From assembly GCA_015066385.1 (NCBI GenBank), contig SVOJ01000024.1:1-44805 (forward strand): DNA of 44,805 nt, written 5' to 3'. The translations under genes were made by a program, and so were the position numbers. Under the pieces are notes generated by a model. The model was not told the DNA's origin, did no database searches, and saw only the letters and a program-made list of their open reading frames with translations. The stretch is from Oscillospiraceae bacterium. GTDB lineage: Bacteria; Bacillota; Clostridia; Oscillospirales; Acutalibacteraceae. Of the stretch, positions 1 through 44,805 are shown in pieces (within the stretch, counting starts at the first letter, position 1; each line of letters starts with the position of its first letter).

Positions 1-77
1 GAAGTTCAAAAACGAGGATTTTCATGATTTTTACGTCTTTTTATTCAATTTATTCCAAATATTTAACAATACAGACA

Positions 78-160
78 GAAAACCGTGTCTCGCTTGATTG
101 CGAAACACGGTTTTTCGACAGTCTGAGGGGCTGTGCTAAAAGCAACAGCCCCTTTTTTGT
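78..160. terminator. Two stem-loops downstream of the GH95-like gene
   Basis: Two hairpins lie in tandem. The stem AAACCGTGT/ACACGGTTT spans about 79-114, and GGGGCTGT/ACAGCCCC spans about 127-154. The second is followed on the plus strand by six T and sits directly after the stop codon of the minus-strand glycosidase ending at 163. The pair probably ends transcription from both sides. Bases 1-77 hold nothing I can assign; the short ORF at 24-227 crosses both hairpins and is not credible. Confidence 0.6.
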
Positions 161-162
161 TG

Positions 163-2256
163 TTATTGCAGGACATATTCTGCATCTTTTTGTGTTTCAA
201 AACAAACGGTGTTGCCGTTCTTTGTGAACAGGATTTCTTGTTTGTCAGCATCACGGACAATGCGCGTTATGCCGAAGTCCTGCACATTGCACACCTTGCC
301 CTGCAGACTTTTGATCCGCACGGATGAAATCTGTTCATTTTTCAGTTTGGCAGAGACAAGAAATGCGCCGTCGGCACGAAGATTTGTAAATTCTGCAGGC
401 GATGTTTTGTCCCAGCACGGGAACAGGCGGATAACACCCTCGTGGCTTTGCAGAAGCATTTCGTTGATGGTGGCGGGAACGGTGGTCAGATGCTCGATGC
501 CTCCGCCGTGGTGGCGAAACAGCTTGTTGGGCAGACCGAATTCCTTGATATTCTGCTTGATTCCCTCGATTAAAAATGCAGGATCCACCCCGATTCTCGC
601 ACCTGCAGGCAGATACGAGTTCGAGCCGTTGTCATCGAGTCTGCGATCGTTGATGAAATAGGTGTTGTGTGCAATCTTCAGCAGTTTTTCATTTGAATCC
701 AGTCCGATCTGCGAAGCGGGGTAAATGTGTTGCAGGCCTACGGTGTTGTCATCTCTCCAGCGGATGCCGAATTTTGAATAGCGGAAACACTTCTTGCCGT
801 GCTTGATGAAGGTCGGAAAATCGCTCAAGTTCTCATTGATGTCTTCCCACAGGGCATATTTTTCGGCATTCAGACCGAGTTCCTTTGCCATGTTGTAAAC
901 CCCCTTGAACAGCATTTTCACAAGGCCGAGTGAATTGATGGCATTGACGGTTCGGATCTGCCCTGCATGGGTGAGTGCGTTGAACTTTTCACCGCGGTAA
1001 TAGGGGATTTCATGTGCCGCATCGTTTCGGATTTCGTATCTGCCGTTTTTCTTTACCAGATAATCTTCCCAGAATGCGGCGGTGTTGAAAACAAAATCAT
1101 AGTAGTTTTCTTTGGCATACATCTTGTCGAAAGTCGAAAACCAGTGCATCAGCGGAATCACGCAGGCATAGGCGGCATTGCTTTTCTGCCCGAGAAACAG
1201 AATGCCGTGTTCCTTGCAGTCGGGTTGTGTGAAAACATCCAGTGCTTTCGGCCCGAAACTGACGGGAAAGGCATAGCCTTTGCAACCAAACAGGCAAGCA
1301 AATTTCTTTGCATATTCGCGCATTTCGTTCACGGGGGTCATGTAACCGTCAAACAGTTCCGGATGGTTGGCGGAAAAAATGCAGTAATAGGGCGCTTCGT
1401 AGTTGTAGTTCATGTGATAATCGCCCGCCCATGGGAAGAAATCGTCCGTCACAAAATTGCCGAACAGTCCGGGCGGAAAGCCTTTGTTGCCCATGCAGCC
1501 TGCAAGGTGATAAAGGCTTGCGTTGTAAAACAATTCAATTTCCTTGTCTTCAAGTGTGACGGACGAAGCGGAAAAGAAGTTTTTCCATTTTTCGGCTGTG
1601 CGTGTTCTGTCGCGGTTATAATCGCAGGAAATCACCAGGGCACATGCTTTTTCAGCGTAATTTTCATCATCAAAATTCGTCGCGACCGCAATGCAGTAAC
1701 GGGTGCACACAATACCGTCCTGTGTGCGTGTGTCAATCTGCCGCAAACAGACAGCCACCGCCGACATTCTTTCAAGATCTTTGCCCTCAAACCTGCGTTC
1801 AAAGCAACGCAGACCGTCGTTTTCGTATTCTGCATTTTTCGAGTTGCAGGTATCGGGAAGACGGATGCCAACCGTCGGCGCAGGGGTACTTTCGGGCGAT
1901 TTTATTTCAAAATAAATCATGTTTTCGGGGGCAACAAAAAACTGCATCCCGACATTGCCGAAAGAGCAGTTCAAAAGTCCCTTGTCAAAATACTGCTTTA
2001 TGTTGTATTCATTTAAGTTCACATTGCCGATGCGGATTTCTCCGACGGTTTTGATGCCGCCGTCGCCGTGTGCGCCGGGGGAGAATTTCCAGAAGTCGCA
2101 CTTTGAAATGTGAATCACAAGACCTTTTTCATCCTGATCAAACACAATGCCGAGATCGCCGTTTGCGCACATCGCGCCCGCGGGGATCTTATAAAGAATT
2201 TTGCCGCCGTCGGTATTGACGGGTTTTGCAGTTATTTCATTGAAATATGTATTCAT
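163..2256 (-). CDS. GH95-like glycoside hydrolase (alpha-L-fucosidase/galactosidase clan)
   Basis: This 697-residue protein matches the six-hairpin glycosidase architecture of GH95. An N-terminal beta-sandwich is followed by a catalytic (alpha/alpha)6 barrel, with the family-typical WAGDYHMNYNYEAPYY segment and a C-terminal HHGGGIEHLT...NEMLLQSHEGVIRLFP block (about residues 583-614). GH95 enzymes remove terminal alpha-1,2-fucose or alpha-galactose from glycans; the substrate here cannot be read from sequence. No signal peptide is visible, so it probably acts on imported oligosaccharides. The ATG at 2256 is preferred over the GTG at 2259, although the ribosome site (GGTGAT) is weak. It is monocistronic, with its own promoter at 2275-2304 and terminators after 163. 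It is somewhat short for the family (usually 750 or more), so it may be a divergent subfamily. Confidence 0.75.
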   Translation of the reverse strand: MNTYFNEITAKPVNTDGGKILYKIPAGAMCANGDLGIVFDQDEKGLVIHISKCDFWKFSPGAHGDGGIKTVGEIRIGNVNLNEYNIKQYFDKGLLNCSFGNVGMQFFVAPENMIYFEIKSPESTPAPTVGIRLPDTCNSKNAEYENDGLRCFERRFEGKDLERMSAVAVCLRQIDTRTQDGIVCTRYCIAVATNFDDENYAEKACALVISCDYNRDRTRTAEKWKNFFSASSVTLEDKEIELFYNASLYHLAGCMGNKGFPPGLFGNFVTDDFFPWAGDYHMNYNYEAPYYCIFSANHPELFDGYMTPVNEMREYAKKFACLFGCKGYAFPVSFGPKALDVFTQPDCKEHGILFLGQKSNAAYACVIPLMHWFSTFDKMYAKENYYDFVFNTAAFWEDYLVKKNGRYEIRNDAAHEIPYYRGEKFNALTHAGQIRTVNAINSLGLVKMLFKGVYNMAKELGLNAEKYALWEDINENLSDFPTFIKHGKKCFRYSKFGIRWRDDNTVGLQHIYPASQIGLDSNEKLLKIAHNTYFINDRRLDDNGSNSYLPAGARIGVDPAFLIEGIKQNIKEFGLPNKLFRHHGGGIEHLTTVPATINEMLLQSHEGVIRLFPCWDKTSPAEFTNLRADGAFLVSAKLKNEQISSVRIKSLQGKVCNVQDFGITRIVRDADKQEILFTKNGNTVCFETQKDAEYVLQ

Positions 2257-2274
2257 CACAAATCACCGTTCCAT

Positions 2275-2304
2275 ATTATACATTTTTTCTTTGCATTCCG
2301 TCAA
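2275..2304 (-). promoter_or_regulatory. Promoter of the GH95-like gene
   Basis: The minus strand has -35 TTGACG (2304-2299), an 18-base spacer, and -10 TATAAT (2280-2275), about 20 bases ahead of the start codon. A run of ten C lies 30 bases upstream of the -35 (2335-2344). Confidence 0.7.
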
Positions 2305-2353
2305 GTGGGTAGAAAAATTGTCTTCTGTTTTGCGCCCCCCCCCCGACGTGGAA

Positions 2354-2396
2354 TGAAGAAAACAGGAGGCGGACCGTTTATCGGTCTGCCTCCTGT
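2354..2396 (-). terminator. Terminator of the clostripain gene
   Basis: An ACAGGAGGC-G-GACCG arm (2362-2376) pairs with CGGTC-T-GCCTCCTGT (2382-2396) around a five-base loop. On the minus strand it is followed by TTTTCTT. It lies 17 bases past the stop codon at 2413. The inner stem and loop closely resemble the first hairpin of the antisense RNAs at 13.2 and 35.6 kb. Confidence 0.75.
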
Positions 2397-2412
2397 CTGA
2401 TTGTGATATACC

Positions 2413-5199
2413 TTATTCCAACGGAATGAATGCGCTGAAATAGCTGTTGCCGTAGATGTCTTCAATCTGGAACACCGCACGGTACTGACTCTTATCCTCA
2501 ATCGGGCGCAGTTCAATGCTGAATCCGTCCTCACGCACATATTCAAAGCCGTAAGAACTTTGGGTGAATTCGAGAACGGAATTGCCGTCCTCATCCGTTT
2601 TCATAAAATAGGAATTGTTTGCAAAGGCATAATAATCGTAATTTTCAGGATCGATCAGCTTTTTGTCGGGGAAATTGTCGTTCAGGCTTTCAGTACGGTA
2701 CGCATTGCGCAGAACCGGAACACCGTCCTCGATTTCCATCAACCAGCGGACCCCCTCGATATCAAGATCCAGATCATACCACTTGGAGAACATACACGGG
2801 AAATAGAATTTTTCTTCCGGTGAGCCGTCATAGATCTGATACATGGACAAGGGGCAATCGGAATATTCACCCGTTTTGTGGTCCTTACCGAACACGGCCT
2901 TGCCGTTGTATGTTGCGGTCAGTTTGCCGTCGGCGGACACGTTCACATCCTGCCCCGAGAAGACCTGCAGATACTCGGTTTGTTTGGAGAATGTCTGATC
3001 GGCAGGAATTTCCCAGAATACATAATATTTTGCGCTTGAAAATGTCTGCATCTGATCTTCGGTCAGTTGAATGGAAAGATCGCTCTGCTGTTCATTTTCT
3101 GTCACGGTAACGAGTGTGTTTGAGAAACTGCGGTAGCTGCTCTTTGAGCCGTTCTTCATACCGTCCATGAAGTTGATGATGTATTCGGTATAGTTTGCGG
3201 CAAAATTGAAAGACCTGTAAAAATTGCCGATTGTCGCAGGTTGTTCAATGTTTTCATATGGATGGTAAATGGAAAGTCCGTTTGCGTTGAATGCGTTGGA
3301 TCTTGAATATACGATTGCCGCGCCCAGAGCCTGTTCCAGAGAGAAGGCCTGCGTGTAGGTCGTTTTCAGCAGCGATGTGATGTGAGTGAGGTCAATAAGG
3401 TCATAGTCTGAAGTCGAACCGCTTTTGCCGAATACCTTTGAATTATTGCGGCAACGTGAGGCGGTTGCCATCTTGCCTGCCAGCACATCCTGATTGACGG
3501 TTGCAAACAGCTTGTTGATTTCCGTTTCCACCGCAGTGAGCGCGGACAGATCAATGCACGAAAGAGTGATTTCGCTTTCATATCGCGGGTAGGAGGCATA
3601 GAGTTGCATATAAAAATCATAGTAACTGTCTATGATTACCTTGCCGATATCATCGCCGTCTTCGCAGTAGGGAAGATCTTTCAGAAACGTATAATCCCAG
3701 CCGTTGCCCGGCTCAACTTCCTGCGATGCAATATAATAATCTGCATAATCTCTGAATGCCCATGCCGTTTCAACCGTGCCCATCAGACAGGCATCAAAGC
3801 CGAGGGTTTCCAGTTTTTTGCCGGCATGGAAAGGAGATGCCTGCAATGCATCCACAAGTTCTGCGAGTGACAGATAGTCATTGCTGATTTCGTCCGTACC
3901 AAAGCCGCAGAGGGGACCGCCGCCGTGATTCCATAAAAACAGGCTGTAGCGATCAGCCGGGTAATTTTCAACACCCCAGCTCAGGAAGTCGGCGAGCGTG
4001 TCAGCGATGCCCATGTTCAGAGGGGAGTCAGATTTTGCCCGCTTGGTTATTGTGTGGTCTGCAAGGTGGAAATAGGCGGTTTCAGAAGCGGACATAAGGT
4101 CGTTTTGCCACTTTTTTGCGCCGCCTGCGCACAACAGCACCTGTGTGTTGGCGGAAGCGAAGTCAGAATCCAGCATTTCCTGAATATCGCGTGTTGCCGA
4201 ACCATCGACCGATTCAAGATTTGAACCGACAATGTAGATAAAGACCGTGCGGGTTATATCTACCGGCTTGGTTGATAACACCGGGGTATTTGCCGCATTG
4301 TATGATACGGCAGGTGCAGAATCCGTCGCACTTTCCGTAGTCTCAATGAGCGGACTTTCGGTTGTGGTGACGGGATCGGTTTCGGCTGTTGTTCCCTGCG
4401 AGGGAAGCGATGAGGCAACCGTACCCGATACGGGTGTGTTTTCGGATTTCGCGGAAATTCCGATGACGGCTCCGATTATACCGATCGCAACAACGACCGT
4501 CGCAAGAACGGGAAGCAGCATTTTCATGTTCTTGTTGACGGCTTTCTTGCCTGCGGGTGCAAATGAACGGGACATTGCAGGTTGGGCAAAAGGTTGTTGC
4601 ATTGCAGGCTGTGCAAAAGGCGATGCAACGGGTTGTTCAAACGCAGATGCCGCAGGCGCCGTAACGGAGGGCATTTCTGCAGGCTGAACAACAGGCGGTT
4701 GCCCTTCTGGCCGTGCAAAGGGTTTCGATATGGGCTGTTTGACGGGTTGGTTTGCAGGACGCCCCGGGGGTGGAAACTGATCTGCACCGCAGAAACTGCA
4801 AAAACGCGAAGCATCAATCTTTTTGCCGCAGTTGGCGCAATGCGCAGTTTTTATTTCCGTGTCGAGCGGTTGCGCGGGTTGTCTGACGGGTTGCGCAACG
4901 ATTTGTTGTCCACTCGATTCTGTGGATTGTTTTACAGGCTGTGCAACGACTTGTTGTGTACCTTTTTTTGCAGGCGGAAATTGATCTGCACCGCAGAAGT
5001 CGCAAAAGCGAGCGTTGTTGTCAATCTGTTTGCCGCATTTGCAACAAAGCACGGTTTTTTTTGCGGGACCAAGTGGTTCGGCGGGATGTCGAACGGATTG
5101 TTCCGAAGAAGTCCCCGGGGCAGTGCGTTGATCCGCACCGCAGAAGTCGCAGAAAAGCGAACTGTCTGCAATCCGTTGCCCGCATTTAAAACAAAACAT
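2413..5199 (-). CDS. Membrane-anchored clostripain-family (C11) cysteine protease with three N-terminal zinc ribbons
   Basis: A 928-residue type II membrane protein. Three CxxC-x(n)-CxxC zinc ribbons sit at about residues 3-20, 52-70 and 121-138, separated by Pro/Gln-rich linkers. A transmembrane helix follows (about 227-249), then a Ser/Thr-rich stalk and a clostripain domain. Family catalytic residues are visible: His425 in WNHGGG and Cys471 in GFDACLMG. Peptidase C11 enzymes cleave after basic residues and often self-activate. The predicted topology puts the ribbons inside the cell and the protease outside. The ATG at 5199 is chosen because the longer GTG start (5208) would lie inside the AGGTG ribosome site. 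It lies 100 bases downstream of a gene of the same ribbon/linker/TM plan, possibly in one transcript. What the ribbons bind is unknown. Confidence 0.88.
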   Translation of the reverse strand: MFCFKCGQRIADSSLFCDFCGADQRTAPGTSSEQSVRHPAEPLGPAKKTVLCCKCGKQIDNNARFCDFCGADQFPPAKKGTQQVVAQPVKQSTESSGQQIVAQPVRQPAQPLDTEIKTAHCANCGKKIDASRFCSFCGADQFPPPGRPANQPVKQPISKPFARPEGQPPVVQPAEMPSVTAPAASAFEQPVASPFAQPAMQQPFAQPAMSRSFAPAGKKAVNKNMKMLLPVLATVVVAIGIIGAVIGISAKSENTPVSGTVASSLPSQGTTAETDPVTTTESPLIETTESATDSAPAVSYNAANTPVLSTKPVDITRTVFIYIVGSNLESVDGSATRDIQEMLDSDFASANTQVLLCAGGAKKWQNDLMSASETAYFHLADHTITKRAKSDSPLNMGIADTLADFLSWGVENYPADRYSLFLWNHGGGPLCGFGTDEISNDYLSLAELVDALQASPFHAGKKLETLGFDACLMGTVETAWAFRDYADYYIASQEVEPGNGWDYTFLKDLPYCEDGDDIGKVIIDSYYDFYMQLYASYPRYESEITLSCIDLSALTAVETEINKLFATVNQDVLAGKMATASRCRNNSKVFGKSGSTSDYDLIDLTHITSLLKTTYTQAFSLEQALGAAIVYSRSNAFNANGLSIYHPYENIEQPATIGNFYRSFNFAANYTEYIINFMDGMKNGSKSSYRSFSNTLVTVTENEQQSDLSIQLTEDQMQTFSSAKYYVFWEIPADQTFSKQTEYLQVFSGQDVNVSADGKLTATYNGKAVFGKDHKTGEYSDCPLSMYQIYDGSPEEKFYFPCMFSKWYDLDLDIEGVRWLMEIEDGVPVLRNAYRTESLNDNFPDKKLIDPENYDYYAFANNSYFMKTDEDGNSVLEFTQSSYGFEYVREDGFSIELRPIEDKSQYRAVFQIEDIYGNSYFSAFIPLE

Positions 5200-5259
5200 A
5201 ATGATCACCTGTTGATAGGATTCTTAAACTCATATTTTTCACTTCCGATATTCGGAAAC

Positions 5260-5292
5260 GGAGCAGGGTGACAGATATAATCCGTCACCCTT
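5260..5292. terminator. Hairpin between the two zinc-ribbon genes
   Basis: AGGGTGACAGATAT/ATCCGTCACCCTT forms a stem of about 8 bp directly after the stop codon at 5299. There is no T run, so it may be an mRNA-stabilising or partial-termination element rather than a full terminator. Confidence 0.4.
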
Positions 5293-5298
5293 GAAAAA

Positions 5299-7095
5299 TC
5301 AGCGAACGACATAGTAATCGTATGACACATCATCATTATATCCGATGATATAAATGCAAGCGTTTTCTTCGTTGACAAAAGCCTTATAATCCGTATGGCC
5401 TTTGATAATGGTTTTACCGGAAACGGTGTCGATAATATCAACGGTGTTGTCCGCTTTTTTATTTGTTTCAACAAGCCAGGGTGCAATTTCATAAGCATAG
5501 GCATCCAACACAAAATCGCCGTCTTCCCAGGAATAGAAGAGGGTGCTGTCACCGGATTTTTTCGAAATGGTGTAATAGGTGTAATAATCGAATTCGACAT
5601 CATTTTCCGAACCCTGATAGAGAATATTGCCGTTGCGGTCAATGATGGTAACGGTGGAATTGTTCTTCAGGAACCAGATGTCTTTGAATGTTTCATCCAT
5701 GTAGATTGAGTCATATTCGCCTTCAATAACCTGATTGCCTTCAAAGTCATAGATCCGGTCTTTTACATCAAGCAGGTCACCGTACACATACGGTGTCTCG
5801 GTAAATTCTGTGGAAACAACCTTTCCCGTATCATCCATCAGTGCATACATGGATTCGCCGTCAACATACTTATAAAGGATGATGTATTCATCTTCACTGT
5901 AATTGGGTCTGAAATCGTCTTCGCCGTATTCATAGATCTTGTTGTGATCGGAATCATAAAGCACGCCTTCAGAGGAAGAACCGATTCTGTAGCAACCGTT
6001 TTCAAACACTTCTGTATTTTCCGGGAGCACCTGTCCGTCTGCTTTTACGCAGATTGTTTCTTTTTCATCAGAAGTATATTTTATAATATCGCCGTAAGCA
6101 TGAATATAATATTTGTTGGTTCCGCTGACGCCGGGAACGAGTCGGCCTTCTTCGAGATCATAGATGTACCATGTACCTTTGAGCAGAACATCATCTTCAT
6201 CTGCGAATATGGAAAACATATTATCCGAAATAAATACAAGTGCTTCATCTTTATTATCGGTCTGTTCGGTAACTTTATAAACTTGCATAAATCGATCATT
6301 CAAAGTGTCAAAAGCCGCATATTCCATGGGAATAACCACATTGCCGCTTCCGTCAATCAGACCACAGCAGTTAACGTCGGTTATATTGGTGAAAGAGCCG
6401 GTTTCTGCCGTTGTTGCCTCAAAATATTTGCCGTTTGCTTCCAGGTTTGTATAAATAGCATTGGTGTCGCTTTTTGCTTCAATGTTCAGAATACCGTATT
6501 TTCCGGTGGATCTCTCTTTGTAAACGATTCCGCCGGCGGTAAAGTTGTAAATATATGTATCGGAAGAAAGATCAAACGAATCGACCTTTTCAACTGTAAA
6601 AGCGGAAAATTCTGTCGTATTTCCGGTGTTAGCGGAGTCTGCGGGTTCTGTCTGCTCTGTTTCGGTGGGTTCAACGGTGGTATCGTCTGCAACGGTCGCA
6701 TCCTGCACAGAATCTGCTGCGGTCGGGTCAGCAATGACGGGTGTGTCGTCATCGGAACCGCGAGTCAGCACGATTGCCAATACAACGCCGATCACAACAA
6801 CCACTGCGGCAATCACGGGAATCAGGATCTTCAGTTTGTTGTTGCCGCCATTCTTTGCGGGAGCAGGCTGACCGAATGATGCGTTCTGTGCATAGGCGGG
6901 ATTCTGCTGTGTATAAGCGGGATTCTGCTGTCCGTAGGCGGGGTTCTGCTGTGTATAAGCGGGAGTCTGCTGTCCGTAGGCGGGATTCTGCTGTGCATAG
7001 GAGGGAGGAGTCTGCTGTGCAGATTGATCGGCACCGCAAACATTGCAGAAGCGCGCATCGTCACGGATCTGGCTTTTACATTTCCAACAATACAT
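5299..7095 (-). CDS. Zinc-ribbon / Gln-Pro heptad-repeat / single-TM surface protein with WG-like repeats
   Basis: A 598-residue protein. One zinc ribbon (residues 3-20, CWKC...CNVC) is followed by tandem QQNPAY-type heptads (about 34-68), a transmembrane helix (about 88-111), an acidic Thr-rich stalk, and about 430 residues of repeated beta units such as GLIDGSGNVVIPMEY, resembling WG/KWG repeats. The C-terminal part is predicted to be extracellular, where WG-type beta repeats usually mediate binding; no enzyme motif is seen. The start is an ATG 6 bases after AAAAGGTG. It precedes the clostripain gene, which shares the same cytosolic-ribbon plan, and this suggests a common partner or assembly route. 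The function is unknown. Confidence 0.75.
   Translation of the reverse strand: MYCWKCKSQIRDDARFCNVCGADQSAQQTPPSYAQQNPAYGQQTPAYTQQNPAYGQQNPAYTQQNPAYAQNASFGQPAPAKNGGNNKLKILIPVIAAVVVVIGVVLAIVLTRGSDDDTPVIADPTAADSVQDATVADDTTVEPTETEQTEPADSANTGNTTEFSAFTVEKVDSFDLSSDTYIYNFTAGGIVYKERSTGKYGILNIEAKSDTNAIYTNLEANGKYFEATTAETGSFTNITDVNCCGLIDGSGNVVIPMEYAAFDTLNDRFMQVYKVTEQTDNKDEALVFISDNMFSIFADEDDVLLKGTWYIYDLEEGRLVPGVSGTNKYYIHAYGDIIKYTSDEKETICVKADGQVLPENTEVFENGCYRIGSSSEGVLYDSDHNKIYEYGEDDFRPNYSEDEYIILYKYVDGESMYALMDDTGKVVSTEFTETPYVYGDLLDVKDRIYDFEGNQVIEGEYDSIYMDETFKDIWFLKNNSTVTIIDRNGNILYQGSENDVEFDYYTYYTISKKSGDSTLFYSWEDGDFVLDAYAYEIAPWLVETNKKADNTVDIIDTVSGKTIIKGHTDYKAFVNEENACIYIIGYNDDVSYDYYVVR
6886..6996 (-). repeat. 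21-bp tandem repeats encoding QQNPAY heptads
   Basis: Five full seven-residue units, alternating as GQQ(N/T)PAY and TQQNPAY, form a 42-bp higher-order period. They encode the cytosolic linker between zinc ribbon and membrane helix. The near-identity of the DNA units makes copy-number variation between strains likely. Confidence 0.85.
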
Positions 7096-7136
7096 ATTTT
7101 CACCTTTTACCTTTTCATTTTTTTATTTTTTAACGC

Positions 7137-7181
7137 AAAACATTGAGAAGATGTTTTGTGCACCTTCTCAATGTTTTTTTG
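7137..7181. terminator. Bidirectional terminator after the SPFH gene
   Basis: CATTGAGAAG and CTTCTCAATG form a 10-bp stem with T runs on both sides (seven T on the plus strand, four on the minus strand). It lies five bases after the stop codon at 7186 and upstream of the gene starting at 7095. Confidence 0.75.
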
Positions 7182-7185
7182 CTTT

Positions 7186-8106
7186 TTACTGAATGACATC
7201 TTTAAGTCCGGCGGCAAGACCTGCCATGGACTGAATTTCCGAGGGGATGATGATCTTGGTTGCCTGGCCGTCAGCGGCTTTTTCAAAGGCTTCAAGGCTC
7301 TTGATGGTGAGCACTGCCTTGCCGGGGTTGGATGCATTGAGCAGTTCAATACCCTTGGCGGTTGCTTCCTGCACACGGAGGATTGCCTGTGCTTCACCTT
7401 CTGCCTCGCGGATCTTGGATTCCTTGATGGCTTCGGCTTTGAGAATCGCTGCCTGTTTTTCGGCTTCGGCATTGAGAATCATGGCTTCTTTGTTACCTTC
7501 GGCAACCAGCACGGCACTTGCCTTTTCACCTTCGGCACGAAGAATGGATTCACGGCGTTCACGCTCTGCCTTCATCTGCTTTTCCATGGCATCCTGAATT
7601 TCCTTGGGCGGGAAAATGTTTTTCAGTTCCACGCGGTTGACCTTGATGCCCCACGGGTCGGTCGCTTCGTCAAGGATGACACGGATCTTTGCATTGATGG
7701 TGTCACGGGAAGTCAGCGTATGGTCGAGTTCCATTTCACCGATGATATTACGTAAGGTGGTTGCGGTCAGGTTTTCGATGGCGGATACGGGATTTTCAAC
7801 ACCGTAGGCAAACAGTTTCGGGTCTGTGATCTGATAGAACACGACCGTGTCGATCTGCATGGTGACGTTGTCACGTGTGATAACGGGCTGGGGTGCGAAG
7901 TCGGAAACGAGCTCCTTGAGGTTGACGATCTTGACGATGCGGTCAATAAACGGAACCTTGAAGTGCAGACCTGCGTTCCAGGTTTCTCTGTATGTGCCCA
8001 GACGTTCAATGACATAAGCCTTGGACTGCGGCACAATTTTGATGCAGGAAACAAGAACAACAAGAAGAATCAGAACAAGAACAACAGTGATGATAAAGGG
8101 AACCAT
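7186..8106 (-). CDS. SPFH/Band 7 (stomatin/QmcA-like) membrane protein
   Basis: A 306-residue protein with an N-terminal membrane anchor (about 2-22), then the SPFH/Band 7 domain opening with the typical IVPQSKAYVIERLGTY segment. A long Glu/Ala-rich coiled coil follows (about 185-245, repeated AEGEK/AEAEK units). Members oligomerise in the membrane as scaffolds for microdomains or protease regulators. The start ATG follows AAGGAGG by six bases. It lies 15 bases downstream of an NfeD gene; the NfeD-stomatin pair is one of the most conserved two-gene units in prokaryotes, so the call is firm although the precise cellular role is not. Confidence 0.95.
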   Translation of the reverse strand: MVPFIITVVLVLILLVVLVSCIKIVPQSKAYVIERLGTYRETWNAGLHFKVPFIDRIVKIVNLKELVSDFAPQPVITRDNVTMQIDTVVFYQITDPKLFAYGVENPVSAIENLTATTLRNIIGEMELDHTLTSRDTINAKIRVILDEATDPWGIKVNRVELKNIFPPKEIQDAMEKQMKAERERRESILRAEGEKASAVLVAEGNKEAMILNAEAEKQAAILKAEAIKESKIREAEGEAQAILRVQEATAKGIELLNASNPGKAVLTIKSLEAFEKAADGQATKIIIPSEIQSMAGLAAGLKDVIQ

Positions 8107-8121
8107 AAAAAAACCTCCTTA

Positions 8122-8559
8122 TTATTTGCGACGGACGATCATTTTGACACCGTCAATTTTTTCTGTAATAACAATTGTGCCCGCTTCAATGGGGCTGTCG
8201 TCGACACTGCGTGCCGTCCAGACGTTGCCGTTGATTTTCACCGCACCCGTGGCAGCGAGGTTGTCGATGGCTTCGGTGACAACCGCTTCACAGCCCACAT
8301 TGCGGTCTGCATTGGTGGCAACGGCCTTTTTGCTGATCATTTTTTTGACCAGCGGTCTTGTTGCAATGAGCGTCACTGCGGACACTGCAAGGAATACCAC
8401 CACCTGAATTGCAATGCTTTCCACACCCGCAAGCTCCAGAATCAGAGCAACCAGTGCACCTGCGGCAAACCAGATGGTTGCAAGTTGTGCAGTCACGGCT
8501 TCCGTAATCAGGAAAATGACAAACAACGCAATCCAGAGATACAGCATGTATTCGCTCAT
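8122..8559 (-). CDS. NfeD-family membrane protein
   Basis: A 145-residue short-form NfeD. Several hydrophobic helices lie in residues 1-75, followed by a C-terminal OB-fold domain (about 85-145) with the typical VGCEAVVTEAI and GAVKINGNVWTARS strands. It lacks the ClpP-like protease domain of long NfeD proteins. NfeD OB domains pair with stomatin partners, and one is encoded immediately downstream. The ATG at 8559 fits the AAAGGGG ribosome site; the GTG three codons earlier overlaps that site. Confidence 0.93.
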   Translation of the reverse strand: MSEYMLYLWIALFVIFLITEAVTAQLATIWFAAGALVALILELAGVESIAIQVVVFLAVSAVTLIATRPLVKKMISKKAVATNADRNVGCEAVVTEAIDNLAATGAVKINGNVWTARSVDDSPIEAGTIVITEKIDGVKMIVRRK

Positions 8560-8742
8560 TTTTTTCACCCCTTTCTGTGTTTTCAGATGCTGTGCATCTG
8601 TATCTTTGTTTATAGTATATCACAAACAATGTGGGGATGGAATAGCAATAAGTGTAAAAAATGAGGATAAAAAATTGCACAAAGTGCAAAAAATCGGATT
8701 TGCAAACATCATGGGTGTCGAAAAACCCAATTTATCATCCTC

Positions 8743-10242
8743 TCATTGCACACCCGCAATAAGAGCATCCATGGCTTCCAGCAGGCTTCTTGCCGTATCA
8801 GGGCCGACGGAGTTGGTTTCTTCGTAATGCTTTCTGTCGGCTTCATCGTAGGCAATGTTGAAATATTCAAACCATTCATGCAACAGAAAATCATTGTCGG
8901 GGATGATGTAGCCGAGTTCGTCGTTGCAAAGTCCCCACACAAAATCATATGTGCAGTTGCTCATTTCCGACAGAACCTTATAATCGGCATCCGTGCCGTT
9001 TGCCGCCTGATCGGCAGGCAGGAAGTTTCCGCTTTCCAGTTCGGGGTACAGTTCGCCGGGAATCATGAAAATGCCGATCTGTTTTGTGCCTAATTCCATA
9101 TAGGACACTTCCGTCAGAATGGAAACACTCTTGCGGTCTGCACTTCTTTGCATATCGTTGTTGAGTACACCGATGATGCGGGCAAGCAACAGTGCGGTGT
9201 TGTCACAGCGTACACTGACGGGAACGGATTTGACATTCACAAGGGGACGGATCTCGGTTTCATTGTCCATACTCAGCACAAACTGTCCCAGTTCCTTGCC
9301 GTACTGCTTTGTGTAGGCAATGCAGTCGAAATCGGGGTTGTTGAGAACATCGTCAAAATCGTCTGCCGTAATCAGACCGCCGATGGCACCGTTGATGAAC
9401 ACGGTGTTGGCCCCGTTTGCCTGTGTGCGGATTTCTTCTGTCATATAGGCGGGGAAGTCGGCACTGACAAGCGTGGATTTGCTGCCGAGCATTTCGGCAT
9501 GGGCGGCAAAATTGACAATATAGGTGTCTGCCGAGCCGTCTGCCGGTGCAAAACGGATACGGGTCAGCGTGTTGTCATAATCAACGGGTTCGCGGGTATC
9601 GGACTGGAAATCATCCGTCTGTGCCGCCGCAACATACAGTTTGCCGTCCGTGCGTGCTTTATATGCGGCAAGAATTGCCTCGGCGGTTTTTTCTTTCAAA
9701 GTTTGCATAAAGGCTTCGTTTTTGCCGTCGGACATAAAATTTTTACCCCAAAGCCCCTGCGTGTCGATGGCGGAATGGGCATGGGTGGCACTGATGTTGA
9801 CGGATTTGAGCGAATCAATTTCACCGCTTTCAATGACGATTTTACGGATGTCATTGATGTCTGCACGGCTGAGACCTACGCAGTCCACCGCACAAAGAAC
9901 CACACCGCCGCGGCCTGTGTTGTCATCCAGATACACAGCTTTTGCATACATGTCATCCAGCACGCCCTGTGCGGGGTTGTTGGTGTTGTAGCCTGCAATG
10001 TAATAGGTGTCGGCGGTCACATCAGCGGGGGTGAGAACCGCTTGTGCATAGCCGACCGTCCATGTGTCGCCCGCCGTGTCGGAAAATGTTTCATCGCCGG
10101 GGAGCATATACGTTGCGGCTTGCTCACTTGTTGTGAACAGATTTGCGGGCACGACCAGAAGAATCAGGGAAAGCAGTGCACCGATGATTGCACGCATAAG
10201 GTTCGGTAATTTCAGAAAACGGGCAACGGGCATGAGATCCAT
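8743..10242 (-). CDS. Membrane-anchored neutral/alkaline ceramidase-like protein, copy 1
   Basis: A 499-residue protein with an N-terminal transmembrane anchor (about 14-38) and a neutral/alkaline non-lysosomal ceramidase-like domain. Family landmarks are VGYAQAVLTP, LCAVDCVGL, ISATHAHSAIDTQG (a metal-site histidine in the family) and the second histidine segment NFAAHAEML. At the position where active ceramidases carry GDVSPN with the catalytic Ser, this protein has NGAIGGL. Hydrolysis of ceramide is therefore uncertain, and another amide substrate or a non-catalytic role is possible. It is translationally coupled to the paralogue upstream: its GGAGG lies inside that gene's last codons, and its ATG follows the TAA by one base. 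It is predicted to face outward. Confidence 0.72.
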   Translation of the reverse strand: MDLMPVARFLKLPNLMRAIIGALLSLILLVVPANLFTTSEQAATYMLPGDETFSDTAGDTWTVGYAQAVLTPADVTADTYYIAGYNTNNPAQGVLDDMYAKAVYLDDNTGRGGVVLCAVDCVGLSRADINDIRKIVIESGEIDSLKSVNISATHAHSAIDTQGLWGKNFMSDGKNEAFMQTLKEKTAEAILAAYKARTDGKLYVAAAQTDDFQSDTREPVDYDNTLTRIRFAPADGSADTYIVNFAAHAEMLGSKSTLVSADFPAYMTEEIRTQANGANTVFINGAIGGLITADDFDDVLNNPDFDCIAYTKQYGKELGQFVLSMDNETEIRPLVNVKSVPVSVRCDNTALLLARIIGVLNNDMQRSADRKSVSILTEVSYMELGTKQIGIFMIPGELYPELESGNFLPADQAANGTDADYKVLSEMSNCTYDFVWGLCNDELGYIIPDNDFLLHEWFEYFNIAYDEADRKHYEETNSVGPDTARSLLEAMDALIAGVQ

Positions 10243-10243
10243 A

Positions 10244-11725
10244 TTATTTTACCTCCGAAAAAAGTTTTTCAAATGCCGCCGACAAGGCAGAGCCGCTTTT
10301 GGAGCCGGTGGAAACATCTTCTTCATAATGGCCGCCTTCGTCGCTGTTGGTAGTGTAATCGTTGTCGGGAATGATATAGCCGAGTGCATCGTTGCAAAGG
10401 CCGAACACAAGCACTTCGTCGGTATCTGCAAAGTGGGTGTTGAGGGCGGCATACGGATAGTCCGTACCGTTTGCGGCTTCTTCAGCAGGCAGGAATCCGC
10501 CGTATACGAGTTCGGGCAGCACTTCGCCCGGTACTTCAAGGATTTTGATATTTTTGCCGATTTCAACATAACCGATCTCGCTTGTAAGATACACGCTGAA
10601 ATCACGTGCGTAGGCATCCGCATTGCACAGGTTGGCCGCTTCGGCAAGTTTGAAAATGAAATTGTTTACTTCAAATTCCACCTGTGAATGGGCAATATTG
10701 AGAATGGGATCCACAACTTTGCCCTTTACTGCCATGTCGCAGAGAATATCCGCAACCGACACGGAAAACTGTTGCATTTTGGCGAAGTTATCAACAGTCT
10801 GATCGGGCACAAGGGACGGGGTGTTCATTTTTGCATTGATGCCGCCGCCGATGGCACCTTGAATGAAAATAAAATCAGCACCTGTTTTTTCAATCACAGC
10901 CTGTTCGAGGTAGTACGGGAAGTCACCCGACAGTTTGGAATTGGGATAGTCCACATAAACCGGGTGCGCACCGAAATTGGTGATGTAAATTTCCTTTTTT
11001 GTTGAATCGGCGGGTACAAAACGGAATAGATGCACGTTGTTGTCGCAAACGGCGGGTTTTCTGCCGTCGGTGAACATTTCCGAATGGGCTTCGCTTGTGT
11101 AATACAGTGTGCCGTCGGTCTTGTTTTCGTATGCCGTGCGGATTGCTGCGGCGGTTTTTTCAACCAATTGCTTCATGTATTTTTCATTTCTGCCGCTGTT
11201 GGGGATATAACCCCACAGACCTTGCGTGTCCACCGCCGAGTGCGTATGTGTTGCACCGACATTGATACTGCAAAGCGAGCCGTCTTTGGTCAGGTCAGCC
11301 AGTGCGGCACGGATATCCTTGATGTCATTGTTCATCAGCCCCACGCAGTCTACCCACGCAAAGGCGACTGCACCGCGGCCCGAATTGTCATCCAGCACCA
11401 CCGCGCGCACGGCGATTTCGTCAATAACTCCCGTCACCCGCATGGCGGGGAACATAAGATAGCCGCCTAAAAAGTAGTCTTCGTCTTCAAAATCGTCGGG
11501 GGTGAGCACTTCTTTTGCAAAACCTGCCGACCAGGTGTCTGCGGCGGCTTCTTCAATAAAATACGGCGAACCTGTTAAGAAATTTGCCGCAACGGCCTCT
11601 TCGTTTTTGGTTTCGTAGCCGAAAAAGGTGATGCATTGCAACAGCGCCATAATCAGCGAGGGAAGCCCCAGCAAGACGGCGGTAATGGCAGACATCCATC
11701 TTTTTACATCGGTAATTTCTTTCAT
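10244..11725 (-). CDS. Membrane-anchored neutral/alkaline ceramidase-like protein, copy 2
   Basis: A 493-residue paralogue of the next gene in the operon, with the same layout. A transmembrane anchor (about 10-35) is followed by a ceramidase-like domain with FAWVDCVGL, VGATHTHSAVDTQG and NFGAHPVYV. Here too the nucleophile motif is replaced, by QGAIGGGIN. Both paralogues keep the C-terminal GLCND(E/A)LGYIIPDND stretch and a following tyrosine, consistent with a retained metal site. The start ATG follows GGAGG. It is the first gene of the pair; a possible promoter (TTGAAA-17-TATATA) is at 11758-11786. Tandem duplication followed by divergence is the simplest history. Confidence 0.72.
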   Translation of the reverse strand: MKEITDVKRWMSAITAVLLGLPSLIMALLQCITFFGYETKNEEAVAANFLTGSPYFIEEAAADTWSAGFAKEVLTPDDFEDEDYFLGGYLMFPAMRVTGVIDEIAVRAVVLDDNSGRGAVAFAWVDCVGLMNNDIKDIRAALADLTKDGSLCSINVGATHTHSAVDTQGLWGYIPNSGRNEKYMKQLVEKTAAAIRTAYENKTDGTLYYTSEAHSEMFTDGRKPAVCDNNVHLFRFVPADSTKKEIYITNFGAHPVYVDYPNSKLSGDFPYYLEQAVIEKTGADFIFIQGAIGGGINAKMNTPSLVPDQTVDNFAKMQQFSVSVADILCDMAVKGKVVDPILNIAHSQVEFEVNNFIFKLAEAANLCNADAYARDFSVYLTSEIGYVEIGKNIKILEVPGEVLPELVYGGFLPAEEAANGTDYPYAALNTHFADTDEVLVFGLCNDALGYIIPDNDYTTNSDEGGHYEEDVSTGSKSGSALSAAFEKLFSEVK

Positions 11726-11757
11726 AATTGCCTCCGTATGTTATTATTGATTTTATT

Positions 11758-11786
11758 TATATATAAATAATATTACATGATTTCAA
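11758..11786 (-). promoter_or_regulatory. Possible promoter of the ceramidase-like operon
   Basis: Minus-strand -35 TTGAAA (11786-11781), 17-base spacer, -10 TATATA (11763-11758). The region is very AT-rich, so this is a weaker call than the TTGACA promoters elsewhere. No clear promoter was found for the divergent hydrolase gene. Confidence 0.4.
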
Positions 11787-11896
11787 AACTGAAAACAATT
11801 GTGTAAAAAAGAAAAATTGATTTCTCTTTTTTGTTGAATTTATATAATGACAAAACCGTGCAATCGTGTTAACATAAAATGAGAGGGGGAAAGTTT

Positions 11897-12862
11897 ATGT
11901 TTTTTGAAAAACAGATTCTCAATACATACCGCCGTATTCTTTATAACCGCTGTGATGATACGGGCACGGCTTATTACTTTTCGACAGAGGATTTTGCGGG
12001 GCTTTCCCGCGAACCGTACTGCTTTGATTCAAGCCTCGGTCACACCCTGCAAGGATATTTTTATTCGTATGAAAACAAAAAATACTCCGACCGTCTTGTT
12101 GTGTTTGATCACGGCTTCGGCGGGGGACACAGTGCTTATATGCGTGAAATTGAAATGCTTTGCCGCCACGGATTTACCGTGTTTGCCTACGACCACACGG
12201 GCTGTATGGAATCGGGCGGCACAGGCACAAACGGCCTTGCACAATCCCTGCGTGACTTGGATGACTGTCTGCACGTGCTGAAAGCGGATGAAAAATATAA
12301 AAATAAAAGATTCAGCATTATGGGGCACAGTTGGGGCGGTTTTGCAACCATGAACATCTGTGCACTGCACCCCGACGTGACACACATTGTCGCCATGGCA
12401 GGCTTCCCCGCCGCAGAGGCCTTGTTCCTCTGTGCGGCCAAGGGGATTCTTGCACCCTTACGGCATGTTTTTTTGAAGGAAGAAGCAAAATCCAACCCCG
12501 GTTATTACGATCGCAGTGCTTTTGATGCCTTGCAAAACTGCAATGCACCTTGTCTGCTGATTTACGGCGAAAAGGACATGCTGTGCACCAAGCAGGGATT
12601 TTATGACCCGTTGCGTGCGGCACTTTCCGACAAAAAGAACATCTCGTTTTTCCTTGCAAACGGTAAAGGACACAATCCAAATTATACGCGGGAAGCAGAA
12701 AAATATCTCGCACAGTACGGTAAAGAACGCAAAAAATTTATAAAAAGCAATCCGTCCGAAGTGCAAAAAGCTCAATTCGTCGCCTCATACGACTGGCTCG
12801 CCATGACCGATCAGGACGAAACGGTTTGGGAAAAGATTTTTGAAGTGCTGGACAGGGAATAA
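11897..12862 (+). CDS. Alpha/beta hydrolase, serine-type
   Basis: A 321-residue alpha/beta-hydrolase-fold protein. An oxyanion-loop segment FDHGFGGG is followed by the nucleophile elbow MGHSWGG, the acid in YGEKDML and the base in NGKGHNP, giving a complete Ser-Asp-His triad. There is no signal peptide, so it is likely cytosolic; the substrate is unknown, probably an ester or short lipid. The ATG at 11897 is preferred to the ATG at 11879, because the GAGAGGGGG ribosome site lies between them. It stands alone, divergent from the ceramidase-like operon. Confidence 0.85.
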   Translation: MFFEKQILNTYRRILYNRCDDTGTAYYFSTEDFAGLSREPYCFDSSLGHTLQGYFYSYENKKYSDRLVVFDHGFGGGHSAYMREIEMLCRHGFTVFAYDHTGCMESGGTGTNGLAQSLRDLDDCLHVLKADEKYKNKRFSIMGHSWGGFATMNICALHPDVTHIVAMAGFPAAEALFLCAAKGILAPLRHVFLKEEAKSNPGYYDRSAFDALQNCNAPCLLIYGEKDMLCTKQGFYDPLRAALSDKKNISFFLANGKGHNPNYTREAEKYLAQYGKERKKFIKSNPSEVQKAQFVASYDWLAMTDQDETVWEKIFEVLDRE

Positions 12863-12897
12863 GCAGGTCAATTGCGGTTTGGCGGGATATTTTCTTG

Positions 12898-13011
12898 TTG
12901 CAATTCTTGTCAAAATATGTTAAAGTATTCATCGGGCAATCCAGACTTGCTATATGGTAGGCGGTTACCTTCTGAATTCCGGAGGGTATCTTTTCCCTCC
13001 GGAAAGGAGGG
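12898..13011 (+). promoter_or_regulatory. Module A1: sense promoter and switching leader
   Basis: The promoter is TTGCAA (12898-12903), 17 bases, TAAAGT (12921-12926). The leader offers two mutually exclusive stems. CCGGAGGG (12979-12986) can pair with CCCTCCGG (12995-13002), or CCCTCC (12995-13000) can pair with GGAGGG (13006-13011), which hides the ribosome site. GGCGGTTA (12960-12967) is complementary to TAACCGCC after the stop codon (13121-13128), allowing 5'-3' closure. Confidence 0.7.
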
Positions 13012-13018
13012 GATTTGC

Positions 13019-13123
13019 ATGGTGACATGGGAAGAGCTTCTATTGTTATCAGGGCTTCTTGTTGCAATCGCAGATTTTGTTTTTAATGTATGTAAACATA
13101 TTTTTAAAACAAAAAAGAAATAA
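13019..13123 (+). CDS. Module A1: holin-like small hydrophobic toxin peptide
   Basis: A 34-residue peptide starting MVTWEELLLL, with a single hydrophobic helix (about 7-27) and a basic tail ending HIFKTKKK. This matches the layout of the 'putative holin-like toxin' family of Firmicutes and of type I toxins such as TxpA/BsrG: acidic start, membrane helix, lysine tail. The ribosome site GGAGGGG is strong but lies in a hairpin. A convergent antisense RNA covers the end of the ORF. A second copy at 35435-35539 conserves MVT-EEL, the helix and CKHIF-TKKK, which supports real coding. Membrane toxicity is inferred from family and layout. Confidence 0.75.
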   Translation: MVTWEELLLLSGLLVAIADFVFNVCKHIFKTKKK

Positions 13124-13202
13124 CCGCCCTCTCGTCTTCCATTCGTGAGGCGGTTATTTCGTCTTTAACGGAAGGCTGACCGTCTATCGGTCTGCCTTGT
13201 TC
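13111..13202 (-). ncRNA. Module A1: antisense RNA (putative type I antitoxin)
   Basis: A perfect minus-strand promoter, TTGACA (13237-13232), 17 bases, TATAAT (13214-13209), predicts a start near 13202. The RNA folds into AAGGC-GACCG/CGGTC-GCCTT (13172-13198). It then forms the terminator GAAATAACCGCC/GGCGGTTATTTC (13117-13160), followed by six T. It overlaps the last codons and 3' UTR of the peptide mRNA, as in txpA/ratA-type loci. The antisense promoter is closer to consensus than the sense promoter. Confidence 0.75.
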
Positions 13203-13235
13203 ATTTTTATTATATCAACATTTTTTCATTCTGTC

Positions 13236-13260
13236 AACACCTGTTTTCAGGTGTTTTTTT
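13236..13260 (+). terminator. Module A1: sense terminator
   Basis: AACACCTG-tttt-CAGGTGTT followed by a T run. Its left arm overlaps the -35 box of the antisense promoter. The same terminator recurs at 35646-35670. Confidence 0.85.
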
Positions 13261-13316
13261 CTGCAAACCGTAATTTACTTAACAAATAATTTGAACCAAA
13301 AAAAGGCAGTGATTGT

Positions 13317-14909
13317 TTGAACGAACTTTGTAATATTTTCAGCTGTGTGCAGGATGGACAGACCCTTGTGCTCGAAAAGGACAAAATCTATCACGTGTAC
13401 CCCGAAGACAGTGTGCATCTGACGGGGTATTTCTGCACCAATACGGCAAAAAAGGAAGAAAATCCGCTCGGTGAGCGTGACACTCCGATGTATCTTTTCA
13501 ACAAAAAGAACATCACCATAGACGGCAACGGTGCCGCCGTGATCATCCACGGCAAAATGACCCCCTTTGTGTTTGACCGCTGTGAAAATATCACCGTACG
13601 CAATCTGAAAGTGGACTATGCCGTGCCCACCATGACGGAATTTACCGTCCTTTCCAATCGGGACGGCGTGTGTGAGATAGCCGTCAATCCTGCGTGTTTG
13701 TTCCGTGTGGACGGTAACGACCTGTACTGGTGCGGCGAAACGGCAAAAAACGGCTCTCCCTATTGGGAAAACCGATGCAATGCTCCCAAACGCTTTGTCA
13801 AGGTTTATGACCCCGTTGCACAAAACTGCAGGGATTTCAGACGTGAGGATCTCACATTCACCCGCATTGAACAGGTCGATGCACATATTCTTCGGGTGAC
13901 CTTGCAGGACAAGAATGCGGATTTTGTACCGGGACATATTTTTCAGACCCGCAACATCATCCGTGATCAGTCGGGCAGCCTGTTTCAGCGATGTAAAAAT
14001 CTTTATTTTGAAAACTTACGTATCTGCTTTATGCACGGGCTCGGCATGGTTTCGCAGTTTTGCGAAAATGTCACCTTTTGCAACTGTGATTTCACACCCG
14101 CCGAGGGCAGAACCATTGCAAGCACGGCTGACTTTTTTCAGTTTTCGGGTTGCAAGGGCAATATCACGGTCGATGGTTGTAAGGCACACGGAGCACAGGA
14201 TGATTACATCAACGCACACGGTACACATCTGCAGATTGTTGAAGCGGACAATGCACGCAACAGCCTGACGGTACGCTTCATGCACCCCGAAACATGGGGT
14301 CTGCAGGCATTTGAAAAAGGGGACGAGATCGCGTTCATCCGTTGGGATACGCTCATTCCCTATGCGGAAAACACGGTCAGGAGCTATGAAAAACTGAATG
14401 ATACCGACATTTGTCTGTATCTTGAAAAGCCTTTGCCCGACGGCATTGTTTTGGGCAAGGATGCGGTGGAAAATGTCACATGGTCGCCCTCTTTGTATGT
14501 GTACAACTGTGATTTCGGTGTTACCGCAGGCAGGGGGATTCTCTGCACGGTGCGCGGAGAGGTAATCATCGAAAACAATCGTTTTTACCACCTCTGGGGC
14601 CCTGCTCTGCTGGTGGAGGACGACTGCAATTTCTGGTTTGAATCGGGACTGACAAATCACATCACATTCCGCAACAACACCGTTATCGGGTGCAATTACG
14701 GGCAGATTTGCCCCGACGGTGCGGTCATCTGCTATTCGCCCAAGGTGATGAACCCCGCCGGCACCGCTCCCGTACACGGCAAACTGACCCTGACAGGGAA
14801 TACATTCACCGAATCTTACACAGGTAAGCACACCTTCTGCCTGCCGTATCTGCGTGAATCGGACATTGCCGACAACACAAGCGACGCGCCGATTGCGGTG
14901 ATAAAATAA
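13317..14909 (+). CDS. GH110-like alpha-1,3-galactosidase (right-handed beta-helix)
   Basis: A 530-residue parallel beta-helix protein. The segment TADFFQFSGCKG...DGCKAHGAQDDYINAHGT (about residues 278-308) is characteristic of GH110, including the Asp pair regarded as catalytic in that family. Repeated strands such as NITIDGNG, NITVRNLKV and NLYFENLRI form the helix rungs. GH110 enzymes release alpha-1,3-linked galactose from blood-group-B and linear host glycans. No signal peptide is seen, so it probably acts on imported material. The only in-frame start that keeps the N-terminal helix is a TTG at 13317 with a weak AAGG site; the first ATG is over 50 codons inside. It lies 57 bases after module A1, and no own promoter was found. 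Confidence 0.8.
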   Translation: MNELCNIFSCVQDGQTLVLEKDKIYHVYPEDSVHLTGYFCTNTAKKEENPLGERDTPMYLFNKKNITIDGNGAAVIIHGKMTPFVFDRCENITVRNLKVDYAVPTMTEFTVLSNRDGVCEIAVNPACLFRVDGNDLYWCGETAKNGSPYWENRCNAPKRFVKVYDPVAQNCRDFRREDLTFTRIEQVDAHILRVTLQDKNADFVPGHIFQTRNIIRDQSGSLFQRCKNLYFENLRICFMHGLGMVSQFCENVTFCNCDFTPAEGRTIASTADFFQFSGCKGNITVDGCKAHGAQDDYINAHGTHLQIVEADNARNSLTVRFMHPETWGLQAFEKGDEIAFIRWDTLIPYAENTVRSYEKLNDTDICLYLEKPLPDGIVLGKDAVENVTWSPSLYVYNCDFGVTAGRGILCTVRGEVIIENNRFYHLWGPALLVEDDCNFWFESGLTNHITFRNNTVIGCNYGQICPDGAVICYSPKVMNPAGTAPVHGKLTLTGNTFTESYTGKHTFCLPYLRESDIADNTSDAPIAVIK

Positions 14910-15019
14910 AAAAGCATTCGGCATCTGTCCCATGGCTCTTAACTTTGCACTTGTTTTGCAATTGTTGCCATTGCTGACTCTGCATCCGTAACCTGCATGG
15001 ATTTTCTTTTTTGATTGTT

Positions 15020-16318
15020 TTATATCTTGGTAATCTGATCTATTACATACAGCGGCAGATTGACGAGCCATTCTTCTTTTTTGTAGTCCGCCATAGAGGA
15101 ACGGACACAAAGTTCGGGTGAGAATTTTTCCTGATAGGTTTTCAGGCTCTTAGCTCTGAGATTTACCTCAGCCTTTACTTCTACAGGAACGATCAGCTCG
15201 CCTGTATCAACAATAAAATCAACCTCGCAGGAGCCTCTGTCGTTGGTGTAGTAATAAACATCCAAATCCTCGATGGTTTTTAATTGCTGACAAACGTACT
15301 GTTCTGTGAGAGCACCCTTGAACTCGACAAAAAGGTCGTTACCGTCAAGCAAAGTGCCCTGACGAAGTCCTGCCATGCAGCCCAAAAGTCCAACGTCTAC
15401 CATAAACAACTTAAATGCTTTCAGGTCTTCATACGCTCTCAACGGGATGCCGGCCGCATTGACACGGCTGACTTTATGGACAAGACCGCAATCACTAAGC
15501 CACATAATTGCAGTTTCATACTCTTTGGCTCGAGCACCCTCACGAACAAGCCCGTAGATAAATTTCTTGTTTTCTTTTGCCAATTGAGAGGGTATGCTGT
15601 TCCACAGCATGCGGAGTCTCGGCACGATTTCATTCGGAGCGTGCTTGGAGAAATCCTGTTCATAGGCAGCGAGGATTCGTTTTTGAATTTCACGGACCTC
15701 GTTAAAGTCTTTATTCTCTGCGAAACTTTGCACAGCTTCAGGCATGCCGCCAACAAAGTAATAGTGCTTCAATGCATCAATGTATGTTTGCTTAAAGCTT
15801 GTAATCATCCGGAAGTCTTGCTTATCAATCAGTTCGGCAAATCGTTCTTTATCGGATGCCATCAGAAACTCCTTGAAAGAAAGAGGATAAAGCTTTAAGA
15901 AATCAACCTTGCCCACAGGGAAAGACGTGCCGTGATGCAATGCAATGCCAAGCAAAGAACCGGCACATACAATGTGATATTGCGGGGCATTTTCATAGAA
16001 ATACTTCAGAGATGCCAGCGCTCTTGGAACTTCTTGCACTTCATCAAAAATCAACAAAGAATTGTCAGGATTGATTTTATGTCCTGCATACAGCTCCAAT
16101 CCCATAATCAAACGCTCCGTATCCAGGTCAGAAGCAAATAACTCTGCCATTCTGGAATTGGAGTCAAAATTGATATATACGGTATCCGCATACGCCTGTC
16201 TGCCAAACTCTTGCATCAGCCAGGTCTTGCCAACCTGACGAGCTCCTTCGATAATTAAAGGTTTGCGGCGTTTGCTCTGTTTCCATTTTAATAGCTTTTC
16301 AATAGCAATTCGGTACAT
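15020..16318 (-). CDS. AAA ATPase with DUF4143 C-terminal domain
   Basis: A 432-residue protein. Its Walker A is GARQVGKT (about residues 25-32) and its Walker B is SLLIFDEVQE. The FVGGMPEAVQ motif and the C-terminal DUF4143 domain follow, ending in a nuclease-like VDFIVDTG...PVEVKAE strand pair. The family is widespread in bacteria and archaea, is often horizontally acquired, and lacks a firm function; DNA binding or a role in mobile-element or defence islands has been suggested. The ATG at 16318 follows GGAGG by eight bases, so the 20-codon upstream extension is not used. It is monocistronic, with promoter TTGTAT-17-TATACT at 16350-16378. Its composition appears more AT-rich than the flanks, consistent with transfer. 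Bases 14910-15019 hold no feature I can support. Confidence 0.88.
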   Translation of the reverse strand: MYRIAIEKLLKWKQSKRRKPLIIEGARQVGKTWLMQEFGRQAYADTVYINFDSNSRMAELFASDLDTERLIMGLELYAGHKINPDNSLLIFDEVQEVPRALASLKYFYENAPQYHIVCAGSLLGIALHHGTSFPVGKVDFLKLYPLSFKEFLMASDKERFAELIDKQDFRMITSFKQTYIDALKHYYFVGGMPEAVQSFAENKDFNEVREIQKRILAAYEQDFSKHAPNEIVPRLRMLWNSIPSQLAKENKKFIYGLVREGARAKEYETAIMWLSDCGLVHKVSRVNAAGIPLRAYEDLKAFKLFMVDVGLLGCMAGLRQGTLLDGNDLFVEFKGALTEQYVCQQLKTIEDLDVYYYTNDRGSCEVDFIVDTGELIVPVEVKAEVNLRAKSLKTYQEKFSPELCVRSSMADYKKEEWLVNLPLYVIDQITKI

Positions 16319-16349
16319 ACTTGAGCCTCCGTTATTATAATGCAAGTAT

Positions 16350-16378
16350 AGTATAACACCTGATTGCAAAAAATACAA
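16350..16378 (-). promoter_or_regulatory. Promoter of the DUF4143 ATPase
   Basis: Minus-strand TTGTAT (16378-16373), 17 bases, TATACT (16355-16350). A second TATAAT lies just downstream. Confidence 0.5.
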
Positions 16379-16449
16379 CGAGTTTTGGAAGAATAATTAC
16401 ACTTTTTACAACGAATAAAGTCAATACACTTCAAATATTCTTTGAAGCC

Positions 16450-16492
16450 ATAAAAAAACGATACTTGGTTTATATCCAAGTATCGTTTACTT
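16450..16492 (-). terminator. Terminator downstream of the efp transcript
   Basis: AAACGATACTTGG pairs with CCAAGTATCGTTT around a short AT loop, and seven T follow on the minus strand. A second, weaker inverted repeat, CGTAAAA-AGTT/AACT-TTTTACG, lies at about 16522-16558 between this and the stop codon at 16597. Nothing else is seen in 16379-16596. Confidence 0.7.
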
Positions 16493-16596
16493 TTGTTAAT
16501 CCAACCCTGTCTGACAGATGCCGTAAAATAGTTGATTTTTTAGTTTAACTGTTTTACGAGTACCCGCCATTGAGAAGGGAGTTTTCAGTGATTGAA

Positions 16597-17022
16597 TCAG
16601 TCTTCGTCTTCTTCGTCTTCGCCGATGGCGTCGAGTTCAAGAACCGTGCCGCAGTTGGGGCATTCGATGGCATCGTCTTCGCCGTCGAACAGTTCTTCAT
16701 CAAAGTAAACGATTTCGTGGCAGGCGGGGCATTCGAACTCATAAAGAGCATCTTCTTCGAAATCGCCAAAGCCGTCACAGCCGTCACAACCTTCGCAATC
16801 ACCGTCGCAGAAGTCTTCGTCTTCTTCGTAAACGTATTCTTCGAGGTCGCTCAGGTCAAGGTCGATAGCATCGATCTGATCGGTGAGGTCTTCCACGCTG
16901 AGTGCAAGATCGTCCAACACATCAATGATGGCGGAGAACAGTTTGCCTTCTGCGGAAGCCTTGTCCACATTCAGACCGTCAGCAAGGCCTTTGAGATATG
17001 CAACTTTTTCGGTTGTAGTCAT
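16597..17022 (-). CDS. Acidic CxxC zinc-ribbon protein (CD1247-like)
   Basis: A 141-residue, very acidic protein. The helical N-terminal half opens TEKVAYLKGLADGL, the hallmark of the Clostridia 'CD1247 N-terminal domain' family. A Cys/Asp cluster DCEGCDGCDGF lies in the middle, and a two-CxxC zinc ribbon (FECPACHE...IECPNCGT) near residues 97-125 precedes an acidic tail. Its function is unknown. It lies 53 bases downstream of efp on the same strand, a common arrangement in Clostridia, so co-transcription with efp is likely. The start ATG is preceded by AAGGAGG. Confidence 0.8.
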   Translation of the reverse strand: MTTTEKVAYLKGLADGLNVDKASAEGKLFSAIIDVLDDLALSVEDLTDQIDAIDLDLSDLEEYVYEEDEDFCDGDCEGCDGCDGFGDFEEDALYEFECPACHEIVYFDEELFDGEDDAIECPNCGTVLELDAIGEDEEDED

Positions 17023-17075
17023 TGTAATATTCCTCCTTGTGAATTTTGAGGGGTACGGGGGAATCGGCTTGATTC

Positions 17076-17633
17076 TTATGCGCGGGACATGTATTCGCCC
17101 GTACGGGTGTCAATGTTGATCATTTCGCCTTCGTCAATGAACAGCGGAACTTTGACAACAGCACCGGTTTCAAGTGTTGCGGGTTTGAGGGTGTTGGTAG
17201 CGGTGTCGCCCTTGAAGCCGGGTTCGGTTTCGGTAACCTGAAGGGTTACGAATGTGGGGGGTTCAACGCCGAAAACCTTGCCCTTGTAGGACAGAATGCG
17301 GCAGACCATGTTTTCTTTGACAAACTTGAAGTTGTCGCTCAGGTCATCCTTGGATACGGGGATCATGTCGTAGGTTTCATTGTCCATGAAATAATACAGA
17401 TCGCCGTCGGAATAGGAATATTCCATTTCTTTTCTTTCAATGTATGCGGTGGGGAACTTGTCGGTGGGGCTGAAGGTTTTTTCAACAACGCCGCCTGCAA
17501 TAACGTTCTTGATCTTTGTGCGAACGAATGCTGCACCCTTACCGGGTTTAACGTGCTGGAATTCAACGATCTGCCAGACCGCACCGTCCATTTCAAAAGT
17601 CATGCCGTTTCTGAAATCGCCGGCTACTACCAT
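17076..17633 (-). CDS. efp: Elongation factor P
   Basis: A 185-residue protein of full family length, with three beta-barrel domains. The modification loop [16 protein letters not shown] carries the lysine at the tip (about residue 32). The C-terminal signature [24 protein letters not shown] is intact. EF-P relieves ribosome stalling at polyproline stretches; the Pro-rich linkers of the zinc-ribbon proteins in this window could be among its clients (inference). The start ATG follows an AAGGAAAGGA stretch. Its own promoter lies at 17690-17718, with a small GGAC/GTCC hairpin in the leader. Confidence 0.98.
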
Positions 17634-17689
17634 AATTATCTTTCCTTTCCTTATACGGACTTGTTGTCCGAAAGTTTATTAACAGAAAT

Positions 17690-17718
17690 ATTATAATATA
17701 TTATTCCTTAAATTGCAA
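17690..17718 (-). promoter_or_regulatory. Promoter of efp
   Basis: Minus-strand TTGCAA (17718-17713), 17 bases, TATAAT (17695-17690). It lies in the gap after the CofE-like gene, so efp is transcribed independently of the genes upstream. Confidence 0.75.
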
Positions 17719-17725
17719 GTCCTAT

Positions 17726-18907
17726 TTATTCGCTTGCGTAGTTGGTGAAATAACCCTGAATCAGAACCACGGGAGTGCCTCTGTCGCCGCTGCCGCTGGT
17801 CAGGTCGCAAAGAGAACCGAGCAGGTCAGTCAACTGTCTGGGCGTTGTGCCTTCGCTCTGCATGTTACCGACAAGGTCGGCATCCTTTGCACGGATTTTT
17901 TCACGCATTGCCTGTGCAAGTTCTTCGCCCGACAGGTCGGCAAATTCGTTGTCTGCAAAGTATTTCATTTTCAGTTCGTTGGGAGTGCCCACAAGGCGCG
18001 GGGTGTGTGCGGGGGAAACAACGGGGTCAGCCAGTTCCCAGATGCCGCCGACGGGATCTTTGAAGCAACCGTCACCATAGACCATGCATTCGATATTTTT
18101 GCCGGTGGCTTCTTTGAGTTTTGCGTGCAGGTCGGCAACAAAAGCGGCACAATCCCTGGGGAAGAGTTTAACTTTGTTTTCGGTTGCTTTGTTCGAACCG
18201 AGCAGACCGTACTCGGACCAGCCGCTGCCGAGCACGCTTTCGTTGAGAATCTGATCAATTCTCCATACGTTTGCGTTTGCATCCGCAGCTTTGATTCTTC
18301 TTTCGGTGCGGAAACGGCTGTGGATGTCACAGCAGAGAACATTTTTGGTGTAGTTGAGAATATACTTCGGGTCATTGGAGAAGATGATTTCTATGTTGTC
18401 GCCGAAGCTCTTGTAGAACTCAATATAGTCCACACCCGTGAAACGATGTACGGTGTTGTTGCCGAAGACGGCACGGAAACCTGCTTCGTCAAAGGAATCG
18501 GAGTAGGGGTTGACACCCTTGGCATCTACCTCATCAATGCTGACGAGCTGATTGCCGACTTCGTCACCGGGGTAGGAGAGCTGCACATACAGCTTTTCGC
18601 AAGCCATGGACAAACCCTTCAGCAGAACCGAAAAACGGTTGCGGCTGAGAATGGGGAACACGATACCCATGTCCTTGCCGCCGAGCTTTGCTTTTACGTC
18701 TGCGGCAATCTGTTCGGTGGTGGCATAGTTGCCTTGCGTTCTGCCGACAACCGCTTCAGTCACGCCGACAATGTCGCCGTCATTGAGTTCAAAACCTTCA
18801 TTGTCACGGGCAGCCAGAATGCTCTTGACGATTTCGCCTGCAAGATCGTCGCCCTGCTGGAAGATCGGACAAATGATACCTCTGGAAGTTACGCCTGTTG
18901 TTCTCAT
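17726..18907 (-). CDS. CofE-like (coenzyme F420-0:L-glutamate ligase family) protein
   Basis: A 393-residue protein resembling the F420-0:gamma-glutamyl ligase fold, with GDIVGVTEAVVGRTQGNY near the N-terminus and a conserved MVYGDGCFKDPVGGIWELADP segment. Clostridia carry such homologues without the F420 pathway. The real reaction, possibly amide-bond formation onto another acidic substrate, is therefore unknown, and no other F420 gene is in this window. It lies 39 bases after the M24 peptidase gene and is probably in the yqeG-peptidase operon. The start ATG follows AGAGGTT. Confidence 0.78.
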   Translation of the reverse strand: MRTTGVTSRGIICPIFQQGDDLAGEIVKSILAARDNEGFELNDGDIVGVTEAVVGRTQGNYATTEQIAADVKAKLGGKDMGIVFPILSRNRFSVLLKGLSMACEKLYVQLSYPGDEVGNQLVSIDEVDAKGVNPYSDSFDEAGFRAVFGNNTVHRFTGVDYIEFYKSFGDNIEIIFSNDPKYILNYTKNVLCCDIHSRFRTERRIKAADANANVWRIDQILNESVLGSGWSEYGLLGSNKATENKVKLFPRDCAAFVADLHAKLKEATGKNIECMVYGDGCFKDPVGGIWELADPVVSPAHTPRLVGTPNELKMKYFADNEFADLSGEELAQAMREKIRAKDADLVGNMQSEGTTPRQLTDLLGSLCDLTSGSGDRGTPVVLIQGYFTNYASE

Positions 18908-18946
18908 TTTGATAACCTCTATTCTTAATCTAAATTTTAAACGATT

Positions 18947-20017
18947 TTAAAGACAGATCAGTTCTTTGGGGCAGTTGGTTAAGTTCCTGCAACCCGTTTC
19001 GGTGATAACTGCCATGTCTTCAATACGCACACCGAATTTGCCGGGCAGATAAATGCCGGGCTCAACCGTCACAACATGACCCGTGTGCAGTGTGTGCGGG
19101 GACTTGGGACTGAGTCGGGGCTCTTCATGAATTTCAATGCCCACACCGTGCCCCGTGCCGTGGCCGAAGTTTTTGCCGTAACCGGCGGCAGCAATTATAT
19201 CTCTGCCTGCCTTGTCGGCATCAAAGCCCGTAACGCCGTCCTTGAGTGCGTCTAACGAAGCCTTTTGTGCGGCAAGCACGGTTTCATATACTTTTTTCTG
19301 TTCTTCTGTGGGAGTGCCGACAAGAACGGTTCTTGTCATATCGGAATGATAACCGTCGACCACCGCACCGTAGTCCATGGTGAGAAAATCGCCCGATTCA
19401 ATTTTTTTGTCGGTCGGGACACCGTGCGGCATCGAGGAATTTGCACCGCTGACGCAGATGGTTTCAAAGGATAATGCCTCTGCACCGTGGGAAAGCATAT
19501 AATAATCAAGTGCTAACTGAATTTCTTTTTCGGTCTTGCCGACTTTGATTTCGCCTAATATATAATCAAACGCATCTTCCGCAATTTTCTGTGCGGCAAG
19601 AATAAATGTAAGTTCTTCTTCGGTTTTGACCATACGCTGATTTTCAATCAGTTTTGTCAGAGCATCGCCGTCATCAACGGCAATATCGGGCAGATCCTTG
19701 CACCATTTTTTGTATTCTGCCACGGTCAGGCGGTCGGCTTCAATGCAGACAGTTTTAATGTTTCTGTCTTTGAAGATTTCGTTCAGCTGCTTTGCAAGGT
19801 CAGTGCTGTCGCATACGTCGCAGGCTGTGATGACTTTGCCTGCCGCTTCGGTATAGCGGCTGTCGGTCCAGAAACGCGCAAAACCGTCTGCACACACAAG
19901 CAGACAACCGTCCGAACTGGGAAAATCGGTATAATAACGGCGGTTGACTTCGCTGAAAATCAGTGCGGCATCACTTGATTTTTTCAGATTTTCTGCTAAA
20001 ACGGCGATTTTCTGCAT
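18947..20017 (-). CDS. M24 family metallopeptidase (Xaa-Pro aminopeptidase/dipeptidase)
   Basis: A 356-residue pita-bread-fold peptidase. An N-terminal creatinase-like domain precedes the catalytic domain, whose metal ligands are visible in MDYGAVVDGYHSDMTRT, GHGTGHGVGIEIHEEP and the final VTVEPGIYLPG...VRIEDM segment. It removes N-terminal residues ahead of proline or splits Xaa-Pro dipeptides in the cytoplasm. The internal ATG at 20017 is chosen because it follows AAGGAG; the longer reading to 20104 has no such site and runs further into yqeG. The chosen start still overlaps the end of yqeG by 47 bases, which implies coupling. Confidence 0.93.
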   Translation of the reverse strand: MQKIAVLAENLKKSSDAALIFSEVNRRYYTDFPSSDGCLLVCADGFARFWTDSRYTEAAGKVITACDVCDSTDLAKQLNEIFKDRNIKTVCIEADRLTVAEYKKWCKDLPDIAVDDGDALTKLIENQRMVKTEEELTFILAAQKIAEDAFDYILGEIKVGKTEKEIQLALDYYMLSHGAEALSFETICVSGANSSMPHGVPTDKKIESGDFLTMDYGAVVDGYHSDMTRTVLVGTPTEEQKKVYETVLAAQKASLDALKDGVTGFDADKAGRDIIAAAGYGKNFGHGTGHGVGIEIHEEPRLSPKSPHTLHTGHVVTVEPGIYLPGKFGVRIEDMAVITETGCRNLTNCPKELICL

Positions 20018-20519
20018 TGCGTTCTTTTCTCCTTTTTTCAAGGTATTCGCGTTCTTTTTTGCGCTCTTTGCGGAATTTTTCGGCAAAGAGTTTTTCAGGT
20101 TCAAAGGGATCGACTTTTATGGAAATGGCTCCCGCTTTGTTGGCACCCATGACATCGGTGAACAGTCTGTCGCCGATCATAACCATGTCGCTGACTTCGA
20201 TGCCGAGCATTTTTGCGGCTTTGAAAAAGGCTGCGGTGTGCGGCTTGTCTGCCATGGAAATCCACGGCAGTTTGCCGAATTTTTTGCTCAGCATCCAAGC
20301 ACGGATGGGGTAGGTGTTTGAAATAATGATCACGGGAAAGCCCGCTGCACGAACCGTTTGCAACCATTCTTTGACACCGCCCGGGGCATGCAGGGTGCTG
20401 TCGAGCACGGTGGTGTTGTCAAGGTCCACCGCAACGGCTTTTGCGCCCATGTTGTACAGGTCATCCAGGGTGATGTCCGTAATGCGTTTGTATTCATAAT
20501 CGGGATAAGCATCGTGCAT
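19971..20519 (-). CDS. yqeG: YqeG-family HAD phosphatase
   Basis: A 182-residue protein with HAD motif I DLDNTTV, motif II IIISNT and motif III/IV IGDRLFTDVMGAN, ending in a long basic Lys/Arg/Glu tail. YqeG proteins are HAD-superfamily IIIA phosphatases, in part linked to phosphatidylglycerophosphate dephosphorylation. The ATG at 20519 follows AAAGGAG by seven bases. The highly charged C-terminal tail is the region that overlaps the next gene's start. Confidence 0.92.
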   Translation of the reverse strand: MHDAYPDYEYKRITDITLDDLYNMGAKAVAVDLDNTTVLDSTLHAPGGVKEWLQTVRAAGFPVIIISNTYPIRAWMLSKKFGKLPWISMADKPHTAAFFKAAKMLGIEVSDMVMIGDRLFTDVMGANKAGAISIKVDPFEPEKLFAEKFRKERKKEREYLEKRRKERNAENRRFSRKSEKIK

Positions 20520-20613
20520 GAACGGACACTCCTTTCTTTTTCTGCACAAGGCACATATTATATAATATCATATTATTGGTAAAAATTCAATCGAACATAA
20601 ACACAATTTCAAA

Positions 20614-20650
20614 AAAAGTTAAAACGGACCTTACAAGAAGGCCCGTTTTT
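20614..20650 (-). terminator. Terminator of rpsU
   Basis: On the minus strand ACGGGCCTT-cttgt-AAGGTCCGT is followed by TTTT and, after AAC, seven T. It starts a few bases past the stop codon at 20657. Confidence 0.85.
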
Positions 20651-20656
20651 GCTCTT

Positions 20657-20833
20657 TTACTTATACTTACGTTTACGAGCCGCTTCCGATTTCTTCTTTC
20701 TCTTAACAGAAGGCTTCTCGTAATGCTCTCTCTTGCGAACTTCCTGGATAACGCCGTCGCGAGATGTTTGACGCTTGAAACGTCTCAGCGCACTGTCGAG
20801 AGATTCGTTCTCTTTAACTTTGATCGTACTCAT
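20657..20833 (-). CDS. rpsU: 30S ribosomal protein bS21
   Basis: A 58-residue [23 protein letters not shown], continuing with [21 protein letters not shown] and a very basic [15 protein letters not shown] tail. It matches bS21 over its full length. The protein sits in the 30S subunit near the mRNA Shine-Dalgarno helix. The gene is transcribed alone from a perfect promoter (20897-20925) into its own terminator. The ribosome site is an AGGGAGGG stretch. Confidence 0.97.
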
Positions 20834-20896
20834 TCTCTATTCCCTCCCTCCGCTTACCGCGTGGGTATTAACATTCTTGTCATTTGACACTTCGCT

Positions 20897-20925
20897 ATTA
20901 TACAACAGCGTTTTGCCGGTGTCAA
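20897..20925 (-). promoter_or_regulatory. Promoter of rpsU
   Basis: Minus-strand TTGACA (20925-20920), 17 bases, TATAAT (20902-20897). It lies just after the stop codon of the transporter gene. Confidence 0.85.
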
Positions 20926-20933
20926 TATTTTTT

Positions 20934-21833
20934 TCACCTTTTTCCTGTATTTTTTCTTAAATTTTTTGTCGGAATCTCATTCCACAGGGTAAAGCCGAGA
21001 ATCAGCAATCCGCCTATGATTTGCAGAAGTGTCATCTTTTCGTGCAGCAGTGTTACCGAACACAGCACCGCCACCAAGGGGTCAACATAACTGAGAATGG
21101 CGGCTTTCTGACCGGGTAATTCTTTAAGAGAAGAAAAATAAAGACAGTAAGTCACACCCGTGTGCACAATGCCGACCGCAAGCAGGAAAATCCATCCCTT
21201 TGTGTCCAGCATGCCGAGGTTACAGCCACTTGTGAAGCCGACATAGGGCACAAGCACCGCCGTTGCGGCAATAAACTGTAAAAATGTGCGGTGCAATCCC
21301 TGCACACCCTTGATGAATTTGTTCAGCAGTATGACCGTGGCATACAGCCCCGCTGCACCCAGGCCGAATGCAATGCCTTTTATGTGGTTGCTGCCCGTGC
21401 TTAAGTCCCCGATGCCTGTAATCAGCACGATTCCGACGGTTGAAAAACCGAAACACAGCCATTGTTTGATGCCCATTTTCTCTTTGAACAGCAAGGGGCA
21501 GACAAGCGTGACAATGACGGGGGCAAAATAATAACTCAACGTTGCCACGGAAACGGTGGTATAATTGTAGGCTTCAAACAGCAATATCCAGTTGAATCCC
21601 ATTGCAACACCCGACAAAAGCAGCAGCGGCAGTTCTTTTTTGATTTTTGCAAAGTCAATGCGTTGTTTTGTGAAAAGAAGCACAACCCCGACCAGTACCG
21701 TCGCCAGAACCGCTCTGTACAGCGCGATTTCGCCCGACGGCAGACCGATGTTACGCACAAAAAGACCGATCGTGCCGAACACGACCATGGACAATGTCAG
21801 TTGCAATCTTGCATCTTTCAGAAATTTCATCAT
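20934..21833 (-). CDS. EamA/DMT-family transporter
   Basis: A 299-residue polytopic protein with about ten hydrophobic helices arranged as two EamA repeats, opening LQLTLSMVVFGTIGLFVRN. It has the typical SYYFAPVIVTLVCPLLFKEKM and LSYVDPLVAVLCSVTLLHEKM segments at the end of each repeat. DMT carriers export amino acids, nucleosides or other metabolites; the substrate is unknown. The tandem ATGs at 21833/21830 follow GGAGAG. The promoter TTGACC-18-TATACT is at 21861-21890, which places the longer 318-codon reading upstream of the transcript start. Confidence 0.92.
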   Translation of the reverse strand: MMKFLKDARLQLTLSMVVFGTIGLFVRNIGLPSGEIALYRAVLATVLVGVVLLFTKQRIDFAKIKKELPLLLLSGVAMGFNWILLFEAYNYTTVSVATLSYYFAPVIVTLVCPLLFKEKMGIKQWLCFGFSTVGIVLITGIGDLSTGSNHIKGIAFGLGAAGLYATVILLNKFIKGVQGLHRTFLQFIAATAVLVPYVGFTSGCNLGMLDTKGWIFLLAVGIVHTGVTYCLYFSSLKELPGQKAAILSYVDPLVAVLCSVTLLHEKMTLLQIIGGLLILGFTLWNEIPTKNLRKNTGKR

Positions 21834-21860
21834 TTTCTCTCCGAAACAAAAGTTGCAGCA

Positions 21861-21890
21861 AGTATAGCACAGACAGACGCAAAAGGTCAA
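21861..21890 (-). promoter_or_regulatory. Promoter of the EamA transporter
   Basis: Minus-strand TTGACC (21890-21885), 18 bases, TATACT (21866-21861), about 30 bases before the chosen start. Confidence 0.65.
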
Positions 21891-21927
21891 GACGGCAATG
21901 CGAGTTTTATATTTTCAGAGAAAAATA

Positions 21928-21982
21928 TTGACAACTACGAAAATATCGTATATAATGATGGTGACACTACGATAATATCGTA
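21928..21982 (+). promoter_or_regulatory. HigBA promoter with two matching operators
   Basis: TTGACA (21928-21933), 17 bases, TATAAT (21951-21956). Operator 1 (21936-21950) fills the spacer and reads TACGAAAATATCGTA. Operator 2 (21968-21982) covers the start of the transcript and reads TACGATAATATCGTA, a perfect palindrome. Their centres are 32 bp apart, three helical turns, as expected for cooperative binding of an antitoxin dimer. Confidence 0.85.
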
Positions 21983-22000
21983 TGTAAGGAGCTGTAAAAT

Positions 22001-22330
22001 GTGACGAGAGAATTTATTTATACGAAACCGTTTCGCGACTCATGGAAAAATATGGGTCTGCATGATGAAGACTTAAAACAGTTGGAAAAAATATTATTGG
22101 AAAATCCGCAAATGGGTGATGTGATACAAGGCACCGGCGGGGCAAGAAAATTACGAATCCAACTCGAGGGCAGAGGCAAAAGCGACGGTGGACGGGTGAT
22201 TTATCTTGATGTATTTTTAAAGGAAAAAATATATCTGCTTCTGGCTTATCCGAAAAATGTGCAGGAAAATTTGACACCGGCACAGGAAAAAGCAATCAAA
22301 ATGTTGGTTGATGCACTGAAAAAGGAGTGA
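22001..22330 (+). CDS. higB: HigB/RelE-superfamily type II toxin
   Basis: A 109-residue RelE-fold protein with the sequence order typical of HigB-like mRNA interferases: helix-rich N-terminus, GTGGARKLRIQLEGRGKSDGGRVIY core strands, and a KEKIYLLLAYPKN strand. RelE-type toxins cut mRNA at the ribosome. The start is GTG at 22001, after AAGGAG; an ATG one base earlier is out of frame and followed at once by TGA. The toxin comes first and its stop overlaps the ribosome site of the antitoxin, the HigBA gene order. Confidence 0.85.
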   Translation: MTREFIYTKPFRDSWKNMGLHDEDLKQLEKILLENPQMGDVIQGTGGARKLRIQLEGRGKSDGGRVIYLDVFLKEKIYLLLAYPKNVQENLTPAQEKAIKMLVDALKKE

Positions 22331-22335
22331 TTTTT

Positions 22336-22692
22336 ATGTCTGATTTATTATCTTTTGAATCTTCGCTTTCCATGGAAGAAATAGAAAATAATTTTAAGGA
22401 TTTTGATTTTTTTGAAGGTATAATGGCAGGGCTTAACGAAGCATTGGCCTTTGAAAAAGGAACGGCAAGTGCACAGACCTTTGCAAGAAAAAGTTCTTTA
22501 CCCGTTGTGGATGTTGCAATGGTCAGAACTTCTCTCAGCATGACCCAAAAAAGTTTTGCAAATCTGCTCGGCGTATCTCCGCGTACGGTGGAAGCCTGGG
22601 AATGCGGCAAATCCACACCGACACCGACCGCCAAAAAACTGATGTATCTGATTGCAAATGATCACTCGTTGGTACAGCGTTTGTCCGAATAA
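22336..22692 (+). CDS. higA: HigA-like antitoxin with C-terminal HTH
   Basis: A 118-residue protein. An acidic N-terminal half (about 1-50) probably wraps the toxin. The C-terminal XRE-type helix-turn-helix is visible in MTQKSFANLLGVSPRTVEAWE (about 75-95). It neutralises the toxin and represses the operon through the paired TACGA-TCGTA operators. The ATG at 22336 lies eight bases after AAGGAG and six bases past the toxin stop, so expression is coupled. No terminator is obvious before the next gene. Confidence 0.87.
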   Translation: MSDLLSFESSLSMEEIENNFKDFDFFEGIMAGLNEALAFEKGTASAQTFARKSSLPVVDVAMVRTSLSMTQKSFANLLGVSPRTVEAWECGKSTPTPTAKKLMYLIANDHSLVQRLSE

Positions 22693-22772
22693 GTTTGCAT
22701 ATATAATTTGATTTTGTTTTATGGAAAAATAAAGGAAAAGCATATAATATAAAAGAAAAAGGAGAGAACGTC

Positions 22773-23168
22773 ATGCAAAAGAACCGATTTCTGCTTCTCT
22801 TGTTGCCGCTTGTGACCCTGATTCTTGAAATTTTACCTTACGGTGCGGTCTGCAATTTTGCCGTATCACCAACCGAAACCATGCGCGAAACCTTTTCTTA
22901 TTTCAGCTTGACTCCTTACGGCTATGCCAATTTTACACCCTTTATCACGGCGGTGCTGACGGTGGTTGTGTTTGCATTGTTGCTGATTTACTGTCTGACA
23001 GGCAAGCAGAAACTGAAAAATGTGTCTTTTTATATTCTGATTGCCGCGTGCATCCTCTCATTCGGGCAACTGCTGTTCGGTCTTTCGTATTTTTCCGTGG
23101 TCGGACTGCTTATTTCCCTGACACTGATCGCACAGGTGCCGATGATGAAATTTTTTCACACAAAATAA
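22773..23168 (+). CDS. Small four-helix membrane protein
   Basis: A 131-residue protein that is mostly hydrophobic, with four predicted transmembrane segments (about 5-25, 50-72, 82-100, 105-125) and no family motif I recognise. The start ATG follows AAAGGAGAG. It lies 80 bases after the HigA-like gene on the same strand; a TATAAT (22745-22750) just upstream suggests its own promoter, but no good -35 is in place. Its function is unknown. Confidence 0.7.
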   Translation: MQKNRFLLLLLPLVTLILEILPYGAVCNFAVSPTETMRETFSYFSLTPYGYANFTPFITAVLTVVVFALLLIYCLTGKQKLKNVSFYILIAACILSFGQLLFGLSYFSVVGLLISLTLIAQVPMMKFFHTK

Positions 23169-23221
23169 AAACACCCTTGCAGGTGTTGGCAGAACGAAAT
23201 AACGTTGATAGAATGAGGAGA

Positions 23222-23268
23222 AAAAATCCACCGCCGCGGATCAAAGGATCTGCGGCGGTGCGGTTTTA
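23222..23268. terminator. Terminator of the galactosidase-glycerol dehydrogenase operon
   Basis: CACCGCCGCGGATC pairs with GATCTGCGGCGGTG around AAAG. The minus strand continues with six T and the plus strand with four. It serves the operon ending at 23286 and may also stop transcription from the small membrane-protein gene. Confidence 0.85.
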
Positions 23269-23285
23269 TGCTGTTTTGTTTGTTT

Positions 23286-24383
23286 TTATTCACCCAGGAA
23301 GTATCTGCCGTAGGCATCGGCGGCTTTGAGGGCAGCAACCACCTTTTCGGGGGTGACTTCAAAGGGCATGTTGTGAAGCGTATCGCTTTCTGCACAGGCG
23401 GCATTGGCAACGGCAAAGAGTTTTTCGTCGGTCACTTCGGTGATGCCAAGCTCTTTGAACGTTACGGGCAGGCCGAGTTCGATGCAGAAATCAATGATTC
23501 TTTCGAGTTCGTCGCCGTCTACGTTTTCAAGCACAAGCTGTGTAAGTGTGCCGAACGCAACTTTTTCACCGTGGTACATGTGGTGGCATTCGGGCAGTAC
23601 GGTCAGACCGTTGTGGATGGCATGTGCACCTGCAAGGCCGCCGCTTTCAAAGCCGATGCCGCTGAGCAGTGTGTTGGCTTCGATCACATTTTCCACCGCT
23701 TGGGTGCAAGCACCCGCTTCGAGTGCGATTTTTGCCTTTACGCCTTCTTCCATGAGGGTATCAAAGCAGAGTTTTGCAAGTGCCATGGCGGCATTGGTGA
23801 CTTTACCGCCGGCACAAGTGCCTGCATCCTTTGCCTTGACGGCTCTGGCTTCAAAGTAGGTGGCGAGTGCATCACCCATACCCGAAACGGTCAGACGGGC
23901 GGGGGACTTGGTGATGATGTCGGTATCCATCAGAACCATGTTGGGGTTGGCGGGCAGGAACAAATATTCTTCAAATACACCGTCATCGGTGTAGATAACG
24001 CTCAGTGCACTGCAGGGAGCATCGGTGGAGGCAATAGTCGGGCAGATGAGAACGGGGGTCTTGCAATAGAATGCAACGGCCTTTGCGGTGTCCAGAATCT
24101 TGCCGCCGCCGATGCCGATGATCATGTCGCAGGACTTTTCGTTCATCACGGCGATCAGGCGGTTGATTTCGTTTTTGGAGCATTCGCCGTTGAAATAATC
24201 GAACACGATCTCACAGTCCTGTCCTGCAAAACTGTTTTCAATGATGTTGCCGATGCGTTTGTAGCCTGATGCGGTAATCAGGATGAGTGCCTTCTTGCCG
24301 TAATTTTTTGCGTAATCGGCAAGTTTGCCCATTTCGCCCGCACCCTGCACGTATTTGGAGGGGCTGATCAGAATTTTTGCCAT
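23286..24383 (-). CDS. gldA: Glycerol dehydrogenase
   Basis: A 365-residue iron-type polyol dehydrogenase of full length. It opens MAKILISPSKYVQGAGEM, with the NAD-binding GIGGGKILDTAKA (about 94-106). Metal-site residues are visible in SGMGDALATYFEARA, GLAGAHAIHNGLT and PECHHMYHGEKVAFG. It interconverts glycerol and dihydroxyacetone with NAD. The ATG follows AAAGGAG. It lies 28 bases downstream of a GH36-like gene, so it is the second gene of that operon. The pairing suggests use of a galactosyl-glycerol (inference). Confidence 0.94.
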   Translation of the reverse strand: MAKILISPSKYVQGAGEMGKLADYAKNYGKKALILITASGYKRIGNIIENSFAGQDCEIVFDYFNGECSKNEINRLIAVMNEKSCDMIIGIGGGKILDTAKAVAFYCKTPVLICPTIASTDAPCSALSVIYTDDGVFEEYLFLPANPNMVLMDTDIITKSPARLTVSGMGDALATYFEARAVKAKDAGTCAGGKVTNAAMALAKLCFDTLMEEGVKAKIALEAGACTQAVENVIEANTLLSGIGFESGGLAGAHAIHNGLTVLPECHHMYHGEKVAFGTLTQLVLENVDGDELERIIDFCIELGLPVTFKELGITEVTDEKLFAVANAACAESDTLHNMPFEVTPEKVVAALKAADAYGRYFLGE

Positions 24384-24411
24384 AGTAATACTCCTTTTTT
24401 ATGTTTAATTT

Positions 24412-25917
24412 TTATTCTTCCCAATTGTATACAACCGTTGCGCCGTCAATTTCCCATTGTGACGGGGTTTTGTTTTCAAAAATGTCAAGCGGACGGATGG
24501 TGTGTTTTTGCTGGAACACATTGTAAGCCTCGGCGAGGTCTTTTTTCTGTTCTTCGGTCACCTTGTCGGTACAGGACACAAACAGCGGGGTGTTGCTGTA
24601 AGACAGCAGATGCAGGAATTGCTTGTTCAGTTCCCACGGGATGTTGTCATCCAGAATGCCCACGCAGTCGGCATCGCACATATAGAATGCTTCGTTTTGT
24701 GCAAGGCGGAATGCAAGGGTGTTGATGCCCATTTTGCGGGTTCTTGCCCATTCTCTGCCGCTGGTGTCATCACCGATGCGGTTGAGCTCCACAAGCCCCG
24801 CGCACAGGTGCGAGATGGTGTTGCAACCGATGAGATACATATTGCCTGCCGTTTCTTTGATGAGTCTGTAAAAATCAAGGGTGATTTCGGCATTGGTTTT
24901 GGTTTGGTCATAAAAATGCCAATCGTCCACCTTAGTCACGGTTTCGTTCAGGCTGTTGCCGTAGTTGCCGAACAGGTCGGCGGTGGTAAAATCATGCTTG
25001 AGCAATTCATATCCCCATGCTTTTATTTTTTCAATGTCGGCTTTGATGTATTCCTGCACGGCGGGGATGGTCGGGTCGAGATATTGCCGTTTGCCGCTAC
25101 GCAGAATCCGCATATCGGCAGTCATTTTTTCGTCCTTGTTTTCAAGAAAACGGATCCATATCCCGGGGCGCGCACCGCTTGCGCGGATCTCATCGGCTAA
25201 TTTTTTCATGTCACCGAATTTTTCGTTTACAATCCACGGACCTGAGCAGGGATAAATCTGCCAGCCGTCGTCAATCACCTGAAACGGACGGTTGTCGATG
25301 CCCTTTGCAAGCTCGGCCTGAAAACGTGCATCGGATGCAATCTGTTCGTAACTGCTGTTTCCGTAGGCATAATACCAGTTGTTGCCGCCGTAAACGGGAT
25401 CGGTCGGCAGAATCGGATTGTCGCACAGCATTTTGCAATATGCGTGCAGACTTGCCGTTACATCCGCAGAATCAAATTTTGCATACACAAAGGTGGCAAG
25501 GTGCAGTTTTCGGCCGTTCAGATGGACACCGTTGCCGCCGTTGCGGCAGTCCACCAATGCGGTGATGCCCGTTTCGGTATAGCGGAAACTGACAAAGGCA
25601 TTCGGCTGGGTCTTTACACCGAAGCACCAACATTTTTCTTTGTCTGTGGCAATAAAATACCACGGAAAATAACGGGTGCAGTCTTTTAATTTTGCAAACT
25701 CCAGTTCGCCGTAACTGCGTTCCCACACGTCGCCGAGTACATACAGGTCATCGCAGCTCTCAAAATCCCACTGCAGTTTAATGAATTTTACTTTGTCTTC
25801 TTTGGCAGTAAGGTACAGATCAATTTTGTTTTCGCTTACTGCTGTTTCAATAAGCGTATCGGTCGGGGCTTGTTCGCAGATGATGTGTTTGCTGAAATTC
25901 TTTATATCGAAAATCAT
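24412..25917 (-). CDS. GH36-like alpha-galactosidase
   Basis: A 501-residue glycosidase of the GH27/GH36 clan. An N-terminal beta-sandwich precedes a TIM barrel containing VIDDGWQIY (about 215-222) and ARPGIWIRF. WGYELLKHDF follows, with the likely nucleophile Asp309. NRIGDDTSGREW has the region of the acid/base Asp (383/384), and FYMCDADCVGI lies further on. It is shorter than classical GH36 (about 700), closer to the compact bacterial branch. No signal peptide is seen. It is the first gene of an operon with gldA, from promoter TTGCAA-17-TATAAT at 25949-25977. Substrate candidates are melibiose-type sugars or galactosyl-glycerol. Confidence 0.85.
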   Translation of the reverse strand: MIFDIKNFSKHIICEQAPTDTLIETAVSENKIDLYLTAKEDKVKFIKLQWDFESCDDLYVLGDVWERSYGELEFAKLKDCTRYFPWYFIATDKEKCWCFGVKTQPNAFVSFRYTETGITALVDCRNGGNGVHLNGRKLHLATFVYAKFDSADVTASLHAYCKMLCDNPILPTDPVYGGNNWYYAYGNSSYEQIASDARFQAELAKGIDNRPFQVIDDGWQIYPCSGPWIVNEKFGDMKKLADEIRASGARPGIWIRFLENKDEKMTADMRILRSGKRQYLDPTIPAVQEYIKADIEKIKAWGYELLKHDFTTADLFGNYGNSLNETVTKVDDWHFYDQTKTNAEITLDFYRLIKETAGNMYLIGCNTISHLCAGLVELNRIGDDTSGREWARTRKMGINTLAFRLAQNEAFYMCDADCVGILDDNIPWELNKQFLHLLSYSNTPLFVSCTDKVTEEQKKDLAEAYNVFQQKHTIRPLDIFENKTPSQWEIDGATVVYNWEE

Positions 25918-25948
25918 TTTCCGCCTCCGTGCTGTTTATTTACTATTT

Positions 25949-25977
25949 ATTATACCGAAATAAAAACCGATTTGCAA
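25949..25977 (-). promoter_or_regulatory. Promoter of the GH36-gldA operon
   Basis: Minus-strand TTGCAA (25977-25972), 17 bases, TATAAT (25954-25949), about 30 bases from the start codon. Confidence 0.75.
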
Positions 25978-26020
25978 GACAAAAGAAGTGTTGATTCTTA
26001 TATGAAAAAACAGATAACAG

Positions 26021-26061
26021 ATGATAATATCGTTGACAAAAGAAAAAAAGTATCGTATATT
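26021..26061 (+). promoter_or_regulatory. Promoter with HigA-operator-like sites
   Basis: TTGACA (26033-26038), 17 bases, TATATT (26056-26061). ATGATAATATCGT (26021-26033) overlaps the -35 and matches 12 of 13 bases of the perfect HigBA palindrome. A TATCGTA half-site (26051-26057) sits against the -10 exactly as in the HigBA promoter. Confidence 0.55.
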
Positions 26062-26126
26062 TATATAGAGTAAAAAAATGACAGTATTTGCGTAATTAAA
26101 TTGATCTGAACAGGAGATGATCAACA

Positions 26127-27107
26127 ATGGCACGTTACATAAAAGCATTTCAGGTTTATGCAAGTCCGCAGGATGTTTTTTCTGCAATAAGCCAGTATCT
26201 ACAGAATGAGGGCTATGAATATCTGGAGATGGACGGCGAAAATGTGTTCAAAAAGGGAAACGGCTTTTTGACCAATCCGACACTCTTCAAATTTACGCTT
26301 ACAGGAAACAGACTACGCATGGAAACCTGGTCGAAATATGCACTTTTGCCCGGGGTTTTTGTGGGCGAACTTGACCTGAACGGATTTGTCGGCAGTGCCG
26401 TAAAGGGCCCCTGGAAAAAAAGAGTTGCTTATCTTGAACAGCAGTTGACAGGATTCGGTGCATCGGCTTACCACGCATCCGGTTCTGCCGGCGAAGATAC
26501 GGCATATTTTGAGGAAGATGATGAGTTTGGTGCTACGCAACTTCTGCAACCTACGCAGGCGGCCGGTTTTTGCAGCAACTGCGGAACCCAACTTCCTGCG
26601 GGGAGCGCGTTCTGTACCAACTGCGGTCAGCAGGTGAGTGATGCAAATGCAGGCGGCATGAATGCACAGGGCAATCCTTTTGAGGCACCGCCTGCCACAT
26701 CGACACCCATGCCTGCCGCAGGTACATCTGTCAGCAGAAAAGAATTCATTGAAAAGTATGCACCGAAATCCGTAAAAAGCGATATCAAAGCCGTTGCAAT
26801 CACTTGTTATGTCTGTGCCGCAATTACTTTTGGTGTTGCTTGTGCCGCTGCTCCTGCCGGTATTATAGATGCGCTGCTTCTTGCCGGTTTTGCATTGGGA
26901 ATGCATTTGCTTAAAAGCAGAGTTTTTGCTGTGTTGATTCTTGTGTTAAGCATTGTTGAATCCGTTTTCGCAATTGCACAGGGCGCAACAGCTCCGGTTC
27001 TTTGGATTATTTGCGGTGTTGCGGCGATTATGATTTTTGTTAAACTTGAAAAGCAGTACAAGGATTTTAAGGCGAAAGTGGATGCAAGTACCCATGCGCC
27101 CATGTAA
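26127..27107 (+). CDS. Zinc-ribbon membrane protein
   Basis: A 326-residue protein. An N-terminal alpha/beta domain of about 105 residues (MARYIKAFQVYASPQDVFSA) has no family I can name. An acidic linker, a zinc ribbon (Cys149-Cys166, CSNCG...CTNCG) and a Pro/Ala-rich linker follow. The C-terminal part (about 220-310) has three hydrophobic helices. The N-terminal part is probably cytosolic. It is the third zinc-ribbon/linker/TM protein in the window. It is monocistronic, with a terminator at 27116-27150. Its promoter carries operator-like sites shared with the HigBA operon. Confidence 0.7.
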   Translation: MARYIKAFQVYASPQDVFSAISQYLQNEGYEYLEMDGENVFKKGNGFLTNPTLFKFTLTGNRLRMETWSKYALLPGVFVGELDLNGFVGSAVKGPWKKRVAYLEQQLTGFGASAYHASGSAGEDTAYFEEDDEFGATQLLQPTQAAGFCSNCGTQLPAGSAFCTNCGQQVSDANAGGMNAQGNPFEAPPATSTPMPAAGTSVSRKEFIEKYAPKSVKSDIKAVAITCYVCAAITFGVACAAAPAGIIDALLLAGFALGMHLLKSRVFAVLILVLSIVESVFAIAQGATAPVLWIICGVAAIMIFVKLEKQYKDFKAKVDASTHAPM

Positions 27108-27115
27108 AAACGCAT

Positions 27116-27150
27116 AAACAAGCCTGTCGAAGACAGGCTTGTTGTTTTTT
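27116..27150 (+). terminator. Terminator of the zinc-ribbon membrane protein gene
   Basis: AACAAGCCTGTC-gaa-GACAGGCTTGTT followed by seven T, nine bases after the stop codon. Confidence 0.92.
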
Positions 27151-27223
27151 TGCGGTAAATTATGGTTTAGCGGTGAGTTTGTTTTATTACTAAAAAACCC
27201 CAACTTTTCGTGTCGACCCCATA

Positions 27224-27264
27224 AAAATACACCGCTGCGGGATTTCCTGCGGCGGTGCTTTTTG
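27224..27264. terminator. Terminator of the YdbC gene
   Basis: CACCGC-GCGG-gattt-CC-GCGGCGGTG stem just past the stop codon at 27269. T-rich sequence follows on both strands. Confidence 0.75.
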
Positions 27265-27268
27265 CAAA

Positions 27269-27490
27269 TTAAAGTTCAATTGTGTCAAGCAGTGCTTTGA
27301 GCGCTTTCAGATCAGCTGCTGTGAGGGTGATGCCCTTGCCCATCTTTTCGTGTTCGGGGCCCCAGTCACGAATGTCGTACTTTGCTTCTTTGCCGTTCCA
27401 GCTGATGAGGTTGAGTTCTTTTGCCCAACCGCCGGAGCCTTCGGAAATGACACCGAATTCTTTTACGATCTCATAAGTAAATTCAGGCAT
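27269..27490 (-). CDS. YdbC/PC4-family single-stranded-DNA-binding protein
   Basis: A 73-residue protein matching the bacterial PC4 (YdbC) family, which has the single-stranded nucleic-acid-binding fold of eukaryotic coactivator PC4. GWAKELNLISWNGKEAKYDIRDWGPEHEKMGKG is the conserved core, followed by a C-terminal helix. Known members bind single-stranded DNA as dimers; the role in vivo is unclear. The start ATG follows AAAGGAG. It is transcribed alone from TTGATT-17-TATAGT (27542-27570). Confidence 0.92.
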   Translation of the reverse strand: MPEFTYEIVKEFGVISEGSGGWAKELNLISWNGKEAKYDIRDWGPEHEKMGKGITLTAADLKALKALLDTIEL

Positions 27491-27541
27491 GACGTATACT
27501 CCTTTCTGAATAATCGGCAGAACCTGCCATCCTTACTACTT

Positions 27542-27570
27542 ACTATATATTAAAAATAAATAAAAATCAA
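27542..27570 (-). promoter_or_regulatory. Promoter of the YdbC gene
   Basis: Minus-strand TTGATT (27570-27565), 17 bases, TATAGT (27547-27542). The rest of 27571-27651 is AT-rich with no recognisable element. Confidence 0.6.
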
Positions 27571-27651
27571 GAGAAAAAATAAAAAAATTTATAAATCTTT
27601 TAAAAATAAACTAAATATTTATATACTATTTATATTTATAAGTTTATAAAG

Positions 27652-29235
27652 TCAGTTTTTGCCGTCGCGGATGGCTTTGAGTTTTTCTTCCATTTCGCGG
27701 ATGGCTTCCAGATCGCCTTCGGATGCGGCAACGCTTGCTTCCTTTCTGCGGGTGAGAAGTTCGGCATACATCATTTCCTTTTTCTTGCCGTGCAGATCAT
27801 AGAACAGCATCGGAACGATGCCTAAAGAACTTGTGATGGCGGGAATAATGGTGAACATTGCAAACAGCCAGAACTTGACCTTGTCGGGCTGTTCGGTACC
27901 TGCCGTGTATGCGTTCTGATCGTAGCCGACGATCTTTTTGAGCGCCGTTGTCACAACACCGCTGACCGAGGCCGAGACCTTGTAGGCGAGGCCTTTTGCA
28001 ACACTCGTCATGGCTTCGGTACGGTAGCCGTTTTTCCATTCGCAATAGTCCATGGATTCGTTATAAAGCTCGGTACCGATCACGCTCATAAGACCGTAGA
28101 ATACCGTCCAGATCAGTTCCCATGTTGCCATGGCAAAGAACATCGGCAGTTTTTTCTGATAGAACCCGCCCGCAAAGGTCTTGCGGTTCATGCCGATACA
28201 ACCGAACAGAAACACGAACACGTGCAGGAAGTTACCGATATTGCGGCTGACGATATACAGGAAACGGCTTGAGAATCTTCTTCTGAACCACGGAACGAAT
28301 GAGTAGGAAACGGGGGAGAGCGGTGCTGCGGGAATGCCCGCAACAAGGGTCATGGAGGCAAAGTGCAGAACGTCTATGTAGTAGTCTGACTTGCTGCCCG
28401 AAATACCGAAGCCTGCGAGGAAGTCAGAAAGAGTCATCAGCAGCACGGGCTTGTTATTGGCAATGGAACGAAGTGAGTCGATGATGCTCGGGGTCTTGAC
28501 CGACTGCATGACACGTTCTTTGGAGTTCATAAAGAACCAGAACGACATGATGCTGGAAATAATGGTCGTTGCCGCACCCATGCCGACAAATGTGCCGCGC
28601 AACTGTTTTTCAATGGTGGCGGCAGATTTGGTGGCCTTGTTGTCAATCACATCCAACAAGATTGTCATGGCGTGTTCGGGCAGTTTTTCGCCAAAGAAGC
28701 CCGATGCAAAGTTTGCCATGGTAATCAGCCTTGTGCGGTCCACAGGGTGTGGGGTGATAACGGCAAGCATACCCGTTCTTGCAATGCTCTGGAATGTGCC
28801 GACCCCTTCACGCATGATTTCAAGCAGAAGATAGAAGATGAATTTGCTGACTGACATGGCATTCTGCCCTGCAAACAGATAGGGCATGAACCAATAAAGC
28901 AGTGTTGCAACACAGCCGGGAAGGGCAAGCCCCAGCAGATAGGGTCTGAACTTACCCCAACGGGTACGGGTCTTTTCGACAATGGCGGCTGTGAAAACAT
29001 CATTGACAATGTCCCATACGCTGTTGATGGATCTTACAATGGTCTGATAGCCGAGGTCGATTTTGACAATATTGGTGAGGAATCGCGAAGCATAAGTGTT
29101 AATGTTCAGGCTCTGTGCGGCATCCCACAGAACAAAGCCGACCGTTTCCTTGTTGCCGACATAGCGTCTGTTCTGATACACATAGCCGAGCTGTTCATCG
29201 GTATAGACCTGTGTATTGTTTTGCTGTTCAGCCAA
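27652..29235 (-). CDS. GPH/MelB-like sugar:cation symporter (MFS)
   Basis: A 527-residue polytopic protein with about 12 hydrophobic segments, resembling glycoside-pentoside-hexuronide symporters. Examples are FVLWDAAQSLNINTYASRFLTNI at the N-terminus and WGKFRPYLLGLALPG in the first cytoplasmic loop. The C-terminal tail is charged and helical (MYAELLTRRKEASVAASEGD). Such carriers import oligosaccharides or glycosides with Na+ or H+, fitting the intracellular glycosidases nearby. The start is TTG at 29235 after AAGGGGG; no ATG lies nearby. Its promoter, TTGCAA-17-TAATAT, is at 29268-29296. Confidence 0.85.
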   Translation of the reverse strand: MAEQQNNTQVYTDEQLGYVYQNRRYVGNKETVGFVLWDAAQSLNINTYASRFLTNIVKIDLGYQTIVRSINSVWDIVNDVFTAAIVEKTRTRWGKFRPYLLGLALPGCVATLLYWFMPYLFAGQNAMSVSKFIFYLLLEIMREGVGTFQSIARTGMLAVITPHPVDRTRLITMANFASGFFGEKLPEHAMTILLDVIDNKATKSAATIEKQLRGTFVGMGAATTIISSIMSFWFFMNSKERVMQSVKTPSIIDSLRSIANNKPVLLMTLSDFLAGFGISGSKSDYYIDVLHFASMTLVAGIPAAPLSPVSYSFVPWFRRRFSSRFLYIVSRNIGNFLHVFVFLFGCIGMNRKTFAGGFYQKKLPMFFAMATWELIWTVFYGLMSVIGTELYNESMDYCEWKNGYRTEAMTSVAKGLAYKVSASVSGVVTTALKKIVGYDQNAYTAGTEQPDKVKFWLFAMFTIIPAITSSLGIVPMLFYDLHGKKKEMMYAELLTRRKEASVAASEGDLEAIREMEEKLKAIRDGKN

Positions 29236-29267
29236 GATGAATCCCCCTTCTTATTAAATATAAATAC

Positions 29268-29296
29268 ATATTACCACATCCGCACCCCTTTTGCAA
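29268..29296 (-). promoter_or_regulatory. Promoter of the GPH symporter
   Basis: Minus-strand TTGCAA (29296-29291), 17 bases, TAATAT (29273-29268). Confidence 0.65.
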
Positions 29297-29370
29297 CCGC
29301 TTTGCGAACAAATTACGGTTTAGCGGGGATAAAATGCAGAAATTGTGATGCCACACAAGGATGAAATAAA

Positions 29371-29406
29371 AAAATCGGCGTGCCATTGACAAACCGATTT
29401 TTTTTG
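29371..29406 (-). terminator. Module B1: sense terminator containing the antisense -35
   Basis: On the minus strand AAATCGG...CCGATTT is followed by a T run. The loop contains the complement of the antisense TTGACA (29386-29391). Confidence 0.6.
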
Positions 29407-29420
29407 TATATAATAAAGCC

Positions 29421-29508
29421 GTAGAGGCAACCGTTTAAAGCGGTTGGCGTAATGGTTTTATTTTATTTTAACAACCGTCACTTGCCAGAGTGGCGGTTGT
29501 TGCTTTTT
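29421..29508 (+). ncRNA. Module B1: antisense RNA (putative type I antitoxin)
   Basis: The promoter is perfect: TTGACA (29386-29391), 17 bases, TATAAT (29409-29414). The RNA has a 5' hairpin CAACCG/CGGTTG (428-446 of the 29 kb block). Its terminator, AACAACCG-CACT/AGTG-CGGTTGTT (29470-29501), is followed by GC and five T. It covers the stop codon and 3' UTR of the minus-strand peptide ORF. Confidence 0.75.
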
Positions 29509-29567
29509 ACCTTGATTCTTATTGTAACGGTTATGTTACGAATATGAAATGTTATGGTAATCGGCAT
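29478..29567 (-). CDS. Module B1: cationic alternating beta-strand peptide, unrecognised family
   Basis: A 29-residue peptide starting MPITITFHIRNITVTIRI. Hydrophobic residues alternate strictly with Thr/His/Arg/Lys for about 20 positions, giving an amphipathic beta strand with a basic face, and the tail is SNNRHSGK. I do not recognise the family. Copy B2 differs at a single residue and B3 is diverged but keeps the pattern. The ribosome site GGAGG (29579-29575) is in a stem with CCTCC (29588-29584) closed by a GNRA loop (GAGA). A promoter TTGACA-17-TATAAT lies upstream. A toxin of a type I locus is the best guess; a signalling or membrane-active peptide is an alternative. Confidence 0.7.
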   Translation of the reverse strand: MPITITFHIRNITVTIRIKVKSNNRHSGK

Positions 29568-29574
29568 ACAATCA

Positions 29575-29657
29575 CCTCCTCTCGGAGGAAATTGCCAACC
29601 GCCTTCCGGCTCCTCTACGACCGACATTATTATACCGTATGTATGTGTTTTTGTCAA
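29575..29657 (-). promoter_or_regulatory. Module B1: sense promoter and structured leader
   Basis: TTGACA (29657-29652), 17 bases, TATAAT (29634-29629). The first transcribed bases GTCGTAGAGG (29621-29612) are complementary to CCTCTACGGC near the mRNA end (29427-29418). GCGGTTGGC can also pair with the downstream GCCAACCGC. The SD hairpin is CCTCC-GAGA-GGAGG. Together with the antisense unit, this accounts for the 537-base gap 29236-29772. Confidence 0.75.
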
Positions 29658-29708
29658 TATTCGCATCATCCGGCCAAGCCGAATTTGTTTTTATTTTCAA
29701 ACTTTAAA

Positions 29709-29737
29709 TTGACACGTTTTTGTCTTCGTGTTAATAT
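29709..29737 (+). promoter_or_regulatory. Promoter of the propeller/GH38 operon
   Basis: TTGACA (29709-29714), 17 bases, TAATAT (29732-29737), 36 bases before the start codon. Confidence 0.75.
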
Positions 29738-29772
29738 GGTTATGAATATATTTTTTACACAGGAGAAAAAAG

Positions 29773-31947
29773 ATGAGAAAAAACACCCTGCATTTCGGCT
29801 CATTCAGACAGTATGACAAAATTTTTCTGACCGCTGAACACGGCATTGACCTTGCATCGGTCAGCGGTGTTGCCTTTGACGGTGACACACTTTACCTTGT
29901 GTCCGACAACACCGTATTCATATACGAAAACGATGCTCTCAAAAAGACCGAGTTCAAAGCAGACAAACTTTTCAGTCGCAAGGGAAGGCTCTTTGCCGCT
30001 GTCGGCAACACTTTGGGTGAAATGAAGAACGGCAAAATTGAAAAAGCAGCAGATTTTGCCGCTCCCGTTACCGATATTTCCTTCGGCCTGGACGGCTCGC
30101 AGTGGGTGCTGACTGAAGAAGCACTGTATCTTCTGCAGAACGGCTCTTATGAACGCATTGTCGGCGTGCCCGACAATACTGTCTGCCTTGCCGCACTCGA
30201 TAACAAGGCACGTTACGCCGAAACCGTTTACATCGGCTGTACAGAAGAAGGCCTTTTGTCCATGAAAGGCAAACGCCGCCATTGGGCAGAGCTGCTTCCC
30301 GATATCACGGGTGCACTGAGCAGAAAAATCAACTGCATTGCCGTTGACGGATTGGGGCACCTCTGGGTTGGCTCCGATGAGGGGCTTAATGTCTATGACG
30401 GCAGAAATTACTGGTTCAACGGCAACGAATTTTACAGTGTTCCCGACGGTCACGTCAACGACATGTGCTTCACTTCCGACGGTAAAAAATATTTTGCGAC
30501 CGACACGGGGCTGATCACCCTCATTGAAGGCAAAATTTCTTACTATTCGTTCGGTGCATGGCTGTTGCATCCCACGGTCACAAAACTTGCCGTATCCGAA
30601 AACGGCGTCATTGCCGCCGTCACCCCGCGAGGCATCAGCCTGATCACCCCGCAATATATGACCCTTGCCGAAAAAGCCGCACATTTTGATGCACTTGCCG
30701 ACAAGTATTATTGTCGCAACGAGGGCTATATGGTTTGCCGTGCACTGCGCAAATACGGTGATATGGATTCGGGCTGGCTTCCCAATTCGGACAATGACGG
30801 TCTGTTTACGGGTCTGTATTGTGCAAGTCAGTGCTTCCGCTATGCCGTCACGGGTGACGAGCAGGCAAAGAAAAACGCAAAGCGTGCCGTGGAAGCCATG
30901 ATCAAGCTCACCCAAGTTACGGGCAAAAAGGGCTTCACCGCCCGTGCAACCCGTTATTCGCATGAAGAAAACTTCGGCAAGGAAAACCGTGAAGAATGGC
31001 ATATCTGCGAAAATAATCCCGACTGTGAATGGCTCGGCGAAACCTCAAGCGACGAAATGACAGGTCACTACTTTGCCTATGGCATCTATTTTGACCTTGT
31101 GGCGGACGAGGAAGAAAAGAAAAAAATTGCCGATGTGGTCAAGACCATTACCGACCATATTCTTGAAAACAATTTCCACCTTTGCGATGTGGACGGTGTG
31201 CCGACCACATGGGCAAACTGGGAACCCGATCTTCTGAACAATGATGACCGCTGGTATTATGAAAAGGGTACGAATTCACTTGAAATCCTTTCGTTCTTAA
31301 AAACGACTTACCATGTCACGGGCGAAGAAAAATACAATGATGTTTACAAAATGCTTATCAGTAAGCACCACTATGCCATGAATTGCATGCAGTACAAGTG
31401 TGAAGACGGCCATGTGGCACACATTGACGATCAGCTTGACTTCACCAACATTTATCCGCTTCTTGTTTACACCGAAAACGAAGCCGAAAGGGAAGTCTTC
31501 AAAATGGGACTGCACCATCATTGGCAGTATGAACGTGTGGAGCGTTCGCCGTTCTTCAACATTGTTTACGGTGCTTTGACGGACAATTCCTGCGATATCG
31601 AAAATGCCGCAAAGAGCCTGGCCGAAATGAATCTCGACCTTGTTCGCTGGCCCGTTTTTAATAGCTATCGCAAGGACATCGTGTGGGACACCGAACAGGA
31701 AGAAATGGGCATTCCCGCACAACTGAAATATCCTGTTGAATACGGCTCACGCGTGCTGGTGCATTATGACGGAAATCCCTTTGTCTGCGATGCGGGCGCG
31801 GAAGAATTTGTCAACATCAACACAAAAAAGGTCAACCGCACCACAACCCTTCCCGGCACGGGCGCCGACGGCATGTGCGCTATGCAACCCTATGTATATC
31901 TGCTGCCGTACTGGATGGGAAGATATTACGGCTTGCTGGGAGATTGA
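29773..31947 (+). CDS. Beta-propeller / alpha-toroid fusion protein, putative glycan-active
   Basis: A 724-residue protein. The first part (about 1-290) looks like a beta-propeller built of repeated units, such as GHLWVGSDEGLNVYDG, that resemble the propeller of hybrid two-component sensors. From about 295 on, the protein is helical and Trp/His-rich, with blocks such as DMDSGWLPNSDNDGLFTG, ATRYSHEENFG, SSDEMTGHYFAYG and PTTWANWEPDLLNNDDRW. This suggests an (alpha/alpha)6 toroid of the glycosidase or lyase type. I cannot name the family and see no proven catalytic pair. No signal peptide is seen. The start ATG follows AGGAG. The GH38 gene begins 5 bases after the stop, so the two are coupled. 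Confidence 0.6.
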   Translation: MRKNTLHFGSFRQYDKIFLTAEHGIDLASVSGVAFDGDTLYLVSDNTVFIYENDALKKTEFKADKLFSRKGRLFAAVGNTLGEMKNGKIEKAADFAAPVTDISFGLDGSQWVLTEEALYLLQNGSYERIVGVPDNTVCLAALDNKARYAETVYIGCTEEGLLSMKGKRRHWAELLPDITGALSRKINCIAVDGLGHLWVGSDEGLNVYDGRNYWFNGNEFYSVPDGHVNDMCFTSDGKKYFATDTGLITLIEGKISYYSFGAWLLHPTVTKLAVSENGVIAAVTPRGISLITPQYMTLAEKAAHFDALADKYYCRNEGYMVCRALRKYGDMDSGWLPNSDNDGLFTGLYCASQCFRYAVTGDEQAKKNAKRAVEAMIKLTQVTGKKGFTARATRYSHEENFGKENREEWHICENNPDCEWLGETSSDEMTGHYFAYGIYFDLVADEEEKKKIADVVKTITDHILENNFHLCDVDGVPTTWANWEPDLLNNDDRWYYEKGTNSLEILSFLKTTYHVTGEEKYNDVYKMLISKHHYAMNCMQYKCEDGHVAHIDDQLDFTNIYPLLVYTENEAEREVFKMGLHHHWQYERVERSPFFNIVYGALTDNSCDIENAAKSLAEMNLDLVRWPVFNSYRKDIVWDTEQEEMGIPAQLKYPVEYGSRVLVHYDGNPFVCDAGAEEFVNINTKKVNRTTTLPGTGADGMCAMQPYVYLLPYWMGRYYGLLGD

Positions 31948-31952
31948 TATTT

Positions 31953-34900
31953 ATGAAAAAAGCCACCGTGTACACCGTTGCCACTGCACATCTTGACACG
32001 TCATGGCTGTGGCCGCTTGAAAAATCCGTCACCGAATACCTGCCCGATACGCTCGAAAAGAATTTTCGCCTGCTCGAGCAATTCCCGCATTACAAATTCA
32101 ACTTCGAGGGCAGTTACCGCTATGAACTGATCAAGGAATACTACCCCGAACAGTACGAAAAACTCAAAAAATACATTGCCGAGGGTCGCTGGCATCCCGC
32201 GGGAGCTTGCTACGAAAACGGAGATGTGAACATCCCGTCCCCCGAAGCCCTGCTTCGCAACATCCTTTACGGCAATTCATTCTTTGAAAAGGAATTCGGT
32301 ATTCGCAGTAACGATATTTTTCTGCCCGACTGCTTCGGCTTCGGACGGGCTTTGCCCTCGGTTGCCGCTCATGCGGGTTTAACGGGTTTTTCCACCTGCA
32401 AACTCGTCTGGGGCTGTTCGGTGGATGCACCTTTTGAAATCGGCAGATGGCACGGCATCGACGGCAACGGCGTGTGGGCTTCGCTTCGTCCGTATTCTTA
32501 CACAAGTGTCCTCAAAGACCTGCACAAGGACAAACGATACATTGAAAAACTGGAAGACAACCGCAAAAAAACGGGACTCAACTGCACCTTTGTTTACCAC
32601 GGCATCGGCGACCGCGGCGGCTCTCCGCATATTTCTTCCGTGAAAATGGCCGAAAAAGCGGTCTGCGAAAACAAAAACCACGAAATGCAGGTGCTGTCTT
32701 CCACCACCAAGGAATTTTTTGACGATCTCGAAAACCTGTCCGCCGAAATCAAAAACAATGTTCCCGTGTTCAACGGTGAATTCCTGCTCACCGCCCACGG
32801 TGCGGGCAGTTACACCTCACGTACCGTCACCAAACGCTGGAACAGACGGTGTGAACTGCTTGCCGATGCGGCAGAACGTTTCGCAAGTGTGGCATTTGCC
32901 AACGGTTTTGCTGATTATCCGCAAGAAACACTTGATGCGGCATGGAAAAAGGTTATTGCCCACCATTTTCATGACGATATCACGGGTACTTCCTTTGAGG
33001 AATGTTACCGCCGTAACCACAATGACTATGTGCAGGCATTGCACACCTTCTCCGAAGAATTCACCGCCGCATGCAAAGCCCTTGTTCGCAATATGGACAC
33101 ATCTTTTGTCAAAGGCACTGCCGTGGTGGTTGCAAACCCCGTGCAGACGGCAGACAAACGCTGTGAAACCGTGCGGGTAAAACTACAATCGGATGCGGAT
33201 TCGTTCTGCGTTTTCGATGCAGACGGAACCGAAGTTCCCGCACAGACTTCAGCAATCGGAGAGCATGAGCGGGAAGTGGTTTTTCTTGCCTTTCTCGGTT
33301 CGTGTGCACTTGCCGTTTTCGATGTCCGCGAGGGCAAAAGTAACACCGTATTCAATACGGGGCTTTGTGTCAGCGCAAATGAAATTGAAAACAAAAACCT
33401 GCTTGTTAAACTCGACGAACACGGCGATATCTGCTCGGTGTTCGATAAAAAAATGAACCGTGAACTGCTTAAAAAGCCCGTTCGTACGACAATTCTCAAT
33501 GATGTTCACAGCTTCAAATGGCCCGCATGGGAAATCGCTTACGAGGATATCAAGAGCGAGCCTTATATGTATGCCGACCGCCCGACCGTGACCATTATTG
33601 CCGACGGTGTCGCCTTTTGTGCACTGCGGATTGAACGCACGGCAGGTAACAGCCGCTTTGTGCAGATTCTCTCTTTGGATGCCGAAAGCGAATTCGTGTC
33701 TGTTTACAACGAAACCGACTGGCGCGAGGAAGCTTCGCTTCTCAAAACGGAATTCAACCTTGCTGCCGAAAACGATTTTGCCGATTATGACATCGGTTTA
33801 GGGGCTACCCGCCGTGCCACCAACACCGAGCGCTGTTATGAAGTGCCCGCACAGAAATGGGCAGGCATCACGGACGAAAAAACGGGATTTGGTGTCTGCA
33901 TTTTCAGCGATTCCCGCACGGGTTGGGACAAACCCGACCGTTCCACCCTACGCCTGACGGCGGTGCACACCCCCATGGCAAACTACCGTTGGGAATGCTC
34001 CCAGCATTTGATGGATATCGGCATTAACCGCTATTCTTATGCCATTGCGGGCAGTGAAAACGGCACAAAAAAAATGACCGTCCTCGCCGACTGTTTCGCA
34101 CAGCCCATGCACACCTTTGTGAGCGACCGCCATACGGGGACGCTCGGCACGGGATATGAATTTGTTACTGTGAATGAAGATGCCGTACGCATCACCGCCC
34201 TTAAAAAAGAGCAGGACGGCAACCGTGTGATCATCCGTTTTGCGGAAACGCAGGGAAAAGACCATGCGTGTGTCACAGCCGAATTTGCAAAACCCGTTCT
34301 TTCCGCTTTTGCCGTGCGCGGGGATGAAAAAGAGATTGCCCCTGCACAGATTGTTGACGGCAAATTGCAGTTTGCAATCGGTCACAACGGTCTTGCCACC
34401 TTTGCAATTGAGTTTGACGACCCGCAAAGCGTTAAAAATACACAAAAAGTACTGATCCTGCCGTTCAATGCTGTCGGTTTTACCGCACAAAACAAATGGC
34501 ACACGTCCACACTTCCGGGCGGGGTGTCTGTTCCAAAGGAGCTTGTGCCCGAAAATATGCTGACAGGCGGTGTGTATTACACCTTTGAAAAGGAAAACAA
34601 AAATGCACTCATCTGTGACGGCGGTGCACTGCACATTGCCCCCGATACAAAATGTGTGCATCTGCTTCTGACTTCGCTGAACGGCGACAAAACGGTACAA
34701 TTCGGTGTCGGGGACAAAAAAGTGCCTGTTCGCGTACAGGATTGTGCCGAAACGATCGGTCATTGGGATCTTGCAAGCCTCGGCGAAACAGGCTTCATAA
34801 AACCCTATGGTGCGGCATACACGTTCAGCCATACCCACACCGCCGACGGTGATGCACCCGCAAAGCAGTTCTATCTGTTCCACGCCGCCATCCCCACAGA

Positions 34901-35246
34901 CGGCAACACCCGAATCATCCTGCCCGACGACAAGGACATTGTCATTTTTGCCGCCACCGCTGAGAGTGATGACATCGCTTTCGCAAAGGGCGATGTACAT
35001 TTCGACAGTCTTGCAAAGCGCGATTTTGATTATCATTTTTCAAAATATGCTGAAAAACACGCAAGACCGAATCGCCTTGAAAGATTCCTGAATCTGTTCA
35101 TCGACTCCACCCGCATTGCCCGCGTGAAGTTCGACGGATTTTACAACAAATATGCCATCAACGAAATTTATTTCATTCTGCGACATGCCTGCGACAGCCT
35201 GACTTACAAGAAAAAAGCCGCTGTACGCCAAGCAGAACGGGAATAA
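31953..35246 (+). CDS. GH38-family alpha-mannosidase
   Basis: A 1097-residue protein of GH38 layout. The N-terminal catalytic domain opens VATAHLDTSWLWPLE, with the family His-x-Asp metal site. FLPDCFGFGRALPS carries the likely nucleophile Asp, and AHHFHDDITGTSFEE closes the metal site. Helical and long beta-sandwich domains follow. GH38 enzymes trim alpha-mannosides from glycans; no signal peptide is seen, so cytosolic action on imported oligosaccharides is likely. The ATG at 31953 follows GGGAGA and is the only sensible start, because the longer reading overlaps the previous gene by over 70 bases. It is the second gene of the operon. Confidence 0.88.
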   Translation: MKKATVYTVATAHLDTSWLWPLEKSVTEYLPDTLEKNFRLLEQFPHYKFNFEGSYRYELIKEYYPEQYEKLKKYIAEGRWHPAGACYENGDVNIPSPEALLRNILYGNSFFEKEFGIRSNDIFLPDCFGFGRALPSVAAHAGLTGFSTCKLVWGCSVDAPFEIGRWHGIDGNGVWASLRPYSYTSVLKDLHKDKRYIEKLEDNRKKTGLNCTFVYHGIGDRGGSPHISSVKMAEKAVCENKNHEMQVLSSTTKEFFDDLENLSAEIKNNVPVFNGEFLLTAHGAGSYTSRTVTKRWNRRCELLADAAERFASVAFANGFADYPQETLDAAWKKVIAHHFHDDITGTSFEECYRRNHNDYVQALHTFSEEFTAACKALVRNMDTSFVKGTAVVVANPVQTADKRCETVRVKLQSDADSFCVFDADGTEVPAQTSAIGEHEREVVFLAFLGSCALAVFDVREGKSNTVFNTGLCVSANEIENKNLLVKLDEHGDICSVFDKKMNRELLKKPVRTTILNDVHSFKWPAWEIAYEDIKSEPYMYADRPTVTIIADGVAFCALRIERTAGNSRFVQILSLDAESEFVSVYNETDWREEASLLKTEFNLAAENDFADYDIGLGATRRATNTERCYEVPAQKWAGITDEKTGFGVCIFSDSRTGWDKPDRSTLRLTAVHTPMANYRWECSQHLMDIGINRYSYAIAGSENGTKKMTVLADCFAQPMHTFVSDRHTGTLGTGYEFVTVNEDAVRITALKKEQDGNRVIIRFAETQGKDHACVTAEFAKPVLSAFAVRGDEKEIAPAQIVDGKLQFAIGHNGLATFAIEFDDPQSVKNTQKVLILPFNAVGFTAQNKWHTSTLPGGVSVPKELVPENMLTGGVYYTFEKENKNALICDGGALHIAPDTKCVHLLLTSLNGDKTVQFGVGDKKVPVRVQDCAETIGHWDLASLGETGFIKPYGAAYTFSHTHTADGDAPAKQFYLFHAAIPTDGNTRIILPDDKDIVIFAATAESDDIAFAKGDVHFDSLAKRDFDYHFSKYAEKHARPNRLERFLNLFIDSTRIARVKFDGFYNKYAINEIYFILRHACDSLTYKKKAAVRQAERE

Positions 35247-35254
35247 AAAACAGA

Positions 35255-35284
35255 AAAGGGGCTGTGTTTCAACAGCCCCTTGTT
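35255..35284 (+). terminator. Terminator of the propeller/GH38 operon
   Basis: AAGGGGCTGT-gtttc-AACAGCCCCTT, a short distance after the stop codon. Only a weak T run follows. The stem sequence matches the GGGGCTGT hairpin at 127-154. Confidence 0.65.
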
Positions 35285-35306
35285 CAATGGACAAATTGCA
35301 GTTTTA

Positions 35307-35427
35307 TTGCAATTTTTGTCGAAATGTGTTACGATATTTTTCGGGCAAGGCAGACCTTACGCGGTAGGCGGTTACCTTCCTTCCTGAATTTGGAGGGAGA
35401 GGGTTCTTTTCCCTCCGGAAAGGAGGG
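35307..35427 (+). promoter_or_regulatory. Module A2: sense promoter and switching leader
   Basis: TTGCAA (35307-35312), 17 bases, TACGAT (35330-35335). GGAGGG (35392-35397) can pair with CCCTCC (35411-35416), or CCCTCC can pair with the ribosome site GGAGGG (35422-35427). The same choice of stems exists in module A1. GGCGGTTA (35367-35374) can pair with TAACCGCC after the stop codon. Confidence 0.7.
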
Positions 35428-35434
35428 GATGTGC

Positions 35435-35539
35435 ATGGTAACATTTGAAGAACTTTTCTTATTGTTAAGTCTTCTCGTTGCAGTTGCAAATTTTGTTTTC
35501 ATTTTATGTAAACATATTTTTGAAACAAAAAAGAAATAA
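35435..35539 (+). CDS. Module A2: holin-like small hydrophobic toxin peptide
   Basis: A 34-residue peptide opening MVTFEELFLLLSLLVAVANF and ending CKHIFETKKK. It is the same length as the A1 copy, with conserved start, helix and tail and mostly conservative changes within the helix, a pattern that argues for selection on the peptide. The ribosome site is GGAGGGG. It lies between convergent genes (GH38 and DUF4838), outside any operon. A membrane-toxin role is inferred. Confidence 0.75.
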   Translation: MVTFEELFLLLSLLVAVANFVFILCKHIFETKKK

Positions 35540-35612
35540 CCGCCCCCTCGTCAAAGTAGCGGCTATTTCTTTACTTTAGCGAAGGCTGACCGTCTATCGG
35601 CCTGCCTTGTTC
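35527..35612 (-). ncRNA. Module A2: antisense RNA (putative type I antitoxin)
   Basis: The promoter is a perfect TTGACA (35647-35642), 17 bases, TATAAT (35624-35619). A first hairpin forms from GGC-GACCG/CGG-C-GCC (35583-35608). The terminator stem GAAATA-CCGC/GCGG-TATTTC (35533-35569), with two mismatches compared with A1, is followed by six T. It overlaps the end of the peptide ORF. Confidence 0.7.
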
Positions 35613-35645
35613 ACTTATATTATATCAATCTTTGTGTATTCTGTC

Positions 35646-35670
35646 AACACCTGTTTTCAGGTGTTTTTTT
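35646..35670 (+). terminator. Module A2: sense terminator
   Basis: AACACCTG-tttt-CAGGTGTT plus T run, identical to module A1, again overlapping the antisense -35 box. Confidence 0.85.
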
Positions 35671-35671
35671 G

Positions 35672-37564
35672 TTACCATTCAATCGGTCGGGTAAAGAAGA
35701 AGTTGATGTCTTCCTTTTCGGGGAGCAGCGAGAACGAGGAAATGCGGTGGATGTTGTGTGCCTTGAGAGCATCGTAGAGATCTTCATTTGCCTGACCGCG
35801 CAGGGGATTTGCAAGGTTGTATTCCCCGAGGAACTGGTTTGCCTTGAAGAATTCCCAGCTCAAAGATGCGGTTTCAACATTGAACATCTGTTCATCGGTG
35901 ACATTTGCAGAAAGCGCTTTATTCCACAGATTGTCGAGCTTGATGATGATGTGCACGGGGTAGTAACCCGACTGATAATGCCAGTCGAAGTCAAACGAGT
36001 GTGCCGTGGCGGCAATCTGTGCAGTCTGAATATCAAGAATTTCCTTGATTATGGGGGCGGCTTCTTCGCCGTAATAAGCGTTCATGAAGTCCGTCATGTG
36101 GTATTCCACGTCCGCATTCACATCCCACTGCAGTTTGCACAGAAGGTAGTTGCGCAGTTCGTTGAAAGCTGCAGAGTGACCGTCACCGCAGTTGTAAACA
36201 TAACCCGTGATGCCGATGTCGTGCATATACTTCATGGTTTCCTGCATGGTGCCGAAGTTGGAATGGAACTGCTGCGTGAACAGGAAGTTGATGGTGTAAT
36301 CGTAAATGTAAGTTCTGTCTGCAAGGGAAACCCATACCTTGTGGTCTTCGGCAATGGTGGGTTCGTGTTCGCCATAGAGATTCATGAATTCGTCAAGCCC
36401 CGTCTGCTGTTCATCGGTTGCACCGCATTCGGTCAGGGAATGGGAACGGCAGGCATGGTGCAATCCGCAAAGCACGGGCACAACATTGTCGTTGCAACGA
36501 AGCGAAAGGTCCTTGGGTGGATGTTCGGTTTCAAGGTAGGAATAGAATGTGAAGGTGAATTCGGGATAGTCTTCGTCGAGGGCATCCGCAAGTGCATTCG
36601 TGAACAGAATCGTGGGGGCACTCAGTGCACCGTACTGCTCATACAGTGCCGTGCAGTTTTCGCAACGGCAGTAGTTAGAATTGTCTTTCTGCCCGATGTG
36701 CAGATGATTTGCCTTGTATTCACAGTTTTCGATATAGGTTCTTGCGTTTGCAACGGCAATCTGCAAAACAGCAGGATTGCTCAGGCAGACATGGTCGGTG
36801 GTGCGGCTGCCGTCTTCAAGCTGTGCAAAATATTCGGGATGTTGGGCAAACAGAGCATCGGGCACAAGGCGGTCGAGGGTAACATCCCACAGCACAAAGG
36901 TCATCGCTCCGCCGAATTCTTCGGCTTCATAGTAGAAGCTGACATTGGTTTTCATCTTTGCACGGTAAGCATCGGATGAGTATTCGCAGGCATTTCTGCG
37001 TACGGCAAAGGAGGGTTCAACAAGGCGGTCAAGGGCTTTGTCAATAACCACATCATCGTTTTCGGGCACAACTTCGAGTTTGGGGGTGAACCAACGCACA
37101 CCGAGGTATTCTTCAAGGAAGGTGTAAACACCGTAGAGTGTTCCGCGGCTGTCTTCGCCGACAATGAAGAAGTTTTCACCGTCACTCGTCAGCCAGAAGC
37201 CGTCTTCAAATACGGCATCGAGGTTTTTGCCGAGGGTGGCGGTTTTGTCGGTTTCGCCCACATAAATTGCCTTTGCACCGTCGGGCAGTTCACTCTCACG
37301 CACATAGGGGAGTGTTGCACCGCTGATTTTTGCAAGGTAAGTCTGCAGGTCGCTGACAGCGGTTTCAATACAGGCATCGGGCTCGTCGGCACTGACGATA
37401 TAATATTCGCTTTGTCCGTCTTCAACAAGGTACAGTGCCTCATTGACAACGGGAGCAATGTAATCGTCTCCGCCGTAGTCCACTTCGTAGCTGACGGGAA
37501 TCAGTCCGAAGGACAAAAGAACCACCTGAATAAACGAAATAAGTGCTTTGAAAAAAGAAGCCAT
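35672..37564 (-). CDS. DUF4838 protein with N-terminal hexosaminidase/glucuronidase-like domain
   Basis: A 630-residue protein. A hydrophobic N-terminus (about 2-22) acts as signal or anchor. A domain resembling the N-terminal domain of GH20/GH67 enzymes follows (AVSDLQTYLAKISGATLPYV, then DSRGTLYGVYTFLEEYLGVRWF). The DUF4838 region contains HPEYFAQLEDGSR, LHIGQKDNSNYCRCENC and CSTALYEQYG-like Cys-rich blocks. DUF4838 proteins occur in polysaccharide-utilisation loci and are thought to be TIM-barrel glycosidases; the activity is unproven. The ATG at 37564 fits AAGGGTG better than the TTG at 37570. It is probably extracellular, unlike the other glycosidases here, and is transcribed alone from TTGCAC-17-TATAAT. 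Confidence 0.8.
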   Translation of the reverse strand: MASFFKALISFIQVVLLSFGLIPVSYEVDYGGDDYIAPVVNEALYLVEDGQSEYYIVSADEPDACIETAVSDLQTYLAKISGATLPYVRESELPDGAKAIYVGETDKTATLGKNLDAVFEDGFWLTSDGENFFIVGEDSRGTLYGVYTFLEEYLGVRWFTPKLEVVPENDDVVIDKALDRLVEPSFAVRRNACEYSSDAYRAKMKTNVSFYYEAEEFGGAMTFVLWDVTLDRLVPDALFAQHPEYFAQLEDGSRTTDHVCLSNPAVLQIAVANARTYIENCEYKANHLHIGQKDNSNYCRCENCTALYEQYGALSAPTILFTNALADALDEDYPEFTFTFYSYLETEHPPKDLSLRCNDNVVPVLCGLHHACRSHSLTECGATDEQQTGLDEFMNLYGEHEPTIAEDHKVWVSLADRTYIYDYTINFLFTQQFHSNFGTMQETMKYMHDIGITGYVYNCGDGHSAAFNELRNYLLCKLQWDVNADVEYHMTDFMNAYYGEEAAPIIKEILDIQTAQIAATAHSFDFDWHYQSGYYPVHIIIKLDNLWNKALSANVTDEQMFNVETASLSWEFFKANQFLGEYNLANPLRGQANEDLYDALKAHNIHRISSFSLLPEKEDINFFFTRPIEW

Positions 37565-37594
37565 AGCCAAATCACCCTTTTATTCTTTTTAGTT

Positions 37595-37623
37595 ATTATA
37601 GCACCAACCTGTTTTTTGTGCAA
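37595..37623 (-). promoter_or_regulatory. Promoter of the DUF4838 gene
   Basis: Minus-strand TTGCAC (37623-37618), 17 bases, TATAAT (37600-37595). Confidence 0.75.
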
Positions 37624-37643
37624 GGTGTTTTTTAACCGCAATC

Positions 37644-37678
37644 CTGCAAAAAAACCTGCCCTTGCGAGAAGGGCAGGA
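37644..37678 (-). terminator. Terminator of the lipase gene
   Basis: CCTGCCCTT-ctcgc-AAGGGCAGG followed by seven T on the minus strand, a few bases past the stop at 37692. Confidence 0.92.
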
Positions 37679-37691
37679 TGTTGTGAGCGTT

Positions 37692-38999
37692 TTATCTTCC
37701 GTTGATTGTTTCAACAAGGGTGTAGTAGAAATCTTCGAAGCTGGTCGGGTAGTCGATCGTACCGCAGAAGTCAAAGTGGTCAAAGCCCATCATCGGATCC
37801 ATGTAGTACCATCTGCCGGGTTCAATTGCATTGCCTGCCGCCTTTTCGGCAGAGTAACTCAATGCCGTGTCGGCATTATTGGCGGGATAAATTGCACTTG
37901 CATACGGCACGATACCGTCATTGAGTGCCCAGTTTTCGTCCATGTAAATGCCGTCAATGGTTCTGCCTGCGAGCGCGCCGAGAATGGTCGAGGTCGGGAA
38001 GAACATTGCGAATGTGGACAAAATCGGAATCTGCGTGTTGAAAATGGTTTTTTCGGTTGCGATGGTGGTGTAGGAATAATAATAGGTGTAGGGGGAAAGT
38101 TTGATGCGTTCATTCAGTTCTGCCGCACCGCGCAGGGTCATGTCATAACCGCAGTTGTCGCCCGTTGTTGCAAAGTTTTTGATGGCAGACAAACTGAGTT
38201 TTGCTCGTTTTTCACTTTCTTTTGCAGTCAGACCGAAGTGGCCGAGCTGCACATCCCACATCATGGCTTCTCTGCCGAACAGCACACCGATTATGTTTGC
38301 AAAAAAACTGATGAGAATCATCAACGGTTTGCTGTCATGAATCATGTTTGCAATGGGCGAGCCGTTGTGCACACCTGCAAAGGTAATAACGGCGTTAATG
38401 CTCATTTCGTGGCCGCCCTTGAACAGTTCGCTTGTGTCTTCACCCGTTGCGGCAAGTTCCGCTTCGTCACCGTAAGCCATCAAGGATGCGAACAGACGAA
38501 CGGCGGGACCACCGAAGCTGTGGCCGACAAGGTTAATGGGGCTTTCATTGTCCCAGGGTTCACCCATGAGAATGCGGTCGGAATAGTCATAGCCGTAGCG
38601 GTCATGGTTGTGCTTTGCGGAGTGAGCCGCACCGTAGTCAACCACGGTGCCTGTGAGCTGTGCATAGAGTTCGCAGGCTCTGTCCCACGCGCTGTTGAAC
38701 GGACCGACGGTTGCCGCATAGGCTTCCACGCCGAGGGAGTTGTACATCTCAATGATGTTGCCTTCGGATGTGCCCCAGCCGCCCCAGTAGGGCATTTCTT
38801 CATGTGATTTTCCGCTGTAGGGACCCCAACCGCCCATGCCGTGCACAAACACCCACGGATATTCATTGGTCAGGTCATACATTTGGCCGTCAAACTCAAC
38901 GGCGGAGGTGTCAACTTCTGTTTCCGATGCGGTGGCGGTCAGCCCGCACATTGAAAGCACAAGAAGAACACTCAAAAGGATACTTACAAAACGTTTCAT
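37692..38999 (-). CDS. Secreted triacylglycerol lipase (family I.5/I.6-like)
   Basis: A 435-residue secreted alpha/beta hydrolase. The signal peptide covers about residues 1-25, with probable cleavage after TATA or ATAS. An oxyanion segment VFVHGMGGWG is followed by DYGAAHSAKHNHDRYG, which matches the zinc-binding insert of Staphylococcus/Geobacillus lipases. The nucleophile is Ser161 in LVGHSFGG, and a late GFDHFDFCG provides the likely catalytic His. It hydrolyses lipid esters outside the cell. The ATG at 38999 follows AAAGGAG and gives a textbook signal peptide, unlike the longer reading. Its promoter TTGACA-17-TATAAT is divergent from the PHP gene. Confidence 0.9.
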   Translation of the reverse strand: MKRFVSILLSVLLVLSMCGLTATASETEVDTSAVEFDGQMYDLTNEYPWVFVHGMGGWGPYSGKSHEEMPYWGGWGTSEGNIIEMYNSLGVEAYAATVGPFNSAWDRACELYAQLTGTVVDYGAAHSAKHNHDRYGYDYSDRILMGEPWDNESPINLVGHSFGGPAVRLFASLMAYGDEAELAATGEDTSELFKGGHEMSINAVITFAGVHNGSPIANMIHDSKPLMILISFFANIIGVLFGREAMMWDVQLGHFGLTAKESEKRAKLSLSAIKNFATTGDNCGYDMTLRGAAELNERIKLSPYTYYYSYTTIATEKTIFNTQIPILSTFAMFFPTSTILGALAGRTIDGIYMDENWALNDGIVPYASAIYPANNADTALSYSAEKAAGNAIEPGRWYYMDPMMGFDHFDFCGTIDYPTSFEDFYYTLVETINGR

Positions 39000-39035
39000 A
39001 AAAGCAACTCCTTTTTTGTACAGCTTTATATGAAT

Positions 39036-39064
39036 ATTATATAAAATGTGCAAATGGTTGTCAA
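39036..39064 (-). promoter_or_regulatory. Promoter of the lipase gene
   Basis: Minus-strand TTGACA (39064-39059), 17 bases, TATAAT (39041-39036): a perfect consensus. Confidence 0.85.
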
Positions 39065-39087
39065 TCCTTGTTTTTGCGCAATAGCGG

Positions 39088-39116
39088 TTGCAATGCAAAA
39101 AACATTGTGATAAAAT
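39088..39116 (+). promoter_or_regulatory. Promoter of the PHP gene
   Basis: TTGCAA (39088-39093), 17 bases, TAAAAT (39111-39116), divergent from the lipase promoter 24 bases away. Confidence 0.65.
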
Positions 39117-39166
39117 ATCTTTGCATATGCCTTAAAGGCACACAGAATATGCAGGAGGTGTTTGTT

Positions 39167-39922
39167 TTGTATCTGCACGAAGCCATTTATGATATCGATG
39201 AACTCATGCGTGAAAATCTGCACATCCACACCGCATTGTTTTCGGGTTGCGCAAAACCCGAAATGGTGTTTGCGGATATTGTTCGCACGGCTGAAAAAGC
39301 AGGGCTTGCCCGCATTGCCGTGACCGACCATGTGCAGGAATATGATGTGGAGCATGTTCGCAATATTTTAAAAACCTACATCCCCGCACGCGATGCCATG
39401 CAGACGGATGTGAAGGTGTATGTCGGTGCAGAGATGTCTGCTTTTGACACCGATAAATTTACATTGCAACACACCGACCTGACTACCGAATTCAATCTGT
39501 ATGCGGCAAATCACTATCATGTGTCTTCGTGGGTACAGCCCGTCGAGCGCACCGCGGTCGGCTACAAAGAGCACAACAAAAAGGCGATGGAATTCCTCAT
39601 CCGATCGGGCAAATGCGACTGTATTGCACACCCGTTTGTGGATTCCTATGTGAAGGTGGATGCAATCCGCAATCCCGACCACCCCATGACCGCCGCATGG
39701 ACGGACAACGAATTGGGGGATATCCTGTGCCTTGCAAAGGAATATGCCGTCATGTGGGAACTTCCGCCGAAAATCGTGGAGGGGGATCCCGTGTTCGCAA
39801 AACGGCTTTTCAATATCGGCAAAGAGGTCGGCAGTGTCTTTACCATGGGAACCGATGCACATTGGCTTGTGAATATCGACACCGCACGGTTCACAGAGAT
39901 TTATAAGAAAACATTAACATAG
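39167..39922 (+). CDS. PHP-domain metal-dependent phosphoesterase (histidinol-phosphatase-like)
   Basis: A 251-residue PHP protein. Metal-site motifs are NLHIHTALFSG, AVTDHVQEYD, a Glu in GAEMSAFD, the His in DCIAHPFVDSY and the final MGTDAHW. The family hydrolyses phosphomonoesters, for example histidinol phosphate or nucleotides; no his genes are nearby, so the substrate is open. The start is taken as TTG at 39167, eight bases after AGGAGG; the upstream ATG (39149) overlaps that site. The gene is alone and converges on the SGNH esterase gene; the 30-base gap between them contains a run of eight C. Confidence 0.85.
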   Translation: MYLHEAIYDIDELMRENLHIHTALFSGCAKPEMVFADIVRTAEKAGLARIAVTDHVQEYDVEHVRNILKTYIPARDAMQTDVKVYVGAEMSAFDTDKFTLQHTDLTTEFNLYAANHYHVSSWVQPVERTAVGYKEHNKKAMEFLIRSGKCDCIAHPFVDSYVKVDAIRNPDHPMTAAWTDNELGDILCLAKEYAVMWELPPKIVEGDPVFAKRLFNIGKEVGSVFTMGTDAHWLVNIDTARFTEIYKKTLT

Positions 39923-39952
39923 GGTTCGGATTACCCCCCCCGTCACCCTAAA

Positions 39953-41005
39953 TCACAGAATTCCCCGCAAAACCTCTGCCACTGCGTTTGCCATACTCAC
40001 AAATCCGCTGTCGTTGGGGTGGCAGTTGTCCACAAGGGCAGTGTTGCGCACTGCAGCATTGAGCAGTTGCGGTCCGGGAATAAAATACACATTCCTGTCT
40101 CCGTTGGCAAGGGCATTTTCATACGTCGTCTGCACAATTTGCAGGCGGCTTTTTTCATCTTCGCTCAAATACGGCTGAGGTCGGGTCATGAACACCACGG
40201 GCAGCGTGGGGTGCTTTGCACGCACTGCTTTGAACAACTTTTCATGCGTGTTCTGCAAATGGTCCGCGGTGGGGGCATTGTGGTCATAATCGCACACAAA
40301 CACACTCATATCAAGCCCCGCGAGGTAGTCAATCATCGTGTCTTCCCCTTTTGCATTGCCCGAAAAGCCGAGGTTGATGTGGTCGCAGTCGAGGATGTAA
40401 GACGCAATGTTTTCGTATGCATTGCCCGGCCGTGAAGCACAGCCGCCCTGTGTGATGGATGAGCCGTAATACACCACGGGAACGGGGTAGGTGTAGGCGG
40501 GTGCGTATTGTAAATCTGCATCTTCGGAAATACCCACAAGCACCTGACAGACATCCGCATACAGCGGCATGTGCAGGGTGTATGTACGTAATGTGCCGTC
40601 ACGCAGGTCTTCGGGAATCACAAGGCGGCTTTCAAATCCGCCGTTCACATCAAAGGGCGGAATGAATGTGCCCACATAGCGTGCACCCGTGTGCAAGTCA
40701 AAGCCGATGCTTCCCGTGAACGGAAAATGCGGCATTTTGCCTTCGTTGGCGGTCTTCACGCGGATGCAGATGATATCGCTGTCGGTTGAAAAGCGGATTC
40801 TGCCGCCTGCTGTATTGGTGTGCAGGTAATATACGCCTTCGCTGACCGTTTTTGCAACGGATTCGGGCATGCGGCGGAATTTTCCGTTTTCAAAAAACAC
40901 ACCGTGCACGTTGAACGGAGCCTGACGGACATCAAAAAAGGAAATGCCGTCTTCCGTAAAATGCTCCTGCACGGCAAAATTGGTGTCAATGGTGCTGATT
41001 TGCAT
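39953..41005 (-). CDS. Two-domain SGNH/GDSL hydrolase (putative carbohydrate esterase)
   Basis: A 350-residue protein. An N-terminal beta-sandwich of about 165 residues precedes an SGNH hydrolase domain whose block I is VVYYGSSITQGG (Ser183). NLGFSGNAKG follows (block II Gly), then FMTRPQPY and the C-terminal DNCHPNDSGF (Asp-x-x-His). Related enzymes deacetylate sugars. It is probably cytosolic. The start ATG at 41005 follows AAAGGAG; the longer reading lies inside the acyltransferase gene. It overlaps that gene's last 20 bases, so the two are translationally coupled. Confidence 0.85.
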   Translation of the reverse strand: MQISTIDTNFAVQEHFTEDGISFFDVRQAPFNVHGVFFENGKFRRMPESVAKTVSEGVYYLHTNTAGGRIRFSTDSDIICIRVKTANEGKMPHFPFTGSIGFDLHTGARYVGTFIPPFDVNGGFESRLVIPEDLRDGTLRTYTLHMPLYADVCQVLVGISEDADLQYAPAYTYPVPVVYYGSSITQGGCASRPGNAYENIASYILDCDHINLGFSGNAKGEDTMIDYLAGLDMSVFVCDYDHNAPTADHLQNTHEKLFKAVRAKHPTLPVVFMTRPQPYLSEDEKSRLQIVQTTYENALANGDRNVYFIPGPQLLNAAVRNTALVDNCHPNDSGFVSMANAVAEVLRGIL

Positions 41006-42056
41006 GTTGAATCTCCTTTTTCTTCTTATTCCTGTAAATTCGTCCAACGGCAATGTAACTGATAGCAGACAACACCGCCGTGATTGCCAAGGCAATAAAG
41101 AAAACCGCGAAACTGCCTGTGTAGCCGAGGTGGGTGAACACATTAAGCACCACCATGTGATACAAATACAATCCGTAGGTGATGTCGTGCTTTATGTTGA
41201 GGTTCGGGAAGCAGTAGGCAAATCCCAAAAGAGCAGGGGCAAAAAACAACGTTTTGAGCACACCGTACTGTCCGAAATCAAACTCCGTGAAGTTGAAAAC
41301 CACCGCCGCGGCAAAAAACAGATACCAGAACTTCTTGCACAACGGCATCCATTTGTCAAAATATGCACTCAAAAATGCACCGATGAGAAAAATCCAGAGA
41401 TAGGGCAGAAATGTCTGTCCGTACAGTTTGACAAGGATGGCGGGCAGGAATTTTTCCAACAAGGGGGTTGCCGCGTTGCACGCAACGGACACCGCCGTTA
41501 CTCCTACCCAACGCCAAATCGGGCGATTATGCAGAAAACGGAACAGAATAAAAATGACGATGTAACTCTGCACCATCACCCCCACCGTCCAAAGCGAGCC
41601 GTTGGGTGTGCCGCAACCGAAACCGCGCAGACAGTCGGGTGTCCAGAACTGCAGAACACTGCTCTGCGTTGCGATCCACGCCGCAAAGGGAAGTGCCTGC
41701 AGATGTTGTCTGTAAAGCACCAGCAAGGACACAACGCTCAACCCCACCGCACACCATAGCTCGGGATACAGCCGCAAAAGCCGTTTGCTTGCAAAGGTTT
41801 TCAGGTCGCTGTTTTGTGTCAGGGAATGGTAAATGAGAAAACCGCTGATGAAAAAAAAGATCGGCACACCGTCAAAAAGTGAATGCGCCAACACGGCGGC
41901 CTTGGGCAGGGTCAGTTGCAGATGCACACTTGCATGCCCTGCAAACACACTCAAAGCGGCAACAAGCCGCAACAGGGAGATGCAGTTGTTTTGTCGGTTC
42001 AGCGGTGCACCGTCGGAAAGGTTTTTCAAAAACGGAAGTTGAAAGTCTTTTTTCAT
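40986..42056 (-). CDS. Acyltransferase 3 family membrane protein (putative O-acyltransferase)
   Basis: A 356-residue protein with about ten transmembrane helices. N-terminal family signatures are LRLVAALSVFAGH and FFFISGFLIYHSL, followed by LRLYPELW. These proteins transfer acetyl or other acyl groups to extracytoplasmic glycans or lipids. It is the first gene of a pair with an SGNH esterase, so one operon carries putative O-acylation and de-acylation functions. The tail is very basic (RNKKKKE). The start ATG at 42056 has a weak GAGG/AGG ribosome site. Confidence 0.88.
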   Translation of the reverse strand: MKKDFQLPFLKNLSDGAPLNRQNNCISLLRLVAALSVFAGHASVHLQLTLPKAAVLAHSLFDGVPIFFFISGFLIYHSLTQNSDLKTFASKRLLRLYPELWCAVGLSVVSLLVLYRQHLQALPFAAWIATQSSVLQFWTPDCLRGFGCGTPNGSLWTVGVMVQSYIVIFILFRFLHNRPIWRWVGVTAVSVACNAATPLLEKFLPAILVKLYGQTFLPYLWIFLIGAFLSAYFDKWMPLCKKFWYLFFAAAVVFNFTEFDFGQYGVLKTLFFAPALLGFAYCFPNLNIKHDITYGLYLYHMVVLNVFTHLGYTGSFAVFFIALAITAVLSAISYIAVGRIYRNKKKKEIQHANQHH

Positions 42057-42136
42057 GCAATTTACCTCGTCAATCAGTTGATTTTATTGTAATGCAAGCA
42101 CACGATGCTGTCAATAAAAATTACGGAGCAGGAATG

Positions 42137-42219
42137 TTGACAAAAATACACACAAGCTGTATAATTGTTTTGGTCATAGAGGAGCCGGAAGGCGGTTGGC
42201 GATTTCCTCCGAAAGGAGG
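42137..42219 (+). promoter_or_regulatory. Module B2: sense promoter and structured leader
   Basis: TTGACA (42137-42142), 17 bases, TATAAT (42160-42165). 5' GTCATAGAGG (42173-42182) pairs with CCTCTATGGC (42370-42379), and GCGGTTGGCG (42192-42201) pairs with CGCCAACCGC (42348-42357). The ribosome site GGAGG (42215-42219) is closed by CCTCC (42206-42210) with a GAAA tetraloop. Confidence 0.8.
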
Positions 42220-42227
42220 TGATCTGC

Positions 42228-42317
42228 ATGCCCATTACCATTACATTTCATATTCGTAACATAACCGTTACAATAAGAATCAAGGTAAAAAGCAACAACC
42301 GCCACTCTGGCCAGTGA
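42228..42317 (+). CDS. Module B2: cationic alternating beta-strand peptide, unrecognised family
   Basis: A 29-residue peptide starting MPITITFHIRNITVTIRI and ending SNNRHSGQ. It is nearly identical to B1 at 29.5 kb, which lies in the opposite orientation. The alternating hydrophobic/polar pattern and net positive charge suggest a membrane-active amphipathic strand. The ORF sits eight bases after the hairpinned GGAGG. Its stop codon is inside the antisense terminator stem. The module lies between the acyltransferase start and the GH3-type gene end and explains the 377-base gap. No match to a named family comes to mind. Confidence 0.72.
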   Translation: MPITITFHIRNITVTIRIKVKSNNRHSGQ

Positions 42318-42376
42318 CGGTTGTTTAAATAAATAAAAAAACTGTTACGCCAACCGCTTTATACGGTTGCCTCTAT
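42287..42376 (-). ncRNA. Module B2: antisense RNA (putative type I antitoxin)
   Basis: Perfect promoter TTGACA (42411-42406), 17 bases, TATAAT (42388-42383). The RNA starts with nearly the same sequence as the peptide mRNA (CATAGAGG) and has a CAACCG/CGGTTG hairpin. It ends at AACAACCG-CACT/AGTG-CGGTTGTT (42294-42325), followed by GC and five T. Confidence 0.78.
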
Positions 42377-42397
42377 GGCTTTATTATATGCAAAAAA

Positions 42398-42428
42398 AAT
42401 CGGTTTGTCAATGGCAAACCGATTTTTT
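42398..42428. terminator. Module B2: bidirectional terminator with embedded antisense -35
   Basis: AATCGGTTTG pairs with CAAACCGATT with T runs on both strands. It ends the peptide mRNA and also the GH3-type gene on the minus strand (stop at 42434). The TTGACA of the antisense promoter lies across its loop and right arm. Confidence 0.85.
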
Positions 42429-42433
42429 ATTTT

Positions 42434-44110
42434 TTATTTCTTTACTTTTCCAAAGAAGAATTCCTTGCGTTCGGGGGTGTTGATAACGATGACGGGTTTG
42501 ATCTGGTTGAGGACTCTGCCCTGTGCCACAAGTGAAGCCTTGTAGGCATCATAAGCACCCTTTTCGAGTTGGTACACAACCGGGTCTCCGATCATGCCCC
42601 AATGTCTGTACTTGTCGTACTTGCCGTTGCTTTCACGGAAGAATTGGTCGATATCGGCTTCAAATTCCGCTTTGCGGGTGGTGGGAATGTCGGAATCGGT
42701 TTCCACAAACATGGCATAGCAGGGCGGCTTGGAATCTGTATCGGAATAGAAGGAATGACCCTTGAAGTTGATGTCATATTTCTTCTGCAACTGTTCGGCA
42801 ACCCAGTCAAGCATCTGCGTGGTGGTCTTTTCGTTGGCAAGGTTCAGTCCCATGTTGGAACGGTACAGGAATTCGATTTTCTTGGACTGATTGAATTCAC
42901 CCGTCACACGCACGATATCGAGAATGCGGTAACGGTACAGTCCCGAGAAATTGGTGATGATGATTTCATAATCCTTGCCCACTTCGATTTCGTCAAGAAG
43001 CAGCGGTCTTGTGCCTTCGGGGGCATCCACGGGCAGGAATTCATAGATGATACTTCTGGGCAGAAGCACATAGTCGGAAGCATCCAGTTCCACGGGAATT
43101 GCCATGTAGCCTTCGGAAGCGGCATAACCCATGTTGTGCATCGGCAGGTTGCCGACATACTTTTTGAGCTTGTCCATGTAAACGGCAAGGGTGGACGAGA
43201 TCATGCCGTAACCCCACAGAAGTTCCGGCCAGATGCGCTGTGCAACGGGCTTGTCAAAGCCTTCTCTGAAGATCGCACGAAGTTCGGCGGCGCGTTCGGG
43301 GTTGGGCTTCATTTTGCCGTACTTGTCGCGAAGCGACTGCGGGCATCGGATGGACGGATTTATAACACCCGTTTCGATGTCATCGCACAGCATTTCCCAG
43401 TTTTCTTCGAGATATTCAAACATATTCGACAGCAATGTAATAACCATCGACCCGAGGTATGTCACCTTTTTGTTGACAAGGCAGAAACGAAGCTGGAAGT
43501 AGGACATATCCGTTCCTTCTTCATCTTCGGGGAACAGAATGTCGTCAGGCGTGGTTGTGAAGTGATGCAAAAACGGTTTGAGCAGCAAAAACGGAACCTG
43601 ACCTGCACCGTTACAGGGCATGCCGTTTTTCAGCGGATGGCCGTTGAGGGAAATGAGCAGGGGGCCCATCTGCGGCGGCAGTTTTTTAATGCCCTGCTTT
43701 TCAAAATGCAGAGCCGCACAGCCGGGGGTGCCCACAAAGCCCATCAGGTACATATTCAGAATGTCTTTTCCTGTTTTGGGCTGCAGTTTCGGCTTGCCGA
43801 CCGAGCCCGACGACGAGCAGTAACGCTTGATTTTGTCGCTTGTGATGAGGTTTTCCTTGCCTTCGTCGATCATGCTGTCGATCAGCGGTGCATAGTCTTC
43901 AAAGGTGGAAAGCGGAACTTTATCCTGGAAATCACGCAAATTTTTGATGTCTGCAAAGCCGTACTTCTTGCCCAACTCGCAGTCCTTGTTGCGTTTCATA
44001 ATGTTCAAAAGGGTTTCTTCCTGCGTTTTCATGGCGCAAGAGGTGTAATGATGCATGCCTTTGTGTATCATTTTGCCGCCGATGACACCTAATTTGGAAA
44101 AAATGGTCAT
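42434..44110 (-). CDS. Bacterial GH3-type (auxin-responsive GH3) adenylating enzyme
   Basis: A 558-residue protein of the GH3 branch of ANL acyl-adenylating enzymes (unrelated to glycosidase family GH3). The ATP-loop YCSSSGSVGKPK is at about residues 92-103, YAASEG is in the middle, and LYRYRILDIVRV lies near the C-terminal domain boundary. Plant members conjugate amino acids to jasmonate or auxin. Bacterial members are widespread in gut Clostridia, and the substrates (an acid plus an amine) are unknown. The start ATG is 12 bases after GGAGG, with a second AT-rich gap. Its own promoter TTGCAA-17-TATACT lies at 44158-44186. Confidence 0.85.
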   Translation of the reverse strand: MTIFSKLGVIGGKMIHKGMHHYTSCAMKTQEETLLNIMKRNKDCELGKKYGFADIKNLRDFQDKVPLSTFEDYAPLIDSMIDEGKENLITSDKIKRYCSSSGSVGKPKLQPKTGKDILNMYLMGFVGTPGCAALHFEKQGIKKLPPQMGPLLISLNGHPLKNGMPCNGAGQVPFLLLKPFLHHFTTTPDDILFPEDEEGTDMSYFQLRFCLVNKKVTYLGSMVITLLSNMFEYLEENWEMLCDDIETGVINPSIRCPQSLRDKYGKMKPNPERAAELRAIFREGFDKPVAQRIWPELLWGYGMISSTLAVYMDKLKKYVGNLPMHNMGYAASEGYMAIPVELDASDYVLLPRSIIYEFLPVDAPEGTRPLLLDEIEVGKDYEIIITNFSGLYRYRILDIVRVTGEFNQSKKIEFLYRSNMGLNLANEKTTTQMLDWVAEQLQKKYDINFKGHSFYSDTDSKPPCYAMFVETDSDIPTTRKAEFEADIDQFFRESNGKYDKYRHWGMIGDPVVYQLEKGAYDAYKASLVAQGRVLNQIKPVIVINTPERKEFFFGKVKK

Positions 44111-44157
44111 ACAATATCCTCCGAAAAAATTTTAAGGGGAATAAATCAATCATAAAC

Positions 44158-44186
44158 AGTATAGCAGAAAATGTTTTGTTTTGCAA
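44158..44186 (-). promoter_or_regulatory. Promoter of the GH3-type gene
   Basis: Minus-strand TTGCAA (44186-44181), 17 bases, TATACT (44163-44158). Confidence 0.7.
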
Positions 44187-44261
44187 GAGTCAAACAAGTG
44201 CGGATGTGTTGTTTTTAAGGAAGAAATGTTGCAAAGTTGTGGCATATTTATTGCTGTTGTA

Positions 44262-44345
44262 TTGACAATGAAAAAGATGTATTGTATACTCCAATCGGTC
44301 GTAAAGGTGTCTTGACGGCGGTTGGCGATTTCCTCCGAAAGGAGG
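44262..44345 (+). promoter_or_regulatory. Module B3: sense promoter and structured leader
   Basis: TTGACA (44262-44267), 17 bases, TATACT (44285-44290). 5' GTCGTAAAGG (44298-44307) is perfectly complementary to CCTTTACGAC (44498-44507). GCGGTTGGCG (44318-44327) pairs with CGCCAACCGC (44478-44487). The SD hairpin is CCTCC-GAAA-GGAGG (44332-44345). Confidence 0.78.
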
Positions 44346-44352
44346 TAATCAG

Positions 44353-44448
44353 ATGCCTGTAACTTTAACTTTTCATATTGGTAACTTCACTTTTACCATA
44401 CATATAAAGTTTAAAGCGAAAAGCAACAACCGCCACTCGGCAAAGTGA
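44353..44448 (+). CDS. Module B3: diverged copy of the alternating beta-strand peptide
   Basis: A 31-residue peptide starting MPVTLTFHIGNFTFTIHI, with a tail KSNNRHSAK. Compared with B1/B2, hydrophobic positions change only to other hydrophobics (I to V, L or F; V to F). Arg becomes Gly or His, and two residues (KA) are inserted before the shared SNNRHS tail. The alternation is kept throughout, a strong sign of coding selection. GGAGG lies seven bases upstream inside the same hairpin as in the other copies. Confidence 0.72.
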   Translation: MPVTLTFHIGNFTFTIHIKFKAKSNNRHSAK

Positions 44449-44504
44449 CGGTTGTTTTAACAAATAAATAACCATAACGCCAACCGCTTAACGGTTGCCT
44501 TTAC
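44419..44504 (-). ncRNA. Module B3: antisense RNA (putative type I antitoxin)
   Basis: Perfect promoter TTGACA (44539-44534), 17 bases, TATAAT (44516-44511). The terminator stem AACAACCG-CACT/AGTG-CGGTTGTT (44425-44456) is followed by GC and only four T, so termination may be weaker than in B1 and B2. Confidence 0.72.
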
Positions 44505-44552
44505 GACTTCATTATATGCAATTTTAATTCAGTTGTCAATCTTTTTTATAAA

Positions 44553-44584
44553 AAACACCGGGGAAATTTCTTCGGTGATTTTTG
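44553..44584 (+). terminator. Possible sense terminator of module B3
   Basis: CACCG...CGGTG stem with a loop of about 13 bases followed by five T after one A. It is weaker than the terminators of B1/B2, and here the antisense promoter is not embedded in it. Confidence 0.45.
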
Positions 44585-44673
44585 CATTTTTTGTAAAAAT
44601 ATCCTCCCCTTTTTTGCACATTCTGCTGTTTTCTTTCGGCGGAAAATGTGATATATTGGTAACAGAATTAAGA

Positions 44674-44687
44674 AGGAGTGCAATGGT
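44674..44687 (+). pseudogene. Interrupted gene start
   Basis: AAGGAG and an ATG (44683-44685) look like a normal gene start, but the reading is ATG-GTA-AAC-TAA. The stop arises as soon as the probable insertion sequence begins. A TATATT lies about 20 bases upstream. The rest of the gene, if it survives, is beyond the window. Confidence 0.4.
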
Positions 44688-44805
44688 AAACTAAAATTGG
44701 ACACAGAGGGGGTATTTTTTGGACAGATGGTGTATAATGAAAGAACAAGATAAAAGACACCACTGGACATGAATACCATCATAGAGAACAGGAGGTTTAC
44801 CATGA
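44684..44805 (+). mobile_element. Probable left end of an insertion sequence (IS3-like)
   Basis: From TGGTAAACTAAAATTGGACAC onward the sequence reads like the left end of an IS3-type element: a TG terminus and a repeated TTGGACA motif (about 44697-44703 and 44718-44724). A TATAAT (44734-44739) follows, and then a strong ribosome site (GGAGG, 44791-44795) before a terminal ATG at 44802 that must open the first transposase frame. The inverted repeat partner and transposase are outside the window, so the call rests on pattern only. Confidence 0.45.
44802..44805 (+). CDS. First codon of a partial ORF (probable transposase orfA)
   Basis: ATG plus one base at the window edge, six bases after GGAGG. 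Nothing can be said about the protein itself. Confidence 0.35.

Follow-up and report, generated by a model that had tools for sequence, protein, structure and literature searches.

A primary transcript that cannot be translated is described as a major hallmark of type I toxin–antitoxin loci, and in the Helicobacter pylori pair aapA3/IsoA3 the 225-nt aapA3 mRNA is reported to be inert through long-distance pairing of its 5′ and 3′ ends, its antisense RNA being 80 nt long (PMC6733600). The same report names hok/sok as similar, with a stable final mRNA structure that requires 3′-end processing before translation (PMC6733600), and AapA1 is characterized as having an amphipathic transmembrane helix (PMC8309996). 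In C. difficile, CD2517.1–RCd8 and its kin are reported to have a small toxin gene overlapped by a convergent antisense RNA gene, and the type I toxins of C. difficile and Bacillus are put at 34–59 and 28–60 aa, respectively, often in prophages (PMC6563280). According to a 2019 review, what was known of type I modules in Clostridia was limited to those validated experimentally; cytosolic type I toxins are listed in a review too, the table legend of which marks beta-sheet in some toxins.

We analysed a 44,805-nt stretch of DNA from an Oscillospiraceae bacterium (hereafter the window) that carries, at 42.1 kb, two short convergent genes flanked by an acyltransferase gene (PF01757) and a GH3-family gene (PF03321). 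The pair is likely to be a two-RNA, type I-like toxin–antitoxin module that encodes a predicted beta-hairpin peptide and represents a new family; we infer the ‘toxin’ and ‘antitoxin’ roles from anatomy and evolution. Its parts, and the two further copies in the window, are as follows.

42137..42165 (+): sense (peptide mRNA) promoter TTGACA-17-TATAAT, 12/12 match, 17-nt spacer
42172..42200 (+): 5′ arm in the pairing between the mRNA ends, 28 pairs with 42349–42380 in the MFE fold; covariation
42206..42219 (+): SD-closing hairpin CCTCC-GAAA-GGAGG, from the sense folds
ATG 42228 to stop 42317 (+): 29-codon ORF MPITITFHIRNITVTIRIKVKSNNRHSGQ, in-frame selection, family predicted to form a beta-hairpin
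42294..42325 (−): terminator hairpin of the antisense RNA, then T5, within the 3′ end of the ORF
42287..42376 (−): putative antisense RNA, ~90 nt with two hairpins, its ends placed by means of its promoter and terminator
42349..42380 (+): 3′ arm in the pairing between the mRNA ends, the complement of which is the 5′ part of the antisense RNA
42383..42411 (−; read from 42411 to 42383): antisense promoter TTGACA-17-TATAAT, 12/12 match, 17-nt spacer
42394..42428 (+): terminator-like hairpin of the sense transcript with its T run, enclosing the antisense −35 box
29364..29657 (−): second whole module copy, ORF 29567–29478, peptide identical but for its final K
44262..44577 (+): third whole module copy, ORF 44353–44448, 31 aa MPVTLTFHIGNFTFTIHIKFKAKSNNRHSAK

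The original prediction, made from the sequence, had described two perfect convergent promoters, a 29-codon ORF with a hairpin-locked GGAGG and a ~90-nt antisense gene that covers the 3′ end of the ORF and closes with a hairpin-T5 terminator, and all three parts are borne out at the DNA level. Both promoters are of the sigma-A type. CCTCC at 42206–42210 pairs with GGAGG at 42215–42219 across a GAAA loop in each of the three sense folds computed, and AGGAGGTGATC stands upstream of the ORF. The start of the antisense RNA near 42376 was taken from the −10 box, and the predicted RNA (42287..42376) has a fold z-score of −4.8. Read on the plus strand, its terminator hairpin (42325–42294) consists of the codons for the peptide tail NNRHSGQ and the stop. 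The acyltransferase gene is preceded by a further promoter, TTGACA-17-TACAAT at 42086–42114 (−), which stands back to back with the module's sense promoter.

Overlap of a toxin gene by a convergent antisense RNA gene is also the arrangement of txpA/ratA and bsrG/SR4 in Bacillus, whereas hok/sok differs in antisense position, in toxin size and in its helix. The overall plan is close to that of aapA/IsoA as described for H. pylori, with an end-paired mRNA, SD-sequestering hairpins, an antisense RNA and several chromosomal copies (PMC6733600); the 5′–3′ pairing and the antisense RNA of ~80 nt of that system have predicted counterparts here, the RNA being ~90 nt. Unlike aapA/IsoA, the window family occurs in a different phylum, has its antisense terminator inside the ORF and encodes a predicted beta-hairpin. 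Our best reading is that the RNA control resembles that of aapA/IsoA and txpA/ratA, the difference being the predicted beta-hairpin in place of a transmembrane helix, and with this family one could examine directly whether beta structure is possible in a type I toxin.

Copies in the genome and database searches

Three copies within 15 kb had been predicted, and we recovered them at 29364–29657 (−), 42137–42430 (+) and 44262–44577 (+), the sense promoter of the third scoring 11/12 (TATACT). When up to 3 mismatches were allowed, a 29-nt segment of the ORF occurred twice in the window, versus 0 times in 100 shuffles. The genome from which the window comes (3.17 Mb, 52 contigs) carries 9 module copies; this number goes beyond the original prediction, as do the mRNA end pairing and the encoding of the peptide tail by the antisense terminator stem. 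All nine copies have an open ORF of 29 or 31 codons, lengths that are six bases apart and in frame, and one begins with GTG. The third window copy is missing at the orthologous site of another species of the same genus (genome G187), where ~13 nt stand for ~330. At the second copy (window 29278–29693), synteny with G187 breaks, the left flank matching its contig C2 and the right flank C18. The end of the window's contig (44675–44805, GGACACAGAGGGGGTATTTTTTGGACA) resembles the end of an insertion sequence.

Rfam returned 0 matches at the gathering threshold; at E up to 10 it gave 28 sub-threshold matches, the top one at 24.8 bits versus a cut-off of 56, with BsrG at 10.4 bits versus a cut-off of 55. 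For homology to aapA/IsoA, too, Rfam was without a match, and the likeness to AapA is one of description. Searches of Pfam and NCBIfam with 26 members of the peptide family had best E values of 0.022 and 0.059, respectively, each from a single member and rejected; the window peptides matched 0 families. The best E in PHROGs was 0.011 (two members), PADLOC and the PDB sequences gave none, and tblastn against phage and plasmid records found one weak match each (E 9 and 0.1) with no annotated feature beneath. Six characteristic peptide strings were absent from open-licence PMC papers, and among the papers listed by topic no title or abstract start described the module family. Since none of Rfam, Pfam, NCBIfam, PHROGs, PADLOC and the PDB sequences gave a significant match, the peptide/antisense family is apparently unnamed, in line with the original prediction, for which no named family with this sequence was known. 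Routine gene calling usually misses ORFs this short.

One candidate, YrzI (PF09501), was rejected. It matched 1 of the 26 members at E 0.027, and its profile finds nothing in the genome of the window at E ≤ 1; the profile also gives matches in 7 of 14 control genomes, archaea included, though above the cut-off in 1 only.

Selection on the peptide and its predicted fold

From codons 1–16 in a set of 145 distinct ORFs, we obtained a pN/pS of 0.198 in frame versus 1.58 and 2.93 in the other two frames (1860 pairs, which are not independent, from a set pre-filtered by peptide HMM). The ORF is under purifying selection, and the conservation check attached to the original prediction comes out on the side of the peptide, which is conserved, and not the RNA alone. 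Within ORFs of the MRIT class (n = 54), the codons for Val 12 are mixed (GTG 17, GTT 14, GTC 14 and GTA 6), and residues outside the class-defining motif are retained: H6 in 53/54, V12 in 51/54, T13 in 54/54 and I14 in 53/54. The 26 members have the consensus MPITLTFHIxxxTVTIxVKSxNRHSAK, with T6 invariant and H8 nearly so, and peptide length across the family is 25–34 residues.

Along the peptide, hydrophobic positions take turns with Thr, His or basic residues. AlphaFold2, given the 31-residue paralogue and 25 relatives, confidently models a two-stranded hairpin with strands at 2–9 and 12–19 (mean pLDDT 89 over residues 1–20, pTM 0.32) and a loose tail, in which the alternation would put the hydrophobic residues on one face and mainly Thr and His on the other. 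The suggestion that the alternating peptide is unlike alpha-helical toxins is therefore consistent with the model: judged by both the AlphaFold2 strands and the residue alternation, the peptide is predicted to lack the alpha-helical transmembrane segment of the Hok, Fst, Ibs, TxpA and AapA class. The CD2517.1, txpA and bsrG toxins have a transmembrane segment and a charged C-terminus, whereas in the window peptide hydrophobic residues alternate with Thr/His.

Lysine codons ahead of the terminator stem supply the T run of the antisense RNA. At one locus (L194) the ORF stops ahead of the stem and the stem itself is retained, and at four others (L193, L195, L198 and L204) the tail is altered or extended; a stem kept in the first and tails varied in the rest suggest that the peptide can probably do without the tail, which would be retained for the RNA.

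Strong selection on a short, cationic, amphipathic peptide that recalls beta-hairpin antimicrobial peptides would also suit a product throttled by antisense RNA and not toxic to its own cell, such as a secreted bacteriocin-like or signalling beta-hairpin. We regard this as unlikely, although it is the strongest of the alternatives, because no widely recurring neighbour gene was found within 3.5 kb of 110 loci (25 largest groups of similar ORFs, a part of them named) and because antisense genes that outlast the peptide, described below, suit an addiction module better.

Pairing between the mRNA ends

Folding of the full sense RNA, as predicted, gives −104.8 kcal/mol, versus −55.8 ± 4.6 for shuffles (z −10.7). 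For pairing tests across the family, 157 modules were thinned by shared 8-mers to 128, of which 109 had both anchors and 103 full arms. The longest run of 5′–3′ pairs reached at least 11 in 115 of the 128 non-redundant modules (range 7–19, median 14), versus 53–58 of 128 with swapped partners (median 10), whose runs are still long because the core is shared. Beyond the GGCGGT core, the run extended 4.83 nt with a module's own partner versus 2.19 ± 0.13 nt with swapped ones (n = 109), the maximum of 2000 shuffles being 2.78. Five consecutive arm positions pair in 100–104 of the 109 modules, with up to six standard pair types per position, so the mRNA ends covary. Among the non-Watson–Crick exceptions, G-U outnumbers A-C both inside (67 versus 9) and outside the core end (165 versus 12, the outer G-U falling mostly at two conserved positions), for a total of 232 versus 21. 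This excess indicates that the pairing is in the sense RNA, as DNA palindromes or pairing in the other strand would show no such bias. A stem of at least 5 pairs over the SD is present in 79 of the 128 modules, a count with no control computed, and the SD hairpin is not universal.

Since the repeat at the mRNA ends is inverted, the antisense RNA and the mRNA would begin with nearly identical sequence, and with this shared start the antisense RNA and the mRNA 5′ end would compete for a single mRNA 3′ arm. In the enterococcal par/fst locus, short convergent RNAs likewise have a repeated sequence at both 5′ ends. Direct repeats in par render its two RNAs complementary, whereas the repeats of the window family are inverted, so that the RNAs start alike and the mRNA is predicted to close on itself. 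The family offers a clean system for RNA end-to-end locking, natural covariation included.

The same pairing weighs against a small, non-autonomous, MITE-like mobile element whose inverted repeat and copies stem from transposition and whose promoters and ORF are passengers. Such an element would account for the 9 copies in the genome, the clean presence or absence of the whole module between two species, the patchy distribution and tandem arrays such as that at L059 (5 sites ~450 bp apart). The inverted repeat, however, is internal and is kept as sense-strand RNA pairing (G-U 232 versus A-C 21), inspection by eye shows no target-site duplication at the single empty site seen (in G187) and the ORF is under purifying selection, all of which makes this origin very improbable.

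Promoter decay, proposed mechanism and distribution

A 24-base pattern from the shared terminator retrieved 25 viral-contig stretches and at least 120 genome-contig stretches. Among the matches listed, 156 pattern sites were considered and 15 without full flanks were dropped, leaving 141, of which 109 have an intact peptide as called by an HMM of 26 peptides; an earlier regular-expression filter had missed the MRITLHIG class. These sets contain paralogues and related genomes, so their counts are not independent events. Promoters were scored as consensus matches out of 12, minus half a point for a spacer of 16 or 18.

At the expected place, an antisense promoter of at least 10/12 is present in 103 of the 109 intact-peptide sites and a sense promoter in 66, each versus 6 of 683 control windows placed by shifting. 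With scores of at least 11 in 92/109 sites, versus 39/109 for the sense promoter, the antisense promoter tends to be the stronger of the two. To avoid selection by the terminator, we repeated the test on sites found by the peptide profile alone: an antisense promoter of at least 9.5 occurred in 54/56 sites (controls 10/205) and a sense promoter in 37/56 (controls 7/205), the 56 including paralogues and the window's own copies and following removal of 11 of 67 matches that lay at a sequence edge or started after model position 4. Past the terminator stem, the antisense strand has at least 4 T in eight bases in 91 of 103 members (chance 10.7%). A strict sense terminator occurs in 30 of 99 members, 4 of the 103 having been dropped for short flanks, versus 8 of 329 control windows; as at the window's 42.1-kb module, it extends over the antisense −35 box in 18 of these 30. 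Two generic traits of type I loci are seen in the family: a short ORF that is conserved as a peptide and has a ribosome-binding site and, at part of the sites, a good promoter of its own, and, at the DNA level, an antisense RNA gene, with conserved promoter and terminator, that overlaps the mRNA.

Loss of these parts is one-sided. Among the 32 sites without an intact peptide, which include chance pattern matches such as L132 (Polaromonas) and L161 (Nocardioides), the antisense promoter is kept in 21 and the sense promoter in 4, in a sample that was picked by the terminator and is therefore biased toward finding the antisense gene. Few intact-peptide sites (6/109) have an antisense promoter that scores below 10. 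An antisense promoter that outlasts the peptide, with the reverse rare, is the pattern expected if the peptide is harmful once the RNA is lost, and the orphan antisense genes look like immunity against addiction. A regulatory sRNA as the real product, with an incidental ORF, would fit the strong antisense promoter in 21/32 sites without an intact peptide, some of them in tandem with further antisense units (L066, L107, L111 and L155), and is the least probable reading of all, given a pN/pS of 0.198 in frame only and a peptide kept in 109/141 sites among the matches listed. At those same four loci, the terminator of the orphan antisense gene abuts the apparent antisense promoter of the further unit, and they look like tandem antitoxin-like RNA genes.

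The proposal of a new type I-like family thus holds at the level of sequence predictions, with a conserved ORF, an antisense promoter and terminator, a locked mRNA and a beta-hairpin; from these we infer transcription, inertness, antisense action, toxicity and a target, as follows. The sense promoter would make an mRNA of ~260 nt, with ends that pair mutually and a hairpin that closes off the ribosome-binding site; judged by folding and covariation, this should leave the primary transcript inert. The convergent promoter, usually the stronger of the two, would yield a short antisense RNA that overlaps the last part of the ORF and some of the mRNA's 3′ half, and that should clear trimmed or opened mRNA through RNase III cleavage or blocked translation. 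If the antisense supply drops, or the mRNA loses its 3′ end, the amphipathic, cationic beta-hairpin peptide of 25–34 residues would be made and would slow or harm the cell, most likely at the membrane or through beta-sheet assembly; action by membrane damage or beta-sheet assembly is our preferred guess, perhaps evenly balanced against other modes. Points that weigh against the toxin–antitoxin reading are the many sites with a sense promoter below 10/12, the low share of members with a strict sense terminator, the SD hairpin that some members lack and the occurrence of paralogues and related genomes in the sets.

More tentatively, and with somewhat less than even confidence, we suggest a class of beta-hairpin type I toxins of 25–34 residues whose strands may assemble into a small membrane beta-barrel, lined by the conserved Thr/His, or add a strand to a host protein. 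In this class the RNA lock would entail near-identical starts of mRNA and antitoxin, the C-terminal tail of the toxin would be the antitoxin terminator read in frame, and the whole would amount to an addiction module that is common in gut Oscillospirales and Lachnospirales and has escaped annotation.

The likely type I-like module occurs in many gut Clostridia, cultured species among them: intact peptides are found in Gemmiger formicilis, Evtepia gabavorous, Pseudoflavonifractor capillosus, Oscillibacter valericigenes and Yanshouia hominis. Among the matches listed, genome records with an intact peptide are titled Clostridia or unassigned Firmicutes or bacteria, and the three clear outsiders (Polaromonas, a Verrucomicrobiae bacterium and Nocardioides) are all without one. 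With a profile of the eight distinct peptides of the window's genome, 7 of 200 sampled genomes of the family were carriers; a wider peptide profile found carriers in 22 of 394 genomes sampled from the order and in 5 of 398 from the phylum, the own genome being included throughout. Matches to the peptide profile reach 10 in one genome, and the module is therefore patchy and multicopy.

The largest groups of neighbouring ORFs (6–9 loci) are frames that overlap the module itself, and the next (4 loci) are mostly phage tail genes. Five loci (L036, L038, L040, L055 and L150) have neighbours in common that look like phage tail genes; PHROGs confirms a tail sheath and a tail protein (tube position) at L040 and L150, and an XkdN-like gene at L040. 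At L040:4070–4426 and L150:1738–2038, the modules are placed between tail genes of prophage-like regions.

A divergent branch (L205–L214, L216, L218, L219, L221 and L222, in genomes G757, G782 and G896) belongs to one other genus of the phylum and has up to 10 matches per genome, mostly TAG stops, tails such as THKKNRHS and the same architecture. The array at L059:397–2205 (Lachnospiraceae UBA3287) holds five terminator sites in tandem, ~450 bp apart, one without an intact peptide and four with peptides of two classes (MPITLT.. and MRITLHIG..).
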